From Terriglobia bacterium (GTDB lineage Bacteria; Acidobacteriota; Terriglobia; Terriglobales; Acidobacteriaceae): 64,000 bases of DNA. The stretch lies in contig JAJPJE010000068.1 in the NCBI GenBank assembly GCA_021324365.1, forward strand, positions 1-64,000, read 5' to 3'. Position numbers and translations under genes: made by a program. Positions 1-64,000 of this stretch are shown here, in pieces. A model generated the notes under the pieces. That model was not told the origin of the DNA and did not search any database. It saw nothing but the letters and a program-made list of their open reading frames with translations. The first letter of the stretch is position 1, and every line of letters starts with the position of its first letter.

Positions 1-1044
1 ACCCGCATGCGGCGGCTGCGCCGCACCGACGCCATTCGCAGCATGGTCCGTGAAACGCGCCTTTCACCCGACAACTTCGTGTACCCGATGTTTGTCTGCC
101 CCGGCGAGGGCGTGCACAAGGAAGTGCGCTCCATGCCCGGCGTTTTCAATCTCTCGGTCGACGAGGCAGTGAAGGAAGCTCGCGAAGTGAAGTCGCTGGG
201 TATTCCGGCGGTGATTCTCTTTGGACTGCCGGAGTCGAAAGATGAAGTTGCGACCGGCGCGTGGGCCGACGATGGCATCGTGCAGAAGGCGACGCGAGCG
301 ATCAAGCGCGAAGCGCGCGACCTGATCGTGATCGGCGATGTCTGCTTGTGCGAGTACATGTCGCACGGCCATTGCGGGATCGTGAAAAAGGTCGAGAAGC
401 CTGAGTGGGGGAAGCGGGTTGTGGTGACCACGCGGGATGCAGCAACCGCAGTGATGAAGAAGGCTGTCGCCGAAGAATACGAGATCGTGAACGACGCCTC
501 GCTCGAGATTTTGGCGAAGACTGCGGTTTCGCAGGCGCGCGCGGGCATGGACATCATTGCGCCGTCGGACATGATGGATGGCCGCGTGAATGCGATTCGC
601 GAGGCGCTCGATATTGCCGGGTTCGAGAACATCCCGATCCTGTCGTACGCGGCCAAGTATGCCTCGGGCTACTACGGTCCGTTTCGCGAGGCCGCGGATT
701 CGGCGCCGCAATTTGGCGACCGGCGTTCGTACCAGATGGATCCGGCGAACTTTCGCGAGGCGATGCACGAGATCGAACTCGATCTAGAAGAAGGCGCGGA
801 CATGATCATGGTGAAGCCCGCGCTGCCATATCTCGACGTGATTCGCGCCGCGTACGAGCGCTTCGAAGTGCCGATTTCGGCTTACCAGGTTTCGGGCGAG
901 TACGCGATGATCGAGGCCGCCGGACGCAATGGCTGGATCGATCGCGATCGCGTGATGATGGAGTCGTTGACGTCGATCCGTCGCGCCGGGGCAAGCATCA
1001 TCCTGACGTACTTCGCGAAGGATGCAAGCAAACTGCTGGGATAA
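1..1044 (+). CDS. hemB: Delta-aminolevulinic acid dehydratase (porphobilinogen synthase), probably 5'-partial
   Basis: HemB condenses two 5-aminolevulinate molecules to porphobilinogen, the second common step of tetrapyrrole synthesis in the cytoplasm. Counting from the ATG at 7, the metal-site cysteines are C113, C115 and C123 in [14 protein letters not shown]. The two Schiff-base lysines are K217 ([12 protein letters not shown]) and K270 ([13 protein letters not shown]). The frame is open to the window edge and family members usually carry a few residues before the RRLRR motif, so the true start probably lies upstream. About 25-30 extra residues follow the cysteine motif (roughly 127-156) compared with the usual 325-residue enzyme. 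Identity is certain; only the start is open. Confidence 0.96.
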
Positions 1045-1075
1045 ATACGACGAGGGCGGAGATGGGAAACAAGCT

Positions 1076-1210
1076 CGTGTCGTCGGGTTCGAGCTGTATT
1101 TCGATGATCTCGGTGGTGCTACCGCCTTCTATCGAGATCTTCTTGGGCTAAAGCTGTCCGAGTAGACAGAAGGCCATCACGCGCAGTTCGGAGTTTTGCG
1201 ACGCGGGCGT
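1076..1210 (+). pseudogene. Remnant of a VOC/glyoxalase-family protein
   Basis: Between hemB and lpdA one frame reads VVGFELYFDDLGGATAFYRD followed by LLGLKLSE, a stop codon (1163-1165), then TEGHHAQFGVLRRGRSR. This is the typical N-terminal strand-helix of a vicinal-oxygen-chelate domain, where LERATAFYRDVLGL-type segments are followed by the metal-binding His in GHHAQF. Only about 45 residues remain. There is an in-frame stop, no start codon with a ribosome site, and no C-terminal half. I read it as a decayed gene left between two housekeeping genes. The assignment rests on motif recognition only. Confidence 0.6.
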
Positions 1211-1286
1211 TCGCGAATCCTTTTGGCGTGTCGTAGAATCTTCTGTTTTGAGTACCTCCTCCAACTGAATCTGTAGGGAGAACCAT

Positions 1287-2702
1287 TTGGCAGACAAGAT
1301 CTACGATGTGGCAATCGTCGGCAGTGGTCCGGCTGGATATACCGCGGCAATTCGCGCCGGGCAGTTTGGCCTGAAGACCGCGCTCATTGAAAAAGATAGC
1401 GTGCTGGGCGGAACCTGCCTGCACGTGGGCTGCATTCCGACGAAAGCGCTGCTGTTCAATGCCGAGATTTACGATCACTTGAAAGATGCCGCCGAATTCG
1501 GGATCGTGGGACTGGGGACGCCGAAGCTGAACTGGCCTAAGATCCAGGATCGAAAAGACAAGATCGTCACCAAGCACACCAAGGGTCTCGACTTCCTCAT
1601 GCGCAAGAACAAGGTGGAGGTGATTCGCGGCTACGGCAAACTGACCGGTCCGGCGAAGAATGGCGTGGTCACCGTCGAGATAGAGAACAACGGAACGAAG
1701 TCGCAGGTGCAGGCGAAGAACGTGCTGCTGGCGAGCGGGTCGGAAGCGCGTATGATCTCGGGCCTCAAGCCGGACGACCGCATTCTGACCAACATCGAAA
1801 TATTGGGCATCAAGGAGATTCCGAAGTCGCTGATCGTGGTGGGATCGGGCGCCGTGGGTGTGGAATTCGCTTCGATCTACAACTCGTTTGGCACGAAGGT
1901 GACCGTCGTCGAAATGCTGCCGCGCATCGTGCCGGTAGAAGATGAAGAAGTTTCGAAGGAACTGGCGCGCAACTATCGCAAGCGCGGGATCGAGGTACTT
2001 ACCAGTGCCGCCGTGACGAAAGTCGAGAAGACGAAGACCGGTGTGGCGGTTGACGTTGAGGTTGATGGCAAGTCGCAGCGGCTCGAGGCCGACAAAGTTC
2101 TGATCGCGATTGGGCGGCGTCCGCGAACGGAGAATCTTGGGCTGGAGAAGACAAAAATCCAGACGGAGCGCGGATTCATCCTGGTGAACGAGTGGCTGCA
2201 GACCGACGAGCCGAACATCTACGCGATCGGGGACATCGTGTTTGGCTATCCGCAACTGGCACACTCGGGCTCGATGGAAGGAATGGTCGCGGTGGCGAAG
2301 ATCGCTGGAAAGCCGGCGAAACCGCTAAACCCGTTGAGGATTCCGAACTGCACGTATTGCCATCCGGAGATTGGCAGCGTAGGACTGACAGAAGCAAAAG
2401 CCCGCGAGAAGGGCCTTGATATTAAAGTTGGAAAGTTCCCTTTCACGGCTAATTCGCGTGCGTCGATCGTGGGAGCGCACGAAGGCTTCATCAAAGTGGT
2501 TTCCGACGCGAAGTACGGCGAGATTCTCGGCGTGCACATCATCGGCCCAAATGCAACGGAGCTGATTGCCGAGTCGGTGGCCGCGATGGAGTTGGAGGCG
2601 ACGGTCGAGGATCTGATGTATACGATCCATTCGCATCCGACGCTGTCGGAAGGCATGCGCGACGCGTTTGAAAGCGTGTACGGACTGGCAATTGACATGT
2701 AA
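1287..2702 (+). CDS. lpdA: Dihydrolipoamide dehydrogenase (E3)
   Basis: E3 reoxidises the lipoyl arm of 2-oxoacid dehydrogenase complexes, or of glycine cleavage, passing electrons through FAD to NAD+. The 471-residue protein has the FAD motif GSGPAGYTAAIRAG near residue 12 and the redox disulfide C44/C49 in GGTCLHVGCIPT. The NAD motif GSGAVGVE is at 186-193 and the catalytic dyad H450/E455 in HPTLSE. Translation starts at TTG 1287, preceded by GGGAG at 1276-1280. It lies upstream of lipB and an E1-alpha gene on the same strand, so it probably serves that complex. Confidence 0.96.
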   Translation: MADKIYDVAIVGSGPAGYTAAIRAGQFGLKTALIEKDSVLGGTCLHVGCIPTKALLFNAEIYDHLKDAAEFGIVGLGTPKLNWPKIQDRKDKIVTKHTKGLDFLMRKNKVEVIRGYGKLTGPAKNGVVTVEIENNGTKSQVQAKNVLLASGSEARMISGLKPDDRILTNIEILGIKEIPKSLIVVGSGAVGVEFASIYNSFGTKVTVVEMLPRIVPVEDEEVSKELARNYRKRGIEVLTSAAVTKVEKTKTGVAVDVEVDGKSQRLEADKVLIAIGRRPRTENLGLEKTKIQTERGFILVNEWLQTDEPNIYAIGDIVFGYPQLAHSGSMEGMVAVAKIAGKPAKPLNPLRIPNCTYCHPEIGSVGLTEAKAREKGLDIKVGKFPFTANSRASIVGAHEGFIKVVSDAKYGEILGVHIIGPNATELIAESVAAMELEATVEDLMYTIHSHPTLSEGMRDAFESVYGLAIDM

Positions 2703-2710
2703 GTCGGCCG

Positions 2711-2780
2711 CCGATGAACGCAGATAAACACTGATGAAATCAGGGTTTGGGAATCTGCGCTGATCGGCGTTATCTGCGGC
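2711..2780. repeat. Intergenic imperfect inverted repeat, CGCAGATAA family
   Basis: The lpdA-lipB gap carries CGCAGATAA at 2719-2727 and its exact complement TTATCTGCG at 2770-2778. Further related words (ACTGATGAA, CTGATCGGCG) lie between them. Similar words recur near 49.8 kb and 61.7 kb. It looks like a member of a dispersed non-coding repeat family rather than a promoter. Confidence 0.6.
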
Positions 2781-2784
2781 GAAG

Positions 2785-3570
2785 ATGATCTCTGTCGTAC
2801 AACTCGGCACCGTCGATTACGCAAGCGGGTTGCGCGCGCAACAGCAGCTTCTCGAATTGCGTAAAGAAGGCAAGATCGGCGATGTCCTTTTACTTCTCCA
2901 ACATTCGCCGGTGATCACGCTGGGCCGCAACGCGAAGACGGCCAATATCCTTTTTTCGAATGACGAGCTGAATCGTCGAGGTGTGGAACTGTTCGAAACC
3001 GATCGCGGCGGAGACGTTACATTTCATGGCCCGGGACAACTGGTCGGGTACCCCATCTTCGACCTGCACGGATTTCCGAATAAGGCGGGCACTTCGACGC
3101 TGAAGTATCTTGGTGCAGTTGACTACGTACGCCGGATTGAAGAAGTGCTGATTCGCACATGCCTCGACTTTACAATTCCGACAAAGCGCATTCCCGGTCT
3201 GACCGGTGTCTGGACTGACTGGGCATCAAAACCAGAGGCGAAGATCGCAGCCATAGGCGTACACATTTCGCGCTCGGTGACTTCGCATGGATTCGCTCTG
3301 AACGTGAATACCGACCTGAGCTACTTCAACCTGATTGTGCCCTGCGGGATCGAGAATAAGCCGGTGACTTCGATTGCGCAGGAACTCGAGAAAGACGTTT
3401 CGCTTGATGATGTGGCACAGGCGATCACGCGCAACTTCGGGCGCGTCTTTGACCGGCAGATTCTGTGGGTAGATACGCTCGATGCGCTGCTTGGGCGTAT
3501 TATCGGTGTGCCAATGAAACAGCCAGAGGAACTTCGTCGGATTCACGGCAGCGACTCACGATTAGCATAA
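2785..3570 (+). CDS. lipB: Octanoyltransferase LipB
   Basis: LipB moves the octanoyl group from acyl carrier protein to the lipoyl domains of 2-oxoacid dehydrogenases and GcvH, the first step of lipoate assembly. The 261-residue protein has LITLGRN-type and RGGDVTFHGPGQLVGYP motifs (74-90). The catalytic lysine is K153 in AKIAAIGVHISR and the acyl-thioester cysteine C187 in IVPCGI. It is about 30-40 residues longer than many homologues, mainly at the C terminus. Its position between E3 and an E1-alpha gene fits a lipoate-dependent complex cluster; no lipA is visible here. Confidence 0.95.
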   Translation: MISVVQLGTVDYASGLRAQQQLLELRKEGKIGDVLLLLQHSPVITLGRNAKTANILFSNDELNRRGVELFETDRGGDVTFHGPGQLVGYPIFDLHGFPNKAGTSTLKYLGAVDYVRRIEEVLIRTCLDFTIPTKRIPGLTGVWTDWASKPEAKIAAIGVHISRSVTSHGFALNVNTDLSYFNLIVPCGIENKPVTSIAQELEKDVSLDDVAQAITRNFGRVFDRQILWVDTLDALLGRIIGVPMKQPEELRRIHGSDSRLA

Positions 3571-3585
3571 GGTTCTTCAGGCTCT

Positions 3586-3726
3586 TTCACCACGGGGACA
3601 GAGAGGAAATATGTAACAGTTAATTTGTAATGAGTATTTTGAAAACAACGCCTTCATCTCGTGCTTTTCAATTTTGTATCACCGATTACCAGATCACCTA
3701 TCCCTTCTCTGTGCCTCTGTGGTGAA
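3586..3726. repeat. Intergenic inverted repeat, CACAGAGGCACAGAG family
   Basis: The lipB - E1-alpha gap has TTCACCACGGGGACAGAGAG at 3586-3605 facing CTCTGTGCCTCTGTGGTGAA at 3707-3726, mostly complementary 20-base arms. The central part is AT-rich and non-coding. The same words occur at 53.7 kb and 56.1 kb, so this is a dispersed repeat family. The arms are about 100 bases apart, too far for an ordinary terminator. Confidence 0.65.
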
Positions 3727-3748
3727 TAAGAGTTAGAATCTCCCCGCC

Positions 3749-5044
3749 ATGGCCCCGAAGAAGAACGGGAACTCTCCTCGTCCGGAACGCTCAGCCAAGA
3801 AGCGAGCCAGCAATTCAGGATCGAGCAACGGTCAGCGCGACCGCAGCCTGCGAACGTACACCATCGCTGACTACCGCCTTGAGCATCCTGAGTTTCACAT
3901 CGAGCAGATTCATGAGGACGAGCAGACGCGCTATGTCGTGCATGGCGAGTTGAGCGCGCCTGCACCGCGGTTGCGCGAATCGAAGTACCTCGACAAAGTA
4001 CAATCCCTCGCGATCTATCGGTACATGCTGTTGAACCGGCGCATGGAGACTGCACTCGAGAACCTGTACAAGCAGGGCAAAGTTGTCGGTGGCGTCTATT
4101 TCGGACTGGGTCAGGAGGCATGCTCTTGTGCCTCCGCGTATGCGCTGAACAAGGACGAATGGCTCGGGCCCATGATACGCAACCAGGGATCGCTTCTGGT
4201 TCGCGGCTTTTCCGCCCGCGACATCATGATGCAGTACATGGCGAAGGCAGGCTCGCCCACGCACGGCCGCGATGCGTCTTCGCACTTTGGTGACATTCGC
4301 GAGAAGAATGTGGTCGCACCGATCTCGACTCTCGGTGATCTGATTCCGGTGCTGACCGGAGTCGCACTTGGCGCGCGGCTGCAAGGTCGCAACATAGCGG
4401 TGATAACCTACATCGGCGATGGTGGCCAATCCACCGGTGTGACCTACGAAGGAATCAACTTCGCCGCCGTGCAGAAGCTCGGGCTGGTGTTGTTCGTCGA
4501 AAACAATATTTGGGCATACTCAACGCCGAATTCCGAGCAGTTTCTCTGCAAGGATCTGGCTGAACGGGCGATTGCCTACGGCATCCCCGGAGTGATCGTT
4601 GATGGGACCGATGCGAATCAGGTCTACGACGCCGCGCACGAGGCCTGCGAACGCGCGCGTCGTGGGGAAGGACCGACCTACATCGAAGCGAAGATGATGC
4701 GCATGAAAGGGCATGCCATCCACGATGCTGCGCAATATGTCCCGCGCGAACTGGTGGAATACTGGCAGCGGCGCGACTGCATTGCCCGCATGGAGAAGTA
4801 CCTGATCGAGAAGAAGTGGCTAACTGCGCAGGAGAACGCACGGCTGATTGAAGATATCGAGCGAGTTTTGGATGAAGACCGCGAGTTCGCGGTGAACTCA
4901 CCGATGCCGGAACCGAACACGGCGGTTGGCGGTGTGTATTGTGAAGATGGATGTCATGAGGTCAAGCCGAAGTATGCGATACCGAAACTCAAGAAGCGGG
5001 CGACGGGACTCAAGCGGAGCGAGTCGGCGGTGCACTTGAAGTAG
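3749..5044 (+). CDS. 2-oxoacid dehydrogenase E1 component, alpha subunit (pyruvate or branched-chain type)
   Basis: This thiamine-diphosphate subunit decarboxylates a 2-oxoacid and passes the acyl group to the lipoyl E2. The TPP motif begins at GDGG (223-226) and closes at ENNIWAYSTP (251-260). The region 117-190 (YFGLGQEACSC, HGRDASSHFGD) is typical of branched-chain or pyruvate E1-alpha. The first 35 residues are a basic, low-complexity tail outside the fold. The 431-residue subunit should need an E1-beta and an E2, neither of which is in the window. Substrate cannot be set from sequence alone. It closes a same-strand series with lpdA and lipB. Confidence 0.88.
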   Translation: MAPKKNGNSPRPERSAKKRASNSGSSNGQRDRSLRTYTIADYRLEHPEFHIEQIHEDEQTRYVVHGELSAPAPRLRESKYLDKVQSLAIYRYMLLNRRMETALENLYKQGKVVGGVYFGLGQEACSCASAYALNKDEWLGPMIRNQGSLLVRGFSARDIMMQYMAKAGSPTHGRDASSHFGDIREKNVVAPISTLGDLIPVLTGVALGARLQGRNIAVITYIGDGGQSTGVTYEGINFAAVQKLGLVLFVENNIWAYSTPNSEQFLCKDLAERAIAYGIPGVIVDGTDANQVYDAAHEACERARRGEGPTYIEAKMMRMKGHAIHDAAQYVPRELVEYWQRRDCIARMEKYLIEKKWLTAQENARLIEDIERVLDEDREFAVNSPMPEPNTAVGGVYCEDGCHEVKPKYAIPKLKKRATGLKRSESAVHLK

Positions 5045-5045
5045 T

Positions 5046-5139
5046 GTTTCACGTTTCACTTTCCTACCCACGCCGACAGAGGGCGGGGGTGGGGCCCCCG
5101 CTACACTATTCGCGAAACGTGAAACACGAAACGTGAAAC
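5046..5139. repeat. Inverted repeats between convergent genes, possible bidirectional terminator
   Basis: GTTTCACGTTTCAC (5046-5059) is matched downstream by GAAACGTGAAAC twice, at 5114-5125 and 5128-5139. Between them CGGGGG (5084-5089) and CCCCCG (5095-5100) form a tight GC stem with loop TGGGG. The element fills the gap between the convergent E1-alpha and glmM genes. It may end transcription from both sides, but there is no clean T-run, so it may simply be another dispersed repeat. Confidence 0.5.
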
Positions 5140-5143
5140 GTTC

Positions 5144-6520
5144 CTACACTCCCAGCGTCTTCTGAATCGCGCCTGCGATCTGGTCGGTCAGTGCTTTCAT
5201 CTGCGCTTCGGATTCGGCTTCGACCATCACGCGCGCCAGCGCCTCAGTTCCCGAATAGCGGACGACAATTCTGCCATTACCTGCTAGTTGCTCTTCGGCG
5301 CTCTTGATAGCATTGCTCACTTCGGGAACCTGATCGAACGCCTTTTTCTCGCGCACGCGGATATTCTTAACGACTTGCGGAAATACCTTCAGGTCTGCAA
5401 CCAAGTGGGCCAGCGATTTGTCACTGTTTTGAATTACCTGCAGCACGCGCAAGGCGGTCAACAGGCCATCGCCAGTGGTCGCATCGCCGTCACGAAAGAT
5501 GATGTGACCGGATTGTTCTCCACCGAGAACGGCTCCAGTCTTGAGCATTTGCTCGAGTACATATTTGTCTCCCACGCCGGCCCGTAACATACGAATACCG
5601 GATTTCTTGAGAGCGATTTCCAGGCCCATGTTTGACATGGTAGTTGCAACGACGGTTTCTTGCGTCAGCTTTCCGTGTGCTTTCAGGTCGCGACCTGCCA
5701 GCAAGAGTACGGCGTCACCATTGACTACTTTCCCTTGCTTACAGGAAAAGAGCGCGCGATCGGCGTCACCATCAAAGGTGACACCCAGGTCGTATTTACC
5801 GCCGCTTTCAGCCACGGCTTTGGCCACAATCTCCGGATGCAGGGCACCGCAGTTCTCATTGATGTTGCGTCCATTGGGCTGATCGTTGATGAAATCTGCC
5901 TGAATGCCGCAGGCGCGAAACACTTCGTGCGCCACCGGCGTGGCAGCACCGTTTGCGCAATCGACGAGCACACGCACGCCTCGGAAGCTCGTTCCCTCCA
6001 CGGTTGCCGCAAGCCACTCGACATATTGGCGCAGCAGAAGCGCATCAGTAGCCATGGCGGATTCTGGCGCGGCCTTGGCCGCCGGAATTTCTTTCAGCGC
6101 TGGTACACGACCGTGCAGCAGATCGAATATGTCGGATTCAAGCTCTTCTTCCAACTCGTCGGGAAGCTTGTATCCATCGTGACTGAAGATTTTGATCCCG
6201 TTATCCGTCCAAGGATTGTGGGAGGCGGAAATGACGACTCCTGCCGAGAACGCCTGACGTGCCAGGAACGCAACACCGGGGGTGGTCATCACCCCGGCAT
6301 GTTTGACGCGGGCACCAGCCCACCTCAGACCGGCAGTAATCGAATCGCAAATCCAGGCGCTGGACTCGCGCGTATCCTGGCCGATGATGACCTCGAGATC
6401 CTCGTGGCGTTGGCTTAAGTAGCGGCCGAAGGCTGCCCCAACAGCGAACACCGTGTTGTGATCGAGAGGCGGATCACCTGCCACGCCCCGGATGCCATCA
6501 GTACCAAACAACATTCTCAT
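5144..6520 (-). CDS. glmM: Phosphoglucosamine mutase
   Basis: GlmM converts glucosamine-6-phosphate to glucosamine-1-phosphate for UDP-GlcNAc and peptidoglycan synthesis. The start MRMLFGTDGIRGVAGDPPLD is the family N terminus. The phosphoserine loop GVVISASHNPWTDNG centres on S100, and the metal loop reads TFDGDADRALF. The C-terminal phosphate-binding loop is IVVRYSGTEALARVM. I chose ATG 6520 because homologues begin just before LFGTDG; AAAGGA lies 12 bases upstream, and a TTG at 6541 would add seven residues. It is the last gene of the cdaA-cdaR-glmM operon, a conserved arrangement. Confidence 0.95.
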   Translation of the reverse strand: MRMLFGTDGIRGVAGDPPLDHNTVFAVGAAFGRYLSQRHEDLEVIIGQDTRESSAWICDSITAGLRWAGARVKHAGVMTTPGVAFLARQAFSAGVVISASHNPWTDNGIKIFSHDGYKLPDELEEELESDIFDLLHGRVPALKEIPAAKAAPESAMATDALLLRQYVEWLAATVEGTSFRGVRVLVDCANGAATPVAHEVFRACGIQADFINDQPNGRNINENCGALHPEIVAKAVAESGGKYDLGVTFDGDADRALFSCKQGKVVNGDAVLLLAGRDLKAHGKLTQETVVATTMSNMGLEIALKKSGIRMLRAGVGDKYVLEQMLKTGAVLGGEQSGHIIFRDGDATTGDGLLTALRVLQVIQNSDKSLAHLVADLKVFPQVVKNIRVREKKAFDQVPEVSNAIKSAEEQLAGNGRIVVRYSGTEALARVMVEAESEAQMKALTDQIAGAIQKTLGV

Positions 6521-6591
6521 GCGCGGGCAATGTCCTTTCAAAAGGCGAGAGTTGGATGTACCAGTTTACAAAATCACGGGGCAAGGCAGAT

Positions 6592-7245
6592 TTATTTGGA
6601 AGTTACGACGGTTACCCGCACGGTCGAAGGCGTGACCAAATGTAACATCGGATCGGAAACGAAGGCATGGGTGGTGAACGTAGCGCGTCCGATAACGCCG
6701 CTTGCATCCACGGGATCGGTGTTGACCGACTGCAGATTTTCGAGTCGATGTGCGGGCCCTGAAATGGTCATTGTCGCAGGTTCCACGGTTACATCCTTAA
6801 GGCGATAGCCAGGGGCAGTTGTCCCAATTACCCGCGGCTCCACGTCGACGCTGCGAGTGCCGCGGTTGTCAAAGCTGACTCGAAACTGGCTTGGGATCAC
6901 CTCTTCAACCGTTACGTCGCGGGGAGCATGAATGCGAGAAGGCGGGAGATCGTAAGTCCGATCACCGGGGCGCGCATTCGACAGATCAATGGTGGCATGG
7001 ACCTGGGCTGCATTCATGTCGCGCAGCGCCCCAACGTATCCGCGCAAACGAACCTGTATCTGCGGGATTGATTCGCTGCTGATCTCCAGATTGTTGGGCG
7101 CGTTCACAAACTCAATGGGAACGTTAATCGCGATTTCGGCCACTGGTTGCCGGGCAATTGCCATCCAGAGCAACACCGCAACTGCCAGCGAGACCAGTTT
7201 CAAGCCCAGATTATGGAAGACGTACTTGCGCAGAAAATCCATCAT
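6592..7245 (-). CDS. cdaR: YbbR-domain protein, CdaR-like regulator of diadenylate cyclase
   Basis: YbbR/CdaR proteins are membrane-anchored extracytoplasmic proteins that contact and modulate the CdaA diadenylate cyclase in Firmicutes. The 217-residue product has one N-terminal membrane segment (about residues 13-30, GLKLVSLAVAVLLWMAIA). YbbR-like beta repeats follow, containing VPIEFVNAP, VRLRGYVGAL and DLPPSRIHAPRDVTVEEV. Its start overlaps the end of cdaA by four bases (ATGA type), so the two are translationally coupled. The regulatory role is inferred from family and context; the number of YbbR repeats is lower than in the long Gram-positive proteins. Confidence 0.85.
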   Translation of the reverse strand: MMDFLRKYVFHNLGLKLVSLAVAVLLWMAIARQPVAEIAINVPIEFVNAPNNLEISSESIPQIQVRLRGYVGALRDMNAAQVHATIDLSNARPGDRTYDLPPSRIHAPRDVTVEEVIPSQFRVSFDNRGTRSVDVEPRVIGTTAPGYRLKDVTVEPATMTISGPAHRLENLQSVNTDPVDASGVIGRATFTTHAFVSDPMLHLVTPSTVRVTVVTSK

Positions 7246-8114
7246 TGGGCTCCTGGATAGTGTGTCTCGCTGGAACGCTCATATTCGGTTGCCCCCGAGT
7301 TCTGGGCATAAGCGCCAGACGGGTTGATGGGAGTCGGAAGGGCGGAAGGGGGTACGTAACGGCGCAGCAATTCGCTCAGACGTTCGCGCAGATATTCAGC
7401 CGAAATTTCTCGCTCGATGTTACCTGCAGCGGCCAGAGAGATGCCGCCGGTTTCTTCCGACACGATTACTGCAATAGCATCGGTTTCTTCGGTGATGCCG
7501 ATCCCGGCCCGGTGACGTGTACCAAGTTGGGTGGAAAGTACTGGGTTCATCGACAAGGGAAGGAAGCATGCCGCAGCCGCGATTCGCTCCTTTTGGATAA
7601 TCACAGCTCCGTCGTGTAGCGGCGCGCTTGGACGAAAGATGGTAGCCAGCAGATCGTAGGAAAGCGTTGCGTCGAGCGGCACGCCGCTTTCGATATAAGT
7701 GCGAAGTCCAATTTCGCGTTCTATCACCATCAACGCGCCGGTCTGGCTTTGAGAGAACAGATTTGCGGCGAGCACGATGTCGTCATAAGCCTCTGCGATT
7801 TCTTTTGAGGTGCGGCGAAAGGTAAGATTTCGTCCCAAACGGGCCAAAGCGTGTCGAATCTCGTTCTGGAAGACCACGATCAACGCAAAGATGGCGTACG
7901 GCAGAATCGTGCCGACCACCCAATCGACCGTGCGTAGCTCCACTATATGAGCGATGTAAAACGCGAGCGCCAGTCCGCCAACGCCAACCAGTACGGGTAC
8001 AGCCCTGGTTCCGCGGATCAGGTTCAAAAAGTGGTAGAGCAGGACGGCAACCAGCAGGATGTCGATCACGGAGATGACTGAGATTTGAGGCCAATGTGGA
8101 AACATCAGGCTCAC
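7242..8114 (-). CDS. cdaA: Diadenylate cyclase CdaA (DAC domain)
   Basis: CdaA makes cyclic di-AMP from two ATP molecules at the inner membrane. The 290-residue protein has about three N-terminal membrane helices within residues 10-82. The DAC domain shows the catalytic DGA at 168-170 (LHDGAVII) and RHR at 200-202 (TRHRAGIGITEETDA). The start is GTG 8114 with AAAAGGA six bases upstream; an internal ATG at 8105 is possible. It heads the operon with cdaR and glmM, which joins second-messenger synthesis to cell-wall precursor supply. Confidence 0.94.
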   Translation of the reverse strand: MSLMFPHWPQISVISVIDILLVAVLLYHFLNLIRGTRAVPVLVGVGGLALAFYIAHIVELRTVDWVVGTILPYAIFALIVVFQNEIRHALARLGRNLTFRRTSKEIAEAYDDIVLAANLFSQSQTGALMVIEREIGLRTYIESGVPLDATLSYDLLATIFRPSAPLHDGAVIIQKERIAAAACFLPLSMNPVLSTQLGTRHRAGIGITEETDAIAVIVSEETGGISLAAAGNIEREISAEYLRERLSELLRRYVPPSALPTPINPSGAYAQNSGATEYERSSETHYPGAQ

Positions 8115-8217
8115 GCTGGGTCCTTTTTTGGGTGCTTCCGGAACGTGGTGCTCAACTTATTTTAAATCAGCATCTTGAAAGGTTGACGAGGAGATTGCAG
8201 GATTTTCGTGCGGACAA

Positions 8218-9027
8218 TTAGCGGGCGACAGCCGTAGTCTGTGTGTCGCTGAACGCATGAGCCTGGTAATTGGCATGGACCACGTCGACAATCGCCCGTC
8301 CGGCAATGCGTGTCTCAGCAACAGAATGAATATGGATTGGCAAACTGAACCCGGAGACCTCGTTGTAGTCCTGTACGAAGCGGATTTTCTTCACAAAGAT
8401 AGATGGGGATTTGACCAGCGTTCCCTCAGCGCGGGTCAGTGACCCGTCTGCAGGATCAATGAAAATGCGGCCTTTAAATAATCCCGGACGCTTCTTGTGG
8501 GGCTTCACCGCATAGGCGTAAAGCATGCGTCCATCAAAGTCTTCCATGCCCTTGAAAGTAAATTTGTAATTTGCATCGGTGATGGCAATTTGAGGGCCTT
8601 CACCTTTTTGGACATGATCGACTTCCGACTGCAGCAGGCGCGCAATGACGTTGGTCTTAATGAAACTATCTCCGGCAAAATCGAGGGCCTGAAACGTCAG
8701 GGAACGTGGGGCGGCGAAGACGCGCCGCAGCCTCAGGCGCCCGCGCTGTGCACTGTCGGGCAATTCCGCGTCGACCGTGGTGATGTCCGAATACGAGGCG
8801 AGTGTCTCTGCTTGCAGTTGCGCATGACGCAGATAGACCATCAGCGCGGCTTCAGGGGCAAGACGCGACGGCGAGGTGGCGGCGGGTGGAACGTGAGTCG
8901 CGGCAGAAGCAACATCAGCCCCCCCAGGTCCGACATCGTCTGCCAGCGTAAATTCTTGTCCTACTCCAGAACCGACACCGGAAACAAAAAAAGCTACCAC
9001 CAGTATGTAAGAGTACGGAACCCTCAT
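8218..9027 (-). CDS. Secreted LolA-like protein of unknown function
   Basis: The 269-residue product begins with a signal peptide (VPYSYILVVAFFVSGVGSGVG) and a short disordered, Pro/Ala-rich linker. A beta-rich domain from about residue 70 follows, with lines such as YSDITTVDAELPDSAQRGRL, FDGRMLYAYAVKP and GRIFIDPADGSLTRAEGTLV. This pattern resembles LolA/LolB-fold outer-membrane lipoprotein carriers and related exported proteins. No catalytic residues stand out. It is divergent from the ThyX-like gene. I treat the fold as probable and the function as unknown. Confidence 0.6.
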   Translation of the reverse strand: MRVPYSYILVVAFFVSGVGSGVGQEFTLADDVGPGGADVASAATHVPPAATSPSRLAPEAALMVYLRHAQLQAETLASYSDITTVDAELPDSAQRGRLRLRRVFAAPRSLTFQALDFAGDSFIKTNVIARLLQSEVDHVQKGEGPQIAITDANYKFTFKGMEDFDGRMLYAYAVKPHKKRPGLFKGRIFIDPADGSLTRAEGTLVKSPSIFVKKIRFVQDYNEVSGFSLPIHIHSVAETRIAGRAIVDVVHANYQAHAFSDTQTTAVAR

Positions 9028-9159
9028 CAGCTACAAACCAGATTCTTCATTATCCAAGCAGGCGTGATGTGAAGCAAGTGTTTGCTTACATCCCTGCGCA
9101 CTGAAATGGGACAAAAGCTTGATTGCCGATCTGGCAACGGACCAGATAGGATTTTCGCC

Positions 9160-10761
9160 ATGTCCGAAAAAGCAGTCCTGCAATCTGAGAATCCCGCGCC
9201 GACATCAGAGGGAAACCCACGATCTTCACAAACTGAGACAGAAGTTTTCGCCGTGTACGGCGCCGAGCCCGAAGTTCAGGCGTATGCCATGGCGAAATAT
9301 TCGCGATCCGCTCTTTCGATGAAGGAATCGCTTAAGGAATTGAATGAGCAGAAGGCAGAAAAGTTTCTAAATACTTTTTACTTCCAATACGGACATCGGT
9401 CGATCGCTGACCTGGCTCATGTCGCACTCGCGGTGGAAAGACTCTCGCTGTTGGCGGCAATTGCTCTGGTCGATGAACAGCGATGGGACGGCCAGGAGCG
9501 TTCCACGCGATACCAGAATTTTCAAAAGAGCGGATACTATGTTCCGGATTTCGATGGCAATGAACGCGCCGAGGAGCTGTACCGTCAGACTATTGACGAG
9601 CTATTCCGGCAATATCAATCGCTGTCTGAAACAGTGTTTCGTTTTCTGACCGTCCGCACCGCGAAGCCAGACGACATGAAGCAAGAGGCGTACGAGCGTA
9701 CCTTGCGCGCGCGCGCGTTCGATATCACGCGCTATCTTCTGCCGCTCGCCACCAATACCTCGCTCGGGCAAATCGTAAATGCGCGCACGCTGGAGACACA
9801 GGTCTCGCGGCTCTTGTCCGATCCGCACGCTGAAATTCGGAACCTGGGCGAACTGTTGAAGCGTGCGGCCAGCCAGCCTGCCTGGAACTTGAATTACGAA
9901 CGCTATCGAGACCTGGTGAGCAAACTGCGAGAAAAGGATGAGAGCCTCGCAAATGAAGCCGGTGGTCTGCTGCTGAAAGACGTCCGTGTTGCACCAACTC
10001 TGGTCAAGTACGCCGAACCAAGTTCGTATCAGAACGAAGCGCGACGCGAATTGCGGGCAGCTGCGAAAGAAGTTATGGCCGATGAAGAGATCGAGTCAGC
10101 GGACCTGGTCGACTTACTCGATGACGAGCCATTGGAGATCGAGCTGGCTACGACATTGTTGTACGAGCACTGTCATCATCCATATCGGCAGATTCGCCGG
10201 AAAGTGGAGGTTCTGGGAGAGAAACAGCGCGCAGAGATCATCGATATCGGAATTCGCCTGCGCGGCGGGCATGACGAGTTGCTGCGCGCCTATTGTTCCG
10301 GGCAAAAGTTTCGCTTCGACATCCTGATGGACATCGGCGGATTTCGCGACATGCATCGGCATCGCCGATGCATTCAGATCGGGCAGGGATTTACCACCCG
10401 ACATGGGTTCGACACGCCGGAAGAAGTCCTCGCCGCGGGAGCGGGTGAGCAATATGCGCAGGCAATGGAGAACGCGGCAGATGCCGCAAAACATTTGCAG
10501 TCTGTGCTGCGTGGTCACCTTGAAGCGCTGGAAAACTCGGAGTATTTGATTCCGCTCGCTTATCGCAAGCGCACGCTCTTCAAAATGGATTTGGCGGAGG
10601 CGGTCTATATCTCCGAACTGCGCAGTAAGCCCGAAGGCCACATTTCTTACCGTCGGGTCGCGTATGCGATGTATGAAGAAGTGGTAAAGCGCTATCCTGC
10701 TCTAAGAGGGATGTTCCGGGTGAGAGACATCAATGAGCCGGTGGATCTTTTAAAACGGTAA
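9160..10761 (+). CDS. thyX: FAD-dependent thymidylate synthase family protein with two ThyX-like domains
   Basis: ThyX methylates dUMP using methylene-tetrahydrofolate and FAD. This 533-residue protein is about twice the usual length and appears to hold two related halves. The first carries YGHRSIADLAHVALAVERLS and WDGQERSTRYQNF (about 78-121). The second carries HHPYRQIRRKVEVLG and DMHRHRRCIQIGQGF (MHRHRR at 398-403), then a PLAYRKRTLFKMDLAEAVYISELR helix. Neither half shows the full canonical RHRxxxxNExSxRY signature, so true synthase activity is not assured. ATG 9160 was chosen because the 26 residues from TTG 9082 look unlike the family. Confidence 0.72.
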   Translation: MSEKAVLQSENPAPTSEGNPRSSQTETEVFAVYGAEPEVQAYAMAKYSRSALSMKESLKELNEQKAEKFLNTFYFQYGHRSIADLAHVALAVERLSLLAAIALVDEQRWDGQERSTRYQNFQKSGYYVPDFDGNERAEELYRQTIDELFRQYQSLSETVFRFLTVRTAKPDDMKQEAYERTLRARAFDITRYLLPLATNTSLGQIVNARTLETQVSRLLSDPHAEIRNLGELLKRAASQPAWNLNYERYRDLVSKLREKDESLANEAGGLLLKDVRVAPTLVKYAEPSSYQNEARRELRAAAKEVMADEEIESADLVDLLDDEPLEIELATTLLYEHCHHPYRQIRRKVEVLGEKQRAEIIDIGIRLRGGHDELLRAYCSGQKFRFDILMDIGGFRDMHRHRRCIQIGQGFTTRHGFDTPEEVLAAGAGEQYAQAMENAADAAKHLQSVLRGHLEALENSEYLIPLAYRKRTLFKMDLAEAVYISELRSKPEGHISYRRVAYAMYEEVVKRYPALRGMFRVRDINEPVDLLKR

Positions 10762-10762
10762 T

Positions 10763-10836
10763 AACCGCAGTGGAAACCGGGGACGCTGAGGTCAAGGGAG
10801 AAATGCCCTGCGTGCTCTGCGTCCTCGACTGTGGAT
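10763..10836. repeat. Degenerate inverted repeat upstream of the TPR gene
   Basis: CCGCAGTGGAAACCGGGGACG with GCTGAGG on the left faces GCTCTGCGTCCTCGACTGTGG on the right. This gives an imperfect stem of the CCACAGAGGACGCAGAG type seen elsewhere in the window. It fills the gap between the ThyX-like gene and the TPR gene. No promoter could be separated from it. Confidence 0.5.
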
Positions 10837-10850
10837 TTCAGAGGTGGCCG

Positions 10851-11453
10851 ATGCGTAAACCAATCGTCCTAGTGCTGCTCTTGCTTGCTCCCGTTCTGCT
10901 CCATGCGGATCGGAAGAAGGCGGTCGAAAAGTTCAATGACGCGCAAAAGCAACTTTCTCGCAAAAATCTTCCCAAAGCCGAGAAGTTGCTGCAGGAATCG
11001 ATTCAGCTGGACTCGAGCTTCATCGCACCGCACCAGCTGCTCGGAGATATCCAATACGGCACGCGTCGTTACAATGCTGCGGCCGACGAATACACCACGG
11101 CTCTGAAACTCAACGACACAGAACAGGTCCTCAAGCCTGAACAGCTTCATGTCATAACCAATAATCTGGGTGTCGCGATCGCCCTGGCCGGCAACATGGA
11201 GAAGGCCAAGCAGACTTTCGAGGACGCCATCAGACAGGACCCCGATTACCCGATCTATCACTACAACCTCGCATGCACCTATGCGGAACTTGGAGAACTG
11301 GATCCGGCGATGCGGGAGCTACAACTTGCGTGGAAACTCCGCAACAATCTGGGGGAAGGCGAGCAATTCCCCGACCCGCGGAAGGACAGTTCATTCAAAA
11401 ATTATCTAAATGATCCCAAGTTCCAGGAAACTGTGCAGAACATGGTTTTCTGA
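10851..11453 (+). CDS. Exported tetratricopeptide-repeat protein
   Basis: ATG 10851 has GAGGTG about seven bases upstream and opens a clean signal peptide, RKPIVLVLLLLAPVLLHA. The 200-residue protein then holds about three TPR units, for example KFNDAQKQLSRKNLPKAEKL, APHQLLGDIQYGTRRYNAAA and NNLGVAIALAGNMEKAKQTF. The last unit (HYNLACTYAELGELDPAMRE) ends near residue 160. TPR proteins scaffold protein complexes; the partner is unknown. It is likely periplasmic. No enzymatic domain is present. Confidence 0.75.
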   Translation: MRKPIVLVLLLLAPVLLHADRKKAVEKFNDAQKQLSRKNLPKAEKLLQESIQLDSSFIAPHQLLGDIQYGTRRYNAAADEYTTALKLNDTEQVLKPEQLHVITNNLGVAIALAGNMEKAKQTFEDAIRQDPDYPIYHYNLACTYAELGELDPAMRELQLAWKLRNNLGEGEQFPDPRKDSSFKNYLNDPKFQETVQNMVF

Positions 11454-11505
11454 GTAAGGGCTCGGGATCGGCAGTGGCCTGCGATTTCACTCTGGCGTTC
11501 ACCTT

Positions 11506-11561
11506 TCTTTCAGATTCGCCCTGGTACAGCGACTCTTTCAGATTCGCCCTGGTACAGCGAC
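11506..11561. repeat. Perfect 28-base tandem duplication in a 365-base non-coding gap
   Basis: A 28-base unit beginning TCTTTCAGATTCGCC occurs twice in direct succession (11506-11533 and 11534-11561) without a mismatch. The length is not a multiple of three, which fits non-coding DNA. It lies in the 11454-11818 gap between two convergent genes. The rest of the gap shows no coding frame or RNA that I recognise. The lack of divergence suggests a recent duplication. Confidence 0.85.
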
Positions 11562-11818
11562 GGATGGCCGACGTCATTAAGCGAAGGGCAATGAAAGCCC
11601 GCCATTCACTGCTGCATTGAAACGTTCTAATACGCCGTCTCTATGACCTCCATAGAAACTTTGTATTTTTCAAATGCAATGACAATCCCTACCATGCTGG
11701 CAACCGAGAAATATTGCAGTGTTGATCAACTGCTCTGATGCGGGCCAAGGCTTGGGTCATAAAAACCCCAACGACCAGCGCTCAGGCCTTGCCCGCGCCA
11801 GTTCCAGCAGCCGGTCTC

Positions 11819-13645
11819 TTAATTCTTCTTCGCAAATACCAGTTCCATGCCGCCGATCACCATTCTTCCTGGCATGGGGACACCAGGAATATCTTCGTAT
11901 CCGGTATTGCTCAGGTTTGAGAATTGCAAGTAGGGCCTCACGCGTCCGTCGGCGCGTGCAGTTGCGAAGTCCCACAGCGGATAGGCATCACGACCAATTC
12001 GTTGTGTCACTCCCACGCGGTTGCGTACATTGACGGCACGCTTTATCGTTCCACTCCAGGCGAAAACCCCGTTGTTGCTGGCGTAGTTGAACACGTATTG
12101 CGAGATGAGACCGGGAACAGACTGCTGATTCGCGTGAAGATAGGTATAGCTGAACCCTAGTTCCTGCAGGTGTGGCAAGCGTAAGCGCGAAGAGGCTTCC
12201 ACTCCAGAATAGTTAATACTATCGATATTCGTGGCTTGCCAGGGTTGATCGATGGCGTACTTGATGTAGTCGATGCCATCTTGCAGACGACGCTGGAATA
12301 CGGTCAGTTGGGCAGACACGTTGCCGTCCGTATTCCACTCCGGACCGCCCTCGAAATCCCATGCTGACTCGGGCTTCAGAAGTGGATTGCCTAAATTAGC
12401 GGGATCGCTGTAATACAGGTCGGTATAGGTGGGCAGACGAAAGCCACGGCTGACGCTCGCGCGAACTCGCCATCCCCTGCCGAGCCAGACACCTCCGGCA
12501 ACTGTAGGTGCGAACTCGGTTCGGCCGCCGCTGAAGACTTCCTCACGTCCTCCAATGGTTGCAGCGAAGCGCCGCAACGCGCGCAGGTCCAAGCTGACAT
12601 AGCCGGCAGTGCGATTGCGAGCATGGTGTCCCAGGTTATTGCTGTCGATCTTATCCCCATCTGCTTCTAATCCATACGCGAGAGATGAATTGCGTCCGAC
12701 ATCATTGATTCGGCGTAGGGCTGCTTCCCAACTCTGGCTGACATGATTGTTTTCATAGATGGCCGGATCGTTGCGGAACAAGACGAATTCGTCCGAGTGG
12801 CGCCGGTAGGCGAAAGCTAAGGTGGTATTCGAGCCCAATTGTTGATTGCCCGAAGCGTACCAGCTCTTGGTCCGTTCCCAGGAAGGAAAGTCACCATAGA
12901 ATCCGGCCGCGCCGAAGGGACGATCGCTTCCGGCGAAAAGGATGTCGCTGCGTCCAAGGGCGGTCTTGAAGCGGGTCTCAGACGAGACGGCGCTGCTGCG
13001 ATAATCACGGTCTGGGATGAAGCCGGTTGAAAAATCACGATCCGCAGCAATCTCTTCCGACCAGCGTCTGGCGACGTACGTGCCCAGAAACCGCTGCTGA
13101 TTGAAGCCGAAATTTCCCAATCCCGCTCCAATTCTGATTTCTGATGCCTCTGGCGGCGCTGTGATGAAGTTAACGACTCCGCCAATCGCGTCAGCCCCAT
13201 AGAATGTCGAGCCCGTGCCATGCAAGACCTCGATTGTGGAAATGGAGTCGAGCGGAACGGGGATATCCATGTTGTGGTGCCCCGATTGTGCATCGTTGAT
13301 GCGTAGTCCGTTGAGAAGCACTAGCGACTGCTCGAAAGTGCTGCCGCGAATGGAGAGGTCGGCCTGCACACCACCGGGTGCGCGCTGCTGCAGGTCTACT
13401 GAGGAATCCTGGCTCAGGTAGTCAACGAACGAGTCGTACAGCAGCGGATACTGCTGGGTGTTGAACGAGACCACCCAGCGGTTCGATTCCTGCAGAGGTA
13501 TGGGTTCGAAACTGCCGGTCACGATGACTGTTTGGGTATCTATTGCATTTTGTCTTGCGGCAGATGGGGGTACCGACTGCTGCGCAACTGCGCCGGTAAA
13601 AGAAAACAGAACGATCAGGAGGCCTGTATGAGCACGTTTCAGCAT
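11819..13645 (-). CDS. TonB-dependent outer-membrane receptor, BtuB-like
   Basis: The 608-residue product has a signal peptide (LKRAHTGLLIVLFSFTGAVAQ). A TonB-box/plug region follows (TVIVTGSFEPIPLQ, DLSIRGSTFEQSLVLLNGLRINDAQSGHHN, TGSTFYGADAIGGVVNFITA). The rest is a beta-barrel ending in PGRMVIGGMELVFAKKN, close to the C-terminal aromatic outer-membrane signal. Length and plug sequence resemble the cobalamin receptor BtuB, but siderophore or sugar uptake cannot be excluded. ATG 13645 has GGAG five bases upstream. It is divergent from a solute-binding-protein homologue, so both may respond to the same ligand. Confidence 0.82.
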   Translation of the reverse strand: MLKRAHTGLLIVLFSFTGAVAQQSVPPSAARQNAIDTQTVIVTGSFEPIPLQESNRWVVSFNTQQYPLLYDSFVDYLSQDSSVDLQQRAPGGVQADLSIRGSTFEQSLVLLNGLRINDAQSGHHNMDIPVPLDSISTIEVLHGTGSTFYGADAIGGVVNFITAPPEASEIRIGAGLGNFGFNQQRFLGTYVARRWSEEIAADRDFSTGFIPDRDYRSSAVSSETRFKTALGRSDILFAGSDRPFGAAGFYGDFPSWERTKSWYASGNQQLGSNTTLAFAYRRHSDEFVLFRNDPAIYENNHVSQSWEAALRRINDVGRNSSLAYGLEADGDKIDSNNLGHHARNRTAGYVSLDLRALRRFAATIGGREEVFSGGRTEFAPTVAGGVWLGRGWRVRASVSRGFRLPTYTDLYYSDPANLGNPLLKPESAWDFEGGPEWNTDGNVSAQLTVFQRRLQDGIDYIKYAIDQPWQATNIDSINYSGVEASSRLRLPHLQELGFSYTYLHANQQSVPGLISQYVFNYASNNGVFAWSGTIKRAVNVRNRVGVTQRIGRDAYPLWDFATARADGRVRPYLQFSNLSNTGYEDIPGVPMPGRMVIGGMELVFAKKN

Positions 13646-13689
13646 GATCTCCGATTTGGGAAAACCACGGCTCAGCATAGTTCTTTCAG

Positions 13690-13785
13690 TATCTTACAGG
13701 CAGCGACCGGAGGCTTCGCACGGGGGGCACAGTCACCGCGGATGCCGAAGCAGCCGCATGGGGGCAACTTTTCCCGGCTATATAG
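13690..13785 (-). ncRNA. Structured GC-rich leader upstream of the TonB receptor, possible riboswitch
   Basis: On the minus strand the leader contains GCGGCTGCTTCGGCATCCGC (complement of 13738-13757). This folds into a seven-pair stem with one mismatch and a UUCG tetraloop. GGGAA lies on its 5' side and GAAGCC...GCTGCC on its 3' side, loosely recalling the end of a cobalamin riboswitch. The conserved core (GGTG, CCCGCCACTGT) is not convincing, so I call it only a structured leader. Confidence 0.3.
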
Positions 13786-13813
13786 CAATAAGGAACGGAT
13801 ACCAAAAGTAACG

Positions 13814-13841
13814 TTTACCTAAATCGGTTTAGGTATATGAT
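13814..13841 (+). promoter_or_regulatory. Palindromic operator overlapping a candidate sigma-70 promoter
   Basis: TACCTAAATCGGTTTAGGTA (13816-13835) has eight-base perfect arms around TCGG. It resembles LacI-family operators, which typically have a central CG within A/T-rich AAA..TTT flanks. A candidate -35 TTTACC (13814-13819) and -10 TATGAT (13836-13841) are 16 bases apart, so the palindrome fills the spacer. A bound regulator would block transcription of the downstream binding-protein gene. The promoter call is weaker than the palindrome. Confidence 0.55.
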
Positions 13842-13866
13842 CCGGCCATCGGCAAGCTATATAGCG

Positions 13867-14793
13867 ATGAAAAAACTCAGGATCCTTGCTTCCCTAACCA
13901 CTCACGACAACGATTACCAGCGCGAGCAGGCAGCATCGCTCGAAAGTGGCGCGCGCAAGCTGGGCGTTGATCTACAGATCGTGTATGCAAATAACGACGC
14001 TATCAACCAGAGCCAGCAGCTCCTGAAGGTGATTCAGGGGCCTGCGGACGCGCGCCCTGATGCCATTATGCTGGAGCCGGTCGGGACCGGATTGCCCCAG
14101 GTGGCAAAAGCCGCAGTCGCGGTAGGCATAGGTTGGGTGGTCATGAACCGAGACGTAGATTATCTAACCGAGTTGCGGCGGAGTGCGAAAATGCCTGTGT
14201 TCGGCCTCAGCTCAGACCACAACGAAGTGGGTCGGATTCAAGGGCGTCAATTCGGCATTCTCACCGAGCCTGGGCAATGTGTTCTCTACATCGAGGGCCC
14301 CACTGTGAGTGATGCCTCGCGATACCGTACCTCGGGAATGAACACGACGAAGCCGCCCGAGATTGAGGTCAAGACGTTAAAAGGATCGTGGACTGAGACC
14401 AGTGCCTATAATGCGGTGAGTTCGTGGTTGAAACTCTCAACTTCGCGGAATCTTCCAGTAGGCGTGGTCGGATGCCAGAATGATGCGATGGCGATTGGTG
14501 CGCGGAGAGCATTTCAGGAGTTGACGAAAGATGCCGACCGGGAGCGCTGGCTAAGGCTGCCTTTCACGGGGTGTGACGGCCTTCCCGGGACTGGACAAAC
14601 CTATGTTCGTCGCGGCTCGTTGACGGCAACCGTCGTCATCCCTGCGCTCGGCGGTCACGCGCTCGAAATGCTGGTCAAGGCCGTGCAGACAGGATCGTTG
14701 CCACCGGAACGCACGCTCACGGTTCCGAGTTCTTATCCCTCGCTAGAGGAACTGAAGTCGAATTCGAAGAAGTCGATGGCAGTTAAAGCCTAG
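13867..14793 (+). CDS. Sugar-binding (Peripla_BP_4/LacI sensor-like) protein without signal peptide or DNA-binding domain
   Basis: The 308-residue product matches type-I periplasmic binding proteins and LacI/RbsB sensor domains. It shows DYQREQAASLESGARKLGVD, PDAIMLEPVGTGLPQVAKAA, VGVVGCQNDAMAIGARRAFQ and a ribose-binding-like C-terminal half. From ATG 13867 (KKLRILASLTTHDND) there is no hydrophobic leader and no helix-turn-helix, so it should stay in the cytoplasm. An ATG at 13837 lies inside the candidate -10 box and is less likely. No ABC permease or ATPase accompanies it. A stand-alone ligand sensor is one possibility; the partner is unknown. Confidence 0.7.
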   Translation: MKKLRILASLTTHDNDYQREQAASLESGARKLGVDLQIVYANNDAINQSQQLLKVIQGPADARPDAIMLEPVGTGLPQVAKAAVAVGIGWVVMNRDVDYLTELRRSAKMPVFGLSSDHNEVGRIQGRQFGILTEPGQCVLYIEGPTVSDASRYRTSGMNTTKPPEIEVKTLKGSWTETSAYNAVSSWLKLSTSRNLPVGVVGCQNDAMAIGARRAFQELTKDADRERWLRLPFTGCDGLPGTGQTYVRRGSLTATVVIPALGGHALEMLVKAVQTGSLPPERTLTVPSSYPSLEELKSNSKKSMAVKA

Positions 14794-14988
14794 CGAAAGG
14801 TTCCTGATTTGTGCGGTAATTCAGCGCAAAATACGGCTTCCGCTGCAGTGTGCCCGGCCATAAATTCCTTAAATATGCCGCATCAGCACTTTTGATTGGC
14901 GAGGAACAAACCTCGACCGATATTCTCTCTCGTTAATGCAATCAATCCTGCTTTTCCTGGGTCCATAAATCCCATCACAAGGAGATCC

Positions 14989-16419
14989 ATGTCAAACGAA
15001 CTGCGGAATTTTCTGGCGCTCTCATACGACGAGCTGGAGGAACTGAATCTTCATGCGAAGAAACAGCGCTTTGATCGTGTAGACCTTCACAAGATTCAAG
15101 AAGAGCGTCTGAAATATCTAACCGACGAGAAGCGTATCAAGGCAGTCACAGTGATGTTCAGCGACCTGGAAGGCCGTCTGCACATGCTGGACTATGACAA
15201 GAAGTTTCTTCTCAAGAGCTACGACAATCTGACGTTCGACGGCTCATCAATCCGCGGCTTCACGGCGCAGCGCGAGAGCGACTTGCGCCTCGGTATTGAT
15301 TGGAGCGCATTCTACTGGGGTCCTGCCGACTTCTTCGGACCCGGGAAGGTGCTGGTCTTCGGCGAAGTTATTGACAAGAATGGAAGCCCTTATACCGGCG
15401 ACATTCGCGGTGTTCTGAAGGGCTTCGCACAGGAGCAGTTTAAGAAGGAAGGCTACACGCTCAACGCCGCGAATGAGATTGAGGGCTTCCTGTTCAAAGG
15501 AGCGGACGCCGAGCGGCACTACCACGAGACTGGCAAATTCGAGTACGTGAATACGGGCGGCTACTACCACTCGCTGCCCGGGGACCTGCTCCGCACCTTC
15601 ATCGATACCACTGCTGAAGTGCAGCGCGCGATGGGCTTCCAGAACGAGAAGGATCACCCGGAGGTCGCGCCCTCGCAGTTCGAAATTAACTACGGGTACG
15701 GAGAAGTGGTTGCGGCGGCCGATCAAATCCAGCTCTATAAGCTGGTCTGCCGAGAAGTAGCGACGAAGATGGGCTTGACGGCTTCGTTCCTGCCGAAGCC
15801 AGTCGTCGGCGTAAACGGAAGCGGCATGCACACCAATGTCTCGATCAGCAAGGGAGGCAAGAACCTTTTCTGGGATGCCAAGGGCGAGGAGAAGTTGAGC
15901 AAGCTCGGATACTCGTTCATCGATCGCATTCTCACTCACGGCAACGACATCTGCCTGCTGTTGAATGCTAGCGTTAATGCATACCGCAGGCTCGATCCGC
16001 ACTTCGAAGCGCCGAATCAGATCAAGGCGTCGCCGACGGACCGTGGATCGATGGTCCGTATTCCGATCGGCAATGAGAAGAGCATGCGCGTCGAGGTTCG
16101 TTCGGTCAGTCCGGACGCCAATCCCTATATGGTGATGTTGACCGTTTTCAAGACGGGCATCGACGGCGATATTGCGAAGATCAAGAATCTGCGGCAGGCC
16201 GAGCGGTATCTGCCGGACAACATCTACACGGCCATCGAAGATTTCCGCAATGCGGATTGGACCACCAAACTGTTGGGAGAGGATGTGAAGGCACGTTATG
16301 CCGATCTGAAACAGGCGTCGGCGGACCGCTGCCCACGGCTGTTGGGGACATTCGTGAAGGCGCCTGAGGTTCAGTACCATCACGATGTATACAACCAGTA
16401 CTTGTGGAACCTGTTTTAA
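14989..16419 (+). CDS. glnA: Glutamine synthetase, type I-like
   Basis: The enzyme makes glutamine from glutamate, ammonia and ATP. ATG 14989 has GGAG at 14981-14984, giving 476 residues. The beta-grasp part carries FDGSSIRGF. The catalytic domain shows NEIEGFLFKG, EVAPSQFEINYGYG, KPVVGVNGSGMHTNVSI, NASVNAYRRLDPHFEAPNQI and RGSMVRIPIG. In place of the adenylylation loop NLYDLP it reads LPDNIYTAIEDF, so GlnE-type control at the usual tyrosine context looks unlikely. It stands alone, followed at once by a strong terminator. Identity is firm; the subclass is not. Confidence 0.93.
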   Translation: MSNELRNFLALSYDELEELNLHAKKQRFDRVDLHKIQEERLKYLTDEKRIKAVTVMFSDLEGRLHMLDYDKKFLLKSYDNLTFDGSSIRGFTAQRESDLRLGIDWSAFYWGPADFFGPGKVLVFGEVIDKNGSPYTGDIRGVLKGFAQEQFKKEGYTLNAANEIEGFLFKGADAERHYHETGKFEYVNTGGYYHSLPGDLLRTFIDTTAEVQRAMGFQNEKDHPEVAPSQFEINYGYGEVVAAADQIQLYKLVCREVATKMGLTASFLPKPVVGVNGSGMHTNVSISKGGKNLFWDAKGEEKLSKLGYSFIDRILTHGNDICLLLNASVNAYRRLDPHFEAPNQIKASPTDRGSMVRIPIGNEKSMRVEVRSVSPDANPYMVMLTVFKTGIDGDIAKIKNLRQAERYLPDNIYTAIEDFRNADWTTKLLGEDVKARYADLKQASADRCPRLLGTFVKAPEVQYHHDVYNQYLWNLF

Positions 16420-16441
16420 AGAAAGAAGCTTTATCGAGAGG

Positions 16442-16475
16442 AACGCCCCACCCGAATGGTTGGGGCGTTTTCTTT
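16442..16475 (+). terminator. Rho-independent terminator of glnA
   Basis: AACGCCCCA (16442-16450) pairs with TGGGGCGTT (16460-16468), with a further CC/GG in the neck and a small CGAAT loop. TTTTCTTT follows. It lies 22 bases after the glnA stop codon and just before the convergent secreted-protein gene. Confidence 0.93.
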
Positions 16476-16478
16476 GCG

Positions 16479-16850
16479 CTATTTAACTTTGTCGAGCGTC
16501 ATCTCAAAAAACTTGTGCCACGTGTTTCCATCCGGAGACATCTCGCCAATTTCATACCACTCAGCGTCGAAGGAAAGTAACGCAAGTGCTTCGTGTACAG
16601 TTTTGCCTTCGGAATTCCTGCCCAGACCCTCGACCTGCAGGACCAATCCGCCGAGCTTCGGCTCGACATTTTCGATTTCAACAAAGGTACGTCGCTCGCT
16701 CGGTCCCATCATCATCCAGCCGTCGCCCTTCCACTTTCCTTCGAGAAATCCGCATTGCTTCATAGCAGCGAGTTGCTGGGGGACGGTTGTGGGAGGCTGT
16801 TGAGAATAAGCGGCAGCGGTCAGAACGAGTAGGGCAGCAAACGCTTTCAT
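16479..16850 (-). CDS. Small secreted lipocalin-like (DUF1579-type) protein, apparently shortened in the middle
   Basis: The 123-residue product has a signal peptide (KAFAALLVLTAAAYSQ). It then shows LEGKWKGDGWMMMGPSERRT, LGGLVLQVEGLGRNSEGKTV and HEALALLSFDA, and ends EWYEIGEMSPDGNTWHKFFE. These are the first and last parts of a family of beta-barrel proteins usually about 50 residues longer. The segment normally linking LSYD to the closing WHEIGE strand is missing, yet the frame is intact. Function is unknown. The shortening is judged from remembered family pattern, not an alignment. Confidence 0.6.
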   Translation of the reverse strand: MKAFAALLVLTAAAYSQQPPTTVPQQLAAMKQCGFLEGKWKGDGWMMMGPSERRTFVEIENVEPKLGGLVLQVEGLGRNSEGKTVHEALALLSFDAEWYEIGEMSPDGNTWHKFFEMTLDKVK

Positions 16851-17288
16851 TCAAGGCTCCTGTAACTTGTAAATGTCCCAAAACGCGCAAATCTTAGAAC
16901 AGAGATCGTATTTCCGGTAGTGATCTCGTCAAAACGTGATTTGCGGCGAAGTAAGTTCGTTGTCGCACACACCTGCACGTGATGCGCTTCACTGCGACCC
17001 TAAATACAAATGATAGGCTGCGCGTAGTGCGATCGAGACATCGCAAAAGCGCCTGACGATGGCGGCACAGTGGTATGGGCGCGGAGGCCCATATCATAAA
17101 AGACTGCCTGCTATCTCCTCTTGGCTGGTAGTGTCCACGCACAAGCGGAAGCTCGGACGCGAATCTGTCCCTCGTGCAGGAAGGTACTAGAGCAGGCAAC
17201 AATGCCTGCGGATAGTTTGCTGCGCATTCGGATTTGTTTTGAAAAAAGCAGCAGCTTGCCCTGGGACACAAAAAGACAGGAGCGAGCC
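16851..17288. other. Non-coding gap with one inverted repeat
   Basis: This gap separates two divergent small genes. I see no coding frame with family-like sequence. A perfect seven-base inverted repeat, TATGGGC (17074-17080) and GCCCATA (17087-17093) with loop GCGGAG, could be a small hairpin or protein site. AGGAG at 17278-17282 belongs to the following gene. Confidence 0.5.
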
Positions 17289-17657
17289 ATGGATGTCGTC
17301 AAATACCGTCTCAATGAAAAACAGGATGTGATCGCGCTGGTTGTGGGTGAGCGCACGCTGGAAGGTCAAAAGCACGCAACTCTCGTATTCATGAATCCAA
17401 GCCGGGCCTCGCAGATGACGTCGTCATTCTGGCGTGACGGCTTGGTTCGAGTGAAAGATGCGAGACAGGGAACTGATGTCGGCGAATGGATTGAGGAGGT
17501 CCTGATAAGCACCGGTCCTGCGAAGGTGGGTGTTCCGGGGATTCCCAGACTTGCGGTGGAGACGATTCAGCCATCGATCAAAGAGCCAATTTCGGTTTAC
17601 GCAGAAGAATCGGAGCCCCGAGCGGAACGAGCGCAGAAGAAACAGAGAAGTGTTTAG
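17289..17657 (+). CDS. Hypothetical protein of unknown family
   Basis: ATG 17289 has AGGAG six bases upstream and opens a 122-residue product. It is soluble, with no signal peptide or membrane segment. The first part looks like a compact beta fold: MDVVKYRLNEKQDVIALVVG, ERTLEGQKHATLVFMNPSRA. The C terminus is charged and low in complexity (ESEPRAERAQKKQRSV). I do not recognise the family. A longer in-frame version from 17121 is unlikely because its first 56 residues look random and lack a ribosome site. It converges on dxs, with a hairpin in the gap. Confidence 0.55.
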   Translation: MDVVKYRLNEKQDVIALVVGERTLEGQKHATLVFMNPSRASQMTSSFWRDGLVRVKDARQGTDVGEWIEEVLISTGPAKVGVPGIPRLAVETIQPSIKEPISVYAEESEPRAERAQKKQRSV

Positions 17658-17660
17658 TAT

Positions 17661-17710
17661 GTCGCCGCTGGTAGCTGGTGGGGCCTGTTCGAGCTACCGC
17701 AGCCAGCGAC
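17661..17710. terminator. Imperfect hairpin between convergent genes
   Basis: GTCGCCGCTGGTAGCT (17661-17676) faces AGCTACCGCAGCCAGCGAC (17692-17710). The inner GGTAGCT/AGCTACC stem is perfect and the outer GTCGC/GCGAC pairs also hold. It lies between the unknown gene and dxs. There is no T-run, so its termination strength is uncertain. Confidence 0.4.
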
Positions 17711-17726
17711 GACAGAAATCACGAGC

Positions 17727-19625
17727 TCAGATGTGCTCAGTTGCTTTTAGCACATCCCTCTTCTGGAGCAATGGGCGCAGCTTTTCCAACGCCGCCTCTG
17801 CGCTGATTCCGTACTTTGCCCGCAGCGATTCCGGTTTGCCGTGCTCGATGAACTGATCGGGCCAGCCGATTCGCACAACAGGGGTGGACAATCCGAGATT
17901 ATTCAACTCTTCCAGCACGGCGCTTCCAAAGCCGCCATGCAGTACATGATCTTCCATGGTGACAATTACATCTACGCTGCGCGCGTAAAACTCCAGCATC
18001 TCGGCATCAATGGGTTTCGTGAAGCGGGCGTTGATCACTGCCGCGGGACTTGCCTGGGCCTCGAGTTTAACCGCGAGCTCTCGCGCCATCGGGATGAGCG
18101 CGCCAAGCGCAAAGATCGCGACACGGTCGTTCTCTCCATGTTGCAGCAGCTCGGCCTTTCCGATCGGTATCGCGCGCGGCACATCCTTCACCGGGGTACC
18201 AGGTCCAGTCCCGCGCGGATAGCGAACGGCGATTGGACCGGCGTACTGCATGGCAGTGAAAAGCATATCCGCGAGTTCATCTTCGTCTTTCGGAATCATG
18301 TGGACGATGTTCGGAATCGCACGCAGATAGCTGATGTCGAATAACCCGTGATGGGTGGGACCATCATCGCCCGAAAGGGATCCGCGATCCATGCAGAATA
18401 CGACGGGCAGGTTCTGCAGACAGACGTCGTGCACGATGGGATCAAAAGCACGCTGCAAGAACGTTGAATAGATCGCGCAGAAAGGTTTTAAGCCCTTCGT
18501 TGCCATTCCCGCGGCAAATAGGACCGCGTGCTCTTCCGCTATCCCGACGTCGAAGTACTTATCAGGATGATGCGGGCGGAAGCGATCGAGGCCGGTGCCG
18601 TTCGGCATGGCGGCGGTGATCGCCACCAGCTTCGGATTTATGTTCGCCAGCTTCACCAGCGTGTCAGCAAAGACCTCGGAATAGGTTCTGCGGCCGCTCG
18701 GCGCGGTTTCGCCAGTTTCCGGATCGTAAGGCCCGAGCCCGTGGAACTTCTTCTGTTTCTGCATCGCGGGCTCGAAACCTTTGCCTTTCTGCGTGAGCAC
18801 GTGCAGCAATACGGGACGATCCTGTGTCTTGAGGAATTCGAATGTCTTGATCAGCGTGCCGATATCGTGTCCGTCAATAGGACCGAAGTACTTCAATCCG
18901 AGCTCTTCGAATATGACGCTGGGCCACAAAATGCCCTTTGCAGCCTCTTCTGCCCGCTTCGCCATTCGTAAGGCAGTCTTGCCACCGAGCTTCTCAACGA
19001 AGCGCCCCGCGCGCTCGTGCAGGTAATCGAATTTCGGACTCGTGACAATCTTGTTCAGGTACGAAGCGATGGCACCGACATTTTTGTCGATGGACCATTC
19101 ATTATCGTTAAGGATAACGATCATTCGCCTGGTGGAGTGCGCGATGTTGTTCAACGCTTCGTAGGTGATGCCGCAGGTGAAGGCCGCGTCACCGGCAAGC
19201 GCCACGATATGTTCTTTGCCGCCGGCCTTGTCGCGCGCGACTGCCATGCCTAGAGCGGCGGAAAGAGCGGTCCCCGCGTGGCCGGCGCCGTAGCAGTCGT
19301 GCTCGCTCTCGGTACGCAACATGAACCCATTCAGACCTCCCGGCGTGCGGATACTGTGAAACTGCTGTCTGCGTCCGGTGAGCAGCTTATGCACGTAAGC
19401 CTGGTGGCTCACGTCGAAGATGAAATGATCTGCCGGCGTATTGAAAACGTAGTGCATGGCGATGGTCAGTTCGACGACACCAAGGTTCGGGCCCAGATGG
19501 CCACCGTTCTTCGCCAGAACCGTGATCAATTCTTCGCGAATTTCTGCTGAAAGAGTTTCGAGCTGCCGCAGTGAAAGTCTCTTCACATCGGCAGGGGAGT
19601 GAATGGAATCCAGTAAAGGTGTCAT
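17727..19625 (-). CDS. dxs: 1-deoxy-D-xylulose-5-phosphate synthase
   Basis: Dxs joins pyruvate and glyceraldehyde-3-phosphate to start the MEP isoprenoid pathway. The 632-residue protein has the TPP domain (FDVSHQAYVHKLLTGR, then GDAAFTCGITYEALNN at 145-160). The pyrimidine-binding domain shows FFDVGIAEEHAV-like FDVGIAEEHAVLFAAG and DRGSLSGDDGPTHHG, and the C-terminal transketolase domain ends with GWPDQFIEHG. The TPP loop reads GDAAFTCG, not the common GDGALTGG, and the second motif has SLSGDDGPTHHG where GLVGADGPTHQG is usual. Function is still very likely retained. Confidence 0.93.
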   Translation of the reverse strand: MTPLLDSIHSPADVKRLSLRQLETLSAEIREELITVLAKNGGHLGPNLGVVELTIAMHYVFNTPADHFIFDVSHQAYVHKLLTGRRQQFHSIRTPGGLNGFMLRTESEHDCYGAGHAGTALSAALGMAVARDKAGGKEHIVALAGDAAFTCGITYEALNNIAHSTRRMIVILNDNEWSIDKNVGAIASYLNKIVTSPKFDYLHERAGRFVEKLGGKTALRMAKRAEEAAKGILWPSVIFEELGLKYFGPIDGHDIGTLIKTFEFLKTQDRPVLLHVLTQKGKGFEPAMQKQKKFHGLGPYDPETGETAPSGRRTYSEVFADTLVKLANINPKLVAITAAMPNGTGLDRFRPHHPDKYFDVGIAEEHAVLFAAGMATKGLKPFCAIYSTFLQRAFDPIVHDVCLQNLPVVFCMDRGSLSGDDGPTHHGLFDISYLRAIPNIVHMIPKDEDELADMLFTAMQYAGPIAVRYPRGTGPGTPVKDVPRAIPIGKAELLQHGENDRVAIFALGALIPMARELAVKLEAQASPAAVINARFTKPIDAEMLEFYARSVDVIVTMEDHVLHGGFGSAVLEELNNLGLSTPVVRIGWPDQFIEHGKPESLRAKYGISAEAALEKLRPLLQKRDVLKATEHI

Positions 19626-19737
19626 GCGTTGGAAATGCTGCTTACAATTCTAGATGATTCGGAGTAGCTATGCTTAGGCGGGACCTGTCTACTAGTGAGA
19701 TGACGAAAGGTTCATCAATCCGGCCTGCGCCCCGTTC

Positions 19738-20265
19738 TTATTCGTTAGCTGCCGTGCCGTCGAGCAACAGACTTCGGTAGATTTCAGCGGTCTCTCGATC
19801 AAAACAGACGAACAATACTCGTTTAACTTTGCCGCGGTGCTGGTGGACCGTTTTGATAGCAATCTGCGCAGCCGGGATTTTGGGAAATCCGTAAATGCCG
19901 GTGCTGATCGCCGGAAATGCAATGCTTCGAGCCCCCAATTGCTCCGCCAATTGCAACGACCGCGAATAACAGGAGGAGAGCAATTCGGGTTCACCTTTAT
20001 CTCTGCCGCGCCAGATAGGTCCTACCGTATGGATCACGTGCTTTGCCGGTAACCTATGACCTTTCGTCGCCTTCGCGTCTCCTGCATCACATCCGCCCAA
20101 CCGGCGGCACTCGTCCAGCAACTCGGGGCCAGCGGCACGGTGGATTGCACCGTCGACTCCGCCTCCACCCAGCAGGGAACTGTTCGCGGCATTCACAATT
20201 ACATCTACTTCCAGCCGCGTTATGTCAGCTTCAACTACTTCGATTTGAAGAGTGGAGTCGAACAT
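19738..20265 (-). CDS. Macro-domain protein (ADP-ribose binding, probable O-acetyl-ADP-ribose deacetylase)
   Basis: Macro domains bind ADP-ribose; this class hydrolyses O-acetyl-ADP-ribose or removes ADP-ribose from proteins. ATG 20265 has GAGGAA six bases upstream and gives 175 residues. The binding loop [20 protein letters not shown] runs from residue 25. VIHTVGPIW and [14 protein letters not shown] give the second loop. This matches the MacroD/YmdB type. No ADP-ribosyltransferase lies nearby, so the substrate source is unknown. It is divergent from a small membrane protein gene. Confidence 0.88.
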
Positions 20266-20333
20266 CACATTCCTCGTTGCATTCAAGGCACACCCGCGCG
20301 ATTCGAGCGCATCTCCTTTGAAGGAGACTAACC

Positions 20334-20753
20334 ATGAGCCTTCTCGATCGCATACTGAATCGCACGCAGCAATTGCCAAAGTTCATCGATCCAGCCACTC
20401 ATGCTTCACTCGACTACTTCGTGACCGCTTATTTTATGCTCGTCGCGGGCGCCTTGTGGGGGAAGCATCGTCGTGGAGCGATATCCGCGCTGATCAATGG
20501 AGGTATGGTACTCGGAATGTCGATGCTCACCGATTACCCTGGCGGGTTAAAGAAGATCAGCTTTCGCACGCACGGTAAGGGGGACATCGTTCAAATGATG
20601 ACAGCCGCCGGTTTGCCGATTCTGCTCGGCTTTGCCGACAGCAGCGTCGCGATCCCTCTGTTCCTGCAGGCCATGGACGAGTTTGTGGTCATCAGCGCAA
20701 CAGATTTCGACGCTCGACAGAAGCGCACAACGCGTCCGACGCGCGCCGCGTGA
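20334..20753 (+). CDS. Small membrane protein of unknown function
   Basis: The 139-residue product has three to four hydrophobic segments: [60 protein letters not shown] and [13 protein letters not shown]. The soluble ends are basic. GAAGGAGA lies directly before the ATG. I do not recognise a named family; SPW-repeat-like proteins look somewhat similar. It converges on the glycosidase gene with a 22-base gap. Confidence 0.6.
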
Positions 20754-20775
20754 CTAAGTGGGCTACGCGGGTTCT

Positions 20776-23130
20776 TCAGGCCGCGGATAGCAGGCTTGAG
20801 ATGGCGTCCTTTACGCGCTCACCCCAGGTTGCGGTCAATGACCACGGACTCGGCTGGCGGAGTATGCGAAGGTTTTGCTCATTCTGCAACACGGTGTAAT
20901 CGGTTCGTCCATCGTCGTTGCGACGAAAGCGCAAGCTCACATGCGCCTTCCCGACGCACAGGTTCTCAATCGTGATCTCCGGAAGCCAGTCGGGAAGCCA
21001 CGGGTCGACCAGCAGAGCATTGAGGGGAGCGTAGGGATAGAGTCCGAGGAGCGCCTGCAACACTATGAGTGGAACAGACGACGACCACGCTTGCGGCGAG
21101 TCAGCTTCCTCGTAAAGGCACGGGAACGGATGTTTCTCATCTCGCGGATGGCCGCCAAACACCTCAGGCAGTCGGTCATAATCAAAGAGCGTGGCAGCCT
21201 CAAGTAAAGCGCGGCTGAGGCGCCACATCTCTGCATGGAGCCCATAGCGTGCCATGCCGAGAACGAAGCTGCCGTTCTCAACCGGCCAAACGGTTCCGCG
21301 ATGGTACGCGAACGGATTGTACGCAGGATGTTTACTCGAGAGAGTGCGAATACCCCATCCGGAGAACATATCGCGCTGCATCAACCGGTTCACGACCTGC
21401 GGAACGAGGTCGGTCTCGAGAATTCCTGAGAGCAGGCAATGTCCTGGATCGGATGCAATGCTGGTCACGAGGCCGCCGTCTTTATCCACCGCCATCGCGA
21501 TATAGTTCTGATCTTGAATCCAGAAGCGCTCGTTGAATCGCTGCTTCAACTCACGTGCGTCGTCGTAGAGGCGTGTCGCGTCTTCCGTGTCGTCCATCCA
21601 CCAGAGAGTTTCTGCCAGGTGAAGTTTCGCTGCGTAGGCGAAGGCTTGCATTTCGCAGGTTCCGAGCGGATCTTCGACCTGAGAGCCGTCAGGATAGACA
21701 ATGGCGTCCGACGAATCTTTCCAGCCCTGGTTTTTGAGACCCTGCTCTGAACGTTTTCGATACTTGTAAAAGCCATCGTAATCACGGCTGTACTTATCCG
21801 CCCATGCAAGCGTTTCGAGGGCAGGCCGGATGTACGGGCGCACGAGATTCTTGTCTCCCGTGCAATGCCAGAGCTCACTGAGCGAAATTGCAAACAGAAA
21901 TGGAGCATTGGCTGTTCCGTAGTACAACCCGTGTGGAGTGAAATTCAGGACAGACAATGGGTCGGTATGCTTTTCGTGCAAAATGCGGCCCGGTTGGGCG
22001 TCTCGCCAATCATCGGTACCGTGACTCTGGGTTTTAGCCAACTCCGAGAGCGCGCCGCGAGCCATATCGTTGCTCAGAATAGAAGCTTGCCAGGACGCAG
22101 CCAGCATGTCACGACCGAATACCGCGAGATAGGTTGGAACACCTGCTGCCAATTTCCAGTTGTGCTCACCTTCATCGAGATCGAACAGTCGAAGAGACGT
22201 CAAATCCAGGCGCGCGCGATCGGTCACGCGTTGTACCGTTGCACTCAGGTCAGCGGCATCTGGCGTGACGAAACGCGTCGATTCACGCAGGAATGCTTCT
22301 TGCTTCCGGCTGTACTCGCTGTCGGAGCCCAGCAGGGCGTGGCAGCGCGGTTCCACCGGCAATGGGCGCCCGTCCGCAAGGGGCTGCCACTTCAGGCACG
22401 CCTTCCAGACGGCGTGCGGCTGCAAATCGACTTGGAACGACAGTTTGTGTCTGCGATGCTGGGGAGGCGAATCCGCCCGGAGATGCAACGTGATGCCCCG
22501 ATGCAGGTGTGCGACTCCAGCATCCCCCTGATGCTCATAGCGATGCTCGCTCTGATAGTCGAAGCTCCACTGCCACTCGTCCTTGCTGCTCTTGCCCCAC
22601 TTTGTCTGAAGGCCACCATGCTGTTTCCGTTTGTCTTGGATCTCTTGACGTGCAACAAAATCCGCAGCTGCTTCCAGAGCCAGAGTGATAGATGTTCGAA
22701 TCTGGGTGTGATTGGTAACCTCGACGTCTTCGTGCATGCCTTCGCCAACGACACGGGAGATCTTTAGCTCAACTGTCTCCTGCAGCGGATTGCATTCCCC
22801 CGCAGGGGTGTCTTTGCAGTTGGGCGGCGCCTGGTAATAGTACGCCAGGCAGCTGAATTGCTTGACAGGCGAGAAGGCGCTTAGGCGTGGCTGTTTCCCA
22901 TCAATGGTCCAGCAATATTTTGAGAGAGTGCGTGTCTGGTATACGAACAAGCCCTCACGCGAGTTGCCGGGGTGAATTGTGCCCTCGTGGTCGACTGCCA
23001 GCACGGTTCGCCCGCGACTCACGTGGATGACGTCGTGTCGCGGGCGCAGACGAATCCTGGAGGCATTCGGCTCACGCATGGAAGCGATCCTGTCCTTCTT
23101 TCCGGTTAGATGTGCACTTTGCCCGGGCAT
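20776..23130 (-). CDS. Amylo-alpha-1,6-glucosidase / glycogen-debranching-type protein
   Basis: The 784-residue protein has an N-terminal beta-sandwich of the glycogen-debranching N-terminal type (VSRGRTVLAVDHEGTIHPGN, REGLFVYQTRTLSKYCW). An (alpha/alpha)6 barrel follows with YLAVFGRDMLAASWQASIL, TPHGLYYGTANAPFLFAISL, GTCEMQAFAYAAKLHLAETL and AYHRGTVWPVENGSFVLGMA. This fits debranching or trehalose/glucan hydrolases that work on alpha-glucosides. No signal peptide is seen, so it is likely cytoplasmic. The start may instead be ATG 23079, since the first 17 residues are not family-like. The exact substrate is not set. Confidence 0.8.
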   Translation of the reverse strand: MPGQSAHLTGKKDRIASMREPNASRIRLRPRHDVIHVSRGRTVLAVDHEGTIHPGNSREGLFVYQTRTLSKYCWTIDGKQPRLSAFSPVKQFSCLAYYYQAPPNCKDTPAGECNPLQETVELKISRVVGEGMHEDVEVTNHTQIRTSITLALEAAADFVARQEIQDKRKQHGGLQTKWGKSSKDEWQWSFDYQSEHRYEHQGDAGVAHLHRGITLHLRADSPPQHRRHKLSFQVDLQPHAVWKACLKWQPLADGRPLPVEPRCHALLGSDSEYSRKQEAFLRESTRFVTPDAADLSATVQRVTDRARLDLTSLRLFDLDEGEHNWKLAAGVPTYLAVFGRDMLAASWQASILSNDMARGALSELAKTQSHGTDDWRDAQPGRILHEKHTDPLSVLNFTPHGLYYGTANAPFLFAISLSELWHCTGDKNLVRPYIRPALETLAWADKYSRDYDGFYKYRKRSEQGLKNQGWKDSSDAIVYPDGSQVEDPLGTCEMQAFAYAAKLHLAETLWWMDDTEDATRLYDDARELKQRFNERFWIQDQNYIAMAVDKDGGLVTSIASDPGHCLLSGILETDLVPQVVNRLMQRDMFSGWGIRTLSSKHPAYNPFAYHRGTVWPVENGSFVLGMARYGLHAEMWRLSRALLEAATLFDYDRLPEVFGGHPRDEKHPFPCLYEEADSPQAWSSSVPLIVLQALLGLYPYAPLNALLVDPWLPDWLPEITIENLCVGKAHVSLRFRRNDDGRTDYTVLQNEQNLRILRQPSPWSLTATWGERVKDAISSLLSAA

Positions 23131-23231
23131 TTGTCTCTGGCCCGGAATTGTTGCCGCTTAAAATATCGTAAAACGATTCTGTGTCACTGATGGTGCACGT
23201 ACGTGCCGCTGTTCTGATGCAGTGGTTCCGG

Positions 23232-24341
23232 TCAGGCAGCGTAACGCCGGGCCTCGGTTTCTTTCAACTCAATACCCATTCCTGCGCGCGACAAGTCGGG
23301 GAATAGCTTCCCATTCACTGGTTCAGGGATTCCGTCAAAGAGCATCCGCTCAATGCGCACGTGATCATGGAAGTATTCTAGGTTGCGCAGAGGCACAGCC
23401 GCACAGCAGGCATGTACATGCTGCGCCGGCGCAGTATGCGCCGACATCGGCAAGTTGTATGCTTGGCAAAGGGTGGCGACTTGCAGGAAAGCGGTAACGC
23501 CTCCGCAACGCGTGATGTCGGCCTGAAGTACGTCCACGGCTCCCGCCTGCAGCATGCGGTGAAAATAGAAGATGTCGTACCCGTATTCTCCGGCGGCTAC
23601 GTCCATTCCCGCAGGCGCCCGGTCGCGAATCACACGAAGGCCTTCCAGGTCGTCGGAAGAGACAGGCTCTTCGAACCAGCTCACTCCGTAGTCATGCGCG
23701 AAGATCTCCGCCTGCGCGAGCGCCAGCTTGCGACTGTAGGCTCCGTTGGCATCGACGAAGAGACCAGTGTGCGGTCCAATCGCGTCGCGAGCTACTCGCA
23801 CCCGCTGGATGTCCCGCTGGGCATCGCGTCCGATTTTCATTTTCACAAACTGGATCCCCTGCGTTGCCCAGCCTCCGAGTTGCTCCGCAAGCCTTTCATC
23901 CGAGTAGCTCGTGAAGCCGCCGCTGCCATAAATCGGAACAGCTTTGTGGACCTGGCCCAGCAAGGTTACAAGCGGAAGGTCGAGGAGCTTCGCTTTCAGG
24001 TCCCACAAGGCGCAATCGATCGCGGAAATTGCGGTGGAAACAATTCCGGGCCGGCCAAGGTTGCGGATGGCGTGCCACATTTCCATGTAGACGGATGGCG
24101 GCGCCATCGCGTCCTGCCCTTTCACCACATTCGCGAGCTTGCCCTGAATCAGTGCGGATGTGGCTTTGTCCGCGTACGTATAACCGAGACCCTGTTTGGC
24201 GCCGGCCGTAACGTGGACCAGCACGATGGTGGTTTTGTCCCACTTCAGCGTACCGTCGGATTCAGGTGAGTCAGTCGGGATTGTAAAAGTCGAAACCTGC
24301 ACATCCTCGATTGCAACTGCGCTGCTGTTTCGTCCTGACAT
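23232..24341 (-). CDS. Enolase-superfamily (mandelate racemase/muconate lactonizing type) enzyme
   Basis: The enzyme should abstract a proton alpha to a carboxylate, as in sugar-acid dehydratases or racemases. From ATG 24341 there are 369 residues. The KxK motif is K167/K169 (VKMKIGR). Metal ligands are D197 (FVDANGAY), E224 or E225 (WFEEPV) and E252 (AGEYGYD). A candidate catalytic H302 lies in SAHTAP. Upstream codons to 24497 look unrelated to the family. Without neighbours in a sugar-acid pathway the substrate cannot be named. It is the only gene on its strand before the tRNA. Confidence 0.82.
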   Translation of the reverse strand: MSGRNSSAVAIEDVQVSTFTIPTDSPESDGTLKWDKTTIVLVHVTAGAKQGLGYTYADKATSALIQGKLANVVKGQDAMAPPSVYMEMWHAIRNLGRPGIVSTAISAIDCALWDLKAKLLDLPLVTLLGQVHKAVPIYGSGGFTSYSDERLAEQLGGWATQGIQFVKMKIGRDAQRDIQRVRVARDAIGPHTGLFVDANGAYSRKLALAQAEIFAHDYGVSWFEEPVSSDDLEGLRVIRDRAPAGMDVAAGEYGYDIFYFHRMLQAGAVDVLQADITRCGGVTAFLQVATLCQAYNLPMSAHTAPAQHVHACCAAVPLRNLEYFHDHVRIERMLFDGIPEPVNGKLFPDLSRAGMGIELKETEARRYAA

Positions 24342-24514
24342 GAAAAGGCCACCATTCCGCAGATGATGAAAGATGTCGAAGGACCAGGAATTGACGTCCT
24401 TTATGAGTTCGACGGAAGTTTGGGGGGCTGCGATGTCCACGTTTTCCGAAACGCTTTGCAGGATACCAGTTAGGAACGCGGTACGACCGATTAGCAAACC
24501 GCGGAAGTGCAGGC

Positions 24515-24541
24515 TTGGAGCCGAGGAGCACGTGGTAAACT
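24515..24541 (+). promoter_or_regulatory. Candidate promoter of tRNA-Ser
   Basis: TTGGAG (24515-24520) and an extended -10 TGGTAAACT (TAAACT at 24536-24541) lie 17 bases before the tRNA. The 15-base spacer is short, but an extended -10 can tolerate this. Confidence 0.35.
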
Positions 24542-24557
24542 GTTGAAAGCCCGTCGC

Positions 24558-24650
24558 GGAGAGGTGGCCGAGTGGCTGAAGGCGGCGGTTTGCTAAACCG
24601 TTATACGGTCAAAAGCTGTATCGGGGGTTCGAATCCCCCCCTCTCCGCCA
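24558..24650 (+). tRNA. tRNA-Ser (anticodon GCT)
   Basis: The acceptor stem GGAGAGG pairs with CCTCTCC, followed by discriminator G and an encoded CCA at 24648-24650. The anticodon loop is TTGCTAA, with GCT at 24592-24594, so it reads AGC and AGU. The long variable arm, the D-arm sequence GGCCGAGTGGCTGAAGG and the T-arm GGGGGTTCGAATCCCCC are typical class II serine features. It stands alone between the enolase-family gene and a protease homologue. Confidence 0.97.
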
Positions 24651-24835
24651 GTAGTGTCGCATAAAGATAGCTTAGGTTTTCTTTACTGCCAGCCTTAACT
24701 GTGTTCTATCTCCCAGCCCGCGAAGAAACCCGCATACAACTCCAGCTGCTCGCAAACGCATCCGCAGCCTGAGTATCACTTGTGTCGTTCAGTCCGACAG
24801 ACGGAGTTCTTAAAACGCATACCTGGAGGCGGAAC

Positions 24836-25330
24836 ATGAAGGGTAAGATTCTCGTTGCGTGCGTCGGGAATGTCTCCCTTGGTGACGATGCATTCGGGGT
24901 TGAGCTCGGTAACCGGCTCGCACGTGTTTCCTTGCCCGACCATGTTGTCGTCAGGGAGTTCGGCGCCGGCAGCCAGGACGTGGTGAACGCGCTGGTGGGA
25001 GATTGGCAATTGGTGGTGCTTGTTAGGGCATTGCAACAAGGCGAGCGGCCCGGCACCGTCTCTATCTTTGAACCGGAAGTACCAAAGGGAGTACAGCCTG
25101 CGGCTCCGTTCGATTCACGACGCGCGGACGCCGGAGACATTCTTGCAGAAGTCACAGGACTCGGAGGCAAGGTTGCACGAATGATTGTCGTAGCTTGCGA
25201 GCCGGCCAGATTAGATCCCTCCGCCACAGGATGCATTCGGTTGAGTACACCCGCACAGGCAGCATTGAATGAGGCGCAGGAACTGGTTTTGCGGCTGGTG
25301 AGTACTACTGCAGTGGCCAAAGCAGCTTGA
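24836..25330 (+). CDS. Hydrogenase-maturation-protease-like (HycI/HyaD fold) protein lacking the usual metal residues
   Basis: ATG 24836 has GGAGGCGG just upstream and gives 164 residues. KILVACVGNVSLGDDAFGVE matches the family start (GNPLMGDDGVG), and ERPGTVSIFEP and VVACEPARLDPS match later blocks. Active members use an Asp in the block IVDAV and a His in the block SLHELGL to sense nickel in the hydrogenase large subunit. Here those blocks read VLVRALQQ (R64 at the Asp site) and PFDSRRADAG. No hydrogenase genes are in the window. It may be a repurposed relative; protease activity on [NiFe] subunits is doubtful. Confidence 0.68.
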   Translation: MKGKILVACVGNVSLGDDAFGVELGNRLARVSLPDHVVVREFGAGSQDVVNALVGDWQLVVLVRALQQGERPGTVSIFEPEVPKGVQPAAPFDSRRADAGDILAEVTGLGGKVARMIVVACEPARLDPSATGCIRLSTPAQAALNEAQELVLRLVSTTAVAKAA

Positions 25331-25462
25331 TGTAAGACAAGGTAGTGGAGCAGGCTTTTCGAAGTCCGCAGTATCGTTCTTGAAATGAGCCAATTCACCC
25401 CGCCTGCAGTACACTGTTCGGCTACCTGCGAGAGCTAAAACCAATCTTTTTGCGGAGAACTC

Positions 25463-27691
25463 GTGACGAACCCACTGAAGCTGTCCGTGACAGTGTTGCT
25501 GATCACCGCGCTTTTTGCCGCAGCTGTTGTTGCGCAGCAGGTGCCTGCTGATGCTCCTTACAAAAACCCCAATATCCCGGTTGAGCAGCGCCTTCGCGAC
25601 CTGCTTGGACGCATGACATTGGACGAGAAGGTTTCCATGCTGGCCGGCGCCGGATGGATGGATACTGTCGCGATTCCGAGGCTTGGCATTCCTTCAATCA
25701 AAATGGCGGACGGTCCGATGGGTATTCGCTCGTGGCTCGGGAGTTCGGCGATTACCAGCGGCCCGGGCGCGAAACCGACTTTCAGCAGCACGGCGTTTCC
25801 CGCGGGAATCGCGGTTGCAGCGACCTGGGATCCCGAACTTGCGCAGGCCGAAGGGCAGGTCATCGGACAGGAAATGAAGGCGATCGGACGCAACATGATC
25901 CTCGGACCGACGGTGAACATTCAGCGAGTGCCCCTTTGGGGGCGAAATTTTGAAGGATACGGCGAGGACCCGTATCTCGCCGGGCGCATGGGTGTGAGTT
26001 ACATCAAAGGTGTGCAGAGTGAAGGCGTAATCGCGACAGTCAAGCATTTCGTCGCTAACAATGAAGAATTTGAGCGTCACCGCATCGATGAATCGATCGA
26101 AGAGCGCGCCTTACAGGAGATCTATTTTCCGGCGTTCAAAGCAGCGGTGCAGGAAGGCGGCGTCTGGTCGGTGATGTCGGCCTATAACAAGGTGAACGGA
26201 ACCTACTGCGCCGAAAACGAATATCTGCTGAAAGATGTTCTGAAAAACGGCTGGGGCTTTCGGGGGTTCGTGGTTTCCGATTGGGGCAGCACGTACAGCA
26301 CACCAGGCACCGTGAATGCGGGCATGGACCTAGAAATGCCGGGTGGCCCGGCAGCCAAGGTATGGCTGAAATCAGAGCGCACGATTAAAGCCGGAAACGG
26401 TGGCGATTGGCTCGCTCCGGACAAGGTGCTCGCGGCGATCAAAGCGGGGCAGATTCCGGTCGCGAATGTCGACGACAATGTAAGCCGCATTTTGCGTGTG
26501 CTGTTCGAAAGCGGACAATTCGATCATCCGTTCATCCCGTCTGGAAACATTGATACTCCGCCACAACGCGCACTCGCGCGGCAGATCGAAGCTCGGGCGA
26601 TCGTGCTGCTGAAGAACGAGAGCGACCTTCTGCCGCTCGATCCGGTGAAGATGAAAATCAAGTCGATTGCGGTAATCGGTCCAAACGCGGATGTGGCAAG
26701 AACCGGCGGAGGTGGCAGCTCCAACGTGCACACCAGTCTGGCGGTAGCGCCACTGGATGGAATTAGAGAACGCGCGCGTGGGGTTGAGGTCAGCTATGCG
26801 CTTGGGGTGAGAATTCCAGGGCAAGATGCGCAGAACGATACACCGGAAGCCCGTGACAGGCTCCTCAAAGAAGCTGTCGCGCTTGCGGCGAAGTCGGATT
26901 TCGTCATCCTGGTTGTGGGCGATTCGAACACCATTGAATCCGAATCATTTGATCGCAAAACCCTCGATTTGCCGCAGGGACAGGACGAACTGGTTCAGAA
27001 CGTGGTCGCGGCAAACCCCAGAACAGTTGTTGTATTCAATGCCGGTGCACCGGTGAACGTAAGCCGCTGGATTCAGAAAGTGCCAGCGGTCCTCGATATG
27101 TGGTTTGGCGGCGAGGAGGAAGGACACGCTCTGGCCGATGTTCTCTTCGGTGATGTGAATCCGTCGGGCAAGCTGCCGTTTTCTTTTATCAATGAATTCA
27201 AGGAATCGCCAGCGTACGGGAATTATCCGGGTGAGAATTTGCACGTGAAATATGCCGAAGGTATTTATGTCGGTTATCGATACTTCGACAAGCATGACAT
27301 AATGCCGCAGTTTCCATTTGGTTATGGGCTGTCGTACAGCAAATTCGGCTACAGCGATCTGAAGGTGTCACCGGCACAGGGCGCAGGTACGTTCAACGTC
27401 AGCATGAAATTACGAAATGACGGCAAGCGTGCCGGAGCCGAGGTCGTGCAGCTTTATATTCACGACGGGCACTCGAGTGTCGATCGTCCGGTAAAGGAAT
27501 TGAAAGCCTTCCGCCGGGTTGAGCTGGCGCCGGGCGAATCGAAAGAAGTGATATTCGCTCTCGACAAGAGTGCGCTGTCGTACTACAGCACGGCCAAGAA
27601 GGCGTGGGTGGCCGAACCGGGCACCTTTGAGGTACTGGTGGGCTCTTCCTCACGCGATATCCGGTTGAAAAGCTCATTCCAGCTGCAGTAA
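25463..27691 (+). CDS. Secreted glycoside hydrolase family 3 (beta-glucosidase or xylosidase type)
   Basis: GH3 enzymes release terminal beta-linked sugars from oligosaccharides. GTG 25463 follows GCGGAGA and opens a signal peptide (KLSVTVLLITALFAAAVVA). The 742-residue protein has the TIM-barrel motifs LGRMTLDEKVSMLAG, KHFVANNEE and GFVVSDWGST, with the nucleophile Asp near residue 273. The alpha/beta sandwich (VLLKNESDLLPL, VGDSNTIESESFDRKTLDLP) follows, then an FN3-like domain ending near the C terminus. Export indicates work on plant or microbial glycans outside the cytoplasm. A small cupin gene follows 51 bases later. Confidence 0.93.
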   Translation: MTNPLKLSVTVLLITALFAAAVVAQQVPADAPYKNPNIPVEQRLRDLLGRMTLDEKVSMLAGAGWMDTVAIPRLGIPSIKMADGPMGIRSWLGSSAITSGPGAKPTFSSTAFPAGIAVAATWDPELAQAEGQVIGQEMKAIGRNMILGPTVNIQRVPLWGRNFEGYGEDPYLAGRMGVSYIKGVQSEGVIATVKHFVANNEEFERHRIDESIEERALQEIYFPAFKAAVQEGGVWSVMSAYNKVNGTYCAENEYLLKDVLKNGWGFRGFVVSDWGSTYSTPGTVNAGMDLEMPGGPAAKVWLKSERTIKAGNGGDWLAPDKVLAAIKAGQIPVANVDDNVSRILRVLFESGQFDHPFIPSGNIDTPPQRALARQIEARAIVLLKNESDLLPLDPVKMKIKSIAVIGPNADVARTGGGGSSNVHTSLAVAPLDGIRERARGVEVSYALGVRIPGQDAQNDTPEARDRLLKEAVALAAKSDFVILVVGDSNTIESESFDRKTLDLPQGQDELVQNVVAANPRTVVVFNAGAPVNVSRWIQKVPAVLDMWFGGEEEGHALADVLFGDVNPSGKLPFSFINEFKESPAYGNYPGENLHVKYAEGIYVGYRYFDKHDIMPQFPFGYGLSYSKFGYSDLKVSPAQGAGTFNVSMKLRNDGKRAGAEVVQLYIHDGHSSVDRPVKELKAFRRVELAPGESKEVIFALDKSALSYYSTAKKAWVAEPGTFEVLVGSSSRDIRLKSSFQLQ

Positions 27692-27742
27692 TAAAGTGCA
27701 CCGGACGCGGCATTCAGTAATCCTTATGTCGGGGGTGATTGG

Positions 27743-28117
27743 ATGATCCGCAAGGTGAATGTGTCAGAAAAGCTTTCGCTGTTCACGGAGTATTACTCGC
27801 CCAAAATTGTCGGCGAACTAAATGACGCGCACGTAAAGGTCGTGAAGCTGAAGGGCGAATTCGTCTGGCATCATCACGACAACGAAGACGAGTTGTTCTT
27901 TGTCGTGAAGGGCAGGCTGCGTATGCAGTACCGTGACGGAGGGCGGGAACACGAGTTGATCATCAACCCCGGCGAGTTCGTTATTATCCCGCGCGGAATC
28001 GAACACCTGCCGAGCGCCGACGAAGAAGTTCATCTCATGCTCCTGGAATCCAAAACCACCCTGAATACCGGCAACGTGCGCAACGAACGGACTGTAGAAC
28101 AGTTGGAGGCAATCTAG
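27743..28117 (+). CDS. Single-domain cupin protein
   Basis: The 124-residue product is one cupin_2 barrel. Motif 1 reads FVWHHHDNEDELFFVVKGRL, giving the usual HxH...E metal ligands. Motif 2 reads PGEFVIIPRGIEHLPSADEE, with the second histidine. These residues should bind a divalent metal. Small cupins of this type include isomerases, dioxygenases and sensors, and nothing here selects among them. The gene follows the GH3 gene closely and may be cotranscribed. Confidence 0.85.
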   Translation: MIRKVNVSEKLSLFTEYYSPKIVGELNDAHVKVVKLKGEFVWHHHDNEDELFFVVKGRLRMQYRDGGREHELIINPGEFVIIPRGIEHLPSADEEVHLMLLESKTTLNTGNVRNERTVEQLEAI

Positions 28118-28205
28118 TACCGGCATTAGCGGCGACCGGCGCTTTTCTGTACACTTGTCCGTTTTGGATCGCAGCCCTCAGCAGGCGATCGTGACGGAGC
28201 GCTAC

Positions 28206-29942
28206 ATGAAACGGGCGGCTATTTTCTTCTCCCTACTTTTTGCAGGTACGATGACCCTGGCACGGACAAAATCTAAAACTTCTTTTCCCGATGCTGCTGA
28301 ACTGAATCAGCTCGCGGCGCGTTTTGCGCAGACCCCGCTGCGGGTCGACATCAAAGCACTTTCCTCAGGCGATAAGCAGGCACTTCCCAAGCTGATCGAA
28401 GCGGCGCGCCTGCTGAATGTCGTCTTCATGAAGCAGTACTGGAGCGGCGATCTAGCGCTCTACAAGAAGCTCAAAACTGAGAAGACGCCGCTCGGCCAGG
28501 CGCGCCTGCGCTACTTCTGGATTAACAAGGGCCCATGGTCGAACCTGGAGGCGAACCGGGCGTTCATGCCCGGCGTTCCGGCGCAAAAGCCGCAAGGCGC
28601 GAACTTCTATCCCGAGGACATGACCAAGGCGGATTTTGAGAGCTGGGTCAAGACACTGCCGAAAGATCAGCAGGAACAGGCCACAGGATTCTTCACGGTG
28701 ATTCGCCGCAATACTGCGGGCAAACTGACGATGGTTCCGTATAGCGAGGAGTACAAAGGCGAACTGACCAGGGCTGCCGCTCTGCTGCGCGAAGCGGCTG
28801 GCCTGACCGACAACGCAACCTTGAAAGACTTTCTGACCAAGCGTGCTGCGGCATTCGAGTCGAATGACTATTACGACAGCGACATGGCCTGGATGGATCT
28901 CGATGCTCCCCTGGATATTACGATCGGACCGTACGAAACGTACAACGATGAGCTATTTGGTTACAAAGCTGCCTTCGAGGCTTACATAAACCTCCGTGAT
29001 GAAGCAGAGAGCCAAAAGCTCGCGGTTTTTGCAGCCCACCTGCAGGAGATCGAGAACAACCTTCCTGAAGACTCAAAGTATCGCAACCCGAGGCTTGGGG
29101 CTGCTGCTCCCATTCGGGTAGTGAACGAGATTATTGCTACCGGGGACGGCGCACACGGCGTTCAGACTGCCGCCTACAATCTGCCAAATGACGATCGTGT
29201 CGTCCAGCAGAAGGGATCGAAGCGGGTGATGCTGCGCAACGTCCAGGAAGCGAAGTTCAAGAGCGTGTTGCAGCCGATATCGGAGCACATGATCGCTGCC
29301 GACGAACGCAAGGATGTTGCATTTGAGCCTTTCTTCACCCATATTCTGGCTCACGAACTGATGCATGGACTCGGCCCACACCAGATCACTATCAACGGTC
29401 GCGAGACGAATCCTCGACTCGAGCTAAAAGAGAGTTACAGCGCGATAGAAGAAACAAAGGCTGACATTACCGGCCTGTGGGCTCTCGGTTACATGATGGA
29501 TCATGCCCAGGAGATGAAGCTTGAGGGTGTGCTGAAATCCGATATGGCGGCACGGCGACAGCTCTACACCACTTTTCTGGCTTCGGCATTCCGCACCCTG
29601 CGTTTTGGAACTGCCGAAGCTCACGGCAAGGGCATGGCGCTGCAATTTAACTATCTCGTCGACAAAGGCGGCTTTGTGCCGAATCCTAATGGCACCTATT
29701 CCGTGAACTTCGACAAGATCGGCAGTGCTGTCACCAATCTCACGCATGAATTACTGACGATTGAAGCCACGGGGGATTACGCTAGGGCGAAAGACATGCT
29801 GACGCGACTGGGGGTAATCCGTCCAGCAGTGCAGCAGCGGCTCTCCGCCATGAGGGACATTCCGGTGGACATTGCTCCCCAGTTCGTGACCGCGGATGAG
29901 TTGGTGCCGGACACATTCGCGCCAAAGATAGCTGATAAGTAA
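28206..29942 (+). CDS. Exported zinc peptidase of the M49 (dipeptidyl peptidase III-like) type
   Basis: ATG 28206 opens a signal peptide (KRAAIFFSLLFAGTMTLA), giving 578 residues. The zinc site reads HELMHGLGPH (H383, E384, H387), and EETKAD (415-420) supplies the third ligand, as in the M49 EECRAD motif. Classical DPP III has HExxGH with one extra residue; this shorter HExxH form is found in bacterial relatives. The protein is probably periplasmic and cleaves peptides, but its specificity is unknown. It converges on a DinB-family gene. Confidence 0.78.
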   Translation: MKRAAIFFSLLFAGTMTLARTKSKTSFPDAAELNQLAARFAQTPLRVDIKALSSGDKQALPKLIEAARLLNVVFMKQYWSGDLALYKKLKTEKTPLGQARLRYFWINKGPWSNLEANRAFMPGVPAQKPQGANFYPEDMTKADFESWVKTLPKDQQEQATGFFTVIRRNTAGKLTMVPYSEEYKGELTRAAALLREAAGLTDNATLKDFLTKRAAAFESNDYYDSDMAWMDLDAPLDITIGPYETYNDELFGYKAAFEAYINLRDEAESQKLAVFAAHLQEIENNLPEDSKYRNPRLGAAAPIRVVNEIIATGDGAHGVQTAAYNLPNDDRVVQQKGSKRVMLRNVQEAKFKSVLQPISEHMIAADERKDVAFEPFFTHILAHELMHGLGPHQITINGRETNPRLELKESYSAIEETKADITGLWALGYMMDHAQEMKLEGVLKSDMAARRQLYTTFLASAFRTLRFGTAEAHGKGMALQFNYLVDKGGFVPNPNGTYSVNFDKIGSAVTNLTHELLTIEATGDYARAKDMLTRLGVIRPAVQQRLSAMRDIPVDIAPQFVTADELVPDTFAPKIADK

Positions 29943-29954
29943 ATTTTTGCGATT

Positions 29955-30434
29955 TCACTCATCTTCGAGCGCTTTGCGGAGTACTTCCATCTGGCCCAGG
30001 TGATAGGAATTGTGATCGGCGAGTACCAGTGCCTCACGGAGAATAGTCTGACCATTTCCGTGCGGAATCTTGGCAAGCAAATCCGTTGATGAATTTGCCA
30101 CCAATTGCTCCATAGCTTTCAGATCGGCAAAGAATTGGTCGCTGCTTTTCTTCCATGCGTGCCGGTCCGGAGGTTCCGCTCCCTTCGGCCAATATCCCTT
30201 TGGCCATGGAGGCGATTCATGTTTTGCATTCCGGCTGAACTCGAGGATGTCCCCCTGAGCGATGCGCAGATGCTCTAAGAGCTGCCATGCTGTGTGAGGG
30301 AACTTTGCGACCTTAGTTCCCCGAAACCGCTCAGGAAAATCAGGAATTACCTTCTCGGGTTTGATGTGGGCGTTTCCGCCCTTCAGAAGGTCGATTAGAT
30401 GCCGGCGGATTGACTTCAAATGATCGCCATTCAT
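29955..30434 (-). CDS. DinB/YfiT-family four-helix-bundle protein
   Basis: The 159-residue protein has the helix AWQLLEHLRIAQGDILEFSR with its His and the later DHNSYHLGQMEVLRKAL. Together these place histidines for the metal site of the DinB_2 fold. Such proteins include metal-dependent thiol transferases and hydrolases, and many have no known role. It is cytoplasmic. It is followed on the same strand by unrelated small gaps and preceded by a phosphatase gene. Confidence 0.75.
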   Translation of the reverse strand: MNGDHLKSIRRHLIDLLKGGNAHIKPEKVIPDFPERFRGTKVAKFPHTAWQLLEHLRIAQGDILEFSRNAKHESPPWPKGYWPKGAEPPDRHAWKKSSDQFFADLKAMEQLVANSSTDLLAKIPHGNGQTILREALVLADHNSYHLGQMEVLRKALEDE

Positions 30435-30492
30435 GCATCCTGTGATGCCGCAGGAATCTTACCCGACGCAGAATTCATTGCGGATGCGGCGA

Positions 30493-31341
30493 TCAAGAGC
30501 TGCCAACGCTCGCGGCAGCGGCATAGCGCGCGAGTACAACCGCAGTCACATCGTTCTCGAAGCGATCTGCTCTTGTTACTTGCAGAATCTTCCCTAACAC
30601 TCCAGAGTCCGTCGATGCGGCGAAATGCGACACCTGGTCCAGTACTTCCTTGCACAGTTTGGCGGCTTCGCGCGTGGTAGAAGAAGTAAGATGGTTTCGG
30701 AGCCGCTCAAGCCCAAATTCGGTTCGACCACGACGAAATTCGACAAGGCCGCGCGACACCAATAGAACTGTGGAGCCGGGAGCAAGAGCTGCCATCTGCG
30801 CGTCGTGTGTTGAATGAGAAAACAGCCCGAGGGGCACGCCGTTCGCAGGTAACAGTTCCACTTTTTCGCCATGTCGAAGAAGACCCGGTGTGTGGCCTGC
30901 ATTGATGTAGGTAAGGACTCCGACAGAATCGTTATAAGAGGCGATGAAGGCGGGCGTATGGCACACTGCCCCGGCGGCTGCCAAGACGGTGCGATTCAGC
31001 AACAGGGTCATTTCTGCAATCGCATCAGCCTCATTTCCATCTTGTCCAGCGAATATCTTGGGACCGAACTTGTGCACGAATTCCTGTACCGCTGCCGTAA
31101 TCGGCATTGCCTGCGCGGCGCTTCCGGCCACGTCCAATAAAACCAACAGCAAACGGCTGGGTGCCACGTGAATAAATTCGAAGTAATCGCCACCGACCCG
31201 CGGCGAGCGGTAGCTGGCAGCGACGTCGACTGTCGCCAATTGAGGAATCCGCGGTGGAACGGGTCTGCGTGGCGGTTCGGGCCGCGGCCGTGATGAGAAC
31301 AGGGAGCGCATCGGAGCGATGAAGGCGGAACAACTTACCAC
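30493..31341 (-). CDS. SpoIIE/PP2C-like serine phosphatase
   Basis: The 282-residue protein is mostly one SpoIIE-type PPM phosphatase domain. Aspartate motifs appear as RVGGDYFEFIHV (about 49-60) and LVLLDVAGSAAQA (65-77). LTYINAGHTPGLL and a final VTAVVLARY strand close the fold. A Pro/Arg-rich linker precedes the domain and there is no sensor domain, so it may act with a separate partner. Such enzymes often dephosphorylate anti-sigma antagonists, but none is nearby. The start is uncertain: GTG 31341 or ATG 31311. Confidence 0.78.
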   Translation of the reverse strand: MVSCSAFIAPMRSLFSSRPRPEPPRRPVPPRIPQLATVDVAASYRSPRVGGDYFEFIHVAPSRLLLVLLDVAGSAAQAMPITAAVQEFVHKFGPKIFAGQDGNEADAIAEMTLLLNRTVLAAAGAVCHTPAFIASYNDSVGVLTYINAGHTPGLLRHGEKVELLPANGVPLGLFSHSTHDAQMAALAPGSTVLLVSRGLVEFRRGRTEFGLERLRNHLTSSTTREAAKLCKEVLDQVSHFAASTDSGVLGKILQVTRADRFENDVTAVVLARYAAAASVGSS

Positions 31342-31381
31342 ACACGGATCAGGAAATCACCAGGGAAGCAGAATTTTCAGA

Positions 31382-32809
31382 CTAGCCGCCATACTTGCTG
31401 ATCAGATAGCGGCCAAGCTCGTCGTCAAAGTCCTGGTAATTACTGTGGAGATACTCCTTCATCGCGCCTTCCATGGTGGAACCTTGCCCCAAGCGATCCA
31501 GAATCCGGCGTAGTTCGCTGATGCCGTAGGTGTCGCGAATGTACTCGGTTGCAGCCAGGGACTCGGCGTACGCGACGATTGCCTCATTGGTTTTGAATTG
31601 CAGAAACGAGCCTTCGAGCGCCTGCATCGGAATGGCAATGTGCTGGGAATATAGCTTTGCCAGTTGCTGTCCATCAGACGAACTGTCCTTGGGCTCCATG
31701 AGCTGGGCAATTCCTTCGTTCAGCCATGTTGGGCAACGGCCGCCCGAGGCCTGCGCAATGAAGGAGTGCGTCAATTCATGCCGCAGAACTCTAGCCAGAT
31801 CGGAATTAACTCCATCCAGGCCTTGCACAGGAATACGCAGCTTGCCGTCGTTGAGTGCTCCCGTCCAACTTGGCGCACGGGTTACATCAAAGTAAGCTTC
31901 CTCGGTGTACAGGACCACCACGATGTTCTGCGATGGCGTTATGCCAAGCTCATTGCTCAAATCGTTGTAGTCGTTCTCCAGCGCGGAAACGATCTGGCGG
32001 CGAAGAGCGCCCTTGGTGGCACCTTCGTAACGAAGCGTAAAATGTCCGGTCTCGCGCTCGCCGAAATCGGCTTCTGTGCTCATCTCACGTTTGACTTTAT
32101 CCACATACTTCTGCAGATTGTCGTCCGGGTGCAGGTCCAAAGACTTTTCCCACGCCTTGAGCGCGTCTTTGCTGCGATCCGCACTGTAGTAGCAAAATCC
32201 CAAGGCAGTCCATGTATCGGAATTTTCCGGTAAGGCTTGCGTGGCACGTTCCGCATAAGAGATGGCTTCGCGTGAGCGGCCCAGCTTGTGCAGGGTCACG
32301 GCGTAAGTTTCCAGGATGTAACCGTTATCGGGTGCGTAGTTCAGCGCAGTTTCCAGGTAGCGTCGAGCTGCGTCGCGATCGCCGTGTTCGAGTTCGAAGC
32401 GGCCAGCCAGGAAATAACCGGCAGCCGCCATATTTGGATCGCCACTTTGTTCCACGGTAGTAAGGGCGTCGGGATCAACCTTGCCGTCGCGAACTACCTG
32501 AATCACGGTGTTGCCGCGGATCTTCACTTGCTGCGGCATGCCGTTGGTGGCCGGAAGAGGAGCATCAGCAGCCACGCCCGAGCCACCCGAAAACTTTGTT
32601 CCTGCATTCGGATCGGAGCTGTCGCGGTCGATTCTCTCTACCAGCGATTTAGGGATACCATAGATGCTGTCGTTCTGTTCGTATTTAACCTGCCCGTCCT
32701 CCTCACGAACGTTGGACGCGATGATGGTGCGTCCACTCTTGAGGTGAATGGTGTCGGCCGCCATGTGGACGGCCGCGAGGACCAGAACTCCGATGAATAC
32801 TTTGCGCAC
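31382..32809 (-). CDS. Exported TPR protein with a gluzincin-type metalloprotease domain (peptidase MA-like)
   Basis: GTG 32809 opens a signal peptide (RKVFIGVLVLAAVHMAA). An SH3-like stretch DTIHLKSGRTIIASNVREED follows, then TPR units (LAGRFELEHGDRDAARRYLE, ALGFCYYSADRSKDALKAWE). The C-terminal domain has HELTH (H344, E345, H348) and NEGIAQ (E365), a HExxH-x16-E gluzincin pattern. The protein is likely periplasmic. A TTG at 32827 is the alternative start. It is head-to-head with the M1 aminopeptidase gene, so two extracytoplasmic proteases may share a promoter region. Confidence 0.78.
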   Translation of the reverse strand: MRKVFIGVLVLAAVHMAADTIHLKSGRTIIASNVREEDGQVKYEQNDSIYGIPKSLVERIDRDSSDPNAGTKFSGGSGVAADAPLPATNGMPQQVKIRGNTVIQVVRDGKVDPDALTTVEQSGDPNMAAAGYFLAGRFELEHGDRDAARRYLETALNYAPDNGYILETYAVTLHKLGRSREAISYAERATQALPENSDTWTALGFCYYSADRSKDALKAWEKSLDLHPDDNLQKYVDKVKREMSTEADFGERETGHFTLRYEGATKGALRRQIVSALENDYNDLSNELGITPSQNIVVVLYTEEAYFDVTRAPSWTGALNDGKLRIPVQGLDGVNSDLARVLRHELTHSFIAQASGGRCPTWLNEGIAQLMEPKDSSSDGQQLAKLYSQHIAIPMQALEGSFLQFKTNEAIVAYAESLAATEYIRDTYGISELRRILDRLGQGSTMEGAMKEYLHSNYQDFDDELGRYLISKYGG

Positions 32810-35465
32810 GTGGGCGGATTCTAGCAAAGCAGCAGCGCTTCTCCGATTGCCGCGAAGGGTGCTCCGTTACTCCTTGGTGTTAGCACTGGTGGCCCTGGTT
32901 TTCCCAGGATATGGACAGGATTTGGGGCTCACGAACGCCTTGCATCCGAATCCGCAGCCGGGATTTCCCGAACCGCAGAGAACCGGCAGCGCCGTTGCGA
33001 ATGAAAGCGAGACGGGGACGCCGAGCGCTGCGGCGCAGCTCTATCGCCAGTTGCGCGACGTGGGTCTCGATCCGGCGGGTGTTTATCACATCCGCGATGC
33101 GTCAATTGATCGCGAGGACCTCCAGTTCACGCTGGATGACGGCACTATCGGATTTACCCGAGCCGTCGATGGTCAGATTACCGGTGCGTTTTTCGAAGGT
33201 GATGGAGAGGTCCTACTTGTGCCGCCGGATCGCGTTGAACGCCAGTCGCTGGGGCTCTTCACCAAGGCCGCCATCCTCGAAGCGAGATTTTCGACCGCGT
33301 ATTTTCGCTTTAATGACAACACCGCCGCGGACCTCCAGCAGTGGCTGCGGCCGGAAGAAGACGACACAAAACAGGAGTTCCTGCAGAAGTGGGACAGCAC
33401 GGTCAAAACGTTGGCTGAGTCTGATTCGTTGCGACTTACCATTACCTTGCTGAATGGAACGAGCAAGGATGGCAAATTCGTCAGGCCAGCCGATGATCGC
33501 CTGTTGCGAGCGCGCATCTCTGGAGGACAGTTTGGGGTTTTCGACATTTTCTTCGACACGCTATCGCAGGAACAGATCAGTGTTGCGCAATTTAAGCATG
33601 CACAGGGAGGCGCGGGTTTTTACAACGTCTGGACCTCTTTCCCGATGCGGTCACGGCGGGTTAGCTCTCGCTCGCGCAGCAGTACTCCGGCCAGCAGTAC
33701 CGCTACACCGGGAACGGAAGAGGCACAGGATCGATTAGTTCAGGTTTCCGATTACAAGATCAAGACGGAAATCAAGCCCGACAACGAGCTCGATTGCGAT
33801 GCTGTAGTGACCATGAAGGTTCGGAATGGGGGTAACCGGGTTCTGCTATGGGAGCTTTCACGGTACCTAAAGGTGAAAAAAGTTGAGGCCGATGGCAAGC
33901 CGCTGGACTTCCTGCAGAACGAAGCGATCGAAGGCACTGCATTGGCTCGCCGTGGCAACGATGTTATGGCACTGGTTTTCCCTGAACCCTTAGCGACGGG
34001 GCAGGAGATTCATCTTCACTTCCAGTATTCGGGTTCGGTGCTTGCGGACGCCGGCGGCGGCCTGATGTACGTCGGTGCTCGCGGTATCTGGTATCCGAAT
34101 CGCGGAATGCATCCTGCAAACTTTGATCTGGATTTCAAATTTCCCGCAGGCTCGACGCTAGTAGCTACGGGAAGGCGCGTTTCCGAACAGGCCACGAATG
34201 GCCTGGTTGAATCACATTGGATTTCGGACCGACCGATGCCGATGGCCGGATTCAACCTGGGCCACTATCGGCGCTCCACCGAGAACGCTGGTTCCGTGCA
34301 GGTCGCGGTCTATGCCGGAAAGGAGATGGAACGCGACTTCCCCAAGATTGAAATACCTGCGCTTGCTGGCTCAACGCCTCCTGGACTGGGCCCATTGCGG
34401 GGCAAAGCGATGATGACGCAACTCACTGCCCGGCCCGTAGGCGCAGAGAGTATCGGCACTCGCGTCGGCAAAGCCATCCAATACTTCTCAAACGAGTTCG
34501 GCCCTTATCCGTATTCTTCTCTGTCACTGACACAAATGCCGGGCCGCTCAAGCCAGGGATGGCCGAGCCTGATATTTCTCTCCAGTTACTCTTTTCTGTC
34601 ACCCGATGAACTGCAGTCCGCGAACCAGTCTGAATACGACGGCATGTTCTACTCCTATCTTGTTCCGATCCATGAGACAGCACACCAGTGGTGGGGCGAT
34701 CTTGTTGGCTGGAAAAGCTATCGCGACCAATGGATGATTGAAGCCCTTGCAAATTACTCGGCGCTGACCGAAGTGGAAAAAACAAACCCACAGTTTGTTC
34801 GCCGTGTCTTGGATCAATACCGCGAATCTCTGCTCAAGAAGAATTCGGACGGTGTACCGGCGATGGACGCCGGTCCAGTGACGCTCGGCATCCGTTTATA
34901 TTCGTCTGAGTTTCCAGACGGCTACGATACGATCAGCTACGGGCGCGGTACATGGCTGTTCGAAATGTTACACAGCATGTTTCGCGATGCCGATGCCCTT
35001 GAGAAGAAAGGACGAGAGGACTCTAAGGACGACGACCGCTTCTTCCGAATATTGCGCGGTATTTGCAAAGATTACACTGGGCGCCAGATCACAAATGCCG
35101 ATATGCAGCGGGCCTTCGAGGAGAATCTACCCGCATCCTTGCGTTTCGACGGTAAACCGTCGCTCTCGTGGTTTTTTGACGAATGGGTAAACGGGACCGC
35201 AATTCCGAAGCTCGAACTGTCCGCGGTGAAATTCCTGCCATCCAAGTCAGGCACGCTGGTCAGCGGCACAATTCTGCAGAAAGATGCGCCGGAGGAACAG
35301 GTGACCTCCGTTCCATTATATGCAGTCGTTGGTGAAAGGAAGCAGCCGGTATTGGTTGCGCGCGTCTTTGCCGATGGAAATGAATCGACCTTTCGCATCA
35401 AAGCACCGGCAGGAACCCGCAAGTTGCTACTCGACCCGTATCAGACCCTATTGTCGCGGAAGTAA
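32793..35465 (+). CDS. Exported M1-family aminopeptidase with an extra N-terminal domain
   Basis: The zinc site HETAHQWWGD (H627, E628, H631 from ATG 32793) with E650 in QWMIEALANYS matches M1 gluzincins. The usual GAMEN motif is not obvious; FPYSSLSLTQMPGRSSQGWP lies at that place. A hydrophobic leader LRYSLVLALVALVFPGYG precedes an unusual 230-residue domain (YRQLRDVGLDPAGVYHIRDA). M1 beta-sheet and catalytic domains follow. The start is unsure: ATG 32793 overlaps the divergent gene by 17 bases, and GTG 32859 would give a compact signal peptide. It probably degrades peptides outside the inner membrane. Confidence 0.82.
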   Translation: MNTLRTWADSSKAAALLRLPRRVLRYSLVLALVALVFPGYGQDLGLTNALHPNPQPGFPEPQRTGSAVANESETGTPSAAAQLYRQLRDVGLDPAGVYHIRDASIDREDLQFTLDDGTIGFTRAVDGQITGAFFEGDGEVLLVPPDRVERQSLGLFTKAAILEARFSTAYFRFNDNTAADLQQWLRPEEDDTKQEFLQKWDSTVKTLAESDSLRLTITLLNGTSKDGKFVRPADDRLLRARISGGQFGVFDIFFDTLSQEQISVAQFKHAQGGAGFYNVWTSFPMRSRRVSSRSRSSTPASSTATPGTEEAQDRLVQVSDYKIKTEIKPDNELDCDAVVTMKVRNGGNRVLLWELSRYLKVKKVEADGKPLDFLQNEAIEGTALARRGNDVMALVFPEPLATGQEIHLHFQYSGSVLADAGGGLMYVGARGIWYPNRGMHPANFDLDFKFPAGSTLVATGRRVSEQATNGLVESHWISDRPMPMAGFNLGHYRRSTENAGSVQVAVYAGKEMERDFPKIEIPALAGSTPPGLGPLRGKAMMTQLTARPVGAESIGTRVGKAIQYFSNEFGPYPYSSLSLTQMPGRSSQGWPSLIFLSSYSFLSPDELQSANQSEYDGMFYSYLVPIHETAHQWWGDLVGWKSYRDQWMIEALANYSALTEVEKTNPQFVRRVLDQYRESLLKKNSDGVPAMDAGPVTLGIRLYSSEFPDGYDTISYGRGTWLFEMLHSMFRDADALEKKGREDSKDDDRFFRILRGICKDYTGRQITNADMQRAFEENLPASLRFDGKPSLSWFFDEWVNGTAIPKLELSAVKFLPSKSGTLVSGTILQKDAPEEQVTSVPLYAVVGERKQPVLVARVFADGNESTFRIKAPAGTRKLLLDPYQTLLSRK

Positions 35466-35515
35466 GTTCTGGCCGAGCAAGCGGGCGGATGTTCTCCGCC
35501 CGCGCCGATATTGGT

Positions 35516-35839
35516 TTACGCGGCCTTTCCTGCCGCAATGTGGTGAAATGTCGACGTATCCACCTGGAAAGTATCCACGGTCGGCTCTTTGTCCATACAG
35601 GGGCGTATCATATCGGCGATCTCGCGGAAATGTTCGTTGTGATAGCGCTCCGCGCTCTCCTTACTATCCCAGAAACTGATCGCCACCAATCGACTGCGAT
35701 TACGCTCGGACACAAGTCCGACCAGATCAATGAACCCCGGTTGGCTCCGAAGTTTTCTGAGAACCGTATCTTTCATCGTTTCCAGGAGCTGGTCCGTTTT
35801 CCCAGGCTTGGCCGTAACTTCAACCATTCGCGTGTACAT
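35516..35839 (-). CDS. Antibiotic biosynthesis monooxygenase (ABM) domain protein
   Basis: The 107-residue protein is one ferredoxin-like ABM domain: MYTRMVEVTAKPGKTDQLLE, LRSQPGFIDLVGLVSERNRS, and SFWDSKESAERYHNE. These domains form dimers and include quinol or heme-modifying oxygenases as well as proteins with no known reaction. AAAGGAGA lies just upstream of the ATG. It has no operon partner. Function beyond the fold is not inferred. Confidence 0.85.
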   Translation of the reverse strand: MYTRMVEVTAKPGKTDQLLETMKDTVLRKLRSQPGFIDLVGLVSERNRSRLVAISFWDSKESAERYHNEHFREIADMIRPCMDKEPTVDTFQVDTSTFHHIAAGKAA

Positions 35840-36057
35840 ACGGGAGTCTCCTTTCAGGTTGAGAACGGAAGAGAAGGTCGTGAATGCAACTCTCGACCCA
35901 GGTCAGCAGGCGGCAATGATGCCCCCGGACGGCGTCGAAGTCAAATGACCGGTTTTGGTGCAATCCGCTCAGAATCGTATAAGCACTTTTCTGCAACTTA
36001 CTTCAGGTCCCTTCCGTATCTGTCCTGTAGCGGACGTGTTTGCCGCAAGGAGCCGAA

Positions 36058-36654
36058 ATGCATCGCGTATACAAGCTACAACTGGCCCTTGTCCTCTTGT
36101 TGAGTGTCTTTACGCTCGCGGCAGATAGCGCGCCTTCCAGCGCAAGTCTCGAGCGGCCTTTCATGGCGGCCGGCAAGATTACGCTTCAGCTGTCTGCTGG
36201 CGGATACGTGATCCGCGGCACAAAAGAAAACCGAATCTACATCGAACTGGATCCGTCGCAGGTATCCGAAGTACGTGCCGAGCTCAAGGTGGACGGCAAC
36301 CAGGCATATGTCAGGCTCAAGGGGCCTCAGAACAACTTTCATGCGACCATTTTTGTTCCGCAGCAAAGTGATCTCATTGTGAATCAGACAGTCGGCGACA
36401 TGCGCATACAGGCAGTGCAAGGGAATAAGAGCGTTGATCTCGATGTAGGTTCACTGAAGATCGATGTGCCTGCAGCTTCGGACTATTCGAACGTCGATGC
36501 GACTGTTCGTATCGGCTCGATCAAGGCGCCAGCCTGGAAGGCGCAGCACGATGGCTTCTTCCGCTCTCTTCAAGCTCACGGTCAGGGCAAATACAACCTC
36601 AATGCACACGTGGGCGTAGGAGACATGACGCTCAGCGAGGCAGAGCGGCTGTAA
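36058..36654 (+). CDS. Secreted DUF4097-like beta-helical protein
   Basis: ATG 36058 follows AAGGAG and opens a signal peptide (RVYKLQLALVLLLSVFTLAA). The 198-residue protein then shows short repeating strands: ITLQLSAGGYVIRGTKENRI, VDGNQAYVRLKGPQNNFHAT, FVPQQSDLIVNQTVGDMRIQ, VDLDVGSLKID and NAHVGVGDMTL. This is the pattern of the DUF4097 'toast-rack' or adhesin-like family. It is probably periplasmic or surface-associated. No partner genes are present. Confidence 0.7.
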   Translation: MHRVYKLQLALVLLLSVFTLAADSAPSSASLERPFMAAGKITLQLSAGGYVIRGTKENRIYIELDPSQVSEVRAELKVDGNQAYVRLKGPQNNFHATIFVPQQSDLIVNQTVGDMRIQAVQGNKSVDLDVGSLKIDVPAASDYSNVDATVRIGSIKAPAWKAQHDGFFRSLQAHGQGKYNLNAHVGVGDMTLSEAERL

Positions 36655-36689
36655 GCGACGCGCTAAAGAAGGCGACAGTAACGCATTCG

Positions 36690-37166
36690 TTATGCCGTAG
36701 CCGAACGCATAGCAAATCTGGCCACGACGGGGTGTACGAGCTGACAAAAGTCGCGAAACGACATGCGAACCAACTCACTGTGATATCCGGCGTTGAACAC
36801 GATTTCGCGGTCGTGCGTCAGGCTTTCCTCCACATACACTGGTACGTTATACAAATTTCCAAAAGGTGGCATCGCCCCCAATTCGCAGTCAGGAAACGCG
36901 CGGTCAAACTCTTCTTCGGTGGCGAGCGTCACGAATTGCGCTCCCGTCATCGAACGGAATAGAGCCATATCCAGTTGCTTGTTAGACGGCAGCACGGCCA
37001 TCGCAAGGCATCCGTCTGCATTCACAATGACTGTCTTTGCCATTTCCCTCCCGGGTACGTGTGCGACGGCAGCCGTACCCTGCGCTGTGTAGGTCGTGGA
37101 ATGAACAATGGTGGTGAAGGGCGTGTGATGTCGATTGAGGAACTCTTCGAGCCTGAGGACTGGCAT
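36690..37166 (-). CDS. YbaK/ProX-type aminoacyl-tRNA deacylase
   Basis: The family removes wrongly attached amino acids from tRNA, for example Cys- or Ala-tRNA(Pro). The 158-residue protein shows TAQGTAAVAHVPGREMAKTV with the key lysine near residue 44. DGCLAMAVLPSNKQLDMALF, MPPFGNLYNVPVYVEESL and the REIVFNAGYHSELVRMSFRD tail follow. It stands alone. The exact tRNA substrate is not known from sequence. Confidence 0.85.
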   Translation of the reverse strand: MPVLRLEEFLNRHHTPFTTIVHSTTYTAQGTAAVAHVPGREMAKTVIVNADGCLAMAVLPSNKQLDMALFRSMTGAQFVTLATEEEFDRAFPDCELGAMPPFGNLYNVPVYVEESLTHDREIVFNAGYHSELVRMSFRDFCQLVHPVVARFAMRSATA

Positions 37167-37476
37167 TTTCGCCTCCTGATGATCGCTATTCCATGCTGGG
37201 AAGAAGTGGTTTAACTTCGCTATAGTCGGCTATGCCGGGTGCGGCAAGGTCGGCCCGTTTGTCCAGTGCGCCAGTAGAGGCTGCTTCCGTCAGGGAAAAT
37301 CTCGCTGGGCCCAAACCAAATTGTAAGCAGAGCTTTTTGCCTGCCGTTTTTGTAACACCACCACAGATTCGGTAAGGACGCAGTGCCGGAAGTCACGGCC
37401 AATTGTGCGTAGAGGAAACGTGGCTGCAGCAGACCAATTAAGATCAAAAGATGCAGACGATAGCCGAGGTGATTGC
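37167..37476. other. Non-coding gap, nothing recognised
   Basis: This gap lies between divergent genes. No frame shows family-like protein and no RNA fold stands out. GAGGTG at 37465-37470 is the ribosome site of the following GTG start. The promoters of both neighbours should be here but I could not place them. Confidence 0.45.
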
Positions 37477-38388
37477 GTGAGAGTGGCCGTTGAGGGAGCC
37501 ACGGGAGTGCTCGGTCGTGCCTTACTTCCACAACTGCTTGCTGCCGGATACGACGTTCTCGGCTTAGTCCGTGATAAACGCAGAGCCGAGCGCCTGTTCG
37601 CGCAATTTGGTCCACCGGAGTTGGATTTCGAGGAGCTTGATCTGTTAGAGCGCGGGCTGGAGGCTCGCTTGCCGGCCATCCTCACAGGGTCCGATGTCGT
37701 TATCCAGGCGGCTACTGCTATTCCTGCCGACCCATGCGCTCCGGGCGCATGGGATTTAAATACGCGAGTGCGTATTCGCGGCACTGGGCGGCTTCAGCGA
37801 GCCGCTCTCGAGGCAAACGTCCGAACATTTCTGTTGCAGAGCGTCGTGATGGCCTATCCCGACGGGGGCGATCGATGGCTTGACGAGTCGACGCCCATCG
37901 ACAGTTCAACGGGCCGGCGCCACATTACTCACCCCGTGGCCATTATGGAATCGATGATGTACTTATTCCAGCGGCAAGGGAAGCCGATCCGTTGGTGCAT
38001 TCTGAAGGGCGGCTTGTTCGTCGGACCGGGTACCGGGCAAGAGCGCCTGCTTGAACGAATTCGAAGCGGTGAAGAAGTTATCCCGGGCGATGGCCGGAAT
38101 TTCGTTTCATTGGTGAATGTACAAGATGCGGCGGCAGCTTATGTCACCGCCGTGCAGCGAACCGAACCGGGATCGGTATTCAATATCTGTGACGAGCCGA
38201 TCCGCTATGGCGATTACGTCGACCGCTTGGCTGAGATGATCCATGCTCCGCAGCCATTGCGTGATTCGTCCAAGGCTTCTCCGCCATCATGGCGGTGCAC
38301 GAATCAACGAGCGCGAGAACGCCTGAACTGGAGCCCAGCTCGCGGCATATGGCCACGAGTATCCGAAACCGTAGGAGACGCGAAGTGA
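37477..38388 (+). CDS. NAD(P)-dependent epimerase/reductase (extended SDR family)
   Basis: GTG 37477 has GAGGTG six bases upstream and gives 303 residues. The Rossmann motif GATGVLGRALLPQLLAAGYD begins near residue 7, and the NAD-binding VVIQAATAIP follows. In place of the catalytic YxxxK it reads HPVAIMESMMYLFQRQGKP, which has no clear Tyr-Lys pair, so it may bind rather than reduce. The next gene overlaps its stop by four bases (GTGA). It probably forms an operon with the coiled-coil and metallo-hydrolase genes. Confidence 0.78.
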   Translation: MRVAVEGATGVLGRALLPQLLAAGYDVLGLVRDKRRAERLFAQFGPPELDFEELDLLERGLEARLPAILTGSDVVIQAATAIPADPCAPGAWDLNTRVRIRGTGRLQRAALEANVRTFLLQSVVMAYPDGGDRWLDESTPIDSSTGRRHITHPVAIMESMMYLFQRQGKPIRWCILKGGLFVGPGTGQERLLERIRSGEEVIPGDGRNFVSLVNVQDAAAAYVTAVQRTEPGSVFNICDEPIRYGDYVDRLAEMIHAPQPLRDSSKASPPSWRCTNQRARERLNWSPARGIWPRVSETVGDAK

Positions 38389-38624
38389 GCAATAGGGAAA
38401 CTTTGAATGAATTGAGCGCGTTGCTGCTGGCTCAACAGCGTATGATCAGCTCCCTGAAGACAGAAGTTGAGGCACTGAAGAATATGATGTTCGATCATAG
38501 GCCGCCCTTCCGCGAAGACTTCGAACGCCAGCGTGCAAAGCTTACGAGCGCGAAACAGCCGGGCGATGATATGCGAATGCGAATCGAGGCGGCGCTGCAA
38601 AGGCTCACCGGATCGGAATCATAG
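38385..38624 (+). CDS. Small coiled-coil protein
   Basis: GTG 38385 overlaps the end of the epimerase gene and has GGAG at 38373-38376. The 79-residue product is a predicted coiled coil (LNELSALLLAQQRMISSLKT, EVEALKNMMFDHRP) with a polar C terminus. Tight coupling to the flanking genes suggests that it is real, perhaps an oligomerising partner. I do not recognise a family. Confidence 0.6.
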   Translation: MSNRETLNELSALLLAQQRMISSLKTEVEALKNMMFDHRPPFREDFERQRAKLTSAKQPGDDMRMRIEAALQRLTGSES

Positions 38625-38632
38625 GGGGACAC

Positions 38633-39487
38633 TTGTATCGGCTGACGCTCGGCGATTTCGAACTTACGATTCTTTCCGACGGCAACTACTTTCTCGACGG
38701 CGGTGCGTTTTTCGGCGTCGTGCCAAAGGTAATGTGGTCGAAGCGCATGCAACCCGACGAAATGAACCGGTTGAGCGCTGGTCTAAATTCCGTCCTCGTG
38801 CGGGGTGGCCAAAAGACCGTTCTGATTGAGACCGGTATCGGCAACAAGCTTGGCGATCGCATGAAGAAAATTTACGCGCCGGAAGAAAAGCTGCTGAACA
38901 GCCTGAATGCCGTTGGCATCACGCCCGAGGAAATCGACGTCGTTATCAACACGCACCTGCATTTCGATCACTGTGGATGGAACACAGTGTACCGCAATGA
39001 CCGCGCAGTGCCGACGTTTCCGAATGCAAAATACTACGTCCAACGTGGCGAATGGGAGTACGCGCAGAGGGCGAGCGAGCGCGATCGCATCAGCTACATC
39101 AACGATAATTACAATCCGTTGGTCGAGTCGGGCCGAATGGAACTGCTCGATGGCGCGCGCGAAATTCTTCCCGGCATCTCCGTCGATGTTTATCCGGGAC
39201 ATACGCAGCATCTGCAGTCGGTGAACATTGACAGCAATGGCAAGCGGGCTTGCTACATCTCCGACCTGATTCCAACTATTGCGCACCTTGACGTTGCGTG
39301 GGGCATGGCCTTCGATCTGTTCCCGCTGGATACGATCGCAAGCAAAAAGAAGTTCTATGTACGCGCGATTCCTGAGAACTGGCTGGTGATCTTTACCCAT
39401 GATCCGAAAATGCCATGTGCCTATGTGGAGGACGGTGGAGACGGCAAGTACTTGGCGAGACCTGCGGTGGGAGCGAGCTTACTCTAA
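38633..39487 (+). CDS. Metallo-beta-lactamase-fold hydrolase
   Basis: TTG 38633 follows AGGGGGAC and gives 284 residues. The metal motif is THLHFDHCGWN, with later ligands in VYPGHTQHLQS and CYISDLIPTIAHLDVAWGM. This matches the AttM/lactonase-like MBL subgroup, which opens lactones or esters. It is the last gene of the epimerase operon. Its stop codon overlaps the end of the convergent kinase gene by nine bases. Substrate is unknown. Confidence 0.85.
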   Translation: MYRLTLGDFELTILSDGNYFLDGGAFFGVVPKVMWSKRMQPDEMNRLSAGLNSVLVRGGQKTVLIETGIGNKLGDRMKKIYAPEEKLLNSLNAVGITPEEIDVVINTHLHFDHCGWNTVYRNDRAVPTFPNAKYYVQRGEWEYAQRASERDRISYINDNYNPLVESGRMELLDGAREILPGISVDVYPGHTQHLQSVNIDSNGKRACYISDLIPTIAHLDVAWGMAFDLFPLDTIASKKKFYVRAIPENWLVIFTHDPKMPCAYVEDGGDGKYLARPAVGASLL

Positions 39488-41026
39488 CTCCAACTTCAGT
39501 TCTTCTTTTTCGCAGCGGACTCCGAGGATCTTCGTTTCGTTATCCGCAACACTCGCTAAAACAGAACTGGCGTGATCATAGTGCTGCTCTGCCGATTGCA
39601 CCCGGACCTTGATGGAATGTTTGCCTGCGGGAATGCTTATGTTCTCGTAAGAGTGGCCTTGCGTCCGGTGGAACACCAATAGCTTCTTCTTTTCTTTCCC
39701 GTGCAGGGCTTCTGTATATTTCAACTTTCCATCAATCCAGACTGACATCGTGGCATTCGTAAAAGGGTGCTGGATGGAAATATGGAGATGCGCGTCGGGT
39801 TCAGGTATAACCGCGCTCTGCTTCGATTCGAAAATTGCAGAGGTACCGCGTTCAGCACTCGCCGAAGAGGTCGTTTTGAACGAGGCGGGAGTCGAGGTTG
39901 ACCGGGCTTCAACGAGGTTAGTCGATGAAGACGTGCTTGCGAAATGTAGCGGTGCCTGTCGATGCCGGACGAGAAGTCCGAACCCGACGACCATCGCTAC
40001 TGCGATTCCAACAGCATAGAAGGGCTGCCTCGAGTGGCTGCGAGCGGCGCCCGGTTTACCTTCTACCCTCATCTGGGCAATGGCGGCAGCAGAGAACGGT
40101 TTTGAGGACTCACTGCGAACTTGCGTTGATCGAGAAGGAGGACTTACGGTGAGCAGCCCCGGAAGCGGCTGATCGGCATGTTCCTTCCTCAGCTGTTCTC
40201 TCATTTTTGCGAGATCCGCCGCCATCTCGGCGCCGGTCTGATACCGCTTATCAAGCTCTTTGGCGATTGCACGCGAAACAATCCGCTCGACTTCGGCCGG
40301 AAGCTCTGGGTTGATTGTGGTCAAAGGCAGCGGGTCACGGTTCACTACTTTGAATCCGATGGTGCTGACACCATTTCCCTGGAAAGGCCGATGTCCCACC
40401 AGCATCGTGTACAGCACGACGCCGAGAGAAAAGATATCGGAGCGCCCGTCCACCGGCTGTCCCGTAAGTTGCTCGGGCGACATGTAAGCTGGAGTTCCCA
40501 TTAGTACACCGGCGTGTGTACGTTGTACGCGGTCCAGCTTGGCTACTCCAAAATCCATGATCTTGGCGTGCTCTTGTTCCGTAATCATGATGTTGGCCGG
40601 CTTGATGTCGCGGTGTACAACGCCACGGTCGTGAGCGTAAGCGAGAGCATCCGCTACCTCCTCAGCGAGGCGCAGTGCGGTTTCAAGAGGAACTTTGGCG
40701 TAACCCGGTGCAAGGAGTTTTTTCAGGGTCTGCCCGTGCACGTACTCCATCACGATGTAAGGAGCGTGGCTGGTCTCATCTTCAGCGACATCAAAGATCG
40801 TAATGATTCCAGCATGAGATAGTCTCCCGGCGGCGCGAGCTTCGAGGAAGAAGCGCTCACGAAACTCTGGCTCGTCACTCTCTTCTTCCAGGGAAACCGT
40901 TTTGATTGCAACAATTCGATCGATTTTCGGATCTCGTGCCTGGTAAACCACGCCCATCGATCCTCGACCGAGTTCGGCGAGAATTTCGTACCGACCGAAG
41001 CTGCTGCTGGGAGGACTTGAGCTCAT
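39479..41026 (-). CDS. Membrane-bound Ser/Thr protein kinase (Hanks type)
   Basis: From ATG 41026 the 515-residue protein has a kinase domain with the ELGRGSMGVVYQAR loop, the lysine in VAIKTV (K42), HRDIKPANIM and DFGVAK. TPAYMSPEQLTG and SDIFSLGVVLY follow. After a Ser/Pro-rich linker comes one membrane helix (YAVGIAVAMVVGFGLLV, about residue 340). The C-terminal part, with HLHISIQHPFTNATMSVWID and an IPAGKHSIKVRV strand, should be outside and may sense a signal. A TTG at 41113 would add 29 residues. The target is not known. Confidence 0.9.
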   Translation of the reverse strand: MSSSPPSSSFGRYEILAELGRGSMGVVYQARDPKIDRIVAIKTVSLEEESDEPEFRERFFLEARAAGRLSHAGIITIFDVAEDETSHAPYIVMEYVHGQTLKKLLAPGYAKVPLETALRLAEEVADALAYAHDRGVVHRDIKPANIMITEQEHAKIMDFGVAKLDRVQRTHAGVLMGTPAYMSPEQLTGQPVDGRSDIFSLGVVLYTMLVGHRPFQGNGVSTIGFKVVNRDPLPLTTINPELPAEVERIVSRAIAKELDKRYQTGAEMAADLAKMREQLRKEHADQPLPGLLTVSPPSRSTQVRSESSKPFSAAAIAQMRVEGKPGAARSHSRQPFYAVGIAVAMVVGFGLLVRHRQAPLHFASTSSSTNLVEARSTSTPASFKTTSSASAERGTSAIFESKQSAVIPEPDAHLHISIQHPFTNATMSVWIDGKLKYTEALHGKEKKKLLVFHRTQGHSYENISIPAGKHSIKVRVQSAEQHYDHASSVLASVADNETKILGVRCEKEELKLELE

Positions 41027-41312
41027 GGGCTGCGCAGGCGCACGAAATGCCACAGTAAGGGTACTTCGAGTTGGGTGAGGCGATATCGAGGTTTCACCGG
41101 ATGGAGGTGACAAAAGTAACCAATCGAGCTCGACCCACGGTAGCTGGGCATGGCCTGCTACCCGCGCCTGCCGCCGGGGACGATTTGCCGGCTGCCAACC
41201 AGCTCTCGTTTGTACAACCTGCGCGGGGGCACCCTCGTCCTACCTTTATCGGCAGGCAATTCCTTACAGAATCCAGGCGTGCAATTCACCCCAACTCAGA
41301 AAAGGAGCCAGC

Positions 41313-41807
41313 ATGAAACTGGAATCGTTGAATGAACTTTTAGTCGAACAACTACAGGATCTTTATTCGGTCGAGCGGCAGATTATCGAAGCGCTGCCAA
41401 AAATGATTGAAAAGGCGAATTCCTCTCGGCTCAAGGCTGGTTTGAGCGAGCACCTGCAGCAGACCAAGGGACAGCTTTCACGCCTTGACCGCATCTTCGA
41501 CCAGATCCGCGAGGCCGACCGCGATGACAAGAAGTGCAAAGGCATGGAAGGAATCATCAAGGAAGGCGAAGAGATCGTGAAAGCGAAAGGCGACGCAGAA
41601 GTCCGGGACGCCGGCATCATTTCGGCCGCCCAGCGCGTCGAGCACTATGAGATCGCGAGCTATGGTTGCGCGAGAACCTACGCTCAATTGCTGGGGCACA
41701 ACGACTGGGCGCAACTGCTTCAGCAGACGCTCGACGAAGAAAAGCAAACAGATCAAAAGCTGAACCAGATGGCGGAAACGATCAACGTCGAAGCCAGGGC
41801 AGCCTAG
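41313..41807 (+). CDS. DUF892 (YciF-like) ferritin-like protein
   Basis: The 164-residue protein matches the YciF/DUF892 family of stress-linked ferritin-like four-helix bundles. It shows NELLVEQLQDLYSVERQIIE, LKAGLSEHLQQTKGQLSRLD, IISAAQRVEHYEIASYGCAR and TLDEEKQTDQKLNQMAE. The Glu and His residues in VERQ, EHLQQT, VEHYE and DEEK would form a di-metal site. AAAAGGAG precedes the ATG. A strong bidirectional terminator follows. A role in oxidative or osmotic stress is inferred from the family. Confidence 0.9.
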   Translation: MKLESLNELLVEQLQDLYSVERQIIEALPKMIEKANSSRLKAGLSEHLQQTKGQLSRLDRIFDQIREADRDDKKCKGMEGIIKEGEEIVKAKGDAEVRDAGIISAAQRVEHYEIASYGCARTYAQLLGHNDWAQLLQQTLDEEKQTDQKLNQMAETINVEARAA

Positions 41808-41826
41808 TCTACCTCGTTGCAGCACT

Positions 41827-41860
41827 GAGCCCGCTTCCTGGAGCGGGCTCTTCTCTATTT
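41827..41860 (+). terminator. Strong terminator after the DUF892 gene, shared with the convergent lipoprotein gene
   Basis: GAGCCCGCT (41827-41835) and AGCGGGCTC (41842-41850) form a perfect nine-pair stem with loop TCCTGG. TTCTCTATTT follows. On the minus strand the stem overlaps the region just beyond the lipoprotein stop codon, so it could act both ways. Confidence 0.92.
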
Positions 41861-42964
41861 AGACGGGATAGCCTCGCTCGTTTCCGCCGAGCGCCCGCTC
41901 TCGTTTCCCCGCAGATCAACCGCTGAAACGGAGTAGTAGTAACGATGTCCCGGCAACACATTGTCGTCTCGAAACGACGGAGACTTCACGAGTTCCTTGT
42001 TGATTTTCACCGGCGCGCCTTCCTCGTGGCGAAAGACGTTGTATCCAGCCAGATCACTCTCCAGGTTCGGAGCCCAGGTCAAATCGATGAACGGCTTTTG
42101 TCCAACGCCCGAAGCGACAGCCTGTACTCCGGTAGGAACCGCCGGTGGGAAGATGTCATGCACATCCACGGTGACGGAAGGAGAGTCATCGCCTTCCACC
42201 TGCTCAGGCTGGCCAAGCGGTCCCCTGAATTGCGTGACGGTGGTTACGTCATAAACATACTTCTGCTCCCACTCGAAACTGTGATCGACAAATGTGATTT
42301 CCTGTTCTCCATTCCAGGGGAACTCGCCAACGATCAGCTCTCCACGCTTTGCCGTGGCGGGTTGCGCGCTGCCCGGTGCGAGCCGCCGGTAGATACGGTA
42401 CGAAAATTTCAGCTTATCGGGTTGGCGCACATTCTTAGGGGCCGTCCAGTGGAGTTCGGGACCTTCCGGAGTCACCTGTGCCTCGATAGTTTGCGGCGGA
42501 GGCAAAGTAGGGGCGAGCGGAATTTCGACCTGGTTGGATAGGCCTGCTGAGTTGCCGCGCGGATTCAGGTCGTCAATCGCGTAAATGGCAAATGCCTCCG
42601 GATTCTGTTGCTCCAGTTCAGGCGGCAAAGTGTCGGTGAAAGTGGCTTTTGGCACTTGTTCAGCATGCGTCCAATGCGCTATTTGGCTATGAACTTCGCC
42701 AACCTTCTGATCGCAACGGATCAAAGGAAAGTCCCGCACCCCGCGGCAGACTTCTGTAACACCAGGATGGCGGATGTTCTCGTGATCTGTGGTCTGATGC
42801 GCTGGGGTCCAGCTCAGAAAAACTTTATCCCCCTTACGCACCGCGGAAAAATCATCGACAGGTTTTGGCAGATTCAGCGAGGGAGCCTGCGGAGCTCCCG
42901 GTGTGCCGCAACTGGTCAGAAAGCACAACACCGCCGTGAACACCGCGCCAAGGATAGCTCTCAT
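41855..42964 (-). CDS. Lipoprotein with fibronectin type III-like domains
   Basis: The 369-residue protein starts with a lipoprotein signal (RAILGAVFTAVLCFLTSCG) whose lipobox LTSC anchors C19. About three FN3-like beta domains follow: VDDFSAVRKGDKVFLSWTPA, then PELHWTAPKNVRQP with FSYRIYRR, and PFIDLTWAPNLESDLAGYNV closing with RYYYSVSAVDLRGNESGRSA. FN3 units bind glycans or proteins at the surface. No catalytic domain is seen. Confidence 0.82.
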   Translation of the reverse strand: MRAILGAVFTAVLCFLTSCGTPGAPQAPSLNLPKPVDDFSAVRKGDKVFLSWTPAHQTTDHENIRHPGVTEVCRGVRDFPLIRCDQKVGEVHSQIAHWTHAEQVPKATFTDTLPPELEQQNPEAFAIYAIDDLNPRGNSAGLSNQVEIPLAPTLPPPQTIEAQVTPEGPELHWTAPKNVRQPDKLKFSYRIYRRLAPGSAQPATAKRGELIVGEFPWNGEQEITFVDHSFEWEQKYVYDVTTVTQFRGPLGQPEQVEGDDSPSVTVDVHDIFPPAVPTGVQAVASGVGQKPFIDLTWAPNLESDLAGYNVFRHEEGAPVKINKELVKSPSFRDDNVLPGHRYYYSVSAVDLRGNESGRSAETSEAIPSK

Positions 42965-43019
42965 GCGAAGTTACGAGGATACAGGGGTGCCCCGACAAGT
43001 TTCCAGTCAAAGGGTAGTA

Positions 43020-43065
43020 ATTTCAGATTGCAGATTGGAATGGGCAGTATTCTGCAATCTGAAAT
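43020..43065. repeat. Perfect 15-base inverted repeat before the lipoprotein gene
   Basis: ATTTCAGATTGCAGA (43020-43034) and TCTGCAATCTGAAAT (43051-43065) are exact complements with a 16-base loop. It lies between the end of hslU and the start of the lipoprotein gene. No T-run follows on the minus strand, so it does not look like a plain hslU terminator. AGATTGCAGAT also occurs at 53.7 kb. Confidence 0.85.
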
Positions 43066-43084
43066 ACGGCAAAGCTTCAATACG

Positions 43085-44491
43085 TTACAGGATGTACCGG
43101 GACAGATCCTGGTCCTTGACGATGTCTGCCAAAGTCTTGCGGACGTAGTCGCCGTCTACCATGATCTGCTTTTCTTTCATGTCCGGCGCGTTGAAGCTGA
43201 TTTCGTCGAGCACGCGCTCCATAATGGTATGCAATCTCCGAGCGCCGATATTTTCCGTGCCTTCGTTCACCCGGAATGCAAAGCGCGCTACTTCTTCCAG
43301 CGACTCTTGCGTGAACTCCAGCTTCAAACCTTCGGTTTCCAGAAGAGCAGTGTATTGCTTCACCAGTGACGACTTCGGCTCAGTGAGAATCTTGATGAAG
43401 TCTTCAACCGTTAGCGACTGCAGTTCTACGCGAATCGGGAAGCGGCCTTGCAGTTCCGGGATCAAATCGCTGGGCTTGGACACGTGGAACGCACCTGCCG
43501 CGACGAACAGAATGTGGTCGGTGCGAACCATGCCATAGCGCGTGTTGACCGTCGTTCCTTCCACGATCGGTAGGATGTCACGCTGGACGCCTTCGCGCGA
43601 CACGTCCGGGCCGTGCCCGCTTTCGCGGCCCGCAATCTTATCGATTTCATCGAGAAAAATGATGCCGGACTGCTCGACGCGCTCTACCGCGATGCGGGTG
43701 ACCTGGTCCATATCGATCAGGCGCTGCTCTTCTTCCTGCACCAGGTAATCAAACGCCTCGCTGACCTTCATCTTCCGCTTCTTCGTGCGCTGGCCGAATA
43801 GGTTCGGAAGCATGTCCTTAATGTTGACGTCCATCTCCTCCACGCCCTGGTTGGAGATGATTTCGAATGCCGGGAACGATTTCTCGCGCGTTTCTAATTC
43901 CACGATCCGGTCGTCGAGCTTGCCTTCCCGAAGCTGCTGGCGGAGCTTTTCGCGGGTACGGGAGCTGGACTCACCAGCAAGTTGATGCTGATCGGACTGT
44001 GAACCATCGCCACGCGAAGCGAAACCCACACCGCTCGGCAACAGCAGATCGAGCAAACGCTCTTCGGCGTTCAACTCAGCCTTATCCGAGACGTCCTCCA
44101 GCTTCTCTTCGCGCACCATGTCGATGGCGATTTCTACCAGGTCACGGATCATCGATTCCACGTCACGGCCTACGTAGCCCACTTCGGTAAACTTGGAAGC
44201 TTCAACCTTCAGGAAGGGCGAATTCGCCAGCTTGGCGAGGCGACGAGCGATCTCGGTCTTGCCTACGCCAGTAGGTCCGATCATGATGATGTTCTTGGGG
44301 ATGATTTCTTCTGCCAGCTCAGGTGTCAGCTTCTGGCGCCGCATCCGATTGCGCAAGGCAATCGCGACAGCACGCTTAGCGGCGTGCTGGCCCACAACGT
44401 ATTTATCAAGCTCGCTTACGATCTCACGCGGAGTAAGTTCATCGAGCGCGAGCTGCTCTTCTTCCGAAGTACCAGGTAAATAAATCGCCAT
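43085..44491 (-). CDS. hslU: HslU, ATPase subunit of the HslUV protease
   Basis: HslU unfolds substrates and feeds them to the HslV peptidase. The 468-residue AAA+ protein has [20 protein letters not shown], Walker A GPTGVGKT (72-79), the pore-loop [20 protein letters not shown], the Walker [11 protein letters not shown] and a C-terminal tail DLSRYIL that docks into HslV. It is the third gene of a minus-strand cluster after hslV and a small DUF3052-like gene. Identity is certain. Confidence 0.97.
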
Positions 44492-44562
44492 GAATTACTG
44501 CTCCAAAACTCTTCCTGCTGGGTTCTCCAAGGCTCGCGTCGCGCCTTCGACGCTAACCTGGG

Positions 44563-44757
44563 TTATCTACGGTCTTTCTTCCGAATCTCAAACTTCAAGG
44601 CAGACCAGGTCCCATCAATCGCGCAGACCTTTTTGTCGACCAATCCCTCCCCCGCCTTCAACATTTTCGCTCCAGTCGGCAGCTTGCCTAGAGTTTTAGA
44701 AAACCCATTCGGCGAAGCGATCAACATCACGCGATGATCCCCCGAGTAACCCGCCAC
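44563..44757 (-). CDS. Miniature DUF3052-like protein between hslV and hslU
   Basis: GTG 44757 has AGAGGAG six bases upstream and encodes 64 residues. The start VAGYSG and RVMLIASPNGFSKTLGKLP, then GEGLVDKKVCAIDGTWSALK with a tail of FEIRKKDRR, match the beginning and end of DUF3052 proteins of about 130 residues. The LGIKxG block after GYSG and about 50-60 central residues are missing, but the frame is open. Its position 16 bases after hslV and 71 before hslU indicates cotranscription. It is either a decayed remnant or a functional mini-domain. Family recall is confident; function is unknown. Confidence 0.68.
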   Translation of the reverse strand: MAGYSGDHRVMLIASPNGFSKTLGKLPTGAKMLKAGEGLVDKKVCAIDGTWSALKFEIRKKDRR

Positions 44758-44773
44758 GAAAGGCTCCTCTCGG

Positions 44774-45373
44774 CTACAACTCCTCAATCGCGAATGTCTC
44801 ATTCGTATAGATGCACAACTTGCCTGCAATCTTCATCGCTGCTTCCGCGATCTCGCGCGCCGACATTTGCGTGTGCTCCACCAACGCCTGCGCGGCTGAC
44901 TGAGCGAACGGCCCGCCACTGCCGATGGCCGCGATGCCGGTTTCGGGTTCGATTACATCGCCCTGACCGCTGATAAGAAAGGTTTGCGTCTTATCGGCAA
45001 CAAGCAGCAACGCTTCCAGATGCCGCAAAGCCTTGTCGGTGCGCCAATCTTTGGCCAATTCCACTGCCCCGCGGCCAAGATTTCCATGGAACTGCTCCAG
45101 CTTGGCTTCGAATCGGCTGAACAGGGAGAAAGCGTCGGCCGTGGATCCGGCAAAGCCGGCCAGAATCTTTTCCTGGTACATGCGCCGGATCTTTCGGGCG
45201 TTGTGCTTGATGACGTGTTCGCCGAGCGTGACCTGGCCGTCTCCGGCCATGACAACCTGCCCATTTTTGCGGACGCAGAGCACCGTGGTCGATCGGATTT
45301 TCGCAAATCGAGGACTTTGCTTTTCCTGCTTCGCCAATCTCACTGGCATCTCTTCTAATTGCTTCGTTTTCAT
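44774..45373 (-). CDS. hslV: HslV, threonine peptidase of the HslUV protease
   Basis: HslV forms the proteolytic double ring. The mature N terminus should be the catalytic Thr in [20 protein letters not shown], here residue 29. In most bacteria this Thr follows the start Met directly or after a few residues; here a basic 28-residue extension precedes it. The other family blocks are [40 protein letters not shown] and the ATGIGSGG-like [14 protein letters not shown]. No closer ATG or GTG exists, though a TTG at codon 13 might be used. Removal of a propeptide is likely. It precedes the mini-DUF3052 gene and hslU. Confidence 0.94.
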
Positions 45374-45527
45374 GAGGGCAATTCCTGATTATAACAGCCG
45401 GATTTCGACTACGATGGAGTCTTGAGCCGCACTGGGGCAGGAAATATGAGCGAATGGCACACCACCTGCCTTTGAGGCCAGGCAATAGGTGCAGAGATTC
45501 TGCAGCTGGAACTTCGAGATCGGATCT

Positions 45528-47201
45528 CTAGTGTTGGACGCCGCCTGTGACCGCCCTCGCGGCATTCGAATTCCCTTCAGCGTTGCCTCTGAACCAGCCG
45601 CCGCGTGGACGTGAAAGCAAAGCACGGTAAGCGTTGCGAGCGAAGGTTTGTACCAGAAAGCCGAGCACGTCTCCGTGCTGATCTCTGGCCTCGGGGGATT
45701 CGTACCACTCCGGCTTGGGGATTGCGATTCCGGAGAACGCCTCGGTCCAGTGGTGCTCCACACCAAGTGCGATTGCGTAGGGCATCCAGGTCTGGAACTT
45801 TTCGGACGGCACCCGCTCCAGATGGTCTTTCTCAACGGAATTCATGAAGTCCTGAAATCCTCGAACATGTGCGTAAACCAGTTTCCCAAGGGAACTCTTC
45901 GGGGAGAACGCACGCAACCAAAGTAGGGTGATGATCACCGATACCATGAGTGCCGCCATGACAAAGATCCACGTGTTCTTGCTGCTGGCAAAGAGAAGTA
46001 CGCAAAGATACGCGCCTACGGTAAACGCCTGCCCGGCCCATTGAGGCAATTGCAGGGTAGAGAGAAAATCGGGGTCGAAGCGATAAAGGCCCTTATTCCG
46101 CAGCAGAGCAAAAACGTCATTCCGGATGAGGGGAACAATTGAATAGAAGCGCTGGAAGAGACTCGAGAGCTTCGTCCACTCACCCCCGTAAAAGATGTGA
46201 AAGAGCGCAGTGCGTTCGTGCGGGGCCAGTTCCTGCCAGGCGTCCTTCTCCCGCACACTTCGCAAAGTGTAATCCTGTCCTTCGAAATGAACGCCCTCAT
46301 CTGGCTTGCACTCTTCCATCGTCAGATAGCCGCGTACGGCGAGATCGACGATGGTTGCAACCACATCCCGCGGGTCAAGTTTATCGTCGATGATCACGCC
46401 CACTTCCGCAGGTGTGAGTCCATCAGGCGGAGCGTATTGGGGCGCATACGTTGGGGGAACTCGCCGGACACGATATAACTGAATGCCCACAATCAGGGCC
46501 AAAACGACTATCGGCAGCACAAAAATGGGGTTTACCGTGAGCGATGCAGCCGCGCGTTTCCAGATGCTCGCTTCGATTAACAGTCCGGTTGGGAACACGA
46601 CATCTGCTGTGCATGGATGGCCCGCGGACAGAGTTGCGGCACAGTCGATCTGGGCCGAGGTGCTGGTCTCCTGCGCAGGCAGCACTCTCAGTCCCGACTC
46701 CCCGATGTAACTGCCCTGAGCGCGAAACTGCTCAGCGACGGCCTCGGGCAACTCTATTGTGATATTCGACGCTTTTACGGGTCCAGCCCAGTTCTCGCCC
46801 GCACGCCAGACCAATTCATCACGATCGCGTAAGAAATGGACGGCAGGATTGACGGAGTAGCTGATCTTCAACTCTGTCGCTCTTGCCGAGGCGATCGACA
46901 CTTCCAGAAAATTTCCCGCTGTTCGCTCGGTGTAGGAGAGCTTCTGCCCGCTCCCGTCGCTTACATCGATGATCTGGATTTCTCGAGGCGTGCGTAGTCC
47001 CAGAGCACGAGGATAGGCATCTTGTGTTCGCCAGGCCAGTGTTTCGGCGGGCATGGCCGGGCTGAATCGCTCGACCACGATGGCGCTGCCATCAGTTTGA
47101 ACCGCGACGGTCACATCCAGTGAGTTCAGGGACACTTGTGCGACGGCTGCGGTGGATAGCCACAACCACACGAACACCCAGGTGGGCCAGCGAGGATGCA
47201 T
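45528..47201 (-). CDS. DUF2207-family membrane protein
   Basis: The 557-residue protein has a signal peptide (WPTWVFVWLWLSTAAVAQ) and an exported beta domain (DVTVAVQTDGSAIVVERFSP, VSIASARATELKISYSVNP). A membrane helix (FVLPIVVLALIVGIQLY) and a cytoplasmic part follow (LTPAEVGVIIDDKLDPRDVV, TIVDLAVRGYLTMEE). Two more helices lie near 385-430. This order is typical of DUF2207 proteins of unknown role, often beside lemA, which is not seen here. The usual Gly/Ser-rich C-terminal tail is absent or reduced. Confidence 0.82.
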   Translation of the reverse strand: MHPRWPTWVFVWLWLSTAAVAQVSLNSLDVTVAVQTDGSAIVVERFSPAMPAETLAWRTQDAYPRALGLRTPREIQIIDVSDGSGQKLSYTERTAGNFLEVSIASARATELKISYSVNPAVHFLRDRDELVWRAGENWAGPVKASNITIELPEAVAEQFRAQGSYIGESGLRVLPAQETSTSAQIDCAATLSAGHPCTADVVFPTGLLIEASIWKRAAASLTVNPIFVLPIVVLALIVGIQLYRVRRVPPTYAPQYAPPDGLTPAEVGVIIDDKLDPRDVVATIVDLAVRGYLTMEECKPDEGVHFEGQDYTLRSVREKDAWQELAPHERTALFHIFYGGEWTKLSSLFQRFYSIVPLIRNDVFALLRNKGLYRFDPDFLSTLQLPQWAGQAFTVGAYLCVLLFASSKNTWIFVMAALMVSVIITLLWLRAFSPKSSLGKLVYAHVRGFQDFMNSVEKDHLERVPSEKFQTWMPYAIALGVEHHWTEAFSGIAIPKPEWYESPEARDQHGDVLGFLVQTFARNAYRALLSRPRGGWFRGNAEGNSNAARAVTGGVQH

Positions 47202-47306
47202 CCAGCACTGGTTTATCTGAAACAGGGCATGCGGGCAAGGCTATCTTCTGATGCCTTTAGTCACCACCCGGTGTGTTATCTTGCTGCACCTGTGAAGGCA
47301 TACTGA

Positions 47307-48518
47307 ATGACCGAAGCAACCGTCGCCGGAATGACGCAGAGGGATCGCTTCCACGCCGTCACTGCCAGTTTCCTAGGCTGGACGCTTGATGCATTCGACT
47401 TTTTTGTCGTCGTTTTCCTCTACGATGCGTTAGCTGCCCAGTTTCACGTTTCCAAAGCGCTCATTGTGGTCACCGTCACCGCAACGTTGGCGACGCGCCC
47501 TTTAGGAGCCTTGCTCTTTGGATTGCTGGCCGACCGTTATGGCCGCCGAGTACCGCTGATGGTCGACGTGGTCTTCTTTTCTGTTGTCGAAGTGCTTTGC
47601 GGTTTCTCGGTGAACTACACCATGTTTCTGGTTTTACGCGTGTTGTACGGAATTGGGATGGGTGGCGAGTGGGGCGTGGGCGCGTCGTTGGCGATGGAAA
47701 GTGCGCCAAATCGCCTGCGTGGAGTTCTCTCGGGATTTCTTCAGAGCGGTTATTCGTTTGGCTACCTACTCGCTGCGATTGCCGCGCGACTTGTTCTCCC
47801 GAGTCTAGGATGGCGCTGGATGTTCTGGGTAGGCGGCATCCCCGCGCTTCTCGCGCTCTACATCCGTACCAAGGTTCCTGAGTCGGACGCCTGGAAGCAA
47901 CATAAGCTGCCGAGTTTCGGTGCGATTGTTGGTGAAACGCTGCGCTATTGGAAGCGCTTCCTCTTCCTGGTGGTCATGATGACCCTCATGATGTTTCTTT
48001 CACATGGCACGCAGGACCTTTATCCCGACTTCTTGAAACACGAACACGGCATTGCGGCCAACACCGTCGCCTACATTGCGATGCTCTATAACCTGGGAGC
48101 GATCCTTGGCGCGATCATCTTCGGACAACTCTCTGAGAAGATTGGGCGCCGCCTCGGCATCATTTCCGCACTCCTACTCTCATTGGTGATGATTCCACTA
48201 TGGGCATTCGGATGGAGGACGGTGGTGCTCGCTCTCGGAGCCTTCCTGATCCAGATGGGGGTTCAGGGGGCATGGGGAATTATCCCGGCGCACCTTGTCG
48301 AGGTATCGCCGGATGCGACTCGTGGTCTGGTTCCGGGACTTGCTTATCAACTGGGAATACTGATCGCCGCGCCTACGAGCACGATCGAATATGCCCTTCG
48401 CGATGCGGTCGGTTATCGCTGGGCCCTGGCGGGATTCGAAATTGTCAACATCATCTTGCTGGCAATCGTGGTCTGGCTAGGAAGGGAAGAACGAGGGAAA
48501 GCTTTTACAAAGCTATAA
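47307..48518 (+). CDS. MFS transporter, sugar/aromatic or carboxylic acid:H+ symporter type
   Basis: The 403-residue protein has about 12 membrane helices. Loop 2-3 carries GLLADRYGRRVPLM and loop 8-9 carries GQLSEKIGRRLGI, the two MFS signatures. The N-terminal FLGWTLDAFDFFVVVFLYDA resembles NanT, ShiA and aromatic-acid carriers with a conserved Asp pair. It probably imports an organic acid with protons, but the substrate is not clear. It converges on kbl with an intervening repeat. Confidence 0.88.
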   Translation: MTEATVAGMTQRDRFHAVTASFLGWTLDAFDFFVVVFLYDALAAQFHVSKALIVVTVTATLATRPLGALLFGLLADRYGRRVPLMVDVVFFSVVEVLCGFSVNYTMFLVLRVLYGIGMGGEWGVGASLAMESAPNRLRGVLSGFLQSGYSFGYLLAAIAARLVLPSLGWRWMFWVGGIPALLALYIRTKVPESDAWKQHKLPSFGAIVGETLRYWKRFLFLVVMMTLMMFLSHGTQDLYPDFLKHEHGIAANTVAYIAMLYNLGAILGAIIFGQLSEKIGRRLGIISALLLSLVMIPLWAFGWRTVVLALGAFLIQMGVQGAWGIIPAHLVEVSPDATRGLVPGLAYQLGILIAAPTSTIEYALRDAVGYRWALAGFEIVNIILLAIVVWLGREERGKAFTKL

Positions 48519-48564
48519 CTACGAAGGACGCAAAGCAAAATTAGCCTTTGTGTTCTCACGGTTA
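48516..48564. repeat. Degenerate inverted repeat between the MFS gene and kbl
   Basis: TAACTACGAAGGACGCAAAG (48516-48535) faces CCTTTGTGTTCTCACGGTTA (48545-48564), an imperfect stem of the ACCACAAAGGACACAAAG type. The first base pairs overlap the MFS stop codon. It may end transcription of both convergent genes, but no T-run is present. Confidence 0.5.
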
Positions 48565-48568
48565 GCTC

Positions 48569-49783
48569 CTAAGAGATAATACCCAGGCGCTTGCCCACGC
48601 GTTTCAGCACTTCCAGTGCCTGATCCAGATCCTCACGCGTGTGAGTCGCTGTCATAATCGCCCGGATACGAGCCTTACCTTCAGGCACGGTGGGAAACGC
48701 AATCCCCGTAGCCATCACGCCTTCTTTAAACAGTTCGCGCGAAAACTCCATCGCCAGGCGGCCTTCGCCAACAATCAAAGGCGTGATCGGCGTTTCGCTC
48801 GCAGGCGTGTTTTTACCACCGATGTTGAAGCCGAGATTCCCGAGCTCTTTCTTGAAGAAACGAGTGTTCTCCCAGAGTCGGTCGATGCGCTCGGGTTCCT
48901 TCTCAAGGACGTCGAATGCTGCAAGGCAAGTGGCTGCGACAGATGGCGGATGCGATGTCGAGAATAGGAATGGCCGTCCACGGTGGTATAGAAATTCGAT
49001 CAGATCGCGTGAGCCGCAAACATATCCACCCAGCGCGCCGATCGCTTTCGACAGTGTTCCTACCTGCACATCCACGCGTCCATGAACGTTGAAATGATCG
49101 ATCGTGCCGCGGCCGTTACGGCCGAGCACGCCAGAAGCATGCGCGTCGTCGACCATCATAATGGCGCCATACTTTTCCGCGAGATCGCACAGACCAGGTA
49201 GCGGCCCGACGTCACCATCCATCGAGAAAACACCGTCGGTAATGAGCAGCTTATGCCCGGGCTGATCCCTTACGCTCGCCAGTTGCTCTTCCGCATGGCC
49301 AAGATCTTTGTGCCGGAAGACAAGAATCTTCGCGCGTGAGAGGCGGGCACCATCGATGATGGACGCGTGATTCAGTTCATCGGAGATGATGAAATCTTCT
49401 TTTCCCAGGATTGCCGAAACCGTACCTGAATTTGCAGTGAAACCCGACTGGAAGACCACGCAGGCTTCCACGTTCTTGAAACGCGCAATCTTTTCTTCCA
49501 ACTGCATGTGCAGCGACATCGTGCCGGCGATCGTGCGTACCGCACCGGATCCCACGCCATATTTCCGTGTCGCTTCCAGCGCCGCCTCGCGCAGCTTCGG
49601 ATGGGTGGTCAGTCCGAGATAGTTATTCGATGCCAGGTTGATAACCTTCTTGCCATCGAAGGTACACACCGCAGCCTGCTCGTCCTGGAGCACGCGAAGA
49701 TGGAAGTAGGTGCCCTTGGCCTTCAGGTCTTCCAGTTGGTCGTGGAGAAAAGTAAGAGGATTGGTGCGAGTAGCGGTATTCAT
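48569..49783 (-). CDS. kbl: Glycine C-acetyltransferase (2-amino-3-ketobutyrate CoA ligase)
   Basis: Kbl cleaves 2-amino-3-ketobutyrate with CoA to glycine and acetyl-CoA, the second step of threonine breakdown. ATG 49783 has GGAGGT five bases upstream and gives 404 residues. The PLP aminotransferase-fold blocks include VINLASNNYLGLTTHPKL, DELNHASIIDGARLSRAKI, MMVDDAHASGVLGRNGRG and the PLP lysine in VGTLSKAIGALGGYV. tdh lies upstream on the same strand, so the two enzymes form a pathway pair. Confidence 0.95.
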   Translation of the reverse strand: MNTATRTNPLTFLHDQLEDLKAKGTYFHLRVLQDEQAAVCTFDGKKVINLASNNYLGLTTHPKLREAALEATRKYGVGSGAVRTIAGTMSLHMQLEEKIARFKNVEACVVFQSGFTANSGTVSAILGKEDFIISDELNHASIIDGARLSRAKILVFRHKDLGHAEEQLASVRDQPGHKLLITDGVFSMDGDVGPLPGLCDLAEKYGAIMMVDDAHASGVLGRNGRGTIDHFNVHGRVDVQVGTLSKAIGALGGYVCGSRDLIEFLYHRGRPFLFSTSHPPSVAATCLAAFDVLEKEPERIDRLWENTRFFKKELGNLGFNIGGKNTPASETPITPLIVGEGRLAMEFSRELFKEGVMATGIAFPTVPEGKARIRAIMTATHTREDLDQALEVLKRVGKRLGIIS

Positions 49784-49792
49784 GAAAACCTC

Positions 49793-49825
49793 CACCGCAG
49801 ATTCACGCGGATGAATTCAGATGAG
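49793..49825. repeat. Intergenic repeat word of the CGCAGATTCACGCGGATGAA family
   Basis: CACCGCAGATTCACGCGGAT with GAATTCAGATGAG lies at 49793-49825, just upstream of kbl. It shares CGCAGAT and GATGAA words with the 2.7 kb and 61.7 kb repeats. The rest of the 220-base tdh-kbl gap (to 50004) shows no coding frame. Confidence 0.5.
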
Positions 49826-50004
49826 ATTTTAGAACATGAGAGCGGCGTATCAGACCCAGACAGGTCAGGGATTTCCGGGAGCGGCCTCATTCGAACCGTC
49901 CAAGCAGAACTCACATCGAACAAGCCCGAAGGGCGCCAAAGGAACGCCCGACACGGAAGTGCTGGGAATCTAGATGGGAGCCCGAACGAGTTCCGACTAT
50001 TTAT

Positions 50005-51057
50005 TTATCTATTCCCATTCGGATACAACAGGATCTTGCTAGCTTCCCCGGTTCTCAGCCGTTCCATGCCCTTGTTGAAGTCCTGCATTGCAAGCCTATC
50101 GGTGATCACCGGATGCAGATCCAGCTTTCCGGCCTTGAGCAGCGCGGTCATCTGATACCACGTCTGATACATCTTGCGGCCGTTGATCCCCTGAATGGTG
50201 GCGCCTTTGAAGATGATGTCGTCTGCGAAATCCAGTGAGATCGGTCGCGAAGGAATTCCCAGCAGTGAGATACGTCCGCCGCGCCGCAGAATGTCGAAAC
50301 CAGTGCGAATCGCTGAGGGATGCCCTGCCATTTCCAACACGACATCCACGCCGATTCCGTCCGTGGCGTCTAGCACAATCTGCTTGGCGTCTTCCACGGC
50401 AGGATCGATCACGTAATCGGCTTTCATCTGCTGGGCGATCGCGCGACGATATTTGTTTGTTTCAATAGCAAAAACCTGTGTCGCTCCGCAGGCGCGTGCT
50501 ACAGCAATCGAAAATAGCCCGATCGGTCCCGTGCCGGTGATCGCGACTGTTTTTGCCGCGATCTCACCGGCGAGTACCGTGTGTACGGCATTGCCCAGTG
50601 GATCGAGTATCGATGCGTATTCCTTCGGGATAGACGGATCGAGCTTCCAGATATTCGATTCCGGGATGACCACATATTCGGCGAATGCGCCGTTAGCATC
50701 CACTCCGATGATCTTCACGTGTTGGCAGATGTGCGCTTCGCCTGTGCGGCATTGGAGGCACTTGCCACAGGCAACGTGCATCTCGGCGGAAACAAAGTCG
50801 CCTTCCTTTACAGTGGTGACTTCTTTCCCGACAGCGGCAACGTGACCACAAAATTCGTGGCCTGGAATTAGCGGAGGATGAATACGGTTTTGAGCCCAGG
50901 GGTCCCAGTTATAAATATGAAGATCGGTGCCGCAAACCGACGCCACATCAACCTTCACCAGCACATCGGCGAGTCCGACCTGGGGGACTTTCACCTGCCG
51001 GATTTCAGCTCCCGGCGCGGGATTAGGTTTTACTACGGCCAGCATTGTGTCAGGCAT
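50005..51057 (-). CDS. tdh: L-threonine 3-dehydrogenase
   Basis: Tdh oxidises threonine to 2-amino-3-ketobutyrate with NAD+. The 350-residue medium-chain dehydrogenase has the catalytic zinc residues in VCGTDLHIY (C42) and PGHEFCGHV. The structural zinc cysteines are in CGKCLQCRTGEAHIC. The NAD motif is TGTGPIGLFSIAVAR. FKGATIQGINGRKMYQTWY with RLRTGEASKILL is typical of TDH. It sits upstream of kbl on the same strand with a 222-base gap, which contains a repeat, so coexpression is likely but not certain. Confidence 0.95.
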   Translation of the reverse strand: MPDTMLAVVKPNPAPGAEIRQVKVPQVGLADVLVKVDVASVCGTDLHIYNWDPWAQNRIHPPLIPGHEFCGHVAAVGKEVTTVKEGDFVSAEMHVACGKCLQCRTGEAHICQHVKIIGVDANGAFAEYVVIPESNIWKLDPSIPKEYASILDPLGNAVHTVLAGEIAAKTVAITGTGPIGLFSIAVARACGATQVFAIETNKYRRAIAQQMKADYVIDPAVEDAKQIVLDATDGIGVDVVLEMAGHPSAIRTGFDILRRGGRISLLGIPSRPISLDFADDIIFKGATIQGINGRKMYQTWYQMTALLKAGKLDLHPVITDRLAMQDFNKGMERLRTGEASKILLYPNGNR

Positions 51058-51149
51058 ACAAAATCCTTGTTGCCGGGCCGATACCGCACGCGTGTTCGCA
51101 CGATCTTATGAAGGGACTGTGGCGAGGCAAACCCGTGATTCTAGCACGC

Positions 51150-51530
51150 TCATGCCGCGGGAGGTTCGGGAAGCGGCGGCATGGGTGGCGGTTGAATTGG
51201 CAGAGCGGGTACAACCGGCACCACGTCGAGTTCCATTTCGATTCCGCCCACCCAGCGCGCTACCAGGTTGTAGACGAGAGCGCCAATAGCTCCAAAGATG
51301 AAGCCCATCAGCCCATACCCGATCGGTGCAGCAATCGCCATGATGATTCCAAACGCAATCCCAAATCCTGCGGCGGCATTCGCTCCGCTGCCTGGAACCT
51401 GTTTCATGGCGAGAGATGAGGCCAAGCCGATTACCAGGAAAATAGGGAAGACCACTAGCCCGATTGCGCCGTAAATGAGCCCGAAAATCTTTGCTACCGA
51501 CATTACTCCGACAGACTTGATGCGATGCAT
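51150..51530 (-). CDS. Small membrane protein, paralogue A of a tandem pair
   Basis: ATG 51530 has AAAGGAG upstream. The 126-residue product starts MHRIKSVGVMSVAKIFGLIY and has two to three helices (AIGLVVFPIFLVIGLASSLA, GIAFGIIMAIAAPIGYGLMG). The motif FGAIGALVYNLVARWVGGIE and a Pro-rich cytoplasmic tail follow. The pattern resembles a transmembrane DUF3566-type domain. It has a neighbour with the same beginning and end motifs. Function is unknown. Confidence 0.68.
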   Translation of the reverse strand: MHRIKSVGVMSVAKIFGLIYGAIGLVVFPIFLVIGLASSLAMKQVPGSGANAAAGFGIAFGIIMAIAAPIGYGLMGFIFGAIGALVYNLVARWVGGIEMELDVVPVVPALPIQPPPMPPLPEPPAA

Positions 51531-51553
51531 GTTCGCTCCTTTGTTGATCAGGC

Positions 51554-51886
51554 TCACACAACAACTTGCGTCGGCGAGGCTTCAACTTCCATTTCGATTC
51601 CGCCAACCCAGCGTGCCATCAGGTTGTAGAGCAGTGCGCCGACTGCGCCGGTAATGAATCCGATCAGGCCATAAAAGACCGGGGCCAAGACTGCCATTGC
51701 GATGGCGAATGCGGGTCCGAGAAACGCGAATGGATTATTGCCATTCATATTTCCTTGTTTGCCTGCAATCGCCATGGAAAACGCCATCAGCAGAAAGAAA
51801 GGAATGAGCAGCAATCCCAGTGCGGCATGAACCATCCCGGAAACTTTAGCTAGCGACAAAACTCCCACGGATCGAATGCGATGCAT
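51554..51886 (-). CDS. Small membrane protein, paralogue B of a tandem pair
   Basis: The 110-residue product starts MHRIRSVGVLSLAKVSGMVH and ends with TGAVGALLYNLMARWVGGIE followed by a short tail. It thus mirrors its downstream neighbour (51150-51530), which begins 23 bases after its stop. CAGGAGGT lies upstream of the ATG. Two or three helices are present, for example ALGLLLIPFFLLMAFSMAIA. The pair looks like a tandem duplication that diverged. Function is unknown. Confidence 0.68.
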   Translation of the reverse strand: MHRIRSVGVLSLAKVSGMVHAALGLLLIPFFLLMAFSMAIAGKQGNMNGNNPFAFLGPAFAIAMAVLAPVFYGLIGFITGAVGALLYNLMARWVGGIEMEVEASPTQVVV

Positions 51887-52031
51887 CGTGACCTCCTGTG
51901 AAAAGAAACAATGGAATGTTGCCTCATGTCATCTCTTTGAACAACTGACGCCGTTGGTTCAGCGCCGCCAAATTTCATTCAGAAGCCTCGTATATGAGTC
52001 CGGGTGCGACCTCCGCGTCCTCTCGATGAAA

Positions 52032-53672
52032 TCACGCCTTGCCCCATCCTCCCCCACCTGGAGATTCGATCCGTATACGCTCGCCGCATTTCAGACGCAC
52101 GCTGGTTTTACTGGCAAGCTCTTCTCTCGTTCCGCTGGCGCGAATTGCGACCGACCGTCCCGGTCTGCCTGATTCTCCGCCTTGAAGACCGTAAGGTGCC
52201 GTCTTGCGCCGGTCGGAAAGTATCGTGACTTCTGCATCGGCCAGCAGTTCGACCTCGCGCACCAGTCCATCCCCGCCCGCGTACAAACCTGCGCCTCCGC
52301 TGCCGCGGCGAAGCGAATACTCCGTTACACGAAATGGGTATGCGTATTCGAGGGCTTCTACCGGTGTGTTGAGGGAATTGGTCATGTGCGTGTGCACGCC
52401 GGAAACGCCAGCTTTGGTGGGCCGGCCGCCAGTCGCCCCTGCGACCGTTTCGTAGTATGCGAAAGGCTCAGCAGTACGTGGATCGATACCGCCAATCGTA
52501 AGATTGTTCATTGTTCCGCTGGAAGCGGCGGGAATGCCATCCGGCAAAAGATGTGAGAGCGCCTTTAGGAGCACGTCCACGATTCGCTGTGAGGTCTCCA
52601 CATTTCCCCCCGCGACAGAAGCAGGTGGGCGAGCATTCACCACCGTTCCACTTGGGGCAATCACTTCAATCGGGTGCATGAGTCCTGCGGTGGCGGGAAC
52701 ATCTTCGGCAACGAGGCATCGGAACACATAGAAGCATGCTGAATACGCAATGGCCTCCACGGCATTAATGCTCCCTGCGACCTGCGGCGAGGAACCGCTG
52801 AAGTCAATAGTCGCCGCGTGGCGCCGGCGCGCCTTCGCTTTGCTCAAGGCACTCGCCGCTTTGCGACTGTCGTGAATCCGAATCGAAACCGAAACCCTCA
52901 CGGGCTCGTCGCTCACGCCATCGTTATCCAGGAAGTCTTCAGCTTGGCCAATTCCTGCAGGCACCCGGCCCAAAAATGCAAGCATCATCTCTTCGGAATA
53001 TTCCAGCAGGTCGGCCGCCGCTTGTTGTACACGCGGCATTCCGTAACGATAAGCAACCTGGCGGAGTCTCATTTCTCCCGTGTGGCACGCCGCGATTTGC
53101 GCATTCAGATCGCCTTCGCGCTCTACTGGAGTCCGCACATTAGCCAGCAGCAGTGCCAAAACATCGCGGTCCACTTCACCTCGCCGGATCAATCTCACTG
53201 GAGAAATCCGAAATCCTTCCTGGTAAATCTCGCGGCAGATTCCCATCGATCCCGCATATGTTCCACCAACATCGGAGTGATGCGCACGAGACGCAACGTA
53301 GAAGTCGGCAGCGTGTGATCTCGCGGATCTGGCGAGCTTCTTAGCGATAAACACCGGCGCCACGAGCGTGACATCCGGCAAGTGAGTTCCACCGGCGAAG
53401 GGATCATTCAGCATTGCTACGTCGCCGGGGCCAAGTTGCAGTTCCCTGATTGCGGCGCGCACGGACATCGGCATCGATCCGAGATGCACCGGCATGTGAT
53501 CGCCCATTGCAATTACTTCGCCCGCGCTGTTGAAAACCGCGCACGAATAATCCCGCCGCTCCTTGATGTTCGGTGAGAATGCCGTGCGGCGCAGAGCAGC
53601 GCCCATTTCTTCCGCGATGGAGTGGAAAATGTTTTTGAAGATCTCGAGTTCGATGGGATCGCGCTTGTTCAC
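52032..53672 (-). CDS. hyuB: Hydantoinase B / oxoprolinase beta-type protein
   Basis: HyuB-type subunits work with HyuA in ATP-dependent opening of hydantoins, 5-oxoproline or acetone-like substrates. The 546-residue protein begins DPIELEIFKNIFHSIAEEMG. It shows RRDYSCAVFNSAGEVIAMGD, HMPVHLGSMPMSVRAAI, LNDPFAGGTHLPDVTLVAPV and the late ASSGTMNNLTIGG and RRGSGGAGLYAGGDGLVREV. No hyuA gene is in the window, so its partner must be elsewhere, or the protein acts alone. Substrate is unknown. Confidence 0.88.
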   Translation of the reverse strand: MNKRDPIELEIFKNIFHSIAEEMGAALRRTAFSPNIKERRDYSCAVFNSAGEVIAMGDHMPVHLGSMPMSVRAAIRELQLGPGDVAMLNDPFAGGTHLPDVTLVAPVFIAKKLARSARSHAADFYVASRAHHSDVGGTYAGSMGICREIYQEGFRISPVRLIRRGEVDRDVLALLLANVRTPVEREGDLNAQIAACHTGEMRLRQVAYRYGMPRVQQAAADLLEYSEEMMLAFLGRVPAGIGQAEDFLDNDGVSDEPVRVSVSIRIHDSRKAASALSKAKARRRHAATIDFSGSSPQVAGSINAVEAIAYSACFYVFRCLVAEDVPATAGLMHPIEVIAPSGTVVNARPPASVAGGNVETSQRIVDVLLKALSHLLPDGIPAASSGTMNNLTIGGIDPRTAEPFAYYETVAGATGGRPTKAGVSGVHTHMTNSLNTPVEALEYAYPFRVTEYSLRRGSGGAGLYAGGDGLVREVELLADAEVTILSDRRKTAPYGLQGGESGRPGRSVAIRASGTREELASKTSVRLKCGERIRIESPGGGGWGKA

Positions 53673-53680
53673 GATGCCAT

Positions 53681-53814
53681 TTCACCACGGAGACACGGAG
53701 GCACGGAAAAGAATTTCAGGATTGGCAATTGAGATTGCAGATCGGACCAATTGGCGAAAGTTGAAATCAAGAGAGTCAGAATCCTGCATTCCGCAGTCTC
53801 TCCGTGCCCCGTGG
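53681..53814. repeat. Intergenic inverted repeat, CACGGAGACACGGAG family
   Basis: TTCACCACGGAGACACGGAG (53681-53700) faces CTCTCCGTGCCCCGTGG (53798-53814), largely complementary. The inside holds GAGATTGCAGATCGG, a word shared with the 43.0 kb inverted repeat. This is the clearest second copy of the 3.6 kb repeat family. It fills the region upstream of hyuB. Confidence 0.65.
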
Positions 53815-53876
53815 GAAGAAACGGTGTGTGAGAAATCCGATAAGCAAAGAATTGCTTCTTCGACAAGATATTTTTC

Positions 53877-53906
53877 TTGACAACCCTCAACAGTACACCG
53901 CAATAT
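53877..53906 (+). promoter_or_regulatory. Candidate sigma-70 promoter of the micropeptide unit
   Basis: A perfect -35 TTGACA (53877-53882) is followed after 18 bases by CAATAT (53901-53906), which keeps the key A2 and T6 of a -10 box. Transcription would start near 53913, leaving a leader of about 95 bases. The leader has a TTGGG-C-CCCAA palindrome (53955-53965) and an AACCTTC/GAAGGTT hairpin (53971-53990) next to the ribosome site. Confidence 0.5.
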
Positions 53907-54007
53907 CTTGTGTCATACAGGCTGCTCGCCCAAATTGTAGGGCGGGGAATGTAGTTGGGCCCCAATCCAAAACCTTCAAGGGAGAAGGTTCCAGGAGGTC
54001 AACAAAC

Positions 54008-54058
54008 ATGGCAACAAAGAAAAAGGCAAAAAAAGCGGCTACAAAGAAAAAGAAGTAA
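54008..54058 (+). CDS. 16-residue lysine-rich micropeptide
   Basis: The ATG at 54008 has a perfect AGGAGGT (53993-53999) eight bases upstream and encodes MATKKKAKKAATKKKK then TAA. Ten of 16 residues are Lys; the rest are mostly Ala and Thr, like the tails of histone H1-like or HU proteins. A hairpin abuts the ribosome site, a TTGACA promoter lies 130 bases before it, and a strong terminator begins 37 bases after its stop. So it looks like a complete short transcript. Alternatives are a leader peptide or the last piece of a lost histone-like gene. Confidence 0.6.
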   Translation: MATKKKAKKAATKKKK

Positions 54059-54094
54059 CAGCCGCGGTTGCATAGTAGAAGTGGAAGAGGGTTG

Positions 54095-54122
54095 AGGGCC
54101 TCCCGCGGTGGAGGCCCTTTTT
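54095..54122 (+). terminator. Rho-independent terminator after the micropeptide
   Basis: AGGGCCTCC (54095-54103) pairs with GGAGGCCCT (54110-54118) across a CGCGGT loop, followed by TTTT. The stem has nine perfect pairs. It isolates the micropeptide transcript from the downstream merR gene. Confidence 0.92.
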
Positions 54123-54238
54123 ACTGCGGCACTTGTTTCATCGGTGCTGTCCATGCTAGAAATCGCGTAATATTCTGTAAGTGGGAACGACATCTGGCCG
54201 ATGGTTTAGTAATCAAATCCAGATTCTCCGAGCAGTCC

Positions 54239-54676
54239 ATGAGTGCAAACCGGAAGTCCGCCACGAACAGGAAAGCCGAAGAAGTACTGATCCCCGAAAA
54301 GCTGTATTTCCGCATTGGTGAGGTCAGCCGCCTGTGCAAACTACCAGCCTATGTGCTGCGCTTCTGGGAGACGGAATTCCCGCAACTGAAGCCCACAAAG
54401 AGCGGCACCGGCCAGCGTATGTATCGTCGACGAGAGGTGGAACTGGCGCTTCGTATCAAGAAACTCTTATACGAAGAAGGATTCACGATTGCCGGCGCGC
54501 GGCAGCAGTTGAAACTAGAAGCCAAGCCCGCCAAGATGCAACCTGCATTGCCGTTTCTGGCACCGCCGAATAACGACAGCTTGAAGCGTGTGCGCACACA
54601 GTTACAGGAGATCCTGGCCATTCTTTCCGCCAAATCGCACCCGCACCCGAAACCGGCGGCCGCGGCGCAGAAATAG
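54239..54676 (+). CDS. MerR-family transcriptional regulator
   Basis: From ATG 54239 the 145-residue protein has a MerR winged helix-turn-helix: [40 protein letters not shown] and [20 protein letters not shown], then [11 protein letters not shown] Pro-rich link and a helical C terminus ([16 protein letters not shown]) for dimerisation follow. No ligand-binding domain or effector cysteines are seen, so the signal is unknown. In several bacteria a regulator of this kind lies next to an ihfA-type gene; here the upstream neighbour is the lysine-rich micropeptide. It converges on pyrC. Confidence 0.85.
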
Positions 54677-54742
54677 GCTTTGGCAGGGCACCCTCGGCGT
54701 TGAGCCTAAGGCGGAGTCAAACTGAACTGGACTGCCGACTCA

Positions 54743-56086
54743 CTATTTCGCTGCTTCGTATACCAGCCTTCCGCCTACGATGCTCACCATCGCTTTACCC
54801 GTCAGCTTCCAACCCCCGAATGGTGTGTTCTTCGACTTCGACCGCGATTCTTTCCAATCGAATGTCCATTTCCGTTTCGGATCGAAGATCGTCACATCGG
54901 CAGGTGCGCCTGCAGAGAGTTGACCCCGTCCGCCAAGCGAGAGAATCCGTCCGGGATTCGCGGTCAACAGCTCTACAACCCGCTGCAACGGAATGCCACG
55001 TTTTTCGTGTAACTCGCTGATTCCTAACCCGAGCGCGGTTTCCAACCCCGTGATATCGAATGCCGCGCGATCGAACTCCACCATCTTCTCGTGATGCGCA
55101 TGCGGGGCGTGATCGGTAGCTATGGCATCAATGGTTCCGTCTTCCAACGCCATTAACATGGCTTCGCGGTCTTCCTGCGAGCGCAGCGGCGGATTCATCT
55201 TGTAGCGCGTGTCGTATCCTGCCACCGCTTCCTCCGTCAGCGAGAAGTGGTGCGGCGTGACCTCGCAGCTTACGCGCACACCTTCGCGCTTCCCACGCCT
55301 TACTTCCTCGACAGCCGCCGCCGTCGAAATGTGGGCGACATGTATATGCGCACCCGTCTTTCTCGCGAGTTCAATATCGCGGCGTACGATCGCTGCTTCC
55401 GCCTCTGCCGGCATTCCACGCAATCCGAGGCGAAGTGAGACCGCACCGTAATTCATCTGCGTGCCTGCGGTTACTCGCGTGTCTTCGGCATGCTGAATCA
55501 CCGGAAAGCCCGTGCGTTTAGCTGCCTCCAGCGCTTCTCGCATGATCTGGTCATCGAGGATCGGCCTGCCGTCATCGCTGACCGCGACCGCACCAGCCTC
55601 CCGCAGTGCGTAGAAATCTGTAAGTTTTTCGCCTTGACTGCCCAGCGTTGCTGCCGCGATCGGGAAGACGTTGACCAAAGCGCCGCGTTCGGGCGACTGC
55701 ATCCAGCGCGTGGTTTCAACCGAATCGTTCACCGGTTGTGTATTCGGCATCGCGCAGACTGACGTGAATCCACCCTTGGCCGCCGCTGCCGTTCCGGTTG
55801 CGATCGTCTCCTTGTACGCTTGTCCGGGTTCGCGCAGGTGGACGTGCAAATCAATGAAACCTGGCGCGACGATCAGGCCCTTCGCCTCGATCGTCCGCTC
55901 GGCTTTTTCCTTCAGCTTCGGAGCGACCGCCGCGATCTTTCCATCGCGAATAAATACGTCCGCAGGGCCGTCCACCCCATTTGCCGGATCGATTACATGC
56001 CCGCCACAGATGAGGAGTGACTTCGGCGGCTGCTTCGAATCGAGCCGCTGATTAACGCTCATAAACGCCGATTCTTTTCTTGTCAT
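54743..56086 (-). CDS. pyrC: Dihydroorotase
   Basis: The enzyme closes carbamoyl-aspartate to dihydroorotate in pyrimidine synthesis. The 447-residue amidohydrolase has the metal motif DLHVHLREPGQAYKETIATG, then AKGGFTSVCAMPNTQP, HAEDTRV, HIHVAHISTA and DAIATDHAPHAHHEK. ATG 56086 has AGGAAAG upstream. It lies downstream of pyrB and pyrR on the same strand, with a repeat-filled gap of about 150 bases before it. Class I type. Confidence 0.95.
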   Translation of the reverse strand: MTRKESAFMSVNQRLDSKQPPKSLLICGGHVIDPANGVDGPADVFIRDGKIAAVAPKLKEKAERTIEAKGLIVAPGFIDLHVHLREPGQAYKETIATGTAAAAKGGFTSVCAMPNTQPVNDSVETTRWMQSPERGALVNVFPIAAATLGSQGEKLTDFYALREAGAVAVSDDGRPILDDQIMREALEAAKRTGFPVIQHAEDTRVTAGTQMNYGAVSLRLGLRGMPAEAEAAIVRRDIELARKTGAHIHVAHISTAAAVEEVRRGKREGVRVSCEVTPHHFSLTEEAVAGYDTRYKMNPPLRSQEDREAMLMALEDGTIDAIATDHAPHAHHEKMVEFDRAAFDITGLETALGLGISELHEKRGIPLQRVVELLTANPGRILSLGGRGQLSAGAPADVTIFDPKRKWTFDWKESRSKSKNTPFGGWKLTGKAMVSIVGGRLVYEAAK

Positions 56087-56095
56087 TGCTTTCCT

Positions 56096-56236
56096 ACCAC
56101 AGAGTCACAGAGACACAGAGCCAGTCGGATGATCGAAAACAAAGGCGACGGCTTCGGGCGGTTTGGGCTGCGATTTTAGATTGCCCATTACCATTTACCC
56201 GATTGCCCGATCTCTTCTGCGCCTCTCTTTGGCGGA
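56096..56236. repeat. Intergenic repeat in the pyrB-pyrC gap
   Basis: ACCACAGAGTCACAGAGACA with CAGAG (56096-56120) faces TCTTCTGCGCCTCTCTTTGG with CGG (56213-56235), a loose inverted match of the CACAGAGGCACAGAG family. Between the arms, words such as GATTGCCCATTACC and GATTGCCCGATC recur. The element separates two pyrimidine genes on one strand. Confidence 0.5.
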
Positions 56237-56242
56237 TTCCTT

Positions 56243-57166
56243 TCACGCCAGCGCTCTTGCGAGAATCGCCATTCTCACCGCCACGCCATTACGCACCTGT
56301 TCCCGGATGACAGAATTCGGTCCATCAGCTACTTCGCTGGTGACTTCCAGTCCGCGGATGATCGGACCTGGGTGCATGACAATCGCGTCTTTTTTCGCTG
56401 CCTTTAGACGCTCCGGGCGCAATTGGTAACGCTCAATGTAATCGCCGAGGCTCAACTGCAAACCGGCAAGGCGTTCTTTCTGAATGCGCAATGCAATTAC
56501 GACATCCGTCCCTGTGAGAGCTTCTTCCAGATCGCGCGTCACGGTGACGCCCGGCGCGAGGGTTGCAGAAATATCAGGAACCAGTTCCGGCGGTCCGCAG
56601 AGGACGACTTTCGATCCGAACTTACTTAGCAGATGAACATCGGAACGCACCACACGGCTATGAAAGATGTCACCGATCATCGCGACTCGCAAGCCTTTCA
56701 GCGTTTTCTTGTGCTCCAGGATCGTATAGGCGTCGAGCAATCCTTGCGACGGGTGTTCGTGCATGCCGTCACCGGCATTGATTACCGGCACCGGAACATG
56801 TCGCGCCAGCATGTAGGGCGCACCAGACGAAGGATGCCGGATAACGATTGCCTGCGCGCCCAGAGATGTAACCGTATACCCGGTATCGATCAGTGATTCG
56901 CCCTTCTCGATACTCGAAGCCGAAGCCGATACCAGCGCTGTCGTCGCGCCCAGCGCCTTGGCGGCGAATTCAAATGAGACTCGCGTACGCGTCGAGGATT
57001 CGTAGAACAGCAGGACAACGCGTTTCCCGCTTAGCACGGGCTTTACTTTGCCGCGCTTCATCTTGCGGGCTTCTTGCAGAATAGAGCTGATTTCTTTGGT
57101 GGTGAGGTTTTCCAGTCCGAGCAAGGAACCGCGAGCAGGTTGGTTCATAAGTTGGTACCCATCCAA
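56243..57166 (-). CDS. pyrB: Aspartate carbamoyltransferase, catalytic subunit
   Basis: PyrB joins carbamoyl phosphate and aspartate, the first committed pyrimidine step. The 307-residue protein has the carbamoyl-phosphate motif YESSTRTRVSFEFAAKALGA, SIEKGESLIDTGYTV, PVINAGDGMHEHPSQGLLDA and the aspartate-domain end VMHPGPIIRGLEV. The start may be ATG 57166 or ATG 57148, since homologues often start near NQPARGSLLGLENLT. No pyrI regulatory gene is seen. It follows pyrR with a 34-base gap. Confidence 0.96.
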   Translation of the reverse strand: MDGYQLMNQPARGSLLGLENLTTKEISSILQEARKMKRGKVKPVLSGKRVVLLFYESSTRTRVSFEFAAKALGATTALVSASASSIEKGESLIDTGYTVTSLGAQAIVIRHPSSGAPYMLARHVPVPVINAGDGMHEHPSQGLLDAYTILEHKKTLKGLRVAMIGDIFHSRVVRSDVHLLSKFGSKVVLCGPPELVPDISATLAPGVTVTRDLEEALTGTDVVIALRIQKERLAGLQLSLGDYIERYQLRPERLKAAKKDAIVMHPGPIIRGLEVTSEVADGPNSVIREQVRNGVAVRMAILARALA

Positions 57167-57200
57167 ACCGTTCTCGGACTTGGGTGGGGTCTGAGTCCGT

Positions 57201-57785
57201 TTACACTTCGCGTTCTACCAGCAAGACTTTTTCAGTATGATCGGTCTCGTTCAGCTTTACTTCAATAATCTCGCGATCCGTGGTCTGAATGTATCGACCA
57301 ACGAACGCCGCCTCGATGGGTAGTTCGCGGTGCCCGCGATCGATCAGCGTGAGCAATTGCACACGCTGAGGGCGCCCATGATCGAACAGCGCATCCAGCG
57401 CCGCCCGCGTCGTGCGGCCGGTGTACAGCACATCATCTACGAGGATGACGTGCATGCCTTTAATGTTCGCACCCAGGTCTCCTGCACGCACTTCAGGCTT
57501 TGGTCCTACCGTGGTGAGATCGTCGCGGTACAAGGTGATATCCAGCGTCCCAACGGGGACTTTCTTGTTCTCGATTCGCTCGATCACGCGTGCCAGTCTC
57601 TCTGCGAGCGGTACCCCTCGACGTCGTATTCCGACCAGGACCAGCTTTTCCGTGCCGTTGTTCTTCTCGATGATTTCGTGTGCCAGTCGAACCAGGGTAC
57701 GTTCGATCTCGGAAGCCGACATCAACTGCGCTTTCTGGCGCAGGTTGGCAGTCGCGGAGAGTTTTGCGGTCATCAGCCGCATCAT
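57201..57785 (-). CDS. pyrR: Bifunctional pyr operon regulator / uracil phosphoribosyltransferase PyrR
   Basis: PyrR binds pyr mRNA with UMP to attenuate transcription and has weak UPRT activity. The core begins near MSASEIERTLVRLAHEIIEK. It shows LVLVGIRRRGVPLAERLARV, the PRPP loop VILVDDVLYTGRTTRAALDA and LLTLIDRGHRELPIEAAFVG. I placed the start at ATG 57785; ATG 57773 is equally possible, and no clear ribosome site decides. A longer frame runs back through the upstream terminator and is not coding. It heads pyrR-pyrB-pyrC. Confidence 0.93.
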   Translation of the reverse strand: MMRLMTAKLSATANLRQKAQLMSASEIERTLVRLAHEIIEKNNGTEKLVLVGIRRRGVPLAERLARVIERIENKKVPVGTLDITLYRDDLTTVGPKPEVRAGDLGANIKGMHVILVDDVLYTGRTTRAALDALFDHGRPQRVQLLTLIDRGHRELPIEAAFVGRYIQTTDREIIEVKLNETDHTEKVLLVEREV

Positions 57786-57839
57786 AAAAGCTTGCAACAG
57801 CACCCGGCAAGTTTGGTTACGCGTAGAAAATCGTACCGC

Positions 57840-57869
57840 AAAAAAACAAGCCGCCCGTTGGGGCGGCTT
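57840..57869 (-). terminator. Rho-independent terminator between ompH and pyrR
   Basis: Read on the minus strand, AAGCCGCC pairs with GGCGGCTT across a CCAACG loop. A G is followed by seven Ts. It ends the ompH transcript 23 bases after its stop codon and lies about 55 bases before the pyrR start. It could instead be a leader attenuator for the pyr genes, but no alternative antiterminator was recognised. Confidence 0.9.
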
Positions 57870-57891
57870 ATCGTCCATTCCGTCGCGATTA

Positions 57892-58563
57892 CTATTTCGG
57901 ACTTGTTGCCGAAGGAGCAGCCGGCTTCGGATTCGAAGACGCGGTCGCTGGACGCGCGGGCGGCGCCGCCACCGGAGAAGCGGCGTTGTAGGCAGCCGCC
58001 ACCTGTTGCGTGACATCGACGTTCGGCTGCGCCCACAAAATCGGATTCTGCGGCCCCGAAACGTCGATAATCATGCTGAATCCATTCGCCTTCGCGTACT
58101 TGTCGAGCGTTTCCATCAGCTTGGTTCCGACGCGGTTTACCAGTTCCTGTTGCTGACCTTGATAATCGTTCTGCGCGTCTTCGGCCTGGCGCTGCAAGGT
58201 TTTGCGCTTCGTTTCGATGCTCTTGACCAGGTTATTGCGGGCCTCGTCATTGAGCTTTGAGCCTTGGCTGTCCAGTTGTTTCTGCAAATCTTCCACTTCT
58301 TTGTTCAGGCTCTGTAATTCCACACGCTTGGGGTCAAATTTCTTTTCCAGGGCATCAATATCGCGCTTGCCTTCGTTCGTCAGCGCAATCGCCTGCTGGA
58401 TGTTAATGATCCCGATCTTGGTGGCCCCCGCCGGCGCAGAGGCGACCGGAGCAGCGGCAGATCCGCCGGGTGTAGGTGCTGAAGGAACCGATCCTGTCTG
58501 GGCCAATGCAGCTGAACACAGGAATGCCAGGGGTAAAGCAGAACGTACGAGAGTGCTTTTCAT
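57892..58563 (-). CDS. OmpH/Skp-family periplasmic chaperone
   Basis: Skp-like proteins hold unfolded outer-membrane proteins in the periplasm. The 223-residue protein has a signal peptide (KSTLVRSALPLAFLCSAALAQ) and a Pro/Ala-rich stretch. It then shows KIGIINIQQAIALTNEGKRD, a long coiled coil (LQSLNKEVEDLQKQLDSQGS, RQAEDAQNDYQGQQQELVNR) and the closing ANGFSMIIDVSGPQNPILWA. A Pro/Ala/Ser-rich tail of about 35 residues is unusual. It has its own promoter and terminator. Confidence 0.9.
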   Translation of the reverse strand: MKSTLVRSALPLAFLCSAALAQTGSVPSAPTPGGSAAAPVASAPAGATKIGIINIQQAIALTNEGKRDIDALEKKFDPKRVELQSLNKEVEDLQKQLDSQGSKLNDEARNNLVKSIETKRKTLQRQAEDAQNDYQGQQQELVNRVGTKLMETLDKYAKANGFSMIIDVSGPQNPILWAQPNVDVTQQVAAAYNAASPVAAPPARPATASSNPKPAAPSATSPK

Positions 58564-58667
58564 TGGATGTTTCGTGGACTCCTTGGAAAATCCTTCCGGG
58601 AACGCCTCACGTCGTGAGGTTCGTTCGCGATTCGCGATGAATCTCTATATGCGGAATGGCCGTTTTA

Positions 58668-58697
58668 TTATAGGTGTGCAGTTGGAACAGCGTCAAA
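58668..58697 (-). promoter_or_regulatory. Sigma-70-type promoter of ompH
   Basis: On the minus strand TTGACG and a perfect TATAAT are separated by 18 bases, about 105 bases before the ompH start. A perfect inverted repeat CCTCACG-T-CGTGAGG (58605-58619) lies in the leader and could be a regulator site or hairpin. Confidence 0.65.
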
Positions 58698-58774
58698 CTG
58701 CTACCCGGCTACCTCGACTGGAGCGCAACCGCCCAGATTGCTACCAGTTACAAACGCCTAAACACCCTTCTCCG

Positions 58775-59515
58775 CTAGTCCGTTCGGTGGAAGTGGTGTG
58801 CGATATCCGGCCAGAATTCCCGAAAGACATTGGTCAGAGCGTCGCGTCCAACGGCATATCCATACTTCGTCATGAATTCGCCCGCAGTGCGGTCTGAACT
58901 TGGATAGTAGGTGAGCGAGATAGCCTGGGACATCCCGCGCCCGAAAACCTCGGACGCATTGAAAGTATTATGCCCCTGATAGTTCGGTGTGATCAGCACC
59001 CGTGAAGCCGAATAGATGCTGCGTTTCCAGAATCCGCCCCGGCCTTTCGCGTAATACCGCTCATCTTCGTGCAGAATGGTGGGCAATAAAAACACCACCA
59101 TGTAATTGCCATCAGTCTTGTCGACTAAGCCGCGCCAGTAGTATTCACTGAATCCCCCGACGCCTTTGCCCAGTTGCGGATGTGCATTCGTTCCTTCCGC
59201 CATAAGTGACGTGATGCCTACGAAAGCAAATGATGAGTAGTCGAAACTATTCTGGGTAGCAATCTTGAACGCCTGCTTCGCTGTCGGTGGCGGAGGAATT
59301 TCTCCCGCGCTCACAGCGCGGTAGTTAGGCATAACGCCGAGAATGCGTTTCGGTTGTGGCTGCGGTCTCGGAGCCGGAGCCGATGCTTGTGAATCCGCAG
59401 ACAATGTCTGCGATGGGGCAGGGGCTGCCGGCGGTTGTTGGGCAAAAACCGACACAGCGAATAGGGAGATTCCAGCAAGAACTGCCGAATGCAAACAGAT
59501 CCTCCAGATCAGCAA
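58775..59515 (-). CDS. Secreted or membrane-associated protein of unknown family
   Basis: The 246-residue protein has a signal peptide (LIWRICLHSAVLAGISLFAVS) and a Pro/Ala/Gln-rich stretch to about residue 55. A domain with ILGVMPNYRAVSAGEIPPPP, FDYSSFAFVGITSLMAEGTN, ILHEDERYYAKGRGGFWKRS and NTFNASEVFGRGMSQAISL follows. The aromatic and glycine pattern suggests membrane or outer-membrane association. I recognise it as a conserved exported hypothetical type, but cannot name the family. Confidence 0.65.
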   Translation of the reverse strand: MLIWRICLHSAVLAGISLFAVSVFAQQPPAAPAPSQTLSADSQASAPAPRPQPQPKRILGVMPNYRAVSAGEIPPPPTAKQAFKIATQNSFDYSSFAFVGITSLMAEGTNAHPQLGKGVGGFSEYYWRGLVDKTDGNYMVVFLLPTILHEDERYYAKGRGGFWKRSIYSASRVLITPNYQGHNTFNASEVFGRGMSQAISLTYYPSSDRTAGEFMTKYGYAVGRDALTNVFREFWPDIAHHFHRTD

Positions 59516-59696
59516 TGATTGTAAACAATGTATCGGCTAGACGCAGACGCAACCAAGCGGATTACAAAATAGGTGATGACACTGCACCAAACATGCAACC
59601 TGTAGTCCTAAGCAAGCCTTGACCAGTCTTACTGGTATGCCTTTCTACGCTATTAGCGAAAGCCGCGTCGCTGCCATTCGGTCATAAGTTCGGCTG

Positions 59697-61685
59697 CTAC
59701 AATCTTGCCGCCTTTGTTTCGATCAACTGCTTCAGTCGAGTAATGAATTCCGTCAGCGCGACCGTCTCGGTCTTTTCCGTCCCGCGGGTGCGAATGTTTA
59801 CCTGGTTGGCTTCGGCTTCCTTGTCGCCGACGACCAGCATGAACGGTACCTTCTGCAGCGCGTGTTCGCGGATCTTCGCATTCATCTTTTCATTACGTGC
59901 ATCAACCTCTACGCGTACACCAATTGCCTTGAGTTGCTCGGCAACTTTATTTGCGTACTCGACGTGGCGCTCGGCAATCGGAATAAGTACTACCTGCACC
60001 GGCGAGAGCCACACCGGGAATGAGCCCGCATAATGCTCGATCAGGACTCCAAAGAAGCGTTCGACGGAGCCATACAGTGCGCGATGCACCATCACCGGCT
60101 CATGGCGCTGGCCATCTTCGCCGACGTACTCCAGTCCGAACCTGGTGGGCAGATTGAAATCGAACTGCACAGTCGAAAGCTGCCATAAGCGTCCTATCGC
60201 ATCCACCAGCTTGATGTCGATCTTTGGACCATAAAACGCCGCTTCGCCGGGAATCGTCTTGTAGGGGATGCCGCGCCTATCCAGCACTTTCTCGAGCGAG
60301 TGCTGCGCCATTTCCCATTGCTCAGCTTTTCCCGCATAGTGCTTCTGGTCGTTTGGATCCCAGGTCGAAAGCTCAACCTGAAATTTTTCAAATCCATAGG
60401 CATTCAGCACGGCGATGGCAAAATCGACGCAGCCGCCAATCTCATCTTCTACCTGGTCACGAGTACAGAAGATGTGGGCATCATCTTGCGTAAACCCGCG
60501 TACGCGCAGCAGTCCATGCATCACACCCGAGCGTTCGTATCGATACACCGTGCCCAGTTCACCCAGTCGCACCGGTAGATCGCGGTATGACTTAAGCGAA
60601 TCCTTGTAAATCAGGATGTGGAACGGGCAGTTCATCGGTTTCAGCCGGTACTCGGCGTCGTCGAGTTCCATGGTGTCGAACATGTTTTCGGCGTAGAAGC
60701 CCTCATGCCCGCTGGTTTGCCAAAGCTGGCGACGCGCCACGTGTGGCGTGTAGACGAGCGAATAGCCTCGCTTCAGGTACTCGTCGCGCATCCAGTCTTC
60801 CATCAGCTTTCGCATGATGCCGCCCTTCGGATGCCAGAAGATCAGCCCCGGGCCGGCCAGTTCCTGGATCGAAAACAGATCCAGCTGTTGCCCCAGCACC
60901 CGGTGGTCCCGCTTCTTCGCTTCTTCGATCTGGTGCAGGTAGTCGTCCAGCTCTTTCTTCGAATAAAAGGACGTCCCGTAAATCCGCTGCAGCTGCGGAT
61001 TCTTCTCGTCGCCCAGCCAGTACGCGCCGGCGATGTTCAGCAGCTTGAAGGCCTTGATTCGACCGGTGGAAGGAATGTGCGGACCGCGGCAGAAGTCGAC
61101 GAATTTTCCCGTTTTATAGAGCGATACCGGCTCGCCGTTTTCAGTGAACTGCTCGATAAAGTGGCACTTCATGAAGTCGCCTTCGGATTTGAAGCGATCG
61201 AGCGCCTGCTCGCGCGGAATGAATTCCCGCGCGTAGGATTCGTCTTTCTGTACCAATTCCTGCATCTTCTTTTCGATTTTCTCCAGGTCCTCGGGCGTGA
61301 ACGGCGTAGGGCGATAGAAGTCGTAAAAGAATCCGCTCTCGGTTGCCGGACCATGCCCCAGCTTCGTCTCGGGGAATAGTTCCAGCACAGCCGCCGCCAT
61401 CAGGTGCGCCGACGAGTGCCGAAAAACGTGAAGCGCTTCAGGATCTTTCTGGGTCAGGATACGAACCTGGGCATCCTGCTCGAGCGGACGCGTCAGATCG
61501 ACCAGCTTGGCTTCGTCACCATTTTTTCCGTGATCGCCATTCGAGCTGAAAGGGGCGACCTGAGCCACCAGCGCCGCCTCCGCCAGTCGCGGAGAAATGT
61601 TTTTCGCAATATCCAAGGGCGTCGTGCCTTTGGGCACTTCCTGCACGCTATTGTCAGGGAGCTTTACACGAATTACGTCGGGCAT
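59697..61685 (-). CDS. thrS: Threonyl-tRNA synthetase
   Basis: ThrS charges tRNA(Thr). The 662-residue protein has an N-terminal TGS domain (IRVKLPDNSVQEVPKGTTPL) and an editing domain with HVFRHSSAHLMAAAVLELFP. The class II catalytic core follows (FWHPKGGIMRKLMEDWMRDE, LKPMNCPFHILIYKDSLKSY, YRYERSGVMHGLLRVRGFTQ), with motif 3 near ALYGSVERFFGVLIEHYAG. The anticodon-binding domain includes VQVVLIPIAERHVEYANKVA. It is complete. Confidence 0.97.
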   Translation of the reverse strand: MPDVIRVKLPDNSVQEVPKGTTPLDIAKNISPRLAEAALVAQVAPFSSNGDHGKNGDEAKLVDLTRPLEQDAQVRILTQKDPEALHVFRHSSAHLMAAAVLELFPETKLGHGPATESGFFYDFYRPTPFTPEDLEKIEKKMQELVQKDESYAREFIPREQALDRFKSEGDFMKCHFIEQFTENGEPVSLYKTGKFVDFCRGPHIPSTGRIKAFKLLNIAGAYWLGDEKNPQLQRIYGTSFYSKKELDDYLHQIEEAKKRDHRVLGQQLDLFSIQELAGPGLIFWHPKGGIMRKLMEDWMRDEYLKRGYSLVYTPHVARRQLWQTSGHEGFYAENMFDTMELDDAEYRLKPMNCPFHILIYKDSLKSYRDLPVRLGELGTVYRYERSGVMHGLLRVRGFTQDDAHIFCTRDQVEDEIGGCVDFAIAVLNAYGFEKFQVELSTWDPNDQKHYAGKAEQWEMAQHSLEKVLDRRGIPYKTIPGEAAFYGPKIDIKLVDAIGRLWQLSTVQFDFNLPTRFGLEYVGEDGQRHEPVMVHRALYGSVERFFGVLIEHYAGSFPVWLSPVQVVLIPIAERHVEYANKVAEQLKAIGVRVEVDARNEKMNAKIREHALQKVPFMLVVGDKEAEANQVNIRTRGTEKTETVALTEFITRLKQLIETKAARL

Positions 61686-61730
61686 ATAAGCACCTATACG
61701 ATTTCAGAATCTTTGAGTGTAGCGTAAAAA

Positions 61731-61838
61731 CCCGCAACAGATTAACGCTGAGTCTATCCTCGGTGGTGACGCTGATTAACTCAGATGGCTTTTTGCAAAT
61801 CTGGAATTATCAGCGTTTCGCTGAATCAATCTGCTGCC
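61731..61838. repeat. Intergenic repeat of the CAGATTAACGCTGA family
   Basis: CCGCAACAGATTAACGCTGA (61732-61751), GACGCTGATTAACTCAGATG (61768-61787) and TATCAGCGTTTCGCTGAATC with AATCTGCTGCC (61808-61838) are related words in direct and inverted order. They fill the gap between thrS and two small membrane protein genes. The words match those at 2.7 kb and 49.8 kb. Confidence 0.5.
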
Positions 61839-61866
61839 TTCTTCAGGAGAAAGGAATGAGCTGCGC

Positions 61867-62151
61867 CTAGGAGTGCGACTGCGGGCGCAGCCGGCGTGTT
61901 CGACGGATTTCTACCGTCAGCATGGCGACGAAGCTGATTACCAGCACCATGGCAGCCAGAGGAATTGCCGCGAATCGATAGGCCATGGTCATATCCGGAT
62001 GCACGCCGCGAAGTACCCCGTAAATCGCGCTCGCAAGGATGCCGCACAGCAATCCCACGGCAAACGCCAGCAGCGTAAATAACACCGTGAAGATTACCAC
62101 ACGCACCGCGATTCCGGCGGCAGTCCGGAAGATGTGTTTCTGTCTGTCCAC
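61867..62151 (-). CDS. Small two-helix membrane protein, unknown
   Basis: The 94-residue product has two hydrophobic segments (AGIAVRVVIFTVLFTLLAFA, with VGLLCGILA; and FAAIPLAAMVLVISFVAMLT) and a basic C terminus. No family is recognised. It follows another small membrane protein gene on the same strand by 10 bases, so the two are likely cotranscribed and may act together. Confidence 0.58.
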   Translation of the reverse strand: MDRQKHIFRTAAGIAVRVVIFTVLFTLLAFAVGLLCGILASAIYGVLRGVHPDMTMAYRFAAIPLAAMVLVISFVAMLTVEIRRTRRLRPQSHS

Positions 62152-62161
62152 TAAGAGCCCT

Positions 62162-62416
62162 TCAATGCGTTACCAGCTTGTCCCTTCGCAAATGCCGCAT
62201 CGCCAGCAGGAAAAAAACCACGAACAGCAACGCGCTCGCCGGCAGTCCGACAATCCTGAGAATGTGATCCGGATCCACGACCGCCGACTGCGTAAATACC
62301 ACGCCATGGCGTGCCTCAACTCCGAGGACCGGGATCATGATCATCATCAGAAAAAAGAAGAATGTTCCGGTCCCGACCACGGCCAGCAGAGCACTTTTGA
62401 TTGCATCCCTCAGCAT
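62162..62416 (-). CDS. Small two-helix membrane protein, unknown
   Basis: The 84-residue product has segments KSALLAVVGTGTFFFFLMMI with MIPVLGV, and ILRIVGLPASALLFVVFFLL, and ends in basic residues. It is the first of a two-gene unit with the 61867-62151 gene. It is divergent from mnmG. I do not recognise the family. Confidence 0.58.
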   Translation of the reverse strand: MLRDAIKSALLAVVGTGTFFFFLMMIMIPVLGVEARHGVVFTQSAVVDPDHILRIVGLPASALLFVVFFLLAMRHLRRDKLVTH

Positions 62417-62534
62417 CGCTTCTATTGTAAATCGTTCTAGCCGCAGGGAGGGGCAAGTGCTTTGCGGCTGTTAAAATCAAGCTGAAGCGGCCGAGTGAGG
62501 AGCCGCGTCCGGAATTTTGCTGCACTCCTCAACA

Positions 62535-64000
62535 ATGACGAGCTTCAACGAACATTTCGACGTAGTCGTGGTCGGCGCCGGGCACGCGGGTTGCGAAGCC
62601 GCTATGGCTGCCGCGCGAATGGGCCTGAAGACTGCGCTGCTTACTCTGAATGTAGACCTCATCGCGCAGATGTCATGTAATCCGGCGGTGGGTGGTATCG
62701 CCAAGGGACACCTGGTACGCGAAGTCGATGCCCTGGGCGGCATCATGGGCGAGGTTACGGATGCCGTCGGTATCCAGTTTCGCTTACTGAATACATCCCG
62801 CGGACCGGCGGTCTGGTCTCCACGAGCACAGTGCGACAAACAAGCATATCGGCTGAAGATGCGCGAGGTCTTGGAGTCGCAGTCGAATCTCAAAATCAAG
62901 CAGGCGGAAGTCGCCGATTTAATTCTGGAACCGTCAGGAATCAGTGCTTACGAACCAGCCAATGATGGTTCCTCCGACAACTCGCGTCTGCGCGCCCGCG
63001 GAATCGTTCTTCGTGACGGCCGGCGAATCGGCGCCGAAGCTGTAGTTATCACGACCGGCACATTCCTGAACGGCCTCATTCATTGTGGAGAGCAGCAGTA
63101 TCCCGCGGGACGCAGTGGAGAGCCGCCGTCCCAATTGCTTGGCGAGTCGCTGCGACGCATCGGTTTCCGTGTGGTCCGTCTCAAGACAGGCACACCGCCG
63201 CGTCTCGATGGCCGCACGATCGACTGGTCGCGCTTCACCTTGCAACGCGGGGATGAAGACCCCACGCCATTCAGCTTCCGCACGGAGCGAGTAGCTCATC
63301 ACGATTCGCAGGTGCCGTGCTACATCGCGTTCACGACTGACGAAACACATCGTGTCATTCGTGAAAACGTAAACCGCTCGCCAATGTACAGCGGGCAGAT
63401 CAAGTCCATTGGCCCGCGGTATTGCCCTTCGATCGAAGACAAGATCGTCAAGTTTCCGGACAAGCTGACGCATCAGCTCTACCTCGAACCCGAGGGCTTG
63501 AGCACACACGAGATCTACGTCAACGGCATGAGCACGTCACTTCCTGTCGATGTGCAACTGGCGATGATTGCGTCCATTCCCGGCCTCGAAAAAGCGGAGA
63601 TGATGCGCCCGGGATATGCAATCGAATACGACTCTGTCGACCCCACCGAACTTACGCGAACACTGGAAACGAAGAAAATCGCGCGACTCTACCTGGCGGG
63701 CCAGATCAACGGTACGAGCGGGTATGAGGAAGCTGCCTGCCAGGGAATCATGGCGGGCATCAACGCGACACTCGCGATCAGGCGCGAAGAACCGCTGGTG
63801 CTCGACCGCACCGAAGCGTATACGGCCATTCTGATCGATGACCTCATCAGCAAAGGCACCAATGAACCATACCGAATGTTCACGTCGCGAGCAGAATTCC
63901 GGTTGCATCTCCGAATCGATAATGCCGACCGCCGGCTGACACCGCATGGACGTCGAGTAGGACTGATCTCCGACGCCGCCTGGGCAGGATATCTCGCGAA
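62535..64000 (+). CDS. mnmG: tRNA uridine-5-carboxymethylaminomethyl modification enzyme MnmG (3'-partial)
   Basis: With MnmE, MnmG adds the carboxymethylaminomethyl group to the wobble uridine of several tRNAs, using FAD. From ATG 62535 the frame stays open to the window edge (488 codons). The FAD motif [20 protein letters not shown] starts near residue 11. [53 protein letters not shown] and [20 protein letters not shown] are family blocks. The C-terminal part lies beyond the window. Confidence 0.97.

Follow-up and report, generated by a model that had tools for sequence, protein, structure and literature searches.

A conserved lysine-rich micropeptide gene upstream of merR in Acidobacteriaceae and its candidate role as a free histone H1-like tail

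Results

Architecture of the P1 unit

The window, a 64,000-nucleotide stretch of contig JAJPJE010000068.1 from a Terriglobia bacterium of the family Acidobacteriaceae, contains a compact transcription unit, P1, which is almost certainly a genuine gene. It encodes a lysine-rich peptide of 16 residues. The gene is conserved, and its codon pattern indicates that the amino acids, and not just the RNA, are selected. On balance we favor a reading in which P1 is an independent gene whose polycationic product would bind polyanions as a free histone H1-like tail.

All elements of P1 lie on the forward strand. The promoter (53877–53906) combines TTGACA at 53877–53882 with CAATAT at 53901–53906, separated by an 18-nt spacer; a strict sigma-70 scan returned no site here because of the CAATAT −10 element. 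Assuming that transcription starts 7 nt past the −10 element, the leader is about 95 nt long. It contains a hairpin at 53971–53990 (AACCTTC/AAGGGA/GAAGGTT) with seven pairs and the loop AAGGGA at 53978–53983, followed by the Shine-Dalgarno (SD) sequence AGGAGGT at 53993–53999. The open reading frame (ORF; 54008–54058) starts with ATG at 54008 and comprises 16 codons and a stop, encoding MATKKKAKKAATKKKK. An intrinsic terminator, AGGGCCTCC-CGCGGT-GGAGGCCCT, occupies 54095–54122, with a nine-pair stem at 54095–54118 and a subsequent T run. An earlier note on this DNA had described the TTGACA promoter, the AGGAGGT, the 16-codon frame and the nine-pair terminator, all of which are present as it described them. 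It had also placed a hairpin directly against the SD. The hairpin is there, ending two bases 5′ of AGGAGGT, but the stem is not a conserved feature, as only 4 of 22 P1 leaders form one of at least five pairs; a conserved hairpin in the P1 leader was therefore rejected.

An 84-aa ORF with a GTG start is also open in the P1 reading frame; the conserved start is the ATG that follows the SD, not this GTG. The predicted P1 transcript of 208 nt folds somewhat better than its shuffles (z −2.6, with 2 of 200 shuffles equally good), which in our reading is owed largely to the terminator. Exactly one ATG ORF of 10–30 codons with at least 55% lysine exists in the whole window, and it has a GGAGG; comparable lysine-rich ORFs appeared in none of 60 simulated windows (first-order Markov).

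Two neighbors served as synteny markers: a divergent hydantoinase B gene (52032–53672, minus strand; PF02538, 4e-198) and a merR-type gene encoding 145 aa (54239–54676, plus strand; PF13411, 7e-19). A promoter-like site for merR (TTGTTT, 17 nt, CTAGAA) lies at 54133–54161 on the plus strand, past the P1 terminator. Elsewhere in the window, two adjacent overlapping minus-strand ORFs at 51150–51886 encode small membrane-like proteins that are similar by eye (MHRIKSVGV... and MHRIRSVGV...), an apparent tandem duplication. The minus-strand region 54743–58016 holds an ordinary pyrimidine-type cluster by Pfam, with a dihydroorotase-like amidohydrolase, an aspartate/ornithine carbamoyltransferase and a phosphoribosyltransferase.

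P1 recurs upstream of merR within the family

We compared 61 genomes, 37 of them from the window's own family (its own genome included). The MerR protein query matched 56 of the 61, including 35 of the 37 same-family genomes. P1 was found in 22 of these 37, the window's genome among them, each representing a different genus of the set. The P1 stop codon lies 128–812 nt upstream of the merR match in 21 genomes and about 2.5 kb upstream in one (G030). The encoded peptides are 12–27 residues long (for example MATKKKAAKKKKH, MPAKKKAKKKKKH and MATKKKAAKKTAKKKK), with a consensus of roughly M-A-T-K-K-K-A-A-K-K-(x)-K-K-K-K/H. A hydantoinase B cluster gene lies upstream of the ORF in seven loci, one of which was tested with Pfam.

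The expression signals recur together with the frame. The promoter pattern TTGAC-N16-18-CAA[TA]AT precedes 20 of the 21 merR-linked units as well as the G030 unit, compared with 1 of 4200 Markov-resampled upstream stretches. Likewise, 20 of the 21 merR-linked units (all but G025) have a GGAGG no more than 20 nt from the ATG, as does G030. Of the 22 leaders, 21 carry an AGGGA no more than 70 nt upstream; in G028 it occurs only as part of the SD, and in the window it sits in the hairpin loop. In the alignment, much of the leader between the promoter and this AAGGGA box is poorly conserved. A terminator-like stem lies within 130 nt past the ORF in all 21 units, by a criterion so lax that it also admits 80 of 210 resampled stretches. 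SD, frame and peptide are thus all conserved in close relatives, and the position ahead of merR provides the synteny that the earlier note had proposed to look for. The recurrence of promoter, SD, frame and peptide, together with mostly synonymous substitutions, bears out its view of a functional micropeptide rather than noise.

Neither a look beside merR nor a single DNA search turned up P1 in the other 15 of the 37 same-family genomes, two of which have no merR match, so this copy seems dispensable. Outside the family, no P1-type unit was detected upstream of the merR match in 15 scanned genomes, three of which offered only 31, 415 and 731 nt of upstream sequence. One genome outside the family (G059) carries a 17-residue, lysine-containing ORF without the usual SD, which we excluded from the P1 count.

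The site beside merR had also been suggested as one often held by ihfA-like genes. A PF00216 search of the 61 genomes lent this no support: among the matches listed, none lies beside merR, the nearest being 5.7 kb away in G015. By eye, no HU/IHF look-alike was seen among the nearest upstream ORFs of relatives lacking P1.

A second unit, P2, is nearly universal in the family

Lysine-rich loci away from merR revealed a second unit, P2. Its ORF occurs in 35 of the 37 same-family genomes, namely the 33 that entered the alignment together with G002 and G013, and was not found in G016, which is 81% complete, nor in G031. In the window's genome, P2 encodes MATKKATKKSAKKTSKKK on contig C26. The same peptide and SD occur at C26:10–128 and at C122:73665–73752, both at contig ends, apparently as one locus split by assembly.

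The promoter TTGAC[AT]-N17-TATA[CT] is present in all 34 P2 loci examined (33 same-family loci and G051, which belongs to a different family within the class), a count that stands without a shuffled control. In the leader, the AGGGAGAA box, which contains the SD, is invariant in 33 of 33 sequences. The leader helices show pairing in 97.4% of cells and two-sided changes at five of nine pairs, a level reached by none of 500 shuffles; RNAalifold proposed only the first helix, and the second was drawn by hand from the same sequences. P2 appears geared to strong expression: its promoter is near-consensus, a covarying hairpin sits close to the 5′ end of the mRNA, and its SD box is invariant.

Of 13 P2 loci from metagenome-assembled genomes (MAGs), 11 have a thiolase-cluster gene among the three nearest upstream ORFs, and 12 have a UvrD/PD-(D/E)XK-cluster gene among the three nearest on the downstream side; one representative of each cluster was tested with Pfam. 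At 12 of the 13 loci, the closest ORF on the downstream side is convergent with P2, so that a directly downstream gene for P2 to regulate is rare; at one locus (L142), a co-directional ORF follows 56 nt downstream.

P1 is probably a second copy of this near-universal family gene, having arisen by duplication, as suggested by the type of peptide that the two units share and by their common AAGGGA box. In P1, the box now lies upstream of a second SD. Since the −10 elements differ, regulation of the two units may differ as well.

The peptide itself is under selection

Codon variation was assessed in groups of same-length ORFs with at least four sequences. Third positions are variable in 72 of 89 columns, compared with 52 of 178 for first and second positions combined (P 4.6e-16, with related sequences pooled and no phylogenetic correction). 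Pairwise codon differences are likewise mainly synonymous, with 167 synonymous and 125 non-synonymous for P1, and 202 and 134, respectively, for P2. This predominance of synonymous variation indicates that the peptide itself is under selection. Taken alone, A/G alternation in the third base of lysine codons could stem from a purine tract, and only the alanine and threonine codons argue otherwise; as alanine codons use all four third bases, a mere purine tract does not explain the pattern.

The 22 P1 and 33 P2 peptides contain 7–12 lysines each and not a single acidic, aromatic or cysteine residue. All of them therefore have the composition of a histone H1 tail, rich in Lys, Ala and Pro and free of acidic and aromatic residues. 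The likeness to histone-like tails drawn in the earlier note is a fair one: P2 versions resemble H1 tails (for example MATKKAAKKPAKKAAKKTAKKK), and longer relatives join such a tail to a domain, DUF6496.

Similar micropeptides occur beyond the family

A P2 covariance model matched 147 of 299 genomes of the class at an E-value of 0.01 or better, and 52 of 247 genomes in a draw from the phylum; both are upper bounds for micropeptides, since some matches are proteins combining a tail with a domain. From the matches listed we picked, non-randomly, 20 weaker class places and 15 further places. Nineteen of the 20 hold a stand-alone ORF of 12–29 residues (for example MKNATKKAAKKAAKKAPAKKKK), and many of these, by eye, combine a GGGAGAAT-like SD with a hairpin. 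The twentieth, together with 10 of the 15 further places (one locus being shared), encodes proteins of 86–131 aa with a tail and a common C-terminal region. The remaining five comprise four lysine-rich ORFs of 35–51 residues and one place with a P1-like leader. Outside the class, six of seven places in the phylum hold a stand-alone ORF, two of these being read from GTG.

We also searched named genomes with a DNA pattern consisting of an SD, MxxKKKA and a nearby stop, which yielded at least 116 stretches; 80 loci were examined. At least 67 of these contain an ORF of up to 30 residues, a share biased by the pattern, which itself demands the SD, the MxxKKKA and the stop. Of the 67 short ORFs listed, 30 are in records labeled Acidobacteriota and 37 elsewhere, including Reyranella and related records, Betaproteobacteria, Nitrospirae, Methylomirabilis, Chloroflexi, Actinomycetota and four archaeal MAGs. 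Nine Reyranella-type records encode an identical 18-mer, MAAKKKAAKKKAAKKKKQ; eight have it 77–78 nt behind a gene belonging to one cluster, whose tested member is a class II ribonucleotide reductase. In six Betaproteobacterial loci, the micro-ORF follows another single-cluster gene by 240–345 nt, the member tested being lysA; this link to lysine biosynthesis may be a coincidence. Tandem lysine-rich micro-ORFs, each with its own SD, were observed at four loci in Methylomirabilis and Nitrospirae/Nitrospiria records. Among viral contigs, four carry the lysine pattern and one a Glu-rich control pattern, counts too small to support a conclusion. A phage or plasmid origin was considered and found no support, P1-like DNA not being found in phages, nor P2-like DNA in plasmids.

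Gene contexts thus repeat within lineages and differ between them. Because the contexts differ, and because the peptides are too short and repetitive, homology across phyla cannot be claimed, and the lineages outside Acidobacteriota may be convergent.

Relation to known families

DUF6496 is a domain of unknown function. At ten same-family places, proteins 86–131 aa long carry a lysine-rich N-terminal tail (MATKKASKKSTKKAA...). Proteins with this tail-plus-domain layout are preceded by a GGGAGGAT- or GGGAGAAT-type SD, and the two tested carry DUF6496 (PF20106). Their tail is of the same kind as the micropeptide, which stops before any domain; PF20106, which spans 58 positions, had no match in nine longer versions of the micropeptide.

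Among curated families (PF07382 and NCBIfam), none of nine versions of 20–37 aa scored above the cut-off, the 16-mer itself being too short for such a search. The best curated match was PF07382, at a sub-threshold E-value of 0.023 from a 27-aa P1 peptide. This family represents Hc2 of Chlamydia, which, like AlgP of Pseudomonas, has an H1-like tail of Lys/Ala/Pro/Thr repeats without acidic or aromatic residues. The tails of HupB and Rv3852 are likewise histone H1-like. Compared with AlgP and Hc2, the micropeptide is the tail alone, 12–32 residues without a folded domain, expressed from its own transcription unit. The closest functional parallel that we found is the AlgP tail, which is reported to be required for normal spacing of polyphosphate granules in Pseudomonas aeruginosa (PMC9239181).

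In the window, the one Rfam match at the gathering threshold was a tRNA away from P1, and 12 related loci gave none. A Phe-leader match at 54043–54124 (18.7 bits, against a gathering threshold of 55) was dismissed as chance-level. In the literature, searched by title and the opening of abstracts with most subscription papers outside its reach, we found no description of the peptide, and six peptide strings searched as letters led to no paper. The GMSC catalog (PMC11364881) was built from ORFs predicted from 30 nt upward, so such micropeptides may sit unlabeled in it. The sources consulted also include sORFdb (PMC11796252) and Weinberg 2010 (PMC2864571). What we rate as new is that an H1-like lysine-rich tail, in itself a known kind, is here reduced to a stand-alone micro-gene.

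Discussion

The peptides of P1 and P2 probably coat DNA, RNA or another negatively charged polymer, a role predicted from their composition and expression signals. By analogy with histone H1-like tails, the product is most likely a polycation acting in trans, and the differing genomic contexts between lineages also suggest action in trans. Strong promoters and SDs would make the peptide abundant; unfolded and lysine-rich, it would bind polyanions such as DNA, RNA and ribosomes, or polyphosphate, and thereby neutralize or condense them.

Several other readings were weighed. The peptide could be a ribosome-associated micro-protein, a tiny constitutive component or assembly factor lying along rRNA, as bTHX does in Thermus. 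Like bTHX and bS22, both tiny basic ribosomal proteins, it is very short and very basic and carries strong expression signals; the strong P2 promoter and SD and its near-universality in the family would fit a product linked to translation. We nevertheless regard this as unlikely. The peptide consists mostly of K, A, T and P with no evidence of a fixed structure, the length spread of 12–32 residues is loose for a fixed rRNA pocket, and the few neighbors identified (hydantoinase B, MerR, thiolase, UvrD helicase, nrdJ and lysA) include no ribosomal-protein gene. A binder of polyphosphate or other polyanion granules, acting like the KPAA-repeat tail of AlgP, is a rather improbable alternative: the compositions are alike, and the granule-spacing role reported for that tail is in its favor, but the AlgP tail belongs to a longer DNA-binding protein, and the few neighbors identified include no polyphosphate gene.

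The earlier note had left room for a leader peptide or a small RNA, both of which are disfavored. Amino-acid leader peptides, such as the his, thr and phe attenuators, are also very short ORFs rich in one residue and followed by a terminator. P1 shows this order ahead of merR, which it might control in cis by sensing lysyl-tRNA or stalling ribosomes, and the similar Betaproteobacterial ORF follows a lysA-type gene. In 9 of the 21 P1 units, no separate merR promoter was found with the motif used, and read-through may occur there. In the other 12, however, a promoter-like TTGnnn-N15-19-CTARAA lies past the ORF, a motif present in 40 of 4200 resampled stretches. Inspection of the P1 alignment by eye revealed no alternative antiterminator. 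The downstream gene on the same transcript that an attenuator would regulate was looked for and not found. Moreover, the peptide is kept across contexts, and the nearest downstream ORF is convergent not only at nearly all P2 loci but also at four of the five Betaproteobacterial loci with one listed. Given the promoter-like site of merR and the convergent ORFs after P2, we consider an attenuator role very unlikely. A small regulatory RNA with a secondary ORF might account for the compact unit with its strong terminator and for the covarying helices in the P2 leader; it is hard to reconcile with an ORF that changes mainly at synonymous positions, with a P1 leader that is mostly poorly conserved from promoter to AAGGGA box, and with the Rfam results, in which only the tRNA matched in the window, and we give it slight credence. 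Low-complexity sequence and the longer lysine-tail proteins of relatives could point to chance, or to the decayed remains of a once longer histone-like gene. This is scarcely credible: promoter, SD and ORF are conserved over 22 genomes of 22 genera, which already contradicts it, and comparable ORFs are absent from the simulated windows.

Returning to the free H1-like tail, we tentatively extend the proposal, with less confidence than for P1 itself, to a widespread and overlooked class of bacterial and archaeal genes. Such free-standing, strongly expressed H1-tail micropeptides of 12–32 residues would act as single-purpose polycations that govern how the nucleoid or RNA is charged or compacted, and could be ancestral, or a donor, to the tails fused to domains such as DUF6496.

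Genes of 12–20 codons lie under the usual annotation limits and low-complexity filters, and for this reason a gene that is near-universal in a family could stay unseen. The genome to which the window belongs has at least two such lysine/alanine micropeptide genes, P1 and P2. Their strong expression signals and near-pure polycationic products suggest an abundant component of the nucleoid, of RNA or of granules, one that present models of bacterial chromatin omit.
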